IMG/VR virus record: IMGVR_UViG_3300017679_000013 | Location: 1-40,429 of that record | DNA length: 40,429 nucleotides | Origin: a virus | Reading direction: 5' to 3' (one strand) | Part shown: positions 1 through 40,429 of the stretch, in pieces | How the letters are laid out: the number at the start of each line of letters is the position of its first letter | Position numbering within the stretch: position 1 is the first letter of the stretch | The notes under the pieces: generated by a model | What the model was told of the DNA's origin: nothing | The model's database searches: none | What the model saw: only the letters and a program-made list of their open reading frames with translations | Position numbers and translations under genes: made by a program

Positions 1-945
1 CTATTCCAAAGCCCTTGCCGCCGTTGATAGATAATCCGGCGCAAACTTGGCATAAACCCGTTCAACGGTCGCCACGGTGTCACCCAGAAATGCAGCCACG
101 TCCTGCAATGGAACACCCTTTTCCACCATCCAACTTGCTACCGTATGCCGAACGGTGTGCGCGCTCGCGTCCTTCACGCCTGCGCGATCGAACACCATTT
201 TGAGGCCCTTCTTAATGTCCAGCACGGGCCTGCCTGCGTATTCGATCACATGGTCGCACGTTCTGACTTTAGCGGCGATCCTCATATAGCGGCGCAGTCT
301 CTTGTTCATGGGCAGATAGACGCGGCGCTTGTTTCCAGCCTCATCACCCCGGCGAAAGTCAACGCGATTCCTGGCTAAGTCCACGCGGTCCCATGTAAGC
401 TGCAAAATGGCGGTCTTTCGGGAGCCGGTGCTGATAAGAATGGCGATAAACATTCTAAGATGCCGTCCTGACGTGCGAGCCGCCTTGATGATGGCCTTGA
501 CCTCGGCGCGTGTGAGAACCCGCTCTCGTGGTTTTCCAGCGGCGGGGAGGGGTATCTTGAAGCCCTTGGCGTCGCAATAATTCAGCGCGGCAACTAGGGT
601 CTGCAATTCGGTTCTGATTGTGCCGTCCTTTACCGCCCTAGAAGCCCAATAACGGCGCGTGAGGGCGTCGGTGATCTGGTCTGGCCTCATACTGCCGAAA
701 TAGGCAAGAGGGGCTTTCAGGAGCAATTCTTGGGCTTTGCGGCGCTTCTGCTCTGGGCGGTCTAAGTAGAGCCTGATGATGTCCTTGACCGTGGTGGGCG
801 CGCGACGCTCGCCAGCTAGAAAGTCAGCTAGGCGGCGTTCTGCCTCACCACGATCTTTTGTCCTGAGGGCAAGCCGTCTTGTGTTGCCGCGCTCTCGCCA
901 TGTTGCAGCCCATGCGCCACGGTAGAAGACAAGTCGGTATTCCAT
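1..945 (-). CDS. int: Tyrosine-recombinase integrase
   Basis: A site-specific recombinase that integrates and excises the phage chromosome. The 314-residue reading starts at the ATG at 945; a TTG 36 bases upstream is the only longer option and looks weaker. The C-terminal catalytic domain shows the first arginine in TGSRKTAILQL (about R176), HTVRHT (H263/R266) and the nucleophilic tyrosine in VERVY (about Y298). The usual LGH motif reads LGD, a variation seen in phage integrases. The N-terminal 140 residues fit the arm- and core-binding domains. It is the last gene of the leftward operon and its start lies inside xis. No att core can be identified because no flanking chromosome is in the window. 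Confidence 0.95.
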   Translation of the reverse strand: MEYRLVFYRGAWAATWRERGNTRRLALRTKDRGEAERRLADFLAGERRAPTTVKDIIRLYLDRPEQKRRKAQELLLKAPLAYFGSMRPDQITDALTRRYWASRAVKDGTIRTELQTLVAALNYCDAKGFKIPLPAAGKPRERVLTRAEVKAIIKAARTSGRHLRMFIAILISTGSRKTAILQLTWDRVDLARNRVDFRRGDEAGNKRRVYLPMNKRLRRYMRIAAKVRTCDHVIEYAGRPVLDIKKGLKMVFDRAGVKDASAHTVRHTVASWMVEKGVPLQDVAAFLGDTVATVERVYAKFAPDYLSTAARALE

Positions 946-1097
946 CGGATGCTGTCCATAAAGTCCGCAGCGATACGCCAATCACGACCAATCCGGCAAG
1001 CCTTAATCTGGCCAGCCCTGCACATGGCCGTGACCTTCTGGGGGCTGATGTGCAAGAGCTGGGCAACTTGGCGCGGAAGGAGAACAGGCGCGCTCAT
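828..1097 (-). CDS. xis: Excisionase-like small DNA-binding protein (MerR/HTH_17 type)
   Basis: An 89-residue protein. The first 50 residues form a winged-helix excisionase-type domain: LLPRQVAQLLHISPQKVTAM, then a basic CRAGQIKACRIGRDWRI wing. Such proteins bind beside the integrase arm sites and drive recombination toward excision. The remaining ~37 residues overlap the first 118 bases of the integrase gene in another frame, as lambda xis overlaps int. The ATG at 1097 overlaps the stop of the upstream gene (ATGA). Its role as excisionase is inferred from the domain and position; a general regulator is the alternative. Confidence 0.82.
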   Translation of the reverse strand: MSAPVLLPRQVAQLLHISPQKVTAMCRAGQIKACRIGRDWRIAADFMDSIRWNTDLSSTVAHGLQHGESAATQDGLPSGQKIVVRQNAA

Positions 1098-1495
1098 CCC
1101 GCACCTTTAATCTTTTCCATCGCCGCGCCCAACTCAACAAACACCGCTGGCAATGGCGGGCTTGAGGGTGGGGGTGGTAGGGGTCGCCAATGTGTATAGT
1201 CACCCAAACTCCAACCCTGATGACAGTCGGTGTGTATTTCTCCATCTTCATTAAGATGGACAACATGGACCTCTCGCCAAATGGTGCTAGGGTTTCTGAT
1301 CTCAATGCTGACTAGAAACGAAAGACCTTCCTCATCCGGCGCAGTGCTAATATCAAACCAGCGGCAATGGCTGTCAGCGTAATCGCAGGCGGCGTCGGCT
1401 AGGGGCAACAAAGCAGTAAGCGCCTCGGCTAGTTTGGTCGGCATGAGAGTGTAGCCGTCCGCAACGGGCGCGATAGGGGGCTTGTCATTGGTCAT
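1094..1495 (-). CDS. DUF551-like small phage protein
   Basis: 133 residues from the ATG at 1495, which overlaps the upstream stop. The central part reads DISTAPDEEG followed by a beta-rich stretch and THWRPLPPPP near the end. This matches the layout of the DUF551-type proteins common in early regions of temperate phages, in which a W/ISxAPxDG start is followed by a terminal THWxPLPxPP. No catalytic residues are evident and the function is unknown. It is translationally coupled to xis downstream (ATGA). Confidence 0.6.
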   Translation of the reverse strand: MTNDKPPIAPVADGYTLMPTKLAEALTALLPLADAACDYADSHCRWFDISTAPDEEGLSFLVSIEIRNPSTIWREVHVVHLNEDGEIHTDCHQGWSLGDYTHWRPLPPPPSSPPLPAVFVELGAAMEKIKGAG

Positions 1496-1862
1496 TGGTG
1501 GTGTCCTTGTTGAGTGTTTCAAAAATTGCTTTTGCGTTTGGCGTTGGCCACGGGTCTGTTGAGCCTGCGGCCTTTGCAAGAAGGGTAGTAATTGACTGCC
1601 AATAGTTCGGGCAAACAGTTGTCATTTGATATTGGTCTAGCGGCGCACCACTTCGGGCCTTAATGGCGTTAAACTCGTGGTAGGCTATCCAAGCCAAACC
1701 CTCCAACTCTGCGATCCGCTCCACCAACCCACTAGCCTCCAAAGCGGCTTCGATGGCGGCGCGCATGGCGTCATCCCACACTTGATCCTTAGTGCAATAT
1801 GCGCGGTTGTAGGCTCGAATTGCGTCGCCTAGCATTTCATCAGTAACTTCAAACTTGCTCAT
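1485..1862 (-). CDS. Hypothetical early phage protein
   Basis: 125 residues, acidic and mostly alpha-helical, with an Ala/Glu-rich helix at residues 33-55 (AAIEAALEASGLVERIAELE). I do not recognise a family. The start is supported by a strong ribosome binding site (GGGGGAGAG) just before the ATG at 1862 and by overlap with the preceding stop. It sits among small accessory genes between the recombination genes and xis/int, where many phages keep non-essential host-modulating genes. Confidence 0.6.
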   Translation of the reverse strand: MSKFEVTDEMLGDAIRAYNRAYCTKDQVWDDAMRAAIEAALEASGLVERIAELEGLAWIAYHEFNAIKARSGAPLDQYQMTTVCPNYWQSITTLLAKAAGSTDPWPTPNAKAIFETLNKDTTNDQ

Positions 1863-2143
1863 ATCTCTCCCCCTTTGAGAGCGGCCTGCTCTTGATAGCC
1901 AAGTGTTTCCCGCGCTAGTTTGCAGCAGTCATCGGCGTGCTGTTTGGCGTGCTTCTCTTGCACGAAGCCAATGTCAGCTATCCAGAACAACCCCTCCCGC
2001 AGCCTCTTATTCTCGGCCTCGAGTTCAAGGACACGGGCGGCGAGGCGCTTAGCCACGCGAGACTGCATGAAGCCACCAGTTTTTGCCCAATCCCTCAGTT
2101 CCTCGTCGGTGAATGGTTTTTGTAGGGTGGTGGTGTCGGTCAT
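1859..2143 (-). CDS. Hypothetical early phage protein with short coiled coil
   Basis: 94 residues starting MTDTTTLQKPF at the ATG at 2143, which shares one base with the upstream stop (TGATG). A leucine-zipper-like segment, LAARVLELEAENKRLREGL (residues ~35-53), predicts a short coiled coil. Similar coiled segments occur in many small lambdoid early-left proteins. A histidine/cysteine patch (HAKQHADDCCK) follows. No function can be assigned. Confidence 0.6.
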   Translation of the reverse strand: MTDTTTLQKPFTDEELRDWAKTGGFMQSRVAKRLAARVLELEAENKRLREGLFWIADIGFVQEKHAKQHADDCCKLARETLGYQEQAALKGGEI

Positions 2144-2745
2144 CAAAAAGCCTCCTCAGTCTCAGCCTGCAATTCCGCCTTCCGATCGCCAGCCAATTGC
2201 TTCAGCGCTTCGACATGCTCGGGATAATCGCGGCGGGTCTGCGCCGATGCGCGCCAAATAGCCTCAAGCATTTCGGTCGACGTCGCGGCCTTGATGCGCT
2301 CGGCAATGACTGCGGGCGTGTCGGTTTCAGGCTGGGCGGGCGCGGGTGCCTGGACCTTCATTTTCTTGACCATAAACGGCGCGCGCTTGGTCTTGCTCGC
2401 CGTCAAAACAAGCTGGGCGTCTTTCTCTATATGGCTCATTTCGCCAATTCGAATACCGCCCACCTTCATTCCGCCGAATTGCACTTCGGGGTCAAGATAG
2501 AGCGTCATAGAGCGTCCGACGTATTGCATGGCGTCAATTCCCCATAGAGCGATCATGACGCGGCGCATCGACTTGCACGGCTTATAGGGCTTGTCAGAGC
2601 CTTCGATGTGGATCTCAACAGGCTGGTCTGGCGTGCTTTCCGACGCGCGCACACGGCTAATTGTGATGGTGCGCGGCCCCCCGATGAGATCGTCCGCATT
2701 TAGTTGGTCTGATTTCGGCGCGGTAAATTGTGTCATGTCTAGCAT
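2143..2745 (-). CDS. Conserved phage protein of the recombination module
   Basis: 200 residues directly downstream of the exonuclease gene. AGGAG lies eight bases before the ATG at 2745, which fixes the start MLDMTQFTAP. The N-terminal two thirds form a compact, beta-rich domain (DDLIGGPRTITISRVR, then MTLYLDPEVQFGG and VGGIRIGEMSHIE). A Pro/Ala linker (QAPAPAQPETDTPAV) leads to a helical tail with ATSTEMLEAIW. I do not recognise a catalytic motif. Position suggests a partner of the exonuclease, for example a single-strand annealing or DNA-binding accessory protein, but that is only inference. Confidence 0.65.
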   Translation of the reverse strand: MLDMTQFTAPKSDQLNADDLIGGPRTITISRVRASESTPDQPVEIHIEGSDKPYKPCKSMRRVMIALWGIDAMQYVGRSMTLYLDPEVQFGGMKVGGIRIGEMSHIEKDAQLVLTASKTKRAPFMVKKMKVQAPAPAQPETDTPAVIAERIKAATSTEMLEAIWRASAQTRRDYPEHVEALKQLAGDRKAELQAETEEAF

Positions 2746-2757
2746 TGGTTTTTCTCC

Positions 2758-3447
2758 TTAGATTATCATTTCGTGACCGAGTTCAATCACGCGCTCGGTA
2801 GGCAAAAGCCCGCGCGAATTGGCCTCAAAAGCGGCAATCACCTGCTCGACCTTGGCCTCAAACTGTGTCGCCGCGGCCAAGATGGCGTCCTGAATTACGG
2901 GGTCGGGAAACACGCGCACCACGGCCATAGGAAGCCCGCCCGAATAGCTGATATGGTCAAGCCACTTGCGGCCAGTGACCAAGAGGCCAGTCTGGGCCTG
3001 CATCACGTATTCGGGCGCGATCTGGTTTGCGGGCAAAAGTTCCGCGATGGTCTGCACTTGGTATTTCTGGCGGCGTGATTTGACTTCTATCAGCCCGTCA
3101 TCACCGACTAGCCCGTCTGGACTATAGCCAATCGTGAAGTCCCCGAATGAGCGCGTGATGAAGCCGACTTGCGTGACTGGCGCGATCTTCTCCGAGTAGA
3201 GATAAACCGCGCTGGCCTCGTCTTGGTGGCCTCGTATCATGTCGTCGCTGATATAATGCGGCTCGACATATTGCGATATTCGTTGCGCGGCCAGCTCGTA
3301 AACGTGGGCTCGGGTTTTGTCGTTGTCGGCTACCTTGAGCGTGGGGGTTAGGATGTTTCGGATTTCGGATGCAGTTAGAAGCCCTAGGCGGGCTTGGAGC
3401 CACTCGTCGGAACCTTGGATTAGGTCGTCGTAGATTTTTACTGTCAT
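2758..3447 (-). CDS. YqaJ/lambda-Exo family 5'-3' exonuclease
   Basis: 229 residues from the ATG at 3447; a longer open frame upstream only shadows the neighbouring gene. The family hallmarks are in order: GSDEWLQARLGLLTAS at residues 12-27, RGHQDEASA with the metal-binding glutamate (E77), and the PD-(D/E)XK core SPDGL...GLIEVKSR (D111, E121, K123). These nucleases resect double-stranded ends for annealing-based phage recombination. No Beta/RecT-type annealing protein is recognisable nearby, so one of the two flanking unknown proteins may fill that role. There is no good ribosome binding site; translation is probably coupled to the gene ending at 3452. Confidence 0.92.
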   Translation of the reverse strand: MTVKIYDDLIQGSDEWLQARLGLLTASEIRNILTPTLKVADNDKTRAHVYELAAQRISQYVEPHYISDDMIRGHQDEASAVYLYSEKIAPVTQVGFITRSFGDFTIGYSPDGLVGDDGLIEVKSRRQKYQVQTIAELLPANQIAPEYVMQAQTGLLVTGRKWLDHISYSGGLPMAVVRVFPDPVIQDAILAAATQFEAKVEQVIAAFEANSRGLLPTERVIELGHEMII

Positions 3448-3451
3448 GGTG

Positions 3452-4477
3452 CTAGAACCTGATTGAAACCGCTGGGATGCTGCCAGCCGCGATGGCCAGC
3501 ACAATCTCGCGGGCCTTATCTTCGGGAATGTCCATTTCCATGAGCGCAGACTTAGCCGCACCCATAATCTTGCCACGGTGTTCGCGGTCTTGTTCGCGGG
3601 ATAAACGCTCACGTTCAGCCTTAGCCGTTTCATCGGCAATGCGCTTTTGTTCCGCCAGCCGATCAGCCTCAGCCTTGGCGACCTTTGCCCGCTCGGCCTC
3701 AAGCTCGGCCTGATGCTTGCGCTCTGCCTCAAGGCGTGCCTGTTCAGCGGCGCGCTGGGTCTCAAGGATGGCCTCTTGCCGTAGCTTCTCAAGCCGTTCC
3801 TCTTCGGCCTTTCGTGCTTCCTCGGCCAAGCGGACGGCCTCAACCTCGGCCTGACGTGCGGCCTGCTCTTGGCGTAGTCGCTCAAGCTCTGCCCGCTCCT
3901 GTTCTTCACGGGTGATGCGCGCGTGCTGAATGTTCAGCTTTTCAATCGCGGCATCTTTGACGCCCTGAATATGCTCAAGGCGTTCACGGTGGACGTCAGG
4001 GTCAAGCTTCAAATCAGTGAGCCATACAAGGCGCTCTGATACGGTCGCGGCGGTGTCGTCAATGCCGACAAATTCCGCCTTCAAGATCGCCGTTAGCAAG
4101 TCGGTGTGCTTTTGCTCGCGTTCCTTTTCGGCGTTTTCCCAATCCGTCAGCGGCTTGCGAACCTCATCTTCAAGAGCCTCTAGGCGCTCTTTAATCGCAG
4201 ACCCGGCCTCGTTTGCCTGCTTGGTTTTCGTGCGCCATTCCTCGGTCAAACCAAGTCGCGCCTTGTCGATTGCTGTCCGTGTCTTGGCGATCTTGAACGC
4301 CATAGAGCGCACTTCATCGCGGCCTTTGTTGGTCGAAACGTCGCCTGAAACCTTGGCGACTTCTTCCTTTAAGCGCTCATAGAAGGCCTCGAATTTTTCT
4401 TGATTAAGGATGGCCAGCGCTGGGTTTTCTTGGACCTGCACCACTACATCTTTAGTCGGCTCTAAAACTTCGATCAT
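3452..4477 (-). CDS. Long coiled-coil phage protein of the recombination module
   Basis: 341 residues from the ATG at 4477 (AAGGAG eight bases upstream, and overlapping the previous stop as ATGA). The N-terminal domain (residues ~1-130) is helical and contains DEVRSMAFKIAKTRTAIDKA and EVRKPLTDWENAEKERE. Then a very regular charged coiled coil rich in A, E, R, K and Q runs to about residue 300, ending in a small globular piece. Proteins of this design commonly sit beside exonuclease or RecT genes in temperate phages, but no enzymatic motif is visible. A host-nuclease inhibitor (Gam-like) or recombination scaffold is possible and unproven. Confidence 0.8.
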   Translation of the reverse strand: MIEVLEPTKDVVVQVQENPALAILNQEKFEAFYERLKEEVAKVSGDVSTNKGRDEVRSMAFKIAKTRTAIDKARLGLTEEWRTKTKQANEAGSAIKERLEALEDEVRKPLTDWENAEKEREQKHTDLLTAILKAEFVGIDDTAATVSERLVWLTDLKLDPDVHRERLEHIQGVKDAAIEKLNIQHARITREEQERAELERLRQEQAARQAEVEAVRLAEEARKAEEERLEKLRQEAILETQRAAEQARLEAERKHQAELEAERAKVAKAEADRLAEQKRIADETAKAERERLSREQDREHRGKIMGAAKSALMEMDIPEDKAREIVLAIAAGSIPAVSIRF

Positions 4478-4641
4478 TGTAAAACTCCTTGTAATTCGCG
4501 TGCTGCGGTCAATAGTTTGTCGCGCGCCGCTTGGTGGTTTGGTGGACGAACGCCACATGGTAGCGTCGCTTGCTCGGCTTCACGCAACATGGCGCGGACA
4601 CGGGCGATTGTGCGGGTTAGGTCGGTGGCGGGCTGGTTCAT
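4474..4641 (-). CDS. Small hypothetical protein (55 aa)
   Basis: A 55-residue frame, MNQPATDLTRTIARVRAMLR..., ending in AARELQGVLQ. Support is structural: its ATG (4641) overlaps the stop of the upstream membrane-protein gene and its stop overlaps the next start, both as ATGA, so it fills the gap exactly. The ribosome binding site of the next gene lies inside its last codons. It is predicted helical and basic; function unknown. Confidence 0.7.
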   Translation of the reverse strand: MNQPATDLTRTIARVRAMLREAEQATLPCGVRPPNHQAARDKLLTAARELQGVLQ

Positions 4642-4823
4642 GCGATCCCCCAAAAAATCAGGACAAAAACCAAACCAACCACAACCGCACCGGCCGCAAA
4701 CCGCAGCGGTGACACGTAGTCGTCGGGGCGTGCCAAGTCAGCCGCGTCTTCGTGCGCCTGCCAGTCGACAGTCTCAACGCGGCGCATAAGATATTCGGCG
4801 GAAATGCGGTTCGCGTCGGTCAT
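4638..4823 (-). CDS. Small C-terminally anchored membrane protein
   Basis: 61 residues. The first ~38 are charged and soluble (MTDANRISAEYLMRRVETVD...), and the rest is one hydrophobic segment, FAAGAVVVGLVFVLIFWGIA, at the very C-terminus. It is therefore a tail-anchored inner-membrane protein. Both ends overlap neighbours as ATGA. I do not recognise a family; small membrane proteins in early-left operons can act on host metabolism or superinfection, but nothing here shows that. Confidence 0.75.
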   Translation of the reverse strand: MTDANRISAEYLMRRVETVDWQAHEDAADLARPDDYVSPLRFAAGAVVVGLVFVLIFWGIA

Positions 4824-5704
4824 GATTGCACCTCAACAAACTTGCCAGCCTCAGCGCGATACACACGTCCAGCCTTTAGTTTGCCCTTGCCAATGCAGCC
4901 CGTCGCAATGCCGTTGCACTTTCCTTGGTCGTCATAGCTGGCGAGCGAAACCCATGTGCCATCTATCCCCGTAACGGTCGAACGATTGCCCGCAGACATG
5001 GCGACACCATTGGTGCCTTCAATCGCCAGTTTGGAGTAATTGCCCGACGCTGCCAGTTTGGAGTCATTGCCCGACGCTGCCAGTTGGGAGTAATTGCCCG
5101 ACGCTGCCAGTTGGGAGTCATAGCCCGACGCTGCCAGTTTGGAGTAATTGCCCGACGCTGCCAGTTGGGAGTAACTGCCCGACGCTGCCAGTTTGGAGTA
5201 ATTGCCCGACGCTGCCAGTTTGGAGTAATTGCCCGACGCTGCCAGTTGGGAGTAACTGCCCGACGCTGCCAGTTGGGAGCCATGGCCCGACGCTGCCAGT
5301 TGGGAGTAATTGCCCGACGCTGCCAGTTGGGAGTCATAGCCCGACGCTACTGTAACTCCATAGGCGGGTTTACAAAGGCTTATAATGCCGTCCACAGCGG
5401 ACTTGATGAACGCGGGCAATGTCAACTCTGCGCGGATTGCAATGCTAGCCGTAACGCTCTTGTCGCCATCGTGCTTAACCGCGCCGACTGCCTCAACAGT
5501 CATATAGCGGGTTAGCTTGCCGTCATCTTGGATCAACGGGTAATAATTCCACACGTCCAGCGGATTGGCGCAGAAGTGAAACCCGCGCTCGCATTGAATA
5601 GGATCGCCGTCAATCGTGTAGGTCTGGCCCACCTCAAACTGATGATCGCGGCACTTAAGTTCGTGGGTGGCGGCCTTGAAGCCGGTGACTGGAGAAGTTG
5701 TCAT
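4820..5704 (-). CDS. DUF7666-like protein with twelve nonapeptide repeats
   Basis: 294 residues from the ATG at 5704. The first ~130 residues resemble the DUF7666 domain often seen in phages, with GFKAATHELKCRDHQFEVGQ and CERGFHFCANPLDVWNYY. Next come twelve near-identical nine-residue units of the form ASGNYSQLA, two degenerate units (IEGTNGVAM, SAGNRSTVT), and a C-terminal beta domain ending GRVYRAEAGKFVEVQS. Strict periodicity with small residues at fixed positions predicts a right-handed beta-solenoid, comparable in design to pentapeptide or ice-nucleation repeats. The role is unknown; DNA mimicry or surface binding are possibilities only. Confidence 0.85.
   Translation of the reverse strand: MTTSPVTGFKAATHELKCRDHQFEVGQTYTIDGDPIQCERGFHFCANPLDVWNYYPLIQDDGKLTRYMTVEAVGAVKHDGDKSVTASIAIRAELTLPAFIKSAVDGIISLCKPAYGVTVASGYDSQLAASGNYSQLAASGHGSQLAASGSYSQLAASGNYSKLAASGNYSKLAASGSYSQLAASGNYSKLAASGYDSQLAASGNYSQLAASGNDSKLAASGNYSKLAIEGTNGVAMSAGNRSTVTGIDGTWVSLASYDDQGKCNGIATGCIGKGKLKAGRVYRAEAGKFVEVQS
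5026..5349 (-). repeat. 12 x 27-bp tandem repeat inside the DUF7666-like gene
   Basis: Twelve in-frame 27-bp units, visible on the plus strand as the recurring core CCCGACGCTGCCAGTT followed by (T/G)GGAG and a variable trinucleotide. Each encodes ASGxxS(Q/K)LA. Units differ mainly in the codons for residues 4-5 (NY, YD, SY, HG, ND) and in Q versus K. Near-identical DNA indicates recent expansion or ongoing homogenisation, and the copy number could change by slippage without breaking the frame. Confidence 0.95.
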
Positions 5705-5976
5705 CACGCAGCCACCTTCATCGAGCGAACTGCAACCCACGCGGCATGGTGCGCCGCAAAATCGTCGTTCATCTCAATGACGCGGGCGCGGTCGAAGTTT
5801 GGCACCTCGTCTTCCAGCACGTCGATAATGCCGTGAAGCGCGTCCATGCCAGCCAGCTCACCGATGATGGCAAGCGAGGCCAAGAATGGATCGGTCGCGT
5901 CTTCAATCGCGTTCGCGCCATAGTTCACCACGTCTTCACGGATGCGGTCGGCGTCGGTTGGGTCTTGTGGGTTCAT
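5704..5976 (-). CDS. Hypothetical acidic protein, first gene of the left operon
   Basis: 90 residues starting MNPQDPTDADRIREDVV at the ATG at 5976, preceded by GGGAGA at a normal distance and about 25 bases from the predicted leftward start point. The protein is acidic and helical (IEDATDPFLASLAIIGELAGMDALHGIIDVLEDEV) and ends DDFAAHHAAWVAVRSMKVAA. As the promoter-proximal gene it would be expressed first after induction, a slot used in lambda for N. It has no arginine-rich N-peptide, so I infer no antitermination role. Function unknown. Confidence 0.7.
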   Translation of the reverse strand: MNPQDPTDADRIREDVVNYGANAIEDATDPFLASLAIIGELAGMDALHGIIDVLEDEVPNFDRARVIEMNDDFAAHHAAWVAVRSMKVAA

Positions 5977-6006
5977 TGGGTGTCTCCCGTTTGTTTCGGT
6001 GACACC

Positions 6007-6035
6007 TTGATAGCAAACTGCTATAGGCCTGTCCA
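6007..6035 (-). promoter_or_regulatory. Leftward early promoter (PL-like)
   Basis: On the minus strand a -35 TGGACA (6035-6030) is followed by a 17-base spacer and a -10 TATCAA (6012-6007). The predicted start is near 6000, about 24 bases before the first gene's ATG. Two operator palindromes lie on it exactly as at the rightward promoter. Confidence 0.75.
6011..6023. promoter_or_regulatory. Left operator, promoter-proximal site
   Basis: Palindrome TAGCAAACTGCTA (with flanking A/T, ATAGCAAACTGCTAT). It lies in the spacer and touches the -10 of the leftward promoter, so bound repressor should block polymerase. Confidence 0.82.
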
Positions 6036-6048
6036 TAGCAAAATGCTA
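6036..6048. promoter_or_regulatory. Left operator, promoter-distal site
   Basis: Palindrome TAGCAAAATGCTA, 25 bp centre-to-centre from its partner and abutting the -35 of the leftward promoter. The consensus and spacing are the same as at the right operator. Confidence 0.82.
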
Positions 6049-6057
6049 TTGAACTGC

Positions 6058-6096
6058 ATAAAATGAAGGCGGCGCAGAAAACTGGATCGCGCCGCC
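6058..6096 (-). terminator. Intrinsic terminator of the repressor operon
   Basis: On the minus strand a perfect 8-bp GC stem (GGCGGCGC / GCGCCGCC, 6096-6089 with 6075-6068) closes a 13-base loop and is followed by TTCATTTTAT. It lies just past the stop of the membrane-protein gene at 6103 and would end repressor-operon transcripts before they enter the left promoter. Confidence 0.8.
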
Positions 6097-6102
6097 GTCT
6101 AT

Positions 6103-6555
6103 TTAATTTGTGGAATCAACGCTGATGACGCTGCAATCATCGCTTTTGAGTTTGCCGCTTGAGTAGCCGATTGTCATGCCACCAAAGCCATTCTCAGCGC
6201 GATACTTCATGGCGATTGCGTGCGCGCCATTCTTATCGATAGGCCCAACTCTGGTTTCGATATGCTCGAACGATTTGGGGTTTCTTAGGTTCTGCATGAC
6301 AGTGGCGGCAAACTCATTGCTGGCACCGCTGAAGCTACTCAGGCAATGAAAGCCCTTCTTACGACGTTCCGCCTCTTTTGCCTTCTCAGCGGCGGCGAGC
6401 TGTTCCGCCTTGGCTTTCTCGGCTGCAGCCAGCGCCTTGCTTTCTTCTGTCTCAGGAATGAGGCTCCCAAGCGCAGCCAGTCCGAAAAATATGGCCAGCA
6501 CCCAAAACCACCAACGCTTCAAAAGTGGCTTCTTTTCCTTGGTCTCTTTAATCAT
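6103..6555 (-). CDS. Membrane-anchored lysogeny protein co-transcribed with the repressor
   Basis: 150 residues from the ATG at 6555, which overlaps the repressor stop (ATGA) and has GAGGG nine bases upstream; an ATG at 6564 is worse placed. A basic N-terminus (MIKETKEKKPLLKR) precedes one membrane span (WWFWVLAIFFGLAALGSLI), then an Ala/Lys/Glu coiled coil (residues ~40-70). The C-terminal domain carries HCLSSFSGASNEF, NPKSFEHIETRV and AENGFGGMTIGYSSG. This last domain occurs in small uncharacterised bacterial membrane proteins. Expression in the lysogen makes superinfection exclusion or lysogenic conversion a reasonable guess, not a demonstrated role. Confidence 0.8.
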   Translation of the reverse strand: MIKETKEKKPLLKRWWFWVLAIFFGLAALGSLIPETEESKALAAAEKAKAEQLAAAEKAKEAERRKKGFHCLSSFSGASNEFAATVMQNLRNPKSFEHIETRVGPIDKNGAHAIAMKYRAENGFGGMTIGYSSGKLKSDDCSVISVDSTN

Positions 6556-7160
6556 TTCATCCATCCCTCTAATGGCCTAACCCACGCTAAAGTGACGTCC
6601 TCAATAGGCTCATGCGCCGGATTATGGCTAAACAGCGACCATTTACCAACACTTTGGCCGCGCCTTAATACTTTCACAACTAGAGGTCCGCCGTCAATTT
6701 GTGCCATCACCTCTTGGTTCACTAGCACTTGTGGATCGCTCGTCGGACCAAATACCAATCGCTCTCCAGGCATAAACCTTGGCGACATGCTGTCACCGGC
6801 AACCTTCATGGCGAGACGATCTTTTAGCTTGAAATTGATAAACTCATTTGCGGGATGATTTTCACTCTGATCTATAAACACGGCCTCTGCACCTGCGCTA
6901 ACAATACCCGCTAATGGTATCGTCATCCCTGCGTCAGATTCGGACTCACTCTCTGGCGACCCTGTTCCGAACATCAGCCACTCAGGTGAGACGCCAAACT
7001 TGCGTGCATAGACGGTGGCCTGTTCGCTGCTGATCTTGCGCCGCCCTGCCTCATGATCGGCAAGGTTCTGACGATGCAAGCTGGTCGACCTCGCCGCTTC
7101 GGACGTTGACGCATAGCGCTTCGATCGCGCCCATTTCAATCTTTCGGCTGGTGTTTTCAT
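6552..7160 (-). CDS. cI: CI-type prophage repressor with S24 (LexA-like) autoprotease domain
   Basis: 202 residues from the ATG at 7160. An N-terminal helix-turn-helix (residues ~1-65: AERLKWARSKRY, then STSLHRQNLADHEAGRRKIS) binds operators. An acidic linker follows. The C-terminal peptidase S24 fold has the scissile Ala-Gly in VSAG (A89-G90), the nucleophile in GDSMSP (S124) and the general-base lysine in VVKVLRR (K163). The 35-residue gap between cleavage site and serine equals that of LexA, so RecA-stimulated self-cleavage (SOS induction) is expected. The start codon lacks a Shine-Dalgarno sequence and sits about 15 bases from the predicted transcript start. Confidence 0.93.
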   Translation of the reverse strand: MKTPAERLKWARSKRYASTSEAARSTSLHRQNLADHEAGRRKISSEQATVYARKFGVSPEWLMFGTGSPESESESDAGMTIPLAGIVSAGAEAVFIDQSENHPANEFINFKLKDRLAMKVAGDSMSPRFMPGERLVFGPTSDPQVLVNQEVMAQIDGGPLVVKVLRRGQSVGKWSLFSHNPAHEPIEDVTLAWVRPLEGWMK

Positions 7161-7181
7161 CAACTGACAATAACCCAATTC

Positions 7182-7212
7182 TTTATAGCAATTGGCTATG
7201 GACATAATTATA
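7182..7212 (-). promoter_or_regulatory. Repressor promoter candidates (PRM-like)
   Basis: Two minus-strand -10 hexamers are possible: TATAAA at 7187-7182 (start about 7175, 15 bases before the repressor ATG) and TATAAT at 7212-7207. Neither has a good -35, which is normal for an activator-dependent maintenance promoter. I favour the first from its distance to the gene. Confidence 0.45.
7186..7198. promoter_or_regulatory. Right operator, repressor-proximal site
   Basis: TAGCAATTGGCTA, one mismatch from the perfect palindrome. It abuts the -35 of the rightward promoter and overlaps the TATAAA (7187-7182) that is the best -10 for the repressor gene. Binding here could both repress the rightward promoter and limit repressor synthesis. 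Confidence 0.75.
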
Positions 7213-7227
7213 GCATTTTGCTATAGG
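7199..7227 (+). promoter_or_regulatory. Rightward early promoter (PR-like)
   Basis: -35 TGGACA (7199-7204), 17-base spacer, -10 TATAGG (7222-7227). The predicted start is at about 7233-7235, on or beside the ATG of the Cro-like gene (7234), so the transcript may be leaderless. The geometry relative to the two operators is identical to that of the leftward promoter. Confidence 0.75.
7211..7223. promoter_or_regulatory. Right operator, Cro-proximal site
   Basis: Perfect palindrome TAGCATTTTGCTA, 25 bp from its partner, lying in the spacer and start of the -10 of the rightward promoter. Its centre is about 42 bp upstream of the predicted repressor transcript start, the position from which lambda repressor activates its own promoter; activation here is inference. 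Confidence 0.82.
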
Positions 7228-7233
7228 CCGATT

Positions 7234-7440
7234 ATGACTTACCCAATCACCCTCTCCGACAAAGAAGTTGCCAGCCGACTTGGCGTGAGCATTCACGTCC
7301 CGCGTGACTGGCGAATCCGCAACTCCATAGCCCCGAAATACTGGGACGCGCTCGACCGTGAGGGCATTACGACCCTTCGCAAGTTGGCCGCTCATGCCGC
7401 TGAACGCAGCGTTGAGCAAAAGACGGAAAGCGCCGCATAA
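7234..7440 (+). CDS. Cro-like helix-turn-helix regulator
   Basis: 68 residues from the ATG at 7234, divergent from the repressor across the operators. A short helix-turn-helix (LSDKEVASRLGVSIHVPRDW) is followed by RNSIAPKYWDALDREGITTL, a layout typical of small phage Cro/YdaS-type proteins with an IPxxYWxAL segment. It is the first gene of the rightward operon and probably competes with the repressor for the TAGCAnnnTGCTA sites. The start lies at the predicted transcription start; upstream in-frame starts would fall within the promoter. Its stop overlaps the next ATG (TAATG). Confidence 0.8.
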   Translation: MTYPITLSDKEVASRLGVSIHVPRDWRIRNSIAPKYWDALDREGITTLRKLAAHAAERSVEQKTESAA

Positions 7441-7643
7441 TGGCTAACACCAACCCCGACCAGCAGCGCGAACGCAACGCACGGGCCGAGCAAGCCGTAT
7501 TGGACGCGCGCCAATACCGCATTGAACGGCTCAACAAGTGTTGCGCGCCTCTCGCTGTCGTCGGTGTCGGTGTCGCTCATTCGCCCGACCTTTGCCCTGC
7601 GTGCAAGTCACATGCGGCGGCTCTCAGGTGGGGCCCGAAATGA
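7440..7643 (+). CDS. Small hypothetical protein with Cys-rich motif
   Basis: 67 residues, helical N-terminus (PDQQRERNARAEQAVLDARQ), then NKCCAPL and SPDLCPACKSH. The four cysteines could bind one zinc. The start overlaps the Cro-like stop by one base and the stop overlaps the next ATG (ATGA), which supports it as a real operon member. I do not recognise a family. Confidence 0.65.
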   Translation: MANTNPDQQRERNARAEQAVLDARQYRIERLNKCCAPLAVVGVGVAHSPDLCPACKSHAAALRWGPK

Positions 7644-7984
7644 ACAACCAAGATCACAATTTCGGGCTGGCGATCTCCACCCCCATTCCGCGCGCTGATG
7701 CGGTGAAAAATGCTTGTGCTGCCCCAATGGGTCAAGTCGGTGCCAGTCCCGCAACATGGGAATCCGACAAAGCACAAGAAAGCGCGCCCCAAGTTTTCTT
7801 GAACCCTCGACCCTCCATCGAAGGTTTGCCCTGCGCCACTCTCCCCGGCGCGCACCTGACTGGGGGCGGCATCAGCAACCGCTCCCAGTCCTTTTCTCTC
7901 CAATCTGGCCACGGCCTCTTTCACAAGCTGGCCAGCAGTTTTCCAAGTCAAATGTCATCCCTCCCTCGTGGTGCAAGCCAATGA
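7640..7984 (+). CDS. Hypothetical protein, low-complexity
   Basis: 114 residues starting MNNQDHNFGLAISTPIP. The sequence is rich in Ser, Gly, Pro and Ala with no clear secondary-structure pattern or known motif. The argument for it is purely positional: ATGA overlaps at both ends tie it to its neighbours. Against it, the residue pattern is unusual for a folded protein and there are open frames on the other strand. Confidence 0.45.
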   Translation: MNNQDHNFGLAISTPIPRADAVKNACAAPMGQVGASPATWESDKAQESAPQVFLNPRPSIEGLPCATLPGAHLTGGGISNRSQSFSLQSGHGLFHKLASSFPSQMSSLPRGASQ

Positions 7985-8367
7985 TGGAGCAAACGATGAC
8001 CCAAAGCATTCCGAGAAACTGGAACAAAATATCTGACGCGCCACGCCGTTTCTGCGGATGGATCGTGTCCAATTACGGCGCGGCTAAAACCTACGCACGC
8101 GCCACGAACGTCTCTCCGGCAATGGCCGAGAAGAGGCGTCAAGGTGTGGTGCCAGAGAGCTTTCTAATCGAGCAGGCCAAACTGACACGCGAAAAAGGAC
8201 CGTCTTGGTTCTTTGAAACATTCGCGTTCGAGCTGGCGGCTTTCACAGCACAAAAAGAGGAAGAGGCCCATGCGGCACGAGCGGCTTTTGAGAATTTGCG
8301 AAAATCTAATCAGAGCCGCGCGCTCGATGATTGCGACCGCACTTTATGGGATCGCGCGGAAGATTGA
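7981..8367 (+). CDS. Hypothetical protein in the position of lambda cII
   Basis: 128 residues from overlapping ATGs at 7981/7984 (a third at 7996 is possible). The N-terminal half has helices resembling a DNA-binding unit (RRFCGWIVSNYGAAKTYARA, then NVSPAMAEKRRQGVVPES); the C-terminal half is an Ala/Glu/Arg-rich helix. Its place between cro and the replication genes is where lambdoid phages carry a CII-type activator, but sequence evidence for that is weak and I would treat it as unknown. Confidence 0.65.
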   Translation: MMEQTMTQSIPRNWNKISDAPRRFCGWIVSNYGAAKTYARATNVSPAMAEKRRQGVVPESFLIEQAKLTREKGPSWFFETFAFELAAFTAQKEEEAHAARAAFENLRKSNQSRALDDCDRTLWDRAED

Positions 8368-8376
8368 GGGGAAGTG

Positions 8377-9054
8377 ATGCGTGAAGTTGTTATTGGCGAT
8401 TGCCGCCTCATTCTAGCCGATTGCCGCGATGTTTTGCCGACACTCGGCAAGGTGGATGCTGTGGTTACTGATCCGCCGTTTGGTATGTCGTTTCAGTCAA
8501 ATCATCGCCTTCAGAAGCACGCCAAGATCAACAACGATAGCTCTGATGAGTTGCTTCTTTGGGCATGTGGACTCGATGCAGATCATTCCAAGTATGTTTT
8601 CTGCCGTTGGGATAATCTTGTCAGCATCCCGAAGCCAAAATCACTGGTCACTTGGGTAAAAAACAATTGGTCAATGGGTGACCTCGAGCATGAGCATGGC
8701 CGACAGACTGAGGTTTGTGCTTTCTATCAAGGTCCAGACCATTTTTTTCCAAATGGTCGCCCAAGTGATGTAGTTAACGCAGCGAGAACGGGCAACGAAT
8801 ATCACCCAACCCAGAAGCCTGTGCATCTTATGCAGGTTATCTGTGAGTGGACTAGCGGCGTTGTGCTAGACCCCTTCATGGGTAGCGGCACAACGGGCGT
8901 TGCGTGCGTCAACCTTGGCCGGAAATTCATCGGCATAGAGTTAGACCCTGATTACTTCGAAATCGCGTGTCGGCGCATTTCTGAGGCTTACAAGCAACCG
9001 CGCCTGTTTGCTGATCCGCCACCTAAGCCAGTGCAAGCGGGGTTCGACCTATGA
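8377..9054 (+). CDS. DNA N6-adenine/N4-cytosine methyltransferase
   Basis: 225 residues from the ATG at 8377 (GAGGGG five bases upstream; a GTG one codon earlier is too close to it). The catalytic DPPF motif (residues 32-35) precedes the SAM-binding DPFMGSGTTG (165-174), the order of beta-class enzymes, and HPTQKP (143-148) is also typical of the family. It is a stand-alone methylase with no restriction enzyme gene beside it. In phages such enzymes protect DNA from host restriction or mark replication and packaging sites. The target sequence cannot be read from the protein. Confidence 0.92.
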   Translation: MREVVIGDCRLILADCRDVLPTLGKVDAVVTDPPFGMSFQSNHRLQKHAKINNDSSDELLLWACGLDADHSKYVFCRWDNLVSIPKPKSLVTWVKNNWSMGDLEHEHGRQTEVCAFYQGPDHFFPNGRPSDVVNAARTGNEYHPTQKPVHLMQVICEWTSGVVLDPFMGSGTTGVACVNLGRKFIGIELDPDYFEIACRRISEAYKQPRLFADPPPKPVQAGFDL

Positions 9055-9140
9055 CCCGCGCCCTAACCACCCTTTTCGCCATCACCTTTTCCGCCGCTTG
9101 CTGGTGGATTGTTTTTTTAATTGTGAGGTCTGTGTCGTGA
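9051..9140 (+). CDS. Very small membrane peptide (29 aa)
   Basis: The frame encodes MTRALTTLFAITFSAACWWI followed by VFLIVRSVS, a single hydrophobic helix with one basic residue at each end. Its ATG overlaps the methylase stop (ATGA) and its TGA overlaps the GTG start of the next gene (GTGA), so it exactly bridges the two. No function is known; it could also simply couple translation between its neighbours. Confidence 0.5.
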   Translation: MTRALTTLFAITFSAACWWIVFLIVRSVS

Positions 9141-9883
9141 CGTTCCATGATTTTAACCTGAAAGTCCCAGTCGCAACCGTGCCAGAACACAAGGCGCGGC
9201 TTATTCGCGACGGCATCACGCGCAACGAATATCGCAGCCGGTTTGGCATGGATGAGGCGAGTGAGAGGTATTTTGATCACCATGAAGATAGCAAGAAACT
9301 GCTTGAGGTCTTGGAAAAGACGCCGCCTAAACCACGAGGCAAGTTTACCATTCAAGAACTCATCCTTGACACGCTTATCCAGCGCAGAGAGGGCTTGAAC
9401 GCGGACGAGATCTCGCGCGTCATTCAGGTGAATAAGCGGGTTATCCAGAACGCGCTCTCCATCCTGAAAAAGGAAGGCCAAGTGCGCGGCGAACGTTTCC
9501 CCGGCGCAATGAAGGCGGGCCTGTATTGGTTTGCTACAGCGTCGGCAATGCCAGCCAAAGAGCAACACCACGGCATCAGCGACTTCTACCCGACCGTGAT
9601 CGATATTCAGAAAGTCACGGCGGTTGCTTTCCAATCGTCATTCCGCGCCATTATGTCAGAAAGCCGCTCGCCATCTGTCGTGCGCGCTCGGTTTGCTGCC
9701 ATCTATCTAGCCGAGAAGCTGAAGAAGCTATCAACCACGGACCTAGCGCGTCGGTTTGCGCGGCAGGATCACACTACGGTCATTCACGCACTCAAGCGCG
9801 CTCGTGAGTTTATCCGGCTTGAGCCTGACTTTGCGGCGAAGGTCGATGCGGCTGAGGCTGAATTGGCGAAGGGGCGGAAATGA
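9137..9883 (+). CDS. Winged-helix protein with C-terminal DnaA domain IV (replication initiator candidate)
   Basis: 248 residues from the GTG at 9137, with GAGG eight bases upstream. Residues ~70-132 form a winged helix (FTIQELILDTLIQRREGL, then EISRVIQVNKRVIQNAL). Residues ~152-228 match the DnaA box-binding domain, including SRSPSVVRARFAAIYLA and the signature ARQDHTTVIHALKRA. The AAA+ ATPase domain of DnaA is absent. It is followed by helicase, nuclease and primase genes, so it probably recognises the phage origin and recruits the replication proteins. A consensus DnaA box occurs at 14964. Confidence 0.88.
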   Translation: MTFHDFNLKVPVATVPEHKARLIRDGITRNEYRSRFGMDEASERYFDHHEDSKKLLEVLEKTPPKPRGKFTIQELILDTLIQRREGLNADEISRVIQVNKRVIQNALSILKKEGQVRGERFPGAMKAGLYWFATASAMPAKEQHHGISDFYPTVIDIQKVTAVAFQSSFRAIMSESRSPSVVRARFAAIYLAEKLKKLSTTDLARRFARQDHTTVIHALKRAREFIRLEPDFAAKVDAAEAELAKGRK

Positions 9884-10119
9884 TCCCTAAAACCCTATCC
9901 CAGCGCGTCCAAGCCGTCTTACCCTTTTACGAGAAATGCGCCACGGTGAACGACGTGCAGCTCATTTACAAAAGGACATACGAGCTTCGCGGCGACATCA
10001 GAACCGCCCTCGAAGGCACCGACCCTGATTTACGTTTCGACGCCCGCAAAGCCTCGACCGCGCTAAAGCTCCATTACTGGAACGCATATCGCCGCGTCGA
10101 ACATAAGCGTGCCGCATGA
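9880..10119 (+). CDS. Small hypothetical protein of the replication operon
   Basis: 79 residues, basic and helical: LSQRVQAVLPFYEKCATVND, then TYELRGDIRTALEG and ALKLHYWNAYRRVEHKR. It is coupled by ATGA overlaps to the initiator-like gene before it and the helicase after it. I do not recognise a family. A helicase-loading or initiator-bridging role is possible from context only. Confidence 0.65.
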   Translation: MIPKTLSQRVQAVLPFYEKCATVNDVQLIYKRTYELRGDIRTALEGTDPDLRFDARKASTALKLHYWNAYRRVEHKRAA

Positions 10120-11501
10120 TTACCCTTCGCGACTATCAGCAAGAAATGATAGCCGACATCAGGGGCGCTCTAACCCGTGCGCGTCGTGTTCTGGCGCAGG
10201 CTCCGACTGGGGCGGGCAAAACTGCGCTCGGTTCGTTCATGGTGTCTCAAACGGCCTCGAAGGGTTTGCGTTCCATGTTTTTGGTGCATCGCACTGAATT
10301 ACTAAGGCAGACCTCAGCGGCTTTCCTGCGCCAAGATATTGAGCACGACACCATTCAGGCGGGCAAAGGCTTTAACCCGCACGTTAAAACCCATGTAGGG
10401 GCCATTCAGACGGTCGCTAACAGGCTTGAACTTGTTCCCGCACCTGACTTGCTTATTGTCGATGAAGCCCATCACGCGGTCTCTGAGAGTTGGTCGCGGG
10501 TTATCTCTGCGCTTAACCCCCGCTTTATCGTTGGCCTATCTGCTACCCCGTGCCGCCTAGATGGTCGCGGGCTGCAAGAGCAGTTTGACATTCTAGTGCC
10601 TGGGCCACCCGTCGCGACCCTAATTGAGCGCGGGTTCCTGTCGCCTTATCGGATTTATGCGCCCCCAAGTGCGGTCGACTTTTCGGCAATCCGAACCACG
10701 GCAGGCGACTATAACAAGGCGGACCTAGCCGAGGCCATGGACAAGCCGACCATCACTGGCGACGCGGTTTCCCATTATCACAAGCTGACACCGAATAAGC
10801 GGGCCGTGGTTTTCTGCACATCGATCGCGCACGCCGAACATGTGAGGGACGCCTTTATCGCTGCGGGCTATTCGGCTGCGACGGTGGACGGCACCATGAA
10901 GCCCGCTGATCGCGCCGCCGTTCTATCCAAGTTCGAGACTGGCGAAATCAAGGTCCTGACATCGTGCGACCTAGTTTCGGAAGGGTTTGACCTGCCCGCT
11001 ATTGAGGTGGCTATCTCATTAAGGCCGACAAAATCCCTGTCGCTCTGGATTCAGCAAGTAGGCCGCGCGCTTAGAGTTTGCCACGGAAAAGACGAGGCCG
11101 TCATTCTCGATCACGTCGGCAACACCATGATTCACGGTTTGCCCGATCAAGAGCGCGAATGGACCCTAGACGCCAAGCCACGGCGGAAATCAGATCGCGG
11201 GCAAATCACGACTATTCGCCAGTGCAAGTCCTGTTTCACCATTCATGCGCCCGCCCCTGTCTGCCCGACTTGCGGCCATGTTTACGAAATCACCGCGCGT
11301 GAAATCGAGCAGGTGGACGGCGAGCTGATCGAATTCGACAAGGCGCGCGCAAAAATCGAATTGGAAAAAGCGCGTGAACTGGCGAAACGGCAAACCGCAC
11401 AAGCTAGATCGCGCGAGGCCCTAGAGGAATTGGCGCGCGCTCGTGGGTATAAGCCCGGATGGGTCGACCATATGCTGAAAAGCAGGGGGGCGAGAGGATG
11501 A
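10116..11501 (+). CDS. DEAD/DEAH-box superfamily 2 helicase with zinc ribbon
   Basis: 461 residues. The SF2 motifs are in order: RDYQQEMI (Q-like), Walker A APTGAGKT (29-36), DEAH (116-119), SATP (142-145), the C-terminal RecA fold with VVFCTSIAHA, SEGFDLPA and motif VI QQVGRALR (313-320). A four-cysteine zinc ribbon (C370, C373, C383, C386) follows, then a charged helical tail. These enzymes translocate on duplex DNA and are common in phage replication cassettes. Overlaps at both ends place it in one transcription unit with the VRR-NUC nuclease. Confidence 0.93.
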   Translation: MITLRDYQQEMIADIRGALTRARRVLAQAPTGAGKTALGSFMVSQTASKGLRSMFLVHRTELLRQTSAAFLRQDIEHDTIQAGKGFNPHVKTHVGAIQTVANRLELVPAPDLLIVDEAHHAVSESWSRVISALNPRFIVGLSATPCRLDGRGLQEQFDILVPGPPVATLIERGFLSPYRIYAPPSAVDFSAIRTTAGDYNKADLAEAMDKPTITGDAVSHYHKLTPNKRAVVFCTSIAHAEHVRDAFIAAGYSAATVDGTMKPADRAAVLSKFETGEIKVLTSCDLVSEGFDLPAIEVAISLRPTKSLSLWIQQVGRALRVCHGKDEAVILDHVGNTMIHGLPDQEREWTLDAKPRRKSDRGQITTIRQCKSCFTIHAPAPVCPTCGHVYEITAREIEQVDGELIEFDKARAKIELEKARELAKRQTAQARSREALEELARARGYKPGWVDHMLKSRGARG

Positions 11502-11851
11502 CCCCGAATTGCGAAAAAGCGCGCCCCTTATCAGCATCACAAGCCCACTCAGACCTCGTGAACCGGCTCCTGATCGCGCTATCCCAGCGCGGCCATATGG
11601 TCACGAAATTCACCACAGGCACGGGCTTTACCCAATATGGCGCGCGTATCTCGTTCGGCTGCCCCGGCTGGGCTGACATCATCGGCACGACTCCGACGGG
11701 CCAATTTATAGCGGTCGAGGCCAAGACAGGCACGGGCCGCTTGCAACCAAACCAAAAAGCATTTCGCGAGCAAGTCGAAAAGCGCGGTGGAATTTTTATC
11801 ACTGCCCGCTCTGAAACTGACCTCGACCAACTTGACCTTCTTAAAAGCTAG
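11498..11851 (+). CDS. VRR-NUC domain nuclease
   Basis: 117 residues from the ATG at 11498, overlapping the helicase stop. It has the VRR-NUC pattern: SFGCPGWADIIGTTPTGQFI leading to AVEAKTGTGRLQPNQKAF, i.e. the G-x-PG-x-x-D and E-x-K metal-binding core of a small PD-(D/E)XK nuclease. Stand-alone VRR-NUC proteins are frequently paired with SF2 helicases in phages and are thought to resolve branched DNA during replication or recombination; that specific activity is not shown here. Confidence 0.9.
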   Translation: MTPNCEKARPLSASQAHSDLVNRLLIALSQRGHMVTKFTTGTGFTQYGARISFGCPGWADIIGTTPTGQFIAVEAKTGTGRLQPNQKAFREQVEKRGGIFITARSETDLDQLDLLKS

Positions 11852-11859
11852 GCCACCCC

Positions 11860-14151
11860 ATGATTACCGAGACAGTCGCTTTAACCGACGCCCAAATTGC
11901 CTTCCGCGACTTCTGCCGCTCCGTTCACTTGGATCCGGGGCACAATCCCGTGCCGACACATGGCAAGGTGAAGCGTTTCGACGTGATCGACGCCGACGGA
12001 CGGAAAAAGAAAAATCGCGGATGGTATGCCTTCTACACAGATGGCCGACCCGCTGGCGTGGTGTGCGATCATGCGTTCGGGGTAAAACACACTTGGAAAT
12101 ATGACGGCGAAATCCGCAAGTTTACTAAGGAGCAATGGGAATCAGAGCGCCGTGAAATGCGGGCCGAGCGCAAACGCCGCCACGAGCAGCAGCTTGCGGA
12201 CTATGCTCTGGCGACACGAAAGGCGGCGGCTAAGCTTGAGTTATCATCTATTCCAGACCAAGATCACGCCTATCTCGCTAAAAAGCGCATCACGGCACAT
12301 AATGCGCGCGCGATCGGCAAGACCCTGCTTATCCCGATCTATGGCCCAGACCGCGAGCTAATGTCCGTTCAAGAGATCAAGCCGGACGGGTCTAAAAAGA
12401 TGTTTCCCGGCGCGCCATCCAAGGCGGGTTATTCTATTCTTGGAAAAGAGCCCAACTCTAGCTCGATCATAATTGTGTGCGAGGGTTGGGCAACTGGCGC
12501 GACCTTATCTCAGGCCGTTCCTGAATCCTGCGTGCTAGTCTCTTTCAGCGCCCAAAACCTGCCCATAGTCGCGGATATGGCGTCAAAGCAATATCGCCAC
12601 GCGCGCCTTATTATGGCCGCCGACGACGACCGCGAAACCGAAAAGCGGACGGGCAAAAATCCGGGTCTAGATGCCGCCAAACAAGCTGCGCGGGCTACAA
12701 ACTCGGATTTAGCCGTTCCTGTTTTTCACGATTATGACGGCACCGACTTTAACGACATGACCGACCTTAGCCAGATCAGGGACATAATCCTGAAATCGCG
12801 GCCTATCTCGACTAAGATTGAAACCAGCCCGACTATTCAGGCCGAACCCGAATACTATGACGTGGACCCCGAGCTGATCGATTATGACCCGTTCCACGAG
12901 CCCGACCTAACCGAACCCGAATATGACCTAATCGCAGACCTGAAAAGCGCGCCTATATCAGACTGGCGCACCCTCTTGGTTTATGACGACAAGGGAAATG
13001 TGCAGTCCCGCGATTTCGGAAATATGCGCCTCATGCTGATCCATCATGAAGAAATGATTGATGTGTTTGCAAAAGACCTATTCGCCTCGCAAATCATGGT
13101 CACGAATGCGCCATGGGATAATCAAAAAGAACCGCGCCTAATCACCGATGACGACATATCCCACGCCCGCGAATGGTTCCAGCGGCACGGGTCAAAACCT
13201 AGCCAAGGTGAAACCTTGGAGGCTATCAGGCTAGCGGCAAATCATAACGCATACGACCCTGTTATCGACTATCTCGCCTCACTTAAATGGGACGGCAAAC
13301 CGCGTCTTGATAACATGCTGACCTATTATTTCGGCGCCCAAAACACTGAATTCACGCCAGTCGCGTCGGCAAAATTCATGATTTCGGCGGTGGCACGCGC
13401 GCTTAAACCCGGCTGCAAAGTCGACACCATGCTCATTCTTGAAGGTCCACAAGGCGCGAAAAAGTCGTCTGGGATTGCCGCTTTATTTGGCGAGCAGGTT
13501 ACGCGCTCATCTACCAATCTGTTCGACTCCACAAAAATAGCCGTCGAGATCATGACTGGCGCGTGGTGCATAGAGGTCGCTGAAATGGCCGCGCTGCTAA
13601 AACAGCAGAATGCGAACGAGAAAATCAAGGCCATCATCACGACACAGGTTGACACGGTGCGCCTATCTTATGCCCGCGTGACAAGCCAGTTCCCGCGCCG
13701 TTCAATCCTCGTGGCAACCATAAACCCCGGCGACAATGGCTATCTGTCTGACATGACGGGGAATCGCCGCTACTGGCCTGTCGTAGTCTCGAATATTGAT
13801 ATAGATGGCCTACGCGCAGATCGTGACCAACTATGGGCAGAAGCGGTGGCCAGATATAAGGCGCACGAGCCATGGTGGCTAGAAGATCAAGATATGGTAC
13901 ATGTCGCCCAGCAAGAGGCCGCAGAGCGTGTCGAGGTGCATCCATGGGACGAATCCCTCATGATGGATCACGACCTGATGCACCGCGAATTCTTTGTCAT
14001 GTCCGATGCGTTCTCTAGTCTGGGAATTCCTGTCAAGGATCGGAATATGCACGCGCAGAAAACGGTTTCAGGGGCGCTAAAGAGATTGGGTTACGCCCAG
14101 ACTGTCCGCCGCCTAAATGGCAAGGTTATGCGGGTCTGGGAACGGGTTTAA
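11860..14151 (+). CDS. Primase-helicase fusion (TOPRIM + VirE-type ATPase)
   Basis: 763 residues. The N-terminal part (to ~130) resembles the DUF/zinc-free primase leader of P4-like proteins. A TOPRIM domain at ~200-310 has the glutamate in CEGWATG (207-213) and the acidic AADDD (253-257). After an acidic linker, residues ~455-690 form a virulence-associated-E (VirE) AAA+ helicase with a Walker A EGPQGAKKSS (528-537) and GNRRYWPV. The protein would prime and unwind at the fork. Its stop overlaps the stop of a convergent gene by four bases. Confidence 0.9.
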   Translation: MITETVALTDAQIAFRDFCRSVHLDPGHNPVPTHGKVKRFDVIDADGRKKKNRGWYAFYTDGRPAGVVCDHAFGVKHTWKYDGEIRKFTKEQWESERREMRAERKRRHEQQLADYALATRKAAAKLELSSIPDQDHAYLAKKRITAHNARAIGKTLLIPIYGPDRELMSVQEIKPDGSKKMFPGAPSKAGYSILGKEPNSSSIIIVCEGWATGATLSQAVPESCVLVSFSAQNLPIVADMASKQYRHARLIMAADDDRETEKRTGKNPGLDAAKQAARATNSDLAVPVFHDYDGTDFNDMTDLSQIRDIILKSRPISTKIETSPTIQAEPEYYDVDPELIDYDPFHEPDLTEPEYDLIADLKSAPISDWRTLLVYDDKGNVQSRDFGNMRLMLIHHEEMIDVFAKDLFASQIMVTNAPWDNQKEPRLITDDDISHAREWFQRHGSKPSQGETLEAIRLAANHNAYDPVIDYLASLKWDGKPRLDNMLTYYFGAQNTEFTPVASAKFMISAVARALKPGCKVDTMLILEGPQGAKKSSGIAALFGEQVTRSSTNLFDSTKIAVEIMTGAWCIEVAEMAALLKQQNANEKIKAIITTQVDTVRLSYARVTSQFPRRSILVATINPGDNGYLSDMTGNRRYWPVVVSNIDIDGLRADRDQLWAEAVARYKAHEPWWLEDQDMVHVAQQEAAERVEVHPWDESLMMDHDLMHREFFVMSDAFSSLGIPVKDRNMHAQKTVSGALKRLGYAQTVRRLNGKVMRVWERV

Positions 14152-14681
14152 AGCTGCGCGGCCTTAATCTCGTGGCGCAAAACCTGCATCGCCTTTTCGT
14201 GGCGCGCCTTTACCCTGTCCAGCTCCGCCGCAATATCCTGCACGTCATCTAGCGCCTTCTCGATCCGTGTCGTGCCTGTCGTGCGCTCTACATGGCGCAG
14301 AGGCATAGGTCGCGTTCTGGCACCGCACAAAGCCCAGACATTCGCAATATTCGCAACACGCTCGGCGACCTCTAGCGGCATATCATACCACCCCGGCACC
14401 TGCTCGTCGGTCGGATCTGGAACGGTGAATTGAACGGCGAATTCATCGCTCATAGCCTCATACATGGCGCGCACCTGCGACGCCCGAAGCATTGCCATGT
14501 TCACGACCTCGCCCAGCCTGTCGATATGTTTCTGAGGCATAGCGCACCTAATCAGCCAGTTCGAAATCGACTGATATGAGACCCCTAGAAGCTCTGCGGC
14601 CTGATCATTTGTGAGCCCTAATGTGGAGATTAAAATCTCACCTCGATAGCCGTTTTTTACCCGTTTTGAGCGCTTGTTCAT
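14148..14681 (-). CDS. Convergent helix-turn-helix regulator
   Basis: 177 residues on the minus strand, the only such gene in the right half. The N-terminus is basic (MNKRSKRVKNGYR) and leads into a helix-turn-helix, GLTNDQAAELLGVSYQSISN plus WLIRCAMPQKHIDRL. The C-terminal half is helical (ALDDVQDIAAELDRVKARHE), suitable for dimerisation. A GTGTTACACGT repeat begins two bases upstream of its ATG, so the repeats described for 14683-14931 may be its operators. Its position between replication and late genes suggests timing control; pointing back into the primase gene allows antisense effects. Target and role are inferred. Confidence 0.8.
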   Translation of the reverse strand: MNKRSKRVKNGYRGEILISTLGLTNDQAAELLGVSYQSISNWLIRCAMPQKHIDRLGEVVNMAMLRASQVRAMYEAMSDEFAVQFTVPDPTDEQVPGWYDMPLEVAERVANIANVWALCGARTRPMPLRHVERTTGTTRIEKALDDVQDIAAELDRVKARHEKAMQVLRHEIKAAQL

Positions 14682-14682
14682 G

Positions 14683-14754
14683 GTGTTACACGTCCCGAAA
14701 AAATGTTACAGGTCAAAAGTCAATAAAAACAACGATGTTACACGTGTTACACGT
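14683..14754 (+). repeat. Left group of GTGTTACACGT iterons
   Basis: Four copies: 14683-14693 (GTGTTACACGT), 14703-14713 (ATGTTACAGGT), 14735-14745 (ATGTTACACGT) and 14744-14754 (GTGTTACACGT). The last two overlap with a 9-bp period. The first almost touches the start codon of the helix-turn-helix gene. Confidence 0.92.
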
Positions 14755-14858
14755 ATTTGGCCTAGTGAAAAATTCCTACCAAACTGATATATCTGTGTCA
14801 ATATTATAATTTATATAATAAAATATCAGTTTCATATACTTTTAGAGATAGAGCATTT

Positions 14859-14931
14859 AGGTGTAACACGTGTAACATCGTTGAATTTAAACGGATTTTT
14901 GATTTTCGGACGTGTAACACACGTGTAACAC
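14859..14931 (-). repeat. Right group of GTGTTACACGT iterons (inverted)
   Basis: Four copies read as ACGTGTAACAC on the plus strand: 14859-14869 (AGGTGTAACAC), 14868-14878 (ACGTGTAACAT), 14910-14920 and 14921-14931 (both ACGTGTAACAC). They mirror the left group, including an overlapping pair with 9-bp period. Confidence 0.92.
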
Positions 14932-14963
14932 CTGATTTCATTCACTTTTTCAAAAATCCGCCC

Positions 14964-14972
14964 TTATCCACA
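14964..14972 (+). promoter_or_regulatory. Consensus DnaA box
   Basis: TTATCCACA, a perfect match to the bacterial DnaA box consensus, 33 bp to the right of the last iteron. The phage encodes its own DnaA-domain-IV protein (9137-9883), so either host DnaA or this protein could bind. A single nine-base match can occur by chance; its position is what makes it notable. Confidence 0.6.
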
Positions 14973-15055
14973 CCCGCCACCTTTACTCGCCAAGAAAACC
15001 ACCCTAAACACACCCTCGGGCAAACCTTCGACGGGCCAACCAAGGACCGCGAAAC

Positions 15056-15580
15056 ATGCAAAACACATCCTGGCACGTTCTCATCGTGCAATCCGGGCAA
15101 GAGACCAAAGCGCGCGACAATCTCGTTGAATGGGGTCGCGTTGAAACCTACCTACCAATGCGGCGCTTCTGGAAGCGCGAGACACGCGGCACTAAACGTG
15201 TCCGCATTGCCTCAGAGGCGGCGCTCTACACGGGTTATTTGTTTTTCAGGTGTGATCTATCGGAAATCGGTGCAAGCCTCTGTGTGGCTAAATCTGGGGC
15301 TTCTAGCGTGCTGATGTTTGACGGCATACCGGCTCAGATTCCAAACGGTCTGGTTCTGGCCATGCGTAAGTCTGAGGAGCTGGGCAAATGGGATGACACC
15401 ATTGCAGAGGCTGAACGCTTCAAGAGTTTGATCGGCAGCCAGATCACCATTAAGGACGGCGTGTTGGCTGGTTTCTTGGCGACGATCACGGCACCATGTG
15501 GGCAAGACAAGGTTTACGCTGAGACGTTGGGGCCCAGACCTATTCGAACGGTGTTGGATGTTAGCGATTTAGTTGCTTGA
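15056..15580 (+). CDS. NusG/RfaH-like transcription antiterminator
   Basis: 174 residues, start supported by AAGGA nine bases before the ATG. Residues ~5-110 match a NusG N-terminal (NGN) domain: SWHVLIVQSGQETKARDNL, VETYLPMRRFW, then ALYTGYLFFRC, the usual Y(L/V)F position, and SVLMFDGIPAQIP. Residues ~125-172 (IGSQITIKDGVLAGFLATIT) resemble a KOW-type domain. NusG paralogues bind RNA polymerase and suppress pausing or termination. Standing first in the late operon, this is the best candidate for the late-gene regulator, replacing a Q-type protein. Confidence 0.85.
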   Translation: MQNTSWHVLIVQSGQETKARDNLVEWGRVETYLPMRRFWKRETRGTKRVRIASEAALYTGYLFFRCDLSEIGASLCVAKSGASSVLMFDGIPAQIPNGLVLAMRKSEELGKWDDTIAEAERFKSLIGSQITIKDGVLAGFLATITAPCGQDKVYAETLGPRPIRTVLDVSDLVA

Positions 15581-15621
15581 CACCATCTTGCGAATCAGTT
15601 AACCGCGAATCAGGACGAGAG

Positions 15622-15696
15622 ATGCAGTGCGCCATGTGTCGCCACGCTCCCCTGCTCAACTTGTTTGAGCGCGTTGGAAAAGTATTGCCTAAATGA
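15622..15696 (+). CDS. Possible 24-aa peptide with CxxC motif
   Basis: Encodes MQCAMCRHAPLLNLF followed by ERVGKVLPK. AGGA with normal spacing precedes the ATG and its TGA overlaps the next start (ATGA). Those two signals are the only support; the peptide may be a coupling leader. The 15581-15621 stretch before it carries only a 9-bp direct repeat (GCGAATCAG at 15590 and 15605). Confidence 0.4.
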   Translation: MQCAMCRHAPLLNLFERVGKVLPK

Positions 15697-16064
15697 TTTT
15701 AACCCTAGCGCTATTAGCCGCACAACTAGGCCCCATCACCGAGACCGAGTTCACTAAGGTCGAACGTGATCGGGTTATTGTGGTGGCACGAGCTGTTAGG
15801 CTTAACCTTAGCAAGACCCTGCTATCCTATCGCTCCAGCTATTTCGATAGCGTCAAGGTTATCAAGACAGATCGCGGCTTTCATATCTTTTGCGGTCTAA
15901 TGCGTGGGCCTACCAAGCAAGGCCGCATGTCTGACTGGCTACAGTTCTATGCGACGCCAACCGTGTTTGAGACTGGCCCTAAGGCTTATGAGCTATGCAC
16001 CTACACACCGGGCAAGCAGGACACGATTGGCTATACTGCTCATATGAATTGGCCAGTTGACTAA
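15693..16064 (+). CDS. Hypothetical protein, possibly exported
   Basis: 123 residues. The short hydrophobic N-terminus (MILTLALLAAQLGPI) could be a signal peptide but lacks basic residues before it. The rest is a small mixed alpha/beta domain with SYFDSVKVIKTDRGFHIFCG and a two-cysteine spacing (C about 69 and 105). I do not recognise a family. It lies between the NusG-like and HNH genes and overlaps the HNH gene by eight bases. Confidence 0.6.
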   Translation: MILTLALLAAQLGPITETEFTKVERDRVIVVARAVRLNLSKTLLSYRSSYFDSVKVIKTDRGFHIFCGLMRGPTKQGRMSDWLQFYATPTVFETGPKAYELCTYTPGKQDTIGYTAHMNWPVD

Positions 16065-16353
16065 ACAACATCGTTGGTCGACCAAGTCACGACATGAGAC
16101 GGGTTATGGTTCCAAATGGGATCGTATCCGCAAGGTCGCATTGAATCGTGACAATCACTTGTGCCAGTCCTGTTTGCGTCAAGGTCGTGTCACAGCTGCC
16201 AATCAAGTCGATCATATCAAGCCTAAATCAAGAGGCGGCACTGATGATCTCGACAATCTGCAGGCTCTTTGCAAGCCATGCCATGACGAGAAAACCAAGA
16301 CAGAAAGCCGTCCAAGTCAGCGACTTCAACGTGATGACGGGTGGCGGGCCTAA
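16057..16353 (+). CDS. HNH endonuclease associated with packaging
   Basis: 98 residues if translated from the TTG at 16057; no ATG or GTG lies between the upstream in-frame stop and the domain. The HNH/McrA fold is clear: zinc-binding CQSC, ANQVDHIKPKSRGGTDDLDN (the D-H and N of the motif), then LQALCKPCHDEK. HNH proteins encoded next to terminase genes assist terminase in cleaving cos sites in HK97-like phages. Its placement directly upstream of the small terminase fits that role. Confidence 0.88.
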   Translation: MTKQHRWSTKSRHETGYGSKWDRIRKVALNRDNHLCQSCLRQGRVTAANQVDHIKPKSRGGTDDLDNLQALCKPCHDEKTKTESRPSQRLQRDDGWRA

Positions 16354-16430
16354 TAAGTTTCAGACCTTACGCTACGGTAGCGGTGGGGCTCTTGCAAAAT
16401 CACTGAGAGCAGTTTTGAACGGGGGTAGGT
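16354..16430. other. Short gap before terminase; candidate cos region
   Basis: 77 bp between HNH and small terminase. It contains a 13-bp interrupted palindrome (CGCTAC-G-GTAGCG, 16370-16382) and a G-rich stretch ending GGGGGTAGGT just before the terminase start. In cos phages the cleavage site usually lies immediately upstream of the small terminase gene, so this is the most likely place. Nothing in the sequence alone proves cleavage here. Confidence 0.35.
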
Positions 16431-16823
16431 GTGAGCAAGGTCGCAATTCGCCAGCCACGTTATGCCCAAATCTTTGCCGATGATCCTGAAATGTGCGCGG
16501 TTGCTACTGAGAAGTGGCGCGAAGTCGTTGAGCATTTAAAGGCAAATGACTGGGTTACGGCTGGTCGATTGTCGGTTGCTGACAGATACGCTCGGGCTTA
16601 TGCCGAATATGAAAAACACTATCCGCAAGCCGTAGCGGAAGGCCCAGTTAAGGTCGGGCCGAATGGTGGTGATCTGTTCAACTTCCTTTGGTCGGTGGTT
16701 GAGAAGCTGAATGAACGCCTTGCCAAGCTAGAGGCAAAACTCAAGATTGATCCTGATGGCGAGGCGACGGTTACGACCGCACGCGGGCCAAAGACTAAGG
16801 CCGATGAGTACCTCGAAGACTGA
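16431..16823 (+). CDS. terS: Terminase small subunit (P27-like)
   Basis: 130 residues from the GTG at 16431. The helical N-terminal half (EKWREVVEHLKANDWVTAGR, then LSVADRYARAYAEYEKHY) follows the pattern of P27-family small terminases, which have a W-x-x-V-x-x-L helix, a D/L spacer and a Y-A-x-A helix. The C-terminus is Lys/Asp-rich. It would recognise the packaging site and hand DNA to the large subunit, whose gene overlaps it by 20 bases. Confidence 0.8.
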   Translation: MSKVAIRQPRYAQIFADDPEMCAVATEKWREVVEHLKANDWVTAGRLSVADRYARAYAEYEKHYPQAVAEGPVKVGPNGGDLFNFLWSVVEKLNERLAKLEAKLKIDPDGEATVTTARGPKTKADEYLED

Positions 16824-18588
16824 CCGCACCACAGATTACGCACGGCGGGTGGTGGATGGAAAGATTGTTGCGGGTGAGTTCGTTAGGCTGGCGTGCCAGA
16901 GACATTTGCGCGACCTCAAGGAAGGCCCAAAGCGCGGTCTGAGATGGGACGTGATTGAGGCAGATCGGGCGATTGATTTCTTCCCGTCAGTCCTGTCGAT
17001 CACGGAAGGCGCTAAGGTTGGTCTGCCGTTTGAATTGTTGCCCTGGCACTTGTTTGTCGTGGGCTCGATTTACGGCTGGAAAGACAAAAACGGCCTGCGT
17101 CGGTTTCGTTCTGTGTGGCTAGAGACCGGCAAGGGACAGGCTAAGTCGCCTCTTATGGGTGGGCTTGGCCTCTATGAAATTTTGGGCCGCAAGAAGCAGC
17201 GGGCCGAGGTCTATGCAATTGGTGAAGACCGCAAGACTTCAAATGTGCTTTTTAGGGACGCGGCGGCTATGTGTCGCGCGCCTATTCCGGGCAAGGGTGA
17301 GGAAACTCTGGTCGGCTCGGGCAAGGTGATCGTGCGCGGCTTTGGTGATAACGCTTGGAAGATCGAGCATCCAAAGAGCCAGTCAAAGTTTGAGCCGCTG
17401 GCAAACAGTGACGCGGTTTCGGGGCCTAAGCCTGTCTTAGTTTTGGCGGACGAAATCCACGAAATGAAGACCGGCAAAGCTATCGAGATTTGGCGCGCTG
17501 CTATCAACAAGATGAGCGGCGACCCGATGATGGTTTTGGGTACGAACACGCCATCGGTCGATCAGCAAGTTGGGTCTGGTTATAGCGAATATTTCCAGAA
17601 GGTGATGCGCGGTGAGTTCATCGACGACACAGCCTTCGCCTATATCGCTCGGGTCGATAAAGACGACGACCCATTTAACGATGAAAGCTGCTGGATTAAG
17701 TCTCTGCCCGCTTTGGGCATCACTTACCCGGTCGAGAATATCCGCAAAGCTGTCGACACCTCGCGGAATATGATTTCCACGGCGCTGACGACAAAGCGCC
17801 TGTACTTTGGGATTCCTGTCGGGACCGCAGGCTTCTGGATTGCAGAAGACGCATGGACCAAAATTCAGGGCCACGTAGACGAAAATGAAATGCTCGGACG
17901 GCGCTTGCATCTGTCCTTGGATTTGTCTCAAAAGAACGACCTCACCGCGCTGTCTGGCTGCTGGGAAGGCGAAAAGCTAAACGTCAAGACTTGGTATTGG
18001 ACCTGCTCCGAGCGGCTGGCCGATAGGTCGACCAAGGATAAGATTCCATATCGGGAATTGGCTGAGGGTGGTTTTATCACGATCACCGATAGCCCGATTA
18101 TCGACTATAGCTTTGTGGCTGAGCAGGTTCGTTCGCTATGTGTGGCCCATGACGTGGTGCAGCTCTGCGTTGACCCCTCGTTTATTGGTGACTTCATCAA
18201 GGCTTGTAACGACATTGGCTTTGACGTGTGGCGCTATGAGGGGCCGGATAAGCCGGAAGGCGTGGGGCTCAAGATCATAAGTCACGCGCAAGGTTTGCGG
18301 GTTTTGTTCGAGGGCAAGCAGCTTTGTATGCCGGTTTCTATCCGGCACCTCGAAGACCACATTCTAAAAGACACAATCACGATTGACGCAAGCCGCATGA
18401 CGGACATTTGCGCCTCGAACACGGTTATTCAGGCCGACGCTCAAAAAAACAAGATGTTCGAGAAAAACAAATCTCGCGGAAGGATTGACGGCATGGTTAC
18501 GATTGCGATGGCCGTTGGTTCTGCGACGTCTGAGATTGAGGCGCGCGGCCCATCCGTTTATGAAACCAGCGGGCTCTTGATGGTCTAA
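16804..18588 (+). CDS. terL: Terminase large subunit
   Basis: 594 residues from the ATG at 16804. The ATPase has Walker A ETGKGQAKS (107-115) and Walker B VLVLADE (211-217), followed by the coupling segment GTNTPS. The RNase H-like nuclease starts at SLDLSQKNDL (first metal-binding Asp about 373) with later acidic residues in QLCVDPSFIGDF and RIDGMVTIAMA. This layout matches the HK97/Terminase_1 family that translocates DNA into the prohead and cuts it. Its stop overlaps the portal start (TAATG). Confidence 0.95.
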   Translation: MSTSKTDRTTDYARRVVDGKIVAGEFVRLACQRHLRDLKEGPKRGLRWDVIEADRAIDFFPSVLSITEGAKVGLPFELLPWHLFVVGSIYGWKDKNGLRRFRSVWLETGKGQAKSPLMGGLGLYEILGRKKQRAEVYAIGEDRKTSNVLFRDAAAMCRAPIPGKGEETLVGSGKVIVRGFGDNAWKIEHPKSQSKFEPLANSDAVSGPKPVLVLADEIHEMKTGKAIEIWRAAINKMSGDPMMVLGTNTPSVDQQVGSGYSEYFQKVMRGEFIDDTAFAYIARVDKDDDPFNDESCWIKSLPALGITYPVENIRKAVDTSRNMISTALTTKRLYFGIPVGTAGFWIAEDAWTKIQGHVDENEMLGRRLHLSLDLSQKNDLTALSGCWEGEKLNVKTWYWTCSERLADRSTKDKIPYRELAEGGFITITDSPIIDYSFVAEQVRSLCVAHDVVQLCVDPSFIGDFIKACNDIGFDVWRYEGPDKPEGVGLKIISHAQGLRVLFEGKQLCMPVSIRHLEDHILKDTITIDASRMTDICASNTVIQADAQKNKMFEKNKSRGRIDGMVTIAMAVGSATSEIEARGPSVYETSGLLMV

Positions 18589-19832
18589 TGGGAATTTTCG
18601 ACGGCTGGGGCCTGAAGCCCAAAACGACAAATCAAATCACGCAAGTGAACGCGGCGGGCCAGTCGTTTAATGGCCTGAATGATCCTGCGTTTTATGAGTA
18701 TGTTCGAAACGGACTAGTAACCGGCACGGTTTCTGCGTCTGATGCGCTTAAAAATACGGCTGTTTTGCGGTCGGTTTCTTTGATTTCTGGTGTGATTGGT
18801 CGCATCCCCTCGCCGATTAAGCAGGTGAGTGCGGACGGTCGGATCATCGAGGCGGTGAATAATCCGCTGTATCGTGTTTTCATGCACCGACCCAACGCAT
18901 GGCAGGACGCAAACCAGTTTAAGAAGCTGATGCAATTGTGGCTTCTGGTGCATGGAAACGCTTATGCGCAGGTGGTGCGGGTTGGCGAGCGCGTCGTTGC
19001 GCTGAATCCGATCCACCCTAACAAGGTCGTGGTTTCACAAAACAACGATTTCAGCCTCAAGTATCGGGTTACGCTGCCAGATGGCAGCTATCGAGAATAC
19101 ACATCGCGCGACATTCTGCATTTGCGCGGCGATTCCGAAGATGGGATTAGCGGTGTCTCGCCGGTTCAATTGGCTGCCGATGTAATCAACTCGCGCGTTG
19201 AGGCTGCTAAGGCTCAAAACCGCGTGTTCTCAAATGGCATGATGGTGGGCGGCAATCTATCGCATCCGGGCAAGCTGTCGCCTGAAGCGCGGGCTAACCT
19301 TATCGCCAGCATGGAACGACGCCACGCGGGCTCTGAGAACGCGGGCAAGTGGATCGTCACAGAAGAAGGCATGACGGCTAAGCCGTTCGCCTCAACCGCT
19401 GTAGACGCTCAATTGGCTCAGTTTCAGGCGCTATCGGTGGAAGATATTGGCCGCGTGTTTGGCGTGCCGCGCCCGCTATTGGGTGTCGACGATACAAGCT
19501 GGGGCTCTGGCATTGAGCAGCTCGCAATTCTGTTTGTTCGCTTTGGTCTAGCGCCTTGGTTCGACGTTTGGGAGCAAGCCGTCAAGGTCGCGCTTATCCC
19601 AGAACGCGACTGGAACACGGTGATGCTTGATTTCGATGAGCGCGAGCTGTTGCGCGGCACGATCAAGGAACAATTTGAAGCCTACGCAAAAGCGGCGGGC
19701 TCTGGTGGGCATCATCCTTGGATGGAGCCGAACGAAATTAGGCGTGAACAAAATCTCGGGGAACATCCTGACGGCTTCGGGCTCACCCCGGCTGGACAGG
19801 CCACGCCAGCATCACAAGGGGCGACACTATGA
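18588..19832 (+). CDS. Portal protein, HK97 gp3-like
   Basis: 414 residues. Family features include the conserved early segment VLRSVSLISGVIGRIP, HRPNAWQDANQFKKLMQLWL, NPIHPNKVVV, HLRGDSEDGISGVSPVQLA and a late VFGVPRPLLG. Twelve copies form the DNA entry channel at one vertex and serve as the base for the packaging motor and later the neck. It lies between terminase and protease as in HK97. The stop overlaps the next gene (ATGA). Confidence 0.95.
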   Translation: MGIFDGWGLKPKTTNQITQVNAAGQSFNGLNDPAFYEYVRNGLVTGTVSASDALKNTAVLRSVSLISGVIGRIPSPIKQVSADGRIIEAVNNPLYRVFMHRPNAWQDANQFKKLMQLWLLVHGNAYAQVVRVGERVVALNPIHPNKVVVSQNNDFSLKYRVTLPDGSYREYTSRDILHLRGDSEDGISGVSPVQLAADVINSRVEAAKAQNRVFSNGMMVGGNLSHPGKLSPEARANLIASMERRHAGSENAGKWIVTEEGMTAKPFASTAVDAQLAQFQALSVEDIGRVFGVPRPLLGVDDTSWGSGIEQLAILFVRFGLAPWFDVWEQAVKVALIPERDWNTVMLDFDERELLRGTIKEQFEAYAKAAGSGGHHPWMEPNEIRREQNLGEHPDGFGLTPAGQATPASQGATL

Positions 19833-20689
19833 GCAAAATTGAATTGCATAGGCCGCAAGCCTTGGCGAAAGCTGAATCGATTGATTGGGACGCACCAAGC
19901 GAAGCGCTTGCCCGATGGGCCGAAATTGGCGTTTTTGCGGCAAGCGAAGATCCAAACACAATCTCGATTTTTGACTCTATCGGGTATGATCCTTGGACTG
20001 GTGGCGGCTTCAATGCAAAACGCCTTGCCGGTGCTTTGCGCGCTATCGGAAACAAGGACGTCACGGTCGCCATTAACTCTCCAGGCGGCGATATGTTTGA
20101 GGGTCTGGCCATGTATAACATGCTGGCCGACCATCCGGGCGCGGTGACGGTCAAGGTTATGGGTGTCGCGGCGTCTGCTGCGTCGATCATTGCTATGGCT
20201 GGCGATGAAATTCAGATGGGCCTTGGCTCATTCCTGATGATTCACAACGCATGGGGCGCGGTGATCGGCAACCAGAACGACATGCGCGAGGCTGCAGACA
20301 CGTTTGCCCAGTTCGATAGCGCGATGGCTGACATTTACGAGCATCGCACAGGCATGGACAAAAAGAAAATTGCCAAAATGATGGACGCTGAGACCTTTAT
20401 GACGGCCAAGGATGCTGTCGACATGGGCTTTGCAACGTCCACATTTGAGGCGGAAAAGACAGAGGCGGACCCTAAGGTTAGCGCGGACATTCGTGCCAAA
20501 CGTGAGTTTAGGGCGATCTGCGCCAAGGCTGGCAAGAGCCGATCTGAGACCAATCAACTCTGGACTAATTTTTTTGGCACGTCTGGCGCTGCCAACCAAG
20601 GCACGCACGACGCTGCCGAAACTGACAAGCCGAGCGCTGTCATCGAACCGGCGCTAGCCGCGAACCTCCTATCCCTTTTCAAGTCGTAA
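19829..20689 (+). CDS. Head maturation protease, ClpP-like (S14)
   Basis: 286 residues. The ClpP fold is evident: INSPGGDMFEGLAMYNML (oxyanion region, SPGG at 84-87), the catalytic serine in GVAASAASI (about S116) and histidine in SFLMIHNAWG (about H139). The C-terminal ~90 residues are charged and variable. It cleaves the capsid scaffold (delta domain) during prohead maturation. Position between portal and capsid genes is canonical. Confidence 0.95.
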   Translation: MSKIELHRPQALAKAESIDWDAPSEALARWAEIGVFAASEDPNTISIFDSIGYDPWTGGGFNAKRLAGALRAIGNKDVTVAINSPGGDMFEGLAMYNMLADHPGAVTVKVMGVAASAASIIAMAGDEIQMGLGSFLMIHNAWGAVIGNQNDMREAADTFAQFDSAMADIYEHRTGMDKKKIAKMMDAETFMTAKDAVDMGFATSTFEAEKTEADPKVSADIRAKREFRAICAKAGKSRSETNQLWTNFFGTSGAANQGTHDAAETDKPSAVIEPALAANLLSLFKS

Positions 20690-20701
20690 AGGACTGATGA
20701 A

Positions 20702-21925
20702 ATGACTTTTAATCCAAAAAGCTTCCGTGGCATTGCCTCGGTAAAGGCAGACGCCTCCAATCCTAACGCCATCTTGGCACAATTGACCAAGGCTTTTGAA
20801 GATTTCAAGGCCGAGAACGACGCACGCCTCAAGGGCAAGGCTGACGTAGTAACCGACGAGAAGGTTGATCGTATCAACGCTTCGGTCGGTGACTTGCAGG
20901 CCGCAATTGACGAGCAGGCCAAGAAGCTGGCAGCGTTCGAATTGAACGGCACCGGCGCTGGCAAAGGCCGCGTCGTTGACGCGCAATACACTGGCGACTT
21001 CAATAAGTTCATGAAGACTGGCGACGTCAGCGCAGCCTTGACTAAGACCACGCCTGCAGAGGGTGGCTTTACCGCTCCGACTGAATGGGATCGCACGATT
21101 ACTGACAAGCTGGTGATTATCTCGCCAATGCGTCAAATGTGTTCGGTTCAATCGATCAGCGTCAACGCATTCTCGAAGCTGTTCAACAACAAAGGCACCG
21201 TCTCGGGCTGGGTTGGCGAAACTGCCGCACGTCCTGAAACCGCGACTCCAACCTTCGGCAGCGTGACCTACGCGACTGGCGAGCTTTATGCGAACCCATC
21301 GGCAACCCAGCAAATGCTGGACGATGGCCAAGTTGACCTAGAGCAATGGTTGGCCGCTGAAGTTGAGCAAGAGTTTTCGCTTCAAGAGAACATTGCTTTT
21401 GTCTCTGGCAACGGTGCAAACGGTCGTCCAAACGGCATCTTGACCTATGTGACTGGCGCTGCAAACGCTGCGGCTCACCCTTATGGTGCGATCACTCTCA
21501 CCAACTCGGGTGCAGCCGCTACCGTGACTGCAGACGGCATCGTCAACTTGGTCCACGCATTGCCAAGCGCGTTCCTGCAGAACGCTATGTTTGCAATGAA
21601 CCGCGACACCATGCGCGCCGTTCGCCTCTTGAAGGACAACACAAACCAATACTTGTGGCAGCCCTCCTATCAAGCTGGCACGCCGTCCACCTTGGCTGGT
21701 TATGGCGTCAGTGAAGTTGCAGCCATGCCAAACTTGGGTGCAGCCTCCAAGTCGATCCTGTTTGGCGACTTCAAGCGCTCCTACCTGATCGTTGATCGGG
21801 TTGGCGTTCGCCTGTTGCGCGACCCATTCACCAACAAGCCTTACGTGATGTTCTACACCACAAAGCGCGTCGGTGGCGGCTTGCTAAATCCAGAATCCAT
21901 GAAGTGCCTCAACACTGCGGTTTAA
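20702..21925 (+). CDS. Major capsid protein, HK97 fold
   Basis: 407 residues. The first ~100 form a helical, Lys/Glu-rich delta domain (LTKAFEDFKAENDARLKGKA) that acts as internal scaffold and should be removed by the protease. The shell domain begins near TTPAEGGFTAPTEW and contains GWVGETAARPETATPTFGS, FVSGNGANGRPNGIL and a final RVGGGLLNPESMK. Several hundred copies build the icosahedral head. A hairpin follows the stop. Confidence 0.95.
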   Translation: MTFNPKSFRGIASVKADASNPNAILAQLTKAFEDFKAENDARLKGKADVVTDEKVDRINASVGDLQAAIDEQAKKLAAFELNGTGAGKGRVVDAQYTGDFNKFMKTGDVSAALTKTTPAEGGFTAPTEWDRTITDKLVIISPMRQMCSVQSISVNAFSKLFNNKGTVSGWVGETAARPETATPTFGSVTYATGELYANPSATQQMLDDGQVDLEQWLAAEVEQEFSLQENIAFVSGNGANGRPNGILTYVTGAANAAAHPYGAITLTNSGAAATVTADGIVNLVHALPSAFLQNAMFAMNRDTMRAVRLLKDNTNQYLWQPSYQAGTPSTLAGYGVSEVAAMPNLGAASKSILFGDFKRSYLIVDRVGVRLLRDPFTNKPYVMFYTTKRVGGGLLNPESMKCLNTAV

Positions 21926-21938
21926 TCTGAAACGGATT

Positions 21939-21962
21939 GGGCGGGGCTTAATCGCCTCGCCC
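21939..21962 (+). terminator. Hairpin after the capsid gene (attenuator candidate)
   Basis: GGGCGGGGC and GCCTCGCCC pair with one G-U wobble around a six-base TTAATC loop, 14 bases past the capsid stop. There is no strong T tract (ATACCTTTAAGG follows), so it is probably a partial terminator or mRNA-stabilising end that sets a high capsid-to-connector ratio. Confidence 0.5.
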
Positions 21963-21981
21963 ATACCTTTAAGGGCTCCCC

Positions 21982-22551
21982 ATGTTTAGACCTGTCCTAG
22001 TAACGCCACCGACGCTTACTATGGTCTCACTTGAGGAGGCCAAGCGCCATTGTCGGGTAGATTTTAACGACGATGACGACCTAATTTTTGCCTTAATCCA
22101 GACCGCGACGTCTTATTTTGATGGCTACAGCGGCGTGCTTGGTCGCGCGCTATTGCCTCAGACATGGCGGCAGGATTTTGACGGTTTCTATGACGTGATG
22201 CGCCTGCCAGTTGGGCCCGTGCAATCCGTCACAAGTGTGATTTATCAAGACATTTCGGGGGTCGACCAAACCCTTTCCGGGTCTGACTACGTGCTTTTGA
22301 CCGACGATTATGGCGCTTATATCCAATTGGCAGCCGATCAGTCTTGGCCAGACGTGGGCGAACGAGCCGATGCGGTGCGGGTCACTTATTCGGCTGGTTC
22401 GGCTACGGTCATTCCGGCCATTCGCATGGCGGCTTTGCTTCTAATTGGCCACTGGTACTCCAATCGCGAGGCTGGCGTTGTTGGCTCTATGTCTGATTTG
22501 CCTATGGGCGTAGACGCCTTAATCGCGCCGCATCGGGTGCTTCAGCTGTGA
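21982..22551 (+). CDS. Head-tail connector (gp6-like adaptor)
   Basis: 189 residues. The start TMVSLEEAKRHCRVDFNDDD and helices DDLIFALIQTATSYFDGYSG match the HK97 gp6/SPP1 gp15-type connector, followed by the beta-rich RLPVGPVQSVTSVIYQD and a helical end with LLLIGHWYSNREAGV. It forms the ring under the portal. Its stop overlaps the next GTG start (GTGA). Confidence 0.88.
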   Translation: MFRPVLVTPPTLTMVSLEEAKRHCRVDFNDDDDLIFALIQTATSYFDGYSGVLGRALLPQTWRQDFDGFYDVMRLPVGPVQSVTSVIYQDISGVDQTLSGSDYVLLTDDYGAYIQLAADQSWPDVGERADAVRVTYSAGSATVIPAIRMAALLLIGHWYSNREAGVVGSMSDLPMGVDALIAPHRVLQL

Positions 22552-22883
22552 TCTCTGGCTCCCGTGATCGCCGCATAAAGATCGAGCAGCGGCAAGTCAC
22601 GCTCGATAGCTTTGGAGGCTCTGTCGTCACTTGGAGCGATCTCGGCACGCGCTGGGCTGCATCCAAGCCAGTCAAGGACGGCGAACGGTTCGGCAATGCT
22701 GAGGCAATCGCCACGATCACGCACAGGTTCTCAATCCTTTGGGATGTGAACATGTGGGATCAACTAGATCCAAAGTGCCGCATCACTTTGGACGGTCGCA
22801 GCTATGACGTGGTGGCCGTGAAGGAAATCGGACGACGCGAGGGTATCGAAATTAGCGCGACGGCTCGGGCTGAAAATGGCTAG
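22548..22883 (+). CDS. Head-tail joining / head closure protein
   Basis: 111 residues from the GTG at 22548. The signature of the phage head-tail joining family is present: ISGSRDRRIKIEQRQVT, GSVVTWSDLGTRWAASKP, then HRFSILWDVNMWDQLDP and SYDVVAVKEIGRREGIEI. A small beta barrel of this kind closes the head exit channel in HK97 and SPP1. Confidence 0.88.
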   Translation: MISGSRDRRIKIEQRQVTLDSFGGSVVTWSDLGTRWAASKPVKDGERFGNAEAIATITHRFSILWDVNMWDQLDPKCRITLDGRSYDVVAVKEIGRREGIEISATARAENG

Positions 22884-22901
22884 AAATTTCGGGGAATGCT
22901 C

Positions 22902-23195
22902 ATGATTGGCGTCAAGGTCGAAACACCAAAAGCAGGACCGGGAATTGGCGATGGCGTCAGGGGTCTCGGCACAAAGATCGCCACGGCTGATGGGCATGAG
23001 ATTAAGGGTGTTCGAGAAATCAACATCAATATCGCGGTGGATGATTATGTCCGCGTAACCGCTGAAATCGCAGCGCACACAATCGAGGCTCATGGCGAAT
23101 TGAACCTGGTTGTGGCGCATCCTGTCACTGGCGATCTAACATCCGTCAAGCAAATCACCTTTGCAGACGGCTCGGTCTGGCCTCCCGTTGGCTAG
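22902..23195 (+). CDS. Small beta-rich protein of the connector region
   Basis: 97 residues from the ATG at 22902, preferred to the ATG at 22896 because GGGGA is six bases upstream of it. It reads IGVKVETPKAGPGIGDGVRG, then IKGVREININIAVDDYVRVT and a C-terminal VVAHPVTGDLTSVKQITFAD. It resembles a single beta sandwich. I do not recognise the family; the place between head-closure and gp10-like genes suggests a virion or assembly factor. Confidence 0.65.
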   Translation: MIGVKVETPKAGPGIGDGVRGLGTKIATADGHEIKGVREININIAVDDYVRVTAEIAAHTIEAHGELNLVVAHPVTGDLTSVKQITFADGSVWPPVG

Positions 23196-23634
23196 GTTCA
23201 AAGTCGAAGGCCTGCGCGAATTAGAGCGCGCCTTGGCTGAATTGCCCAAAGCGACGGCCAAGAACACGCTCAATCGGACGCTAAAACTAGCCGCCCAGCC
23301 TATCGCGGACGAGGCGCAAAGGCTGGCACCGCGCGACACTGGCGGACTGGCTGAAGGCATCATGGTTACAGCCAAGAAGCCTAAGAAGCACAAGCCCAAA
23401 TCAGGGCGTGCGACCGCTGAAATCTATGTCGGGCCGAAAGCGAAATCCCGAAACGCGGTGCCGCAAGAGTTTGGCACGAGCAAATCGGCGGCTCAACCAT
23501 TCATGCGCCCAGCTTGGGATTCCAAGCAAAACGAGGCGCTGGAAATCATTAAATCAGAGTTGGGCAACCAGATCACTAAGGCGGCTGAAAGGCTGGCAAG
23601 GAAGGCCGCACGCAAGGCAGCCAAGGGGGCGTGA
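23188..23634 (+). CDS. HK97 gp10-like tail completion protein
   Basis: 148 residues if started at the TTG at 23188 (LARFKVEGLRELERALAELP, the first codon read as Met). No ATG or GTG is available, and the preceding stop overlaps by eight bases. Family features include GLRELERAL, AQRLAPRDTGGLAEGI and the late FGTSKSAAQPFMRPAWD. Such proteins cap the tail tube at the head end. The C-terminal helix is Ala/Lys/Arg-rich. Confidence 0.88.
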   Translation: MARFKVEGLRELERALAELPKATAKNTLNRTLKLAAQPIADEAQRLAPRDTGGLAEGIMVTAKKPKKHKPKSGRATAEIYVGPKAKSRNAVPQEFGTSKSAAQPFMRPAWDSKQNEALEIIKSELGNQITKAAERLARKAARKAAKGA

Positions 23635-24026
23635 TGGAAGAAGCTTTGCGAACCTATTTGCTGGCCCAGAGCGGCGTTTCTAGCCTGATTGCAGACCGCG
23701 CCTATTGGAACATGCGGCCACAAGCAGCAAGCCTTCCTGCGCTAGTTCTACAGGTTATAGACCGCACGCCAGCCTATGCGATGGACGGCAATTCGGCACT
23801 CGCTGAGACCCGCGTGCAGGCTGATTGCTACGGCCTCACCTATTCGCAAGCCAAGACCTTAGCGCGGGCAGTTCGCGCACCATTGGACGGCAAGCGGTTC
23901 ACACAAAGTTCAATCCGTTTCGAGGCATTCCGCCTGGACGAACGAGACCTGTCCGAAGCGGGCACGACTGAGGCCGAGCGGGTTCATCGCATCAGCCTTG
24001 ACTTTCAAATCTGGCATCAGGAGTAA
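23634..24026 (+). CDS. DUF3168 tail terminator/completion protein
   Basis: 130 residues from the ATG at 23634, sharing one base with the preceding stop (a GTG one codon earlier is possible). The pattern EEALRTYLLAQSGVSSLIAD, RPQAASLPALVLQ and DCYGLTYSQAKTLARAVRA is typical of DUF3168, structurally related to tail terminators that stop tube polymerisation and dock the tail to the head. Confidence 0.88.
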   Translation: MEEALRTYLLAQSGVSSLIADRAYWNMRPQAASLPALVLQVIDRTPAYAMDGNSALAETRVQADCYGLTYSQAKTLARAVRAPLDGKRFTQSSIRFEAFRLDERDLSEAGTTEAERVHRISLDFQIWHQE

Positions 24027-24031
24027 ATAAA

Positions 24032-24454
24032 ATGGCGGCTAAGATTGGCTTAGGCACTACCGTTGGATATGAAACCACGCCGGGAAGCGGCACCTATACG
24101 ACTGTCGGCGAGGTGTTCGAGTTTTCGCCCCCACAGTCGTCTATGGACACGGTGGACGCGACCGACTTTTCGCACGCTGACGGTCATCGCCGCTTCATTG
24201 CTGGCCTGATCGATCCGGGCGAGGTGACTTTCACGCTCAATTTTGACCCTGCTTTGGCGGTCTATGGCGCAATCGACACGATCTATAAGGCGCGCGTCAT
24301 TCGCAAGTGGAAGTTTGCTTATGCCGGTTCGACTGTAAACACGGTGGTCGACGCCTTCGTGACTGGCCTGTCTCGCGCCGTCCCGATGGACGACAAGATG
24401 ACGATGGAAGTCACCTTGAAGGTTTCTGGCCTTCTGACTGAGGCGGCTTCGTAA
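24032..24454 (+). CDS. Major tail tube protein
   Basis: 140 residues. It opens MAAKIGLGTTVGYETTPGSG, then VGEVFEFSPPQSSMDTVDAT, DFSHADGHRRFIAGLIDPGE and TFTLNFDP, matching the phage tail tube family with its T-x-x-FSHxDGxRxxxxGLxDxGE core. Hexameric rings of it stack to form the flexible non-contractile tail tube. It directly precedes the frameshifted chaperone genes as in most siphophages. Confidence 0.92.
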   Translation: MAAKIGLGTTVGYETTPGSGTYTTVGEVFEFSPPQSSMDTVDATDFSHADGHRRFIAGLIDPGEVTFTLNFDPALAVYGAIDTIYKARVIRKWKFAYAGSTVNTVVDAFVTGLSRAVPMDDKMTMEVTLKVSGLLTEAAS

Positions 24455-24807
24455 TGAAGTTTGCGCCAGTTCCTTTCACTGTCGGCGAGTCCCAATATCA
24501 AGTGGTGTTGGGTCTTGCCGAGGTGGCCACAATCGAGAAAACTTGCGAGGCAGGCTTTCCGACTGTGATGAACCAGCTCCAAATGGGCTTCTTGTCCGCG
24601 ATCTACACGGTCGCTTCGGTGTCGGTGAAGGTCAAAAACGATCTTGGTTTCGTGCCTATCGAAATGAATGAAGTCGGCCTGATCTGTAACGATAAGGACG
24701 CAGGCTTTGTGAAGGCATTGGCCACGGCTACCGAGCAATTGGGAAACGTGCTTGGCTTGCAGGAACCCTCCAAGAAACCTTCAAAGAGTGGGTCCGCCTC
24801 GGACTAG
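24454..24807 (+). CDS. Tail assembly chaperone G (short product)
   Basis: 117 residues, starting KFAPVPFTVGESQYQVVLGL, then VATIEKTCEAGFPTVMNQLQ. Its size and place between tail tube and tape measure fit the gpG-type chaperone that coats the tape measure protein. Reading in this frame ends at the TAG at 24805. A GGGAAAC slippery site at 24741 lets a fraction of ribosomes move into the -1 frame to make the longer form. Confidence 0.88.
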   Translation: MKFAPVPFTVGESQYQVVLGLAEVATIEKTCEAGFPTVMNQLQMGFLSAIYTVASVSVKVKNDLGFVPIEMNEVGLICNDKDAGFVKALATATEQLGNVLGLQEPSKKPSKSGSASD

Positions 24808-25055
24808 ACCCGCAAGCCTTTCTCTCGCTCGATGATTGGGCGGTTGAGGCGGCGTTCGAGGGTGCGATTGAAAAAGATCGCAACAGTTGGAAGCAAGCCG
24901 CCTTTATCGCGCACCAATCTGGATCGATGGCACGCGTTAAAAAAGTGCCACCGCTCAAAGAAATGATCTCACAATTTGATCCTAAGCCGAACAATTCAGC
25001 CGAATTGCTGCGGATGACACTAGAAGCCTTGGGAGGCGTGACACATGGCAAGTAA
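24454..25055 (+). CDS. Tail assembly chaperone GT (programmed -1 frameshift product)
   Basis: The zero-frame codons TTG GGA AAC contain the canonical heptamer G GGA AAC (24741-24747). A -1 slip re-reads it as GGG AAA and continues open through 102 codons to the TAA at 25053-25055. The added part begins RAWLAGTLQETFKEWVRLGL and contains LDDWAVEAAFEGAIEKD and RVKKVPPLKEMI, a good T-type domain. The fusion is about 200 residues. It ends 11 bases inside the tape measure gene. Lambda uses the related heptamer GGGAAAG at the same place. Confidence 0.88.
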
Positions 25056-27006
25056 CGCCAACATCGGCTCCCTATTTGTTGATCTCGGTATCGACACGGC
25101 GGCTTTCTCGGACGGCTTGAAGAAGGCCTCTGCGTCGGCTGGTGGGTTTGGCGCTAAATTTGCGGCTATCGGTAAAACGGTCGCTCTGGCCGGGGCTGCA
25201 ATGGCGGCTTCGGCTGGGGCGGCCTTTGTCACATTTGGAGCTCAAGCGTTAACCGCCGCCGATGACATTGGTGATGCTGCGGCTCGTATCGGTATTTCGG
25301 CGGAAGCGTTTCAGAAGCTAGGCGCTGCGGCGTCTGCGGCTGGTGGCACGCCCGAATTGATGACGGCGGCGCTTGATAAGTTGAACGTGGGTTTGGGTGC
25401 TTTTGTCCAGACTGGCGGCGGTCCAGCGGCGCAAGCATTTAAGGACATGGGGCTCGCCTCAAAGATTGCGAGCGGTGAAATCCAGACTGCGGATCAGGCT
25501 TTCTATGCGGCGGCTAAGGCGATGGAGGGCATCGAAAGCCCCGCTGAAAAAGCCCGCATTTCGATGCAGCTTTTCGGTCGCGCGGCTGGTGCTGACATGC
25601 TCGAAGTGTTGGCGGCTGGTGAACAAGGCCTGAAGCAATACGGCGAAGCCGCGGCTAGTAGTGGCCGGATCATGTCAAACGAGATGGTCGAGAAGCTGCC
25701 TGAAATGAAGGTCAAGCTAGACGAGGCCAAGTTAGCCCTGTCGCAAATGGCCACGGTGTTCGCAGGGCAGGCGCTGATCTCGACCGAACGATTTTTTGAC
25801 GCGCTCGGGCCTGCGATTTCAGAAGTTCGCAAAATGGCCGTCCAGGTTGGCGAGTTCTTGCGGCCATCTATGGAAGCTCTAAGCGCTTCATTTTCCAAAT
25901 TGGCCTCTAATCAGGCCTTCATGACGTTCCTAAAGGGCGTTGGTGCGTTGGTTGGCGGGACTTTGGTTGTCGCTTTTAGGGCGTCTGTTGAGCTAATCAA
26001 TCTATTCGCGAAGGCGCTTGACTGGGCGTTCCAGAAGATCGCGCCGATGATCAACGCAATCGAAAAGCTGATGCCTAAGATTGCTTCTGTCTTTGCTCCG
26101 GCAACCGCAGCAATGAACAAGTTCACCAACACCGCCAAAAAGATGGAAAACGACGTCACGGGCAATAGCTACGTGCCGGACATGGTGGATGAGATCGTTC
26201 GCCAGATGCAAAAAGCCGACAAGGCGTTCAACAGCAGCGAGCAGGTGATGCAGCGCTATGTTGAGAACGCCAAGCAAATGGCTGCGGACGTTCGCGCCTT
26301 TGACCTTATGTCGCAAGCCGAGCGCGCTTCTGGTGCTATCTCCCGCGCTGATGCACGCGCCGCACGTCCTGACTTCTTGGGCAATGTTGGCGCACTCAAC
26401 GTCAAGGATTCCCCGCTTGCCTCGACTGACTGGATCGACAAGTGGAAAGACGGCCAAACCAAGGCAATCAACGACAATGACGAATTGCGTTCGGCCTTTG
26501 CCAACACATTCAGCGAAGGTCTGTCCGAAGCCCTAAACGGCAACGGCGGCAACTGGATGAAGACGTGGTTCCAAAAGACGCTGCAGAACGCCTTCCAAAA
26601 CGCCATGAGCAACCTGGGCGGCTCAATTTTTGACATGCTGAAGGGCTCTGGCGGCGCAAAATCAAGCGGCGGCGGGCTTGGTGGTATCTTCAATTCTGTC
26701 CTGTCGTTCTTCACAAAGGCCCCCGGCTTCGCGACTGGCGGCTCGTTCAAGGTCGGCGGCTCTGGCGGCACCGATTCCAAATATATTGGGATGCGTCTCA
26801 CCCCCGGCGAAATGGTCAACGTGTCCAAGCCCGGAAACGATAATGGCGGCCAGCTCGTCATTCCTGTGTCGCTTGGTGGCGAGCAGATCGAGACGATCAT
26901 GGTGGACATCGCAACCCGTCAAGCTACGGTTGTCACGGGCGCGGCGTTCCAAGGCGTCTCGACTTCGCAATCGCGGGCTAAGACTTATTCGAGGTTCGCA
27001 CGATGA
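25045..27006 (+). CDS. Tape measure protein
   Basis: 653 residues. The N-terminus, SLFVDLGIDTAAFSDGLKKA, is typical. Hydrophobic stretches (TVALAGAAMAASAGAAFVTF; VGGTLVVAFRASVELINLFA) and long helical segments follow, with a C-terminal glycine-rich GGSFKVGGSGGTDSKYIG and the MRLTPGEMVNVSKPG motif found at the end of many tail length proteins. At roughly 0.15 nm per residue it predicts a tail near 100 nm, short for this family. Confidence 0.92.
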   Translation: MASNANIGSLFVDLGIDTAAFSDGLKKASASAGGFGAKFAAIGKTVALAGAAMAASAGAAFVTFGAQALTAADDIGDAAARIGISAEAFQKLGAAASAAGGTPELMTAALDKLNVGLGAFVQTGGGPAAQAFKDMGLASKIASGEIQTADQAFYAAAKAMEGIESPAEKARISMQLFGRAAGADMLEVLAAGEQGLKQYGEAAASSGRIMSNEMVEKLPEMKVKLDEAKLALSQMATVFAGQALISTERFFDALGPAISEVRKMAVQVGEFLRPSMEALSASFSKLASNQAFMTFLKGVGALVGGTLVVAFRASVELINLFAKALDWAFQKIAPMINAIEKLMPKIASVFAPATAAMNKFTNTAKKMENDVTGNSYVPDMVDEIVRQMQKADKAFNSSEQVMQRYVENAKQMAADVRAFDLMSQAERASGAISRADARAARPDFLGNVGALNVKDSPLASTDWIDKWKDGQTKAINDNDELRSAFANTFSEGLSEALNGNGGNWMKTWFQKTLQNAFQNAMSNLGGSIFDMLKGSGGAKSSGGGLGGIFNSVLSFFTKAPGFATGGSFKVGGSGGTDSKYIGMRLTPGEMVNVSKPGNDNGGQLVIPVSLGGEQIETIMVDIATRQATVVTGAAFQGVSTSQSRAKTYSRFAR

Positions 27007-27593
27007 CCTTCACTTGGCCTTCGGGCGTGATCGGCAATGTGCAAACCGAGACGCCTATCGCACTTGGTAATCCCCAAACTAGCCCGCTGACTGGAACTAC
27101 TCAGGGCGGCGGGTCTAGCGTGATTATGTGGTCGCTCGGCCTAGAGTTTCCGCCACAGACCAACCTGTCAAACGTGCGCGCGGTTCGCAACATCTTGGCT
27201 AAGGCTAAGCAGGACACGGTGGCTATTCAGGTTCGCCAGCCGGGGCTTACAATTGGCAGTCCGGGAACGATTACGGTGGCGGCCGGACACACGGCAGGCA
27301 CCAAGACTTTGCCGCTGCAAGGCATTGCAGGCGGCTTTGGTTTCGTTGCCGGCCAGTTCATTTCGATTCAAACTGGCGGGCGCTGGTATCTCTACACCTT
27401 GGACGCTGACAGCCCCGCAGGCGCGTCGTCTCGTTCGGTCACTTTAACTAGCACGACACGGGCGGCTCATGCGTCTGGCAATTCGGTCGAGGTCTCAGCG
27501 CCTTGGATTGAGGGCTGGATCGAGCAGACATCGCTGACGGCTAACACGGCAGCCCATTACGGCTTCACGCTTTCGATTAGGGAAGCGCGATGA
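27003..27593 (+). CDS. Distal tail / minor tail protein
   Basis: 196 residues, beta-rich, beginning MTFTWPSGVIGNVQTETPI and containing GQFISIQTGGRWYLYTLDAD. It directly follows the tape measure gene, where Dit-like or lambda M-like proteins start the tail tip. No enzymatic motif. The stop overlaps the next start (ATGA). Confidence 0.75.
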   Translation: MTFTWPSGVIGNVQTETPIALGNPQTSPLTGTTQGGGSSVIMWSLGLEFPPQTNLSNVRAVRNILAKAKQDTVAIQVRQPGLTIGSPGTITVAAGHTAGTKTLPLQGIAGGFGFVAGQFISIQTGGRWYLYTLDADSPAGASSRSVTLTSTTRAAHASGNSVEVSAPWIEGWIEQTSLTANTAAHYGFTLSIREAR

Positions 27594-28216
27594 GCATCAT
27601 CACGGCGTCTCAAGGTGACGCGCCCGAGTTCATTGAGTTGGTCGAGATCACTTGGCCTTCTGGCGTCGTTCGCATGCTGAAGGGCCCAGGTATCGTGACG
27701 GCTTTTTCCCAGACTTGGGAATCGATCAGCGACACATGGGGCCAGATTTTAGCCCTTGGTGCGCGGTCTGAAAAAGCTGGCGAGATTTCTAACCGCGACT
27801 TGGTTCTAACCACTACGGCCTCGGTTCGCACGCAGCTTTGGTATGGCGCGACTAGATGGTCGCAGGTCCGTATCTGGGAAGCCAGCCGCGACCCGATCAC
27901 TGGCACGGTCGATGTAGCTACAGACCCTTGGATTGGCTTTGTCGATGACGTGCAGGCCGAGGACGGTATCGACGGCGCGGTCACCGTCACGCTTGTTTCT
28001 AACGCGGCAATCCTTCGCGAGCCCGATGCAGGCGCGCTGACTAGCACGACCTCGCAAAATCGCTTCGTCACTGGCGACACGGCTTTCGACTTCATCAGCG
28101 GGCCGGTTCGCGATCCGTTCAGCCTGCAAGGTGTGAACCCAGATGGCGGCTACAATAATGGATACGGCAGCGGCGGCGGTTTCGACTTTGGCTTTGAAAA
28201 CACGTTCGAGCGATAA
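27590..28216 (+). CDS. Minor tail protein
   Basis: 208 residues, beta-rich: PEFIELVEITWPSGVVRMLK near the start, VRIWEASRDPITG in the middle, and a Gly/Asn/Phe-rich C-terminus (NNGYGSGGGFDFGFEN) that looks disordered. The layout resembles lambda L-like or GTA hub proteins that form the ring between tube and tip. It is tightly packed between the distal tail gene and the DUF6950-like gene. Confidence 0.72.
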   Translation: MSIITASQGDAPEFIELVEITWPSGVVRMLKGPGIVTAFSQTWESISDTWGQILALGARSEKAGEISNRDLVLTTTASVRTQLWYGATRWSQVRIWEASRDPITGTVDVATDPWIGFVDDVQAEDGIDGAVTVTLVSNAAILREPDAGALTSTTSQNRFVTGDTAFDFISGPVRDPFSLQGVNPDGGYNNGYGSGGGFDFGFENTFER

Positions 28217-28666
28217 ATGAACCTCTATCAACGCACGATGCACACGCAAAAGCTATTTGATGAGTGGCACTTGTCGCCGCATGTCTGGGGCTCGCTCGAC
28301 TGCGCGCACATGGCGGCTCGTATGGCTGAAATCATGACGGGCAACAATCCGGCAAAAGATTGGCCTGCTTACGAGAGCGAACAACAGGCCTTTAAGGTCA
28401 TTCGTGGTCTTGGTTTCAAATCCCTGCAGGATGCGGTATCAAGCTACGCGACCCTGCTGGATGGGCCTCTATTCGCCATTGCGGGCGACATCGTGGCGAT
28501 CAAGGGAAGTAAGGCTCGCATGCCTGCGCTTGGTGTCTGTCTCGGGCCTGATGCGGTGCTTTGCTTTTGGTCTGACTTGGACGACGCGGGGCAGATTATT
28601 CCCGGCACGTCAAAGGCACGGCGTTTGGATATGCAATTTGCCGAATCCGCCTGGAGGGTTGCTTAA
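28217..28666 (+). CDS. DUF6950-like tail protein (NlpC/P60 position)
   Basis: 149 residues. The N-terminal half has HVWGSLDCAHMAARMAEIMT and GNNPAKDWPAYESEQQAF, the W-G-x-x-D-C helix seen in DUF6950 and in tail NlpC/P60-type peptidases. The cysteine would be the counterpart of the catalytic one, but no convincing histidine motif is visible. In siphophages this slot, just before the J-like gene, carries the lambda K-type protein. A degenerate or non-enzymatic role is possible. Confidence 0.75.
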   Translation: MNLYQRTMHTQKLFDEWHLSPHVWGSLDCAHMAARMAEIMTGNNPAKDWPAYESEQQAFKVIRGLGFKSLQDAVSSYATLLDGPLFAIAGDIVAIKGSKARMPALGVCLGPDAVLCFWSDLDDAGQIIPGTSKARRLDMQFAESAWRVA

Positions 28667-31600
28667 TGGCTGATCCTATCTCGGCGGCGATTGCGGCTTT
28701 CTCTGCGGCGGCGGCTTCGGTCACAGCGGCGGCGACCACGGCCCTAGTTTCGGCAGGTCTAAGCACGGCGGCGGCGGCGGCAATTGCATCGGCTGGCACT
28801 CAGTTTGCAATCACAGCCGCAGCCACAGCCACAATGTCGGCTCTGTCGCCAAAACCTAAAATAAACGCGACCGCCTCGCAGCTACAAACCAAGGTCGGCG
28901 CAGTCACACCTCGCGCTATCATCATGGGGCGCACGGCTGTTGCTGGAACACTCTTGACGCCAACGCCGCTAAAGTCTGGCAAGGATGATCGGTTCGCGTC
29001 CAACTTCTATGCCCTCTCGCACGCGGGTCCATCTGGCGTGGTTGAGAGCATCCAATGGGGTGACGATACCGTTACTTTCGACGGCAGCGGCAATGCAATT
29101 GGCAAATACAACGACAATATGTGGCTATTCCAAAAGAATGGCGACTGGAACCAGACCGCGATTTCTTATGCAGGCCATCCGGTTCTAGGCTCTAGCACGC
29201 CATCGGCTTGGGATTCGACTAAGCGGGCAAGGGGCTGCTTGGTCGTGGCCTTGGTTGTTCGATACGCGGCCAAGGTTTTGGGCGGGAATATGCAGACGCC
29301 GCTATTCGTGGTGGATGCCAATGCGGTGGCGCTCACAGACCCGCGCACAGGTTCGGCGGCTACCACACAGGCACAACGCAGAAACCCTGCTGTATGGGCT
29401 TATTCGTGGCGTCTAGGCTGGTTTCAAAACTCTAAGCGCGTCATCGGTATGGGGCAGGCTTCGGGCGAGCTTCACGCGGCGGGCTATGCCTATGCGGCGA
29501 ACGTCGCTGATGCCAATGGCTGGACAATCTCAGGCGAGGCGACGACTGCTGATGATCGGTACGCGGTCGAGATGGCCATGCTTCAGGCATGCGCCTCGAT
29601 CCCGGTCGAGCGCAACGGTCTGCAATCGGTGGTGGTTTCTGCGGTTCGCTCTAGCGTCGGCACGATCACGAGCGACGACCTACGCGGCGCGGTCAAGTGG
29701 CGCTATGCCACACAGCAAAGTTCGCGGCCAACGTCGGTGCAAACCCGCTATCGGTCTGAAAGCAATCGCTGGCAGATGGTCGAGGGCGCAGAAGTCACCG
29801 ACGCGGCATGGCTCACAGAAGACGCAGGGCGCGAAAAGCGGGTCACGGTAGAATATCCCTATGCGGCGGGTGGTTCAGCTCATGTTGGCCATCTGGCAGC
29901 CTTGGACGCCTCTAATTCGCGCGAGCCTTTAATCTTTAGCCTGCCATGCAAACAGCGCGCACGATATGCGGGCTTCGTTGGCGATGCGGTCACGGTATCA
30001 CTGCCTGAGATTGGCCTGTCATCCACCAAAGTGATCATCGTTTCGCGCGTCGTAAACTCTGACGGCACGGTCGATTATGAGCTATTGGTCGAGACGGACG
30101 CGAAATATGCATTCGCGGCTGGTAAAACTAGCGCGGCTCCATCTTTTACCTTGAATCCGGGCTTCGACATCTTCTCAGTGCCCCAGCCTTTAGTTGGTGA
30201 ATGGTCATCGGCGGCGGTCACGCTGTCGGAAGGCACCACAACCTTACCGGCGGTGCGGGTCACGGGATCTGCGGCGGATTATACATTTTGCACCGGCTTA
30301 GTCTTTAAGCTGAGATTAAACACAAGCGGCGCGCCCTGGCTGGTTTCTGATGAAGCGCCACCAAGTGCGACGCAACACGAATTCAGGGGTTTGACGCCTG
30401 ATACTAGCTATGTGGCGGGCGTTTCCTATCGCGGTGCAACCGGTGTTGAAGGGCCGGTGCGCGAATTGGGTGCGGTCACAACCGGCGTTTTGATCGTCGG
30501 CACGGTGGCAAGTGTTGATTTTGCCGGTGTGACCGGATCAACCAAGCCCGAAAACAATGCGACGGTTGGCGGGCGCGTCGGGGTAAACATCTTCCCCAAC
30601 TCGGGCAGTACCCCGCTACCCGGCACACAGTTGCTAAATGATCAGATCGGCATTGACGCAAACGGGCGCCTGACCAACACGGGAACAGGCTCGGCGGTTG
30701 TCGGTAACGCGCAGATCACAGTTGACGCAAACGGACGTTTGACCACAACTGGGACAGGCACGACAGTAGTCGATAACTCCAAAATAGCTTTGACCGACGG
30801 CGCGGTCGCTACAGTAAACACCCGCATCGCGACTGAAGAAACTACCCGTGCATCTGCTGACAGTGCTTTGGCGACTAGGGCCACCAACCTCGAATCGACC
30901 GTCAATAACGCAACGACGGGTGTTGCAGCTACAGCCGCTCGCTTGACGACTGAAGAAACTACCCGTGCATCTGCTGACAGTGCTTTGGCTGCCCGGAGCA
31001 CCACCCTTGAAGCACAGATGGCCAACACCTCTGGCTCTGGTCTACAGTCGCGTATCGCAACTGAGGAAAGCACTCGCGCGTCTGCCGACTCCGCACAGGC
31101 TTCGCAGATTACGACGCTGAGCGCGACTGTAAATGCTAATCCAAATCTGTTTCCTTACCCGACTCCGATAAATAATCGCACGCCAACTCAACTTGGATGG
31201 ACTGGGACTCCCATAACTTCTGTCTATTCTTCCGGCGTCGGAGGCTTGGTTTACTATAGAGCACGCGCGTCAGGCGGTTCAGCGCTAAATGAGGGTTATC
31301 AATTCGACCTACCCGAAACGATGGCTTTCAGCACGGGACAACAGTTCACTTTTTCGTGCTACGGTTATGCCGGATCGGCAACTGTCGGTGATCGAGTCTA
31401 TGCGTTCTTAGAGTTCAGATCGGCTGACAACTCGACAAGTCTTTACATAAGCCCCGCAATGACGCTCAACAGCGGCGGGACCAGACAGGCTGTAACAGGT
31501 ACTTTCCCCGGCTCACCTACCAACGGTAGACTACGGGTTATCTTCATACGTGAGTGGCCTTCGTCTGGAAGTTACCAAGACGTTGTGTTCAATATGATTA

Positions 31601-32355
31601 AGGTTGAATGTGGTCCTGTTGCGACGGCATTTACGAACAGCGCGCAAGTAATTGTGAGCGCAAACGCGATTGCAACACTCAACGACAGCGCAGCTTTCTG
31701 GCAAGTCTTGGTTGCGGCGTCTGGGGGTGACCCCGCAATCGTTCGACTGTTCTCAGGTCTTGGCGGGTCTGAAATTTCACTTGCCGCTAAAGTCCTGAGC
31801 CTGATTAACACCTCATCTGGTGTAGCGATGCCTGTAATGCGCGCCACTGGCGGCGAAGCATTCTTTCAGCGCCCAATCAGTTCTGACTTTGGAACGCGCC
31901 GGGTGACAATTGGGCCGGGCTACGGGGTCTTTGGCTCCGAAGTCGTGCTTTGGTTCGGCCCGTCCACTATCGCGCCAGCAAACCAATCTCGGACAAACTG
32001 TATCTTTGCGCTCGGTACTGACGGCATCGTCTACTACGGCGGAACCAATCTTGAGGTTGGCGGCATGCAGGGTACGCTGAACCTGTACAACGTCAATTTG
32101 ACGCGGTCAGGAGCAGGTTCCACAGTCCAATCCATGACAGCCACAGGCTTCGCGCCCGGCACTATCAGCTATCTTTGGGAGTTGGTTTCAGGCGATGCGG
32201 TCAACATCGGTAGTACAACGGCTGCCACAACAAACATCGGGCACTCACTTTCTGTTGGACAGACCAAAACCAGCGTCGTGAAGTGCACAATGACCTCATC
32301 TGCCGGTCCTTCGACCTTCCGTCTGCTAAACATCAGCTCCTCTGAAATATCGTAA
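28666..32355 (+). CDS. Tail tip / host-specificity protein (J-like)
   Basis: 1229 residues, the largest gene. Residues 1-70 are an Ala/Thr-rich hydrophobic leader. Residues ~75-480 form the conserved tail-tip region (RAIIMGRTAVAGTLLTPTPL, FYALSHAGPSGVVESIQWGD, SLPCKQRARYAGFVGDAVTV). Residues ~505-605 look like a fibronectin-III unit (LTPDTSYVAGVSYRG). Near 655-715 there are two DANGRLT repeats, then three helical repeats of ATEETTRASADSALA at ~720-820. Residues ~825-990 resemble a jelly-roll carbohydrate-binding module (NPNLFPYPTPINNR onward). The end is a beta domain with an Ig-like finish. It should contact the host receptor. Confidence 0.88.
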   Translation: MADPISAAIAAFSAAAASVTAAATTALVSAGLSTAAAAAIASAGTQFAITAAATATMSALSPKPKINATASQLQTKVGAVTPRAIIMGRTAVAGTLLTPTPLKSGKDDRFASNFYALSHAGPSGVVESIQWGDDTVTFDGSGNAIGKYNDNMWLFQKNGDWNQTAISYAGHPVLGSSTPSAWDSTKRARGCLVVALVVRYAAKVLGGNMQTPLFVVDANAVALTDPRTGSAATTQAQRRNPAVWAYSWRLGWFQNSKRVIGMGQASGELHAAGYAYAANVADANGWTISGEATTADDRYAVEMAMLQACASIPVERNGLQSVVVSAVRSSVGTITSDDLRGAVKWRYATQQSSRPTSVQTRYRSESNRWQMVEGAEVTDAAWLTEDAGREKRVTVEYPYAAGGSAHVGHLAALDASNSREPLIFSLPCKQRARYAGFVGDAVTVSLPEIGLSSTKVIIVSRVVNSDGTVDYELLVETDAKYAFAAGKTSAAPSFTLNPGFDIFSVPQPLVGEWSSAAVTLSEGTTTLPAVRVTGSAADYTFCTGLVFKLRLNTSGAPWLVSDEAPPSATQHEFRGLTPDTSYVAGVSYRGATGVEGPVRELGAVTTGVLIVGTVASVDFAGVTGSTKPENNATVGGRVGVNIFPNSGSTPLPGTQLLNDQIGIDANGRLTNTGTGSAVVGNAQITVDANGRLTTTGTGTTVVDNSKIALTDGAVATVNTRIATEETTRASADSALATRATNLESTVNNATTGVAATAARLTTEETTRASADSALAARSTTLEAQMANTSGSGLQSRIATEESTRASADSAQASQITTLSATVNANPNLFPYPTPINNRTPTQLGWTGTPITSVYSSGVGGLVYYRARASGGSALNEGYQFDLPETMAFSTGQQFTFSCYGYAGSATVGDRVYAFLEFRSADNSTSLYISPAMTLNSGGTRQAVTGTFPGSPTNGRLRVIFIREWPSSGSYQDVVFNMIKVECGPVATAFTNSAQVIVSANAIATLNDSAAFWQVLVAASGGDPAIVRLFSGLGGSEISLAAKVLSLINTSSGVAMPVMRATGGEAFFQRPISSDFGTRRVTIGPGYGVFGSEVVLWFGPSTIAPANQSRTNCIFALGTDGIVYYGGTNLEVGGMQGTLNLYNVNLTRSGAGSTVQSMTATGFAPGTISYLWELVSGDAVNIGSTTAATTNIGHSLSVGQTKTSVVKCTMTSSAGPSTFRLLNISSSEIS
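30831..31106 (+). repeat. 117-bp tandem repeat within the tail-tip gene
   Basis: A 42-bp block is identical at 30831-30872 and 30948-30989, and a diverged third copy begins at 31065, giving a regular 117-bp (39-residue) period. It encodes the helical T-E-E-T-T-R-A-S-A-D-S-A repeats that act as a coiled stalk. In-frame copy-number change would alter stalk length. Confidence 0.85.
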
Positions 32356-32366
32356 GGAGAACGAAA

Positions 32367-32534
32367 ATGCCTGCACACCTGTTCAAGTACCTGATTGCTT
32401 CCGTCACCTTGGCGTCGCTTGCAGCTTGCGCCCCTAACAAGGCTAAGCCAGTCGATCCGGTTGCTTCGACCGAGCCTCGCGACTGCGACAAACCAAGTCG
32501 CGACGATCAAGGCCGTCCGGTGGACCTCTGCTAA
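32367..32534 (+). CDS. Small lipoprotein
   Basis: 55 residues from the ATG at 32367 (TAAGGAG upstream). A signal peptide, HLFKYLIASVTLASLAAC, ends in a good lipobox (LAAC, Cys21). The mature part is short, charged and has two further cysteines (APNKAKPVDP... and a C-terminal PVDLC). Phage lipoproteins of this type can block receptors for superinfecting phages, but it is encoded in the late operon, which argues for a virion- or release-related role. Unknown. Confidence 0.75.
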   Translation: MPAHLFKYLIASVTLASLAACAPNKAKPVDPVASTEPRDCDKPSRDDQGRPVDLC

Positions 32535-32806
32535 TGGACAACCTAGACTTTACCGACCTCTCAGCCAACGAAGTGTTTGATTTGCTTGCGCTGCACACCC
32601 GCTGGCTTGCGGAACAATACAAGGCGGGGATGCAAGCCGTACCGCCTGAAATGGTTGTAGCGGCGTTCCAATCTGGCGACCCGCAGAAGACCTTCTTTAT
32701 CAACTCCGGCAACACGCATCTACCTGTAATGGCTGCTGCTACCGAGAGCATGAAGTCTGCGCCTGCAGTCGAGTTCTTACCCCCAATACCGTTACCCCAA
32801 GAGTAA
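32534..32806 (+). CDS. Small hypothetical protein
   Basis: 90 residues: helical LSANEVFDLLALHTRWLAEQ and YKAGMQAVPPEMVVAAFQSG, with a proline-rich C-terminus (PPIPLPQE). The start shares a base with the lipoprotein stop (TAATG). I do not recognise a family. The 57 bases after it hold no convincing gene. Confidence 0.65.
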   Translation: MDNLDFTDLSANEVFDLLALHTRWLAEQYKAGMQAVPPEMVVAAFQSGDPQKTFFINSGNTHLPVMAAATESMKSAPAVEFLPPIPLPQE

Positions 32807-32863
32807 AATGGTCTTGATCAATGCCTTCCCCTCAAGCCTTCGCAATTGCCGGAGTAGATCCAA

Positions 32864-33094
32864 ATGAGTGAGCCTTCACGCCCCCGCACCATCCGCCTGA
32901 CAGACGCCGAGTTAAAGTCAATCGCGCACGAGGCCGCGCAAGAGGCAACCAAGGCGCTAGAGGCGCGGATCACGAGCCTAGAGATGGCGCTCAAGTCTGG
33001 CCAAGGCGTCTTGATTGGTGCCGCTGCCGTGGTCGGATTCTTCTTGGCTGACGGTATCTCGCGGCTAAAACATCTGTTGGGGATTGCCGCATGA
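32864..33094 (+). CDS. Small C-terminally anchored membrane protein
   Basis: 76 residues. The first 45 are a charged helix (AHEAAQEATKALEARITSLE), then a membrane span, GVLIGAAAVVGFFLADGI, and a short tail. GGAG lies nine bases upstream of the ATG. It resembles small phage proteins with an amphipathic helix plus one span that are sometimes listed near holins. Function unknown. Confidence 0.7.
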   Translation: MSEPSRPRTIRLTDAELKSIAHEAAQEATKALEARITSLEMALKSGQGVLIGAAAVVGFFLADGISRLKHLLGIAA

Positions 33095-33423
33095 GAGATT
33101 GCTCTTTCACGGTGGATCGCGGCGCAGACCAGTCCATCCTGTTCAACATTTTCACCAGTGAAAGCCTAACAACGCGCAAGAACCTGACGGGCTGCACGGT
33201 GACGGCTTTTATTGGCGCGGGCACGGCGACCATCACCAAGGCGCTTCGGATCGTCGACGCACCTACAGGGCAAGCCGCCCTTGATCTCACACCCTCCGAA
33301 AGTCGGTTAATCTTGGCTGGACAACGGATGGACGCAGAAATCGAGCTTCGTGAAGGCTCGCTTCAAATCATTGTCGGGCGCGGTCGTGTGACGGGTCTCG
33401 GCGGAATCAACCTAGACACCTAA
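33091..33423 (+). CDS. Small beta-rich structural protein
   Basis: 110 residues: SFTVDRGADQSILFNIFTSE, LTGCTVTAFIGAGTATITKA, TGQAALDLTPSESRL and MDAEIELREGSLQIIVGRGR. This succession of strands is like the N-terminal domain of BppU-type baseplate or fibre-anchor proteins. Overlap with the preceding stop (ATGA) fixes the start. A virion role at the tail tip is likely but inferred. Confidence 0.68.
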   Translation: MRDCSFTVDRGADQSILFNIFTSESLTTRKNLTGCTVTAFIGAGTATITKALRIVDAPTGQAALDLTPSESRLILAGQRMDAEIELREGSLQIIVGRGRVTGLGGINLDT

Positions 33424-33435
33424 GGAGTAAAAGAA

Positions 33436-33837
33436 ATGGCAATTCAATTTTCTGTAGCGGTTCGCAATGGCCGTCTCGATAGCTTCGAAACCACGGTCGG
33501 CACATCGCCAACTCTGGAAATCCGCTCTGGTTCTGCGCCTGCCAACTGTGCGGCGGCTGCTACCGGCACGCTCTTGGCCTCTATGGCTTTGCCGTCCGAC
33601 TTCATGGCCGCAGCTTCAGCGGGCGCTAAGGCAATCTCAGGAACATGGCAAGACGCCTCAGCGGACGCCACAGGGACGGCTGGTTACTTCCGCATCAACC
33701 AAGGTGGCACATGCCACATGCAAGGCACTGTGACGGCTTCTGGCGGCGGTGGCGATATGATTATCGACAACGTGTCGATTGCAACTGGTCAGCAAGTAAA
33801 CGTGACGGCCTTCACGCTGACTGACGGGAACGCCTAA
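33436..33837 (+). CDS. Tail-region structural protein (capping/decoration type)
   Basis: 133 residues, Ala/Gly/Thr-rich and beta: MAIQFSVAVRNGRLDSFETT, LEIRSGSAPANCAAAATGTL, SGTWQDASADATGTAGYFRI. The motif E-I-R-S-G-x-x-P-x-x-C-A-A is common in phage proteins encoded just before fibre genes. The specific function is unknown. Confidence 0.72.
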   Translation: MAIQFSVAVRNGRLDSFETTVGTSPTLEIRSGSAPANCAAAATGTLLASMALPSDFMAAASAGAKAISGTWQDASADATGTAGYFRINQGGTCHMQGTVTASGGGGDMIIDNVSIATGQQVNVTAFTLTDGNA

Positions 33838-33839
33838 TC

Positions 33840-34859
33840 ATGGGCCTGCTTGCCGACCTAGTCCAGCAATTTACAGCCACCACAGGCACGGGCACGGTGA
33901 CGCTAGGCGCTGCCGTGACGGGTTTCCGCACGGTCGCGGGGGCTGGGATTGCTGATGGCGTTGTCGTGTCCTACGTCATCCAAGACGGCACCAATCGCGA
34001 GACCGGAACGGGCACGGTCGGCAGCTCTGGCACGACCCTGACGCGAACGCTTCTGGCATCATCGACGGGTTCGCTCTTGAACCTCAGCGGCTCGGCTGTG
34101 GTTGGGATCGCGCCTAATGCGGCGGACTTTACGGTAGATGTATATCCGCCTGCCAATTTTGGACCTCGCTATCGTTCTTGGCTCCTTGACCCTAACGATG
34201 CGTTGAATTTTAGTAATGGTGCTGGGCCGTTTGGTGGTCGGTATTTTTTAGCTCAAGACAACACTGTTACTTGGAGTCGAGTACTCATTCCATCTGGAAA
34301 CGGTCGAGTTGCTCTCCGCCGCCGAATTACTAATTACACTCCTCAGGATGCTGGTTATGTTCGAGGTCAAAGCAATAACAGTTTTATCCTAGACCCTGAT
34401 GCGGGGGCTGTTTGGCGCTGGAAGGCTCGGGTAAATTTAAGGCCGGATGGTCAGTCGGCGCCAGACGCGATTACACATCGCTATACTTACGTTTGCGGCT
34501 TCAGTTCCTCATGGACGGGTAGTGCTACTTCCGCAAGCAACGCGGCGTTTTTTCGTTATTACTACGACAGTTCTGCCGAGACTCCTGCTTTACAAGTAAT
34601 AACTCGACGTAATAGTATTGGTCAAGGAACGGACATAAATGCTAATTTGATTATCGCTGGGTTTGTTACTTTAGAAATTGTCTTGAGTGCAGCCCAAGTT
34701 CTTTTCTATGTAAACGGCACACTAGTGGCAACGCACACAACGGTTCCCGATGGAGCGCTGAATGACGGTGACGTTTTTGTTAGAGAGGGTCACACAGGGG
34801 CGGTGAACATGGACCTCGCCTACATGTCAACGTCTGTAAGCTGGGGGAACGACGCATGA
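33840..34859 (+). CDS. Tail fibre with conserved N-terminus and exchanged C-terminal domain
   Basis: 339 residues. The first ~105 (LADLVQQFTATTGTGTVTLG to the GSAVVGIAPNAADF strand) are a typical fibre attachment domain and have the GC-rich codon use of neighbouring genes. From about base 34160 the third codon positions become markedly A/T-richer, and the protein changes to a lectin-like sandwich (RVLIPSGNGRVALRRRIT; VTLEIVLSAAQVLFYVNGTL). This suggests a swapped receptor-binding domain. The next gene overlaps its stop. Confidence 0.8.
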   Translation: MGLLADLVQQFTATTGTGTVTLGAAVTGFRTVAGAGIADGVVVSYVIQDGTNRETGTGTVGSSGTTLTRTLLASSTGSLLNLSGSAVVGIAPNAADFTVDVYPPANFGPRYRSWLLDPNDALNFSNGAGPFGGRYFLAQDNTVTWSRVLIPSGNGRVALRRRITNYTPQDAGYVRGQSNNSFILDPDAGAVWRWKARVNLRPDGQSAPDAITHRYTYVCGFSSSWTGSATSASNAAFFRYYYDSSAETPALQVITRRNSIGQGTDINANLIIAGFVTLEIVLSAAQVLFYVNGTLVATHTTVPDGALNDGDVFVREGHTGAVNMDLAYMSTSVSWGNDA

Positions 34860-35182
34860 TTATTCGAGACGTAGTGACCCGTTTAGATGGCTCGGTTGAG
34901 ATTGTTGAGTTTGAAGCGCCGTCTCCGGCCCCTGTTGTTCGGCAGCGCGTCACCAAGGCAGCTTTTAAAATAGCAGCGGGGCAACTGGGTTTACTCGCAG
35001 CAATCGAAACCTTTGTTGACCAATTTCCCTTCGACGCACCGGCAAGAATCCTGTGGAAAGACGCAACAGATTTTCAAAGGTCAAACAGTCTATGGGACCT
35101 TTTTGCTCCGCAACTTAATCTTTCTTCCGAAGACGTAGATAACCTATTCAACATAGCAGGTCAGACAGACGATGCTTTCTGA
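34856..35182 (+). CDS. Fibre-associated small protein (possible assembly factor)
   Basis: 108 residues: a beta start (MIIRDVVTRLDGSVEIVEFE), a Pro-rich linker, then helices TKAAFKIAAGQLGLLAAIET and a C-terminus WDLFAPQLNLSSEDVDNLFN. Coupled to the fibre gene by ATGA and sharing its A/T-rich composition, so both probably arrived together. Small proteins after fibre genes often help folding or attachment; this is inference. Confidence 0.68.
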   Translation: MIIRDVVTRLDGSVEIVEFEAPSPAPVVRQRVTKAAFKIAAGQLGLLAAIETFVDQFPFDAPARILWKDATDFQRSNSLWDLFAPQLNLSSEDVDNLFNIAGQTDDAF

Positions 35183-35228
35183 TAAAGAAATCGACAATCT
35201 ATTCATCGAGGGGGCTAAGATCAGATAA
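35172..35228 (+). pseudogene. 18-codon remnant of a second copy of the preceding gene
   Basis: An open stretch encoding MLSDKEIDNLFIEGAKIR. It aligns with the C-terminus of the gene before it (LSSEDVDNLFNIAGQ), keeping L-S, D-N-L-F and a Gly two or three residues later. It most likely is the leftover tail of the resident homologue after the fibre module was replaced. It overlaps both neighbours and may still be translated. Confidence 0.6.
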
Positions 35229-35668
35229 TGGCTGACATCATCGCTGAAAAAGTTGCGGAGTTCGATGCCGCGCTTCCAGATTGGGAGGTCGCGCGCATCC
35301 TCAACGAACCCGACGAGACGCTCCCAGAAATCGTCGAGATCCGGTCGAAACTGATTGGGCCGGGGCTAATCATGGAGACGCTCGGAGCGGACGCAGGGGC
35401 GGCTGTGCTCGACGCGCTGGAGGTTCTGGCCCAGAGCATACCGCGCGTGAAGTGGGCGATGCTCCTCATCAAGGGTGCGGGCGCGGATGCCGGGTCGGAA
35501 ATGGTGCGCGATCAGATGGACGCACTGGCGACCCAAGGCGTGATCACCGCCGCACAAGCTGACGCGGTCAAGCGGCTTGGCGAAATTCGAAGTTATCCGT
35601 CGTGGGCAGAACACAACGGGGTTGAGGTGACGGCGCGAACCGTTGGTTTGGCGCGAGGAGGTGTATAA
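35228..35668 (+). CDS. Conserved hypothetical fibre-region protein
   Basis: 146 residues, helical and GC-rich: DIIAEKVAEFDAALPDWEVA, KLIGPGLIMETLGADAGAAV, WAMLLIKGAGADAGSEMVRD and a C-terminus SWAEHNGVEVTARTVGLARG. The ending S-W-A-E-x-N-G-x-x-V-T-x-x-x-V-G-x-A-R-G-G recurs in phage proteins just before fibre/lectin genes. Function unknown. Start shares a base with the remnant's stop (TAATG). Confidence 0.7.
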   Translation: MADIIAEKVAEFDAALPDWEVARILNEPDETLPEIVEIRSKLIGPGLIMETLGADAGAAVLDALEVLAQSIPRVKWAMLLIKGAGADAGSEMVRDQMDALATQGVITAAQADAVKRLGEIRSYPSWAEHNGVEVTARTVGLARGGV

Positions 35669-36087
35669 TGGCAGTCGCAAAATGGGCTTCACCCGGGTCT
35701 CGCTCGTCGAACCTCGCTGGCACCGCGCTCAATTCGCTGGCCAACGGTTCGGCGTCATCGCTGATCAGTTATGACAACAGCACCGCGCGGGACCTCTACG
35801 CGGCGGTGGCCGTCAAGATTGGGTCAATCACTCCGGGCACGGGCGGCAGCGTCACGCTGCGGGTCTATGCGGGCGACGGGACGGACCTGCCGGACGCGAA
35901 CGGCGGGGCCTTTGACAGCTACACGGCGGCGTTGGCCTCGGGCGCGTCTGCGAAGGTTGTCACGTTCCCGATGGTGCGGCTCTATCCCTTTCCCTGCCGC
36001 TTGCAGATTGTGAACAACGCTGGCGTGTCGTTCGCCGCGAGCGCGAATGAATTTTACGTCCGCACTTACAATGAGGATGTCAGCTAA
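35668..36087 (+). CDS. Beta-sandwich fibre-region protein
   Basis: 139 residues: VAKWASPGSRSSNLAGTALN, ISYDNSTARDLYAAVAVKIG, GSVTLRVYAGDGTDLPDANG and LYPFPCRLQIVNNAGVSFAA. It is a single jelly-roll-like domain found in many phages upstream of LamG-like genes. It is probably displayed on the tail. Overlaps (TAATG) link it to both neighbours. Confidence 0.7.
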   Translation: MAVAKWASPGSRSSNLAGTALNSLANGSASSLISYDNSTARDLYAAVAVKIGSITPGTGGSVTLRVYAGDGTDLPDANGGAFDSYTAALASGASAKVVTFPMVRLYPFPCRLQIVNNAGVSFAASANEFYVRTYNEDVS

Positions 36088-36896
36088 TGCCGCGCGGCGT
36101 CTCGCCTGTCGATGAGGCGAGGTTGCAGGGGCGGCTCTGGACGCCTGCGCAGGTGCTTCCAGCGGTGTGGCTGGACGCCGCCGACCTAAGCACGATCACC
36201 ATTGCCACGGGTGTCAGCGAGTGGCGAGACAAGAGCGGGAATGGTGCGAACGCCACGCAGGCGGCGGCGGGTGCTCGACCTGCGTATTCCCAAACAGGCT
36301 TCTTTGGTTTGCCGGGGATCACATTTGACGGGTCGGACGACCAACTGGACGTCTCCACCACGCGGATGCGGAACACCACGCACGGCGTCTATTGGGTGTT
36401 CATTCGGCGCGGCACGGGCACCACTGGCGATGCTTATAAGCCTAGCGTTGGTGTCCTCGCTGGTGGTAATGACCGTGGCGCGCTGCATTACGTGAAGAAC
36501 GGTAGCAATTTCGGGGCGTCGTATCCGTACTATGGTGCTCCGGCCATTTCAGCTTACGATCTGGGTTCCGGCACGGCGTACAACAATACCGACGCGCAGG
36601 TCATGGTATTCCAGAGCAACGTGACAGGCTGGGGCGTGTGGCGGAACGGCAGTTTGGAAGGAACCACCAACGCCATTGCTGCGCCGGACACCTCGAACAC
36701 TGGCTTCACACTCGCGGGTCAAAATAGCCCGGCCCGGAAGTCCAATATCACGATGACCGAGTTCATTCTGCTTGAGACTACGGACAATCGCCGTCGCGAG
36801 ACTGTCGAAGGCTATCTCGCCCATAAGTGGGGCCTGACCGCCAATCTGCCCGCCGCGCACCCGTTCAAGAACCGCCCGCCGCTGATCGGAGACTGA
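36087..36896 (+). CDS. LamG/concanavalin-like tail protein
   Basis: 269 residues. A short N-terminal anchor is followed by the laminin-G-like pattern: LPAVWLDAADLSTITIATGV, WRDKSGNGANATQAAAGARP, GITFDGSDDQLDV, and the family's terminal motif VEGYLAHKWGLTANLPAAHP followed by FKNRPP. Proteins ending this way bind carbohydrate or surface ligands on phage tails and in bacterial surface proteins. Likely receptor-binding or decoration. Confidence 0.82.
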   Translation: MPRGVSPVDEARLQGRLWTPAQVLPAVWLDAADLSTITIATGVSEWRDKSGNGANATQAAAGARPAYSQTGFFGLPGITFDGSDDQLDVSTTRMRNTTHGVYWVFIRRGTGTTGDAYKPSVGVLAGGNDRGALHYVKNGSNFGASYPYYGAPAISAYDLGSGTAYNNTDAQVMVFQSNVTGWGVWRNGSLEGTTNAIAAPDTSNTGFTLAGQNSPARKSNITMTEFILLETTDNRRRETVEGYLAHKWGLTANLPAAHPFKNRPPLIGD

Positions 36897-36897
36897 T

Positions 36898-38070
36898 ATG
36901 GCACTCCGTGTCCGCGTTCCAAAGCTGGCGGCACCCTCTGCGCCAGCACCTCCTACTACGATCGTCTATTCCGGCGTTGTCGGGGGCGCTCCCATTGGCG
37001 TGCTTGCGCTTGGTGATTTGGGTGTTCCTGTTGCTGCTGCTAGTGAAAATAATGCCACTTTAGCCGCAACGCTTGCCAGCGCCACGCTCGCATCTAGTGC
37101 GACGGTTCGGCTATCTGCGACGCTGACGGCGACACTTGGCGCTGCTACACTTTCGGCGGCGTCTACCGTCCGAAACAATGCGACGCTGACGGCGACACTA
37201 GGCGCTGCCACGCTCTCGGCGGCTTCTACAGTCCGCAACAATGCGAGCCTGTCTGTTAGCCTTGCCAGCGCCACACTCTCGGCAAATGCCACGCTCGGGT
37301 CTAGCGCCAACGCGACATTAAACCAGACATTGACCAACGCTACGGTGGCCAGCTCGGCGACCGTTCGCAATAATGCGAGCCTTTCTGGCACGCTATCCGA
37401 CGCGACACTTTCGGCGGCATCTACTGTCCGAAACAATGCCACCCTATCAGTAAGCCTTGCAGCGGCTACCCTGTCGGCAAATGCTACACTAGGCTCTAGC
37501 ACCAACGCGACATTAAACCAGACACTAGCCGACGCAACACTGTCTGGATCGGCAACGGTTCGCAATAACGCGGCTCTAACGGCCACTCTCTCAGGTGCCA
37601 CTCTAGCCGCCACAGCCGCGCTAGGAGCGCAAAACAATGCCAGCCTAAGTCAGACACTAGGCGCGGCAACATTGGCCTCTAGCGCCTCTGTGCGGAATAA
37701 TGCGGCCTTGTCTGGCACACTTGAGCCCGCGCTTGTGGCGTCCTTGGCGACGGTGCGGAATAACGCCGCGCTATCGTCTACCCTGTCAGCGGCAACATTG
37801 TCGGGCTCTATCGCCCTTGGGTCTGTCAGCACAGCGCAGGTAAACGCCACACTAAGCTCTGCAACCGTCATTGCTTTGGCGACGGTTCGAAATCAGCTTG
37901 CCCTTGGTGCGACACTAGCCAACGCAACACTAGCGGCGACTGCTTCGGTCTCTGGCGCGCCACAGTTTAACTTCACCCTTGAAATCGACCTAGCCATTCC
38001 AGACACGCAGCTAATCGCGGTCTCGATACCAGATAGCCAGACTATCGCGCTGGCGATTTCTGCCAAGTGA
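36898..38070 (+). CDS. Highly repetitive fibre-like protein
   Basis: 390 residues. A ~45-residue head (RVRVPKLAAPSAPAPPTTIV, GGAPIGVLALGDLGVP) leads into about fourteen repeats of 20-24 residues of the form NNATLSATLxxATLSAxATVR. Two successive blocks of 65 residues (21+24+20) form a higher-order repeat. The last ~40 residues (FNFTLEIDLAIPDTQLIAVS) are different and may be a tip. Composition is mostly A, T, S, L, N and V, with almost no charge apart from one Arg per repeat. A long beta-solenoid or beta-prism shaft is likely. Confidence 0.85.
   Translation: MALRVRVPKLAAPSAPAPPTTIVYSGVVGGAPIGVLALGDLGVPVAAASENNATLAATLASATLASSATVRLSATLTATLGAATLSAASTVRNNATLTATLGAATLSAASTVRNNASLSVSLASATLSANATLGSSANATLNQTLTNATVASSATVRNNASLSGTLSDATLSAASTVRNNATLSVSLAAATLSANATLGSSTNATLNQTLADATLSGSATVRNNAALTATLSGATLAATAALGAQNNASLSQTLGAATLASSASVRNNAALSGTLEPALVASLATVRNNAALSSTLSAATLSGSIALGSVSTAQVNATLSSATVIALATVRNQLALGATLANATLAATASVSGAPQFNFTLEIDLAIPDTQLIAVSIPDSQTIALAISAK
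37046..37960 (+). repeat. ~63-bp coding repeats with 195-bp higher-order period
   Basis: Roughly fourteen in-frame units of 60-72 bp within the repetitive fibre gene, many sharing blocks such as GCGACACT and GTCCGAAACAATGC. Units 3-5 and 6-8 form two consecutive 195-bp copies. Codon choice varies between copies, so the repeats are older than the 27-bp array at 5026. Confidence 0.85.
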
Positions 38071-38139
38071 TCGATCTGGCGGTCTAATCCGCACGGGCTC
38101 GTGTGGCGATAAAATCAACCTACAATTTAGGAGCAAAAG

Positions 38140-38541
38140 ATGGTGACTAAGCCAGACTGGAACGCGCCTGTGCACGCGTGGACATGGGATCAATCGGCTG
38201 GGCTGATGCTTGATCCAGACGGCAAGCGATTTGCGGGTGGTTATTCCGGCAAACGTTCTGGCCTCAATAACCCGCTACTTCAAGATCAACGCGCCCACGG
38301 GCCGATTCCGCAAGGGCTCTACTCGATTGGTCCGCTGCGTCGGTCGGTCAAGACGGGTCCAAATATCATGGACCTGACGCCATTACCCGGAACCAACACA
38401 TTCGGTCGGTCGGCTTTTCAAATTCACGGCGACAACGGCAAGGGCAATCGGTCGGCTAGTTCCGGCTGCATCATCCTTGGCCCTCAATTCCGCACCATCA
38501 TCGGGAGAAGTGCGGTCAAGACGCTGCGCGTAGTGGCGTAG
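38140..38541 (+). CDS. DUF2778 (Tlde1-like) L,D-transpeptidase-type enzyme, endolysin candidate
   Basis: 133 residues, TTTAGGAG upstream. It contains GGYSGKRSGLNNP, HGPIPQGLYSIGP, then LPGTNTFGRSAFQIHGDN and SASSGCIILG. The histidine in QIHGDN (H96) and cysteine in SSGC (C110) match the H-x-D...S-x-G-C catalytic set of L,D-transpeptidases and DUF2778 proteins, which cut or exchange peptidoglycan stem peptides. It stands just before the holin-like and spanin genes where an endolysin is expected, and no muramidase or amidase is recognisable elsewhere in the window. Confidence 0.82.
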   Translation: MVTKPDWNAPVHAWTWDQSAGLMLDPDGKRFAGGYSGKRSGLNNPLLQDQRAHGPIPQGLYSIGPLRRSVKTGPNIMDLTPLPGTNTFGRSAFQIHGDNGKGNRSASSGCIILGPQFRTIIGRSAVKTLRVVA

Positions 38542-38558
38542 CTACAGGAGCAAAGCAA

Positions 38559-38729
38559 ATGCAATACATCATCGATCGGTTCAAAGAACCTTCCACCTAC
38601 GCTGGCTTGACTGCCCTCTTGGCGGCTTTCGGCGTGAACCTTGACCCCGGCTTGCTTCAGGCCGTGTTCGCCGTTGCCACCGCCTTGGCTGGCTTGGCTT
38701 CGGTGTTCGTCAAAGAAAAGCAAGCCTAA
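38559..38729 (+). CDS. Holin-like small membrane protein
   Basis: 56 residues: MQYIIDRFKEPSTYAGLTAL, a first hydrophobic stretch (LTALLAAFGVNL), a short turn with Asp-Pro, a second stretch (LLQAVFAVATALAGLASVFV) and a charged end KEKQA. CAGGAG precedes the ATG. Size, two weak spans and its location between the DUF2778 enzyme and the spanins fit a holin or pinholin. The stop overlaps the Rz-like start (TAATG). Confidence 0.78.
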   Translation: MQYIIDRFKEPSTYAGLTALLAAFGVNLDPGLLQAVFAVATALAGLASVFVKEKQA

Positions 38730-39124
38730 TGTGGTTCAAAGCGGGCATTTCATTGGGTGTCGTGCTCGCTTTTGGGGCGGGATTGTGGTGGGTCAAGTCA
38801 CGGCTTGATCTGCTGCAATCTACCCAAACTCGCCTAGCGCAGGTCGAGCAAATGCTCATCCAGTCGCGCAATGAGATTACCGCCCTTCAACTCGCCAATA
38901 AGCTAGACGCGCAAGAGGCCACCACAGGCTTTGAGAAGGCAGACTGGGCTTGTCAACAGACAGTCCGGCAAGCGGTCGCTGGCACGCGCGTGAAGCGAAT
39001 TCCGGCGCAGGAGATCATCAAATATGTCGAAACTCCAGTGGGCAATTCTGATTGTCCTAGCGTTCGTGTTCCAGATTATTTCAGGGTGTCAGACATCCAA
39101 GAAGCCGGAACCGATCCTGATTAA
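38729..39124 (+). CDS. Rz-like inner-membrane spanin
   Basis: 131 residues with an N-terminal signal anchor (KAGISLGVVLAFGAGLWWV), then a coiled coil (RLDLLQSTQTRLAQVEQMLI, SRNEITALQLANKL) and a C-terminal globular part. This is the i-spanin design that disrupts the outer membrane at the end of lysis. The Rz1-like gene starts inside it at 39024 in another frame, the classical overlap. Confidence 0.82.
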   Translation: MWFKAGISLGVVLAFGAGLWWVKSRLDLLQSTQTRLAQVEQMLIQSRNEITALQLANKLDAQEATTGFEKADWACQQTVRQAVAGTRVKRIPAQEIIKYVETPVGNSDCPSVRVPDYFRVSDIQEAGTDPD

Positions 39125-39302
39125 ACCTGCATGTCCTGCGGAGATTAGTGCGGAGATCAGGCCAGAACCAATCGCGCCTGTCGAGGCAATAACCAATGAC
39201 GCGGGCCGTGATTGGCTGGCGATAGAGTTTCTCCCTTGGGCTAGAGAGAATGTGCGTCGGCTTGGTGAGGCTCGCAGCTGGTGCTTGCGGGGTGCTCAAT
39301 AA
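39024..39302 (+). CDS. Rz1-like outer-membrane spanin lipoprotein
   Basis: 92 residues. The signal sequence QWAILIVLAFVFQIISGC ends in a lipobox (ISGC, Cys22). The mature part starts QTSKKPEPILIKPACPAEIS and is proline-rich, as in o-spanins. It overlaps the Rz-like gene by 101 bases in the +1 frame. Together they would span the periplasm. The longer C-terminal extension (LPWARENVRRLGEARSW) is more than the minimal lambda Rz1. Confidence 0.82.
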   Translation: MSKLQWAILIVLAFVFQIISGCQTSKKPEPILIKPACPAEISAEIRPEPIAPVEAITNDAGRDWLAIEFLPWARENVRRLGEARSWCLRGAQ

Positions 39303-40429
39303 TGCCCCCTCCTAAGCTAGACCGCGACACGGCTGAGCAGGCTATCGCTTATGTCGAGATGGCTCTCAAGATGGGCAACCGACCGCAAAACGTGTTTGGC
39401 GTTGGTCGATCTGCTATGGAAGTCGCCGCTGAGAAGGCGTTGGAGGATGGCTTTACTGCCAGCCGGAAAGCCTTGCACTTTCGGGTCGCGCTGGCGGAAA
39501 AGTATTTTGGCCTCAAGCCTGATTGGTCGCTCTATACCCCGCCGCGCTACGTCCAGCCGGTTCCGCGTCAAGTCCTGTTTCCGGCATCGGTTCCAAACCC
39601 GCGCGCCTATGATCCGTTTGGCGAACGTGAGCGCGTTCTCATGATTGGCGACCTTCACCAAGACCCCAGGCATCCACACCGCGTTGAGGTTCTTGCATGG
39701 GCGGCTAGATTTGGATCTGATCGCAAGGTTGGTCGCGTCGTTCAAGTCGGTGATTGGGGCACGTTTGACGGTGCATCGTTCCATGACAAGAACGACACCT
39801 TGAAGGCAAGACTGAAGCCAACCATCAAGCAAGACCTCGACAACCAGAAAGAAAGCCTGATTGCGTTTCATGACAACAAGCCTGCCGACTGGAATCCAAA
39901 GCTAGACATCACGCTGGGCAATCACGAAAACCGCCTGCATCGTTTCGAGAACGCCAACCCCGAAACTGCGGGCATGTTCTCGAACGAATTAGAGACCAAC
40001 TTCGCGCAGTTCGGCTGGCAAACGCGGCCCTATGGCGAGGTCATGTTTATTCAGGGCGTCGGCATATCCCACCACCCCACAAATGGCGCAGGACGGGCTT
40101 TTGGTGGCAAGACGGGGCCACAACGCGCCGCCAACGAATTAACCTGCTCGTTTATCTCTGGGCATACACACGCCTTCCAGCATTACACGTCCGGCAAGAT
40201 CGGCCTTGTGTCTGGCGTCGATGTGATGGAAGTCGGCTGCGCTCTGCCTTGGGGCGAGATAGAGGACTATGCAGTAAACAGCATCACGAATTATTGGTGG
40301 GGCCTAGTCATTGTCGACCTTATGGGCGGACGGATCGTATCAGCTGAGAAAGTCGATATGATGGCCATTCGGGACATGTATTCTGATGACGGGGCCGATG
40401 TGGCTAGATTGCCACGGTTGAGGGCGTAA
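39302..40429 (+). CDS. Calcineurin-like metallophosphoesterase with N-terminal helical domain
   Basis: 375 residues from the ATG at 39302 (TAATG with the spanin stop). The two-metal phosphoesterase motifs are complete: GDLHQD (D117, H119), QVGDWG (D151), LGNHEN (206-210), an isolated SHHP (H256/257) and GHTH (287-290). The first ~80 residues (TAEQAIAYVEMALKMGNRPQ; GVGRSAMEVAAEKAL) look like a small helix-turn-helix unit. Substrate unknown: nuclease, cyclic-nucleotide or phosphoprotein cleavage are all possible. It is the last gene in the window and is complete. Confidence 0.92.
   Translation: MPPPKLDRDTAEQAIAYVEMALKMGNRPQNVFGVGRSAMEVAAEKALEDGFTASRKALHFRVALAEKYFGLKPDWSLYTPPRYVQPVPRQVLFPASVPNPRAYDPFGERERVLMIGDLHQDPRHPHRVEVLAWAARFGSDRKVGRVVQVGDWGTFDGASFHDKNDTLKARLKPTIKQDLDNQKESLIAFHDNKPADWNPKLDITLGNHENRLHRFENANPETAGMFSNELETNFAQFGWQTRPYGEVMFIQGVGISHHPTNGAGRAFGGKTGPQRAANELTCSFISGHTHAFQHYTSGKIGLVSGVDVMEVGCALPWGEIEDYAVNSITNYWWGLVIVDLMGGRIVSAEKVDMMAIRDMYSDDGADVARLPRLRA

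Follow-up and report, generated by a model that had tools for sequence, protein, structure and literature searches.

A facing array of TGTWACA repeats near a VapE-type primase-helicase gene is a probable phage replication origin

An intergenic array of eight TGTWACA heptamers in the viral DNA analysed here (the window, 40,429 nucleotides) is, judged from its sequence, very probably a phage DNA replication origin. This reading draws on the annotated origins of Sfi21 and P4, on a survey of 61 phage loci chosen by their primase, and on module exchange in sister phages. The best explanation of the array is an origin of a known kind, represented by SaPI Rep and P4 alpha, with the C-terminal domain of the phage's own VapE primase-helicase as its probable reader.

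Table 1. Coordinates of the proposed origin and of neighbouring features in the window.
Feature	Position	Strand	Remarks
Intergenic region with proposed origin	14682..15055	.	Site, dyad and AT scans
Repeat 1, GTGTTACAC	14683..14691	+	Begins 1 bp ahead of the start codon of the - strand HTH gene
Repeat 2, ATGTTACAG	14703..14711	+	
Repeat 3, ATGTTACAC	14735..14743	+	9-bp tandem with repeat 4
Repeat 4, GTGTTACAC	14744..14752	+	Inside ACGTGTTACACGT, a perfect palindrome except at its centre
Repeat 5, GTGTAACAC	14861..14869	-	
Repeat 6, GTGTAACAT	14870..14878	-	9-bp tandem with repeat 5
Repeat 7, GTGTAACAC	14912..14920	-	
Repeat 8, GTGTAACAC	14923..14931	-	
23-bp perfect inverted repeat	Left arm 14730..14752, right arm 14861-14883	+ (left arm)	Centre 14806.5
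AT-rich core, proposed unwinding element	14753..14860	.	Holds nested 10-bp inverted repeat 14781-14790/14823-14832
DnaA box TTATCCACA, exact, single	14964..14972	+	Role doubtful
DnaA-domain-IV protein	9137..9883	+	Bac_DnaA_C 6.9e-16; kept in array-less sisters
DEAD/ResIII helicase	10116..11501	+	Same module as primase
VRR-NUC nuclease	11459..11851	+	Same module as primase
TOPRIM-VapE primase-helicase, proposed initiator	11860..14151	+	Toprim_3 7e-10; VapE-like PF05272 1.3e-66; PDB 7PDS E=8.2e-30
Orphan HTH protein, possible autoregulator	14148..14681	-	Weak HTH matches
NusG-like transcription antiterminator	15056..15580	+	Right of array; NusG 1.8e-10; phrog_6386
Block swapped for other replication genes in both sisters	9887..14992	.	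Sister alignment

The eight heptamers lie within 14684-14930, four in each orientation: the T-form, on the left side, starts at 14684, 14704, 14736 and 14745, and the A-form, on the right side, at 14862, 14871, 14913 and 14924. When up to one mismatch was allowed, TGTTACACGT gave 10 matches in the 40-kb window, all of them inside the array, compared with 1.24 expected; no shuffle reached 10. The 23-bp inverted repeat and the 10-bp repeat nested within it were both perfect and had the same centre. Scoring of all centres placed the best dyad of the window there, with 49 of 68 positions paired versus 36 for the runner-up. The 100-base intervals starting at 14767-14801 reached 77% AT, the maximum of the window, compared with 67% in the next separate region. 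A preliminary description of this DNA had proposed eight facing copies, two inverted repeats on one centre and an AT-rich segment at that centre, and all three features were found as described. Because a single TGTWACA site already comes close to a palindrome (GTGT-T-ACAC, at best ACGTGTTACACGT), the arrangement of four sites facing four depends mostly on the central T/A and the direction of a site is only weakly defined. The outer sites were off the common centre: the pair 14683-14700/14903-14920 is centred on 14801.5. Cumulative GC skew reached its minimum at 15,094, with a turn near 15.09 kb; third-codon-position skew showed no clear replication switch in the window, and GC skew was therefore dropped as proof of an origin.

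To the left of the array, genes for a DNA methyltransferase, the DnaA-domain-IV protein, a ResIII/DEAD helicase, the VRR-NUC nuclease and the TOPRIM-VapE primase-helicase follow one another on the + strand. The HTH gene comes next on the - strand, its start codon abutting repeat 1, and separates the primase-helicase stop codon from the array, which lies 533 bp 3' of it. To the right, the NusG-like gene is followed by an HNH-like gene and a terminase-like gene at 16747 (both read from translations). The earlier view that the array is flanked by an HTH gene and late genes held for the HTH side; the first gene rightward encodes an antiterminator, not a structural late protein. No DNA similar to the region was found in phage or plasmid records except weak AT-rich matches.

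Sister phages were available from two IMG/VR contigs, one giving L002 and the other L003 and L007. They matched the window at the integrase end, in the DnaA-domain gene (about 89% DNA identity) and rightward from 14993/15018 (92-100%). In both, the block carrying the helicase, primase and HTH genes and the repeats was replaced, and the DnaA-domain gene lies outside this block. By names read from translations, the L007 replacement contains RuvC-like, SSB-like and DnaB-like genes and a 285-aa gene, and L002 has a comparable set. No TGTWACA was present in the fetched sister sequence. Because the sisters keep the DnaA-domain gene without the primase block and the heptamers, the array belongs to, or moves with, the helicase-primase module. 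This comparison with related phages, in which the array disappears along with the exchanged primase block, supports the origin reading; replication modules would move between otherwise similar prophages along with their origins. In L007 (8907-9764), GTTCACCCC repeats lie within the 285-aa replication gene, an arrangement resembling that in lambda gene O, and they are probably a lambda-O-type origin in place of that of the window. The window array, being intergenic, differs from a lambda-O-type origin, in which the repeats are inside the initiator gene. Two further differences among these phages were observed. The NusG-like gene is 95% identical in L007; in L002 it is missing from this junction and a different gene begins there. 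A DUF7666 protein of the window (4820-5740, - strand) carries a run of SQLAASGNYSKLAASG-type repeats, with DNA units of about 27 or 54 bp, and several overlapping alignments to the sister suggested a difference in copy number.

The sisters also bear on the identity of the initiator. The DnaA-domain-IV protein had been put forward for this role, together with a consensus DnaA box at 14964. Both sisters retain the gene and their fetched sequence lacks TGTWACA; the protein is thus not supported as initiator and has no need of the array. The DnaA box is indeed exact but single, whereas a DnaA-box origin has several, and it is statistically unremarkable, with about two relaxed boxes expected by chance in 40 kb; it is weak evidence of an origin. 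No exact box was present in the fetched sister sequence. Binding of the origin by host DnaA and the DnaA-domain-IV protein would explain the box and the presence of the DnaA-domain gene 5 kb leftward, but the array repeat is unlike a DnaA box and the protein persists in the sisters where the array does not, and we consider this reading very unlikely.

We next turn to related primases. Among described phages, mostly fetched by primase similarity with Sfi21 added by hand, 10 of 17 had a significant short-repeat array in the 3' gap, each with its own sequence, such as TGTTGCA (Staphylococcus), GGATACC (phiFL4A) or TGTTACACC (LfeSau). A profile of the window primase and two relatives retrieved 80 viral contigs, and the survey set comprised 61 non-redundant phage loci with enough 3' sequence, chosen by primase similarity only. 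An array was scored when one 6-mer occurred at least 6 times in 300 bp near the primase 3' end; the background windows of a locus were those at a distance of over 1 kb. Short-repeat arrays were seen on the 3' side in 32 of 61 loci, compared with 3 of 58 on the 5' side. The repeat occurred in both orientations in 31 of the 32, and in none of the 32 did any background window of the locus equal the array count. The remaining 29 related primases of the 61 showed no such 3' array. Many of the array-less VapE loci (e.g. L335, L339 and L322) had a different, longer C-terminal tail, of the GRDR.GEDRV.F or VYYLP.EL type, and their origins may be elsewhere or of a different kind.

Repeat sequence varied with the end of the primase. 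Counting only DNA after the stop codon, the repeats of 32 loci correlated with the last 40 primase residues (Mantel r=0.67), and the correlation remained after control for the helicase core (partial Mantel r=0.61, p=0.001). The helicase core showed no residual correlation with the repeats given the C-terminus. The analysis was also run with nine more phages, the window included. Primase tails were recognisably similar within each of the GTCCAC, GACTAC/TAGTCA and GTAGAC repeat groups, and APSE-7, another phage with TGTTAC repeats, has a tail (RRVNGKVCRVWERR) similar to that of the window primase (RRLNGKVMRVWERV). This covariation, a correlation drawn from relatives and not from the window protein alone, makes the C-terminal domain of the primase-helicase the likely reader of the repeats. 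A winged helix at the primase C-terminus is a mere candidate, since the structure prediction was poor (pLDDT 40) and unsuited to fold search. We lean towards a VapE origin code in tailed phages, whereby the last ~40 residues would set the repeat used in the array just 3' of the gene, and origins with their specificity would be predictable from sequence and exchanged as one block; in the window phage, an HTH gene would have been inserted into this block and may gate initiation. That so many phages share the layout, and that repeat and tail covary, appear to be novel findings, no earlier report having been found in the limited literature searched.

The array was also sought from DNA alone. Scanning viral contigs for TGTTACACGTGTTACAC gave 22 contigs, and relaxing the pattern raised this to at least 120, versus 84 with a scrambled control pattern. 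By this test, the mere number of tandem-motif matches is not diagnostic, but clustering is: at least 4 copies in 400 bp were present at 77% of test loci versus 13% of control loci. The control motif TGTATCA itself formed a facing array of eight copies with 9-bp spacing at L181:8564-8695, which is probably a further repeat type in this class. The commonest array neighbours were DUF5906/D5, DUF927 and VapE primase-helicases, often less than 200 bp away with the array mostly on their 3' side. A D5/VapE-type gene was near the array in 22 of 47 groups of DNA-selected loci versus 8.7 expected, an enrichment that is partly circular because the seeds were taken from array neighbours, and the protein-first test was used instead. 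About half of the array groups had no primase-helicase-type gene nearby. Of 24 records that carried an array but no primase-helicase close to it, four matched DUF5906 (two above the cut-off), one of these four also matching VapE. In addition, two TGTWACA array groups abut a terminase small-subunit gene. A TGTWACA array alone is therefore no proof of an origin.

The two terminase-adjacent arrays (L075:5918-6228 and L130:7079-7164) lie directly ahead of the small-subunit genes, and no VapE or DUF5906 match was found in either record; they possibly represent another use of the motif, as a packaging site or operator. A ten-site TGTWACA array with conserved spacing was seen in an unannotated phage group of 12 contigs, the L023-like group (e.g. 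L028:628-943); the L028 record contained no VapE or DUF5906 match. A packaging (cos/pac) site for the small terminase, which the terminase-adjacent groups bring to mind, is an extremely unlikely role for the window array: the array is 1.8 kb from the terminase-like gene and belongs to the replication block that was exchanged, the right flank being retained in the sisters.

The position of the HTH gene raises the question of an operator. In an operator without origin function, an HTH dimer bound to the palindromic sites would repress its own leftward promoter and control the NusG-like gene. The near-palindromic sites, the first of them abutting the HTH start codon, and the divergence of the genes on either side are all consistent with this. 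However, promoter-like sites were no commoner than by chance, and neither the AT-rich core nor the conserved place of arrays 3' of VapE primases in other phages would be explained. In L043, one contig of the DNA-only scan, an array of seven sites overlaps a TOPRIM-VapE primase related to that of the window (phmmer E=1.5e-75) at its 3' end; a methyltransferase gene is next and no HTH gene lies between primase and array, so the HTH protein is not needed there. We regard the operator as an improbable sole function. In a refinement of the best explanation, the array would be the origin for the primase-helicase and the HTH protein would compete for its sites, coupling transcription and initiation. 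The HTH gene sits in the gap from primase to array, the sister modules contain no counterpart of it, and in plasmid pRN1 the replication protein is accompanied by a repressor gene (PMC4234260). However, the searches recovered no relatives of the HTH protein, and its predicted structure was too poor for fold search (pLDDT 47); we hold this dual role to be a tentative possibility.

With the array as origin, the VapE-type primase-helicase would use its C-terminal domain to bind the repeats on either side and would assemble as two helicase rings, one per arm. The rings would melt the AT-rich core, and forks would be primed in both directions. Of the bidirectional origin with paired initiator arrays that had been proposed previously, the origin and its facing arrays are thus retained on the strength of Sfi21 and P4, the survey and the sisters, whereas the suggested initiator and DnaA box are not. 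Few environmental phages have a known origin. Should the rule relating tail to repeat hold, the start site, initiator and repeat of many VapE-type phages could be read from sequence, and origin specificity could be tested by exchanging the ~40-residue tail against the 9-bp repeat.

Several known systems share parts of this arrangement. In SaPI Rep and Cch2 (SCCmec), the C-terminal domain binds repeats downstream of the protein's own gene (PMC7581432). The window resembles SaPI Rep in its VapE-type helicase domain, which gave a match to PDB entry 7PDS, a VapE-type helicase ('Similar to D. nodosus vapE'), and in a short-repeat array downstream of the gene. Unlike SaPI Rep, the window protein adds a TOPRIM primase domain, the HTH gene lies between gene and array, the repeat is another one, and the element is a phage and not an island. 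P4 also has a TOPRIM primase-helicase with short repeats 3' of its gene: crr, just 3' of alpha, contains TGTTCACC repeats in both orientations, some 9 bp apart. P4 differs in that repeat and in having a separate ori upstream of alpha. The type 1 repeats of P4 were not found in the array, the densest GTTCA cluster in the window (4 per 400 bp) being at 3613, outside it, and the window primase showed no similarity to the C-terminal origin-binding domain of P4 alpha (probability 0.13% by hhalign, the profile being shallow).

Lactobacillus phage LfeSau and Hamiltonella phage APSE-7 have TGTTACACC and TGTTACG repeats, respectively, 3' of the VapE gene; these gaps carry no origin annotation, and in LfeSau the primase gene is separate. 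Origins 3' of primase-helicase genes have been proposed for plasmid pRN1 and phage BIP-1 (PMC4234260). In Sfi21 (AF115103, 34487-34784), an annotated 302-bp origin lies directly 3' of the primase, with tandem TTAGTTAC facing GTAACTAA, 55-nt imperfect inverted arms and an AT-rich core; it is the densest GTTAC cluster of the Sfi21 genome. This element is reported to function as an origin of replication that infection switches on, and to hamper the phage when supplied in many copies (PMC6356513). Its unit is an 8-bp TTAGTTAC-type repeat, compared with the 9-bp TGTTACACG of the window, and the two primases are only distantly related. The window array nevertheless resembles the Sfi21 origin in its non-coding facing tandem repeats, its AT-rich core, its GTTAC core and its place 3' of the primase, with the HTH gene intervening.
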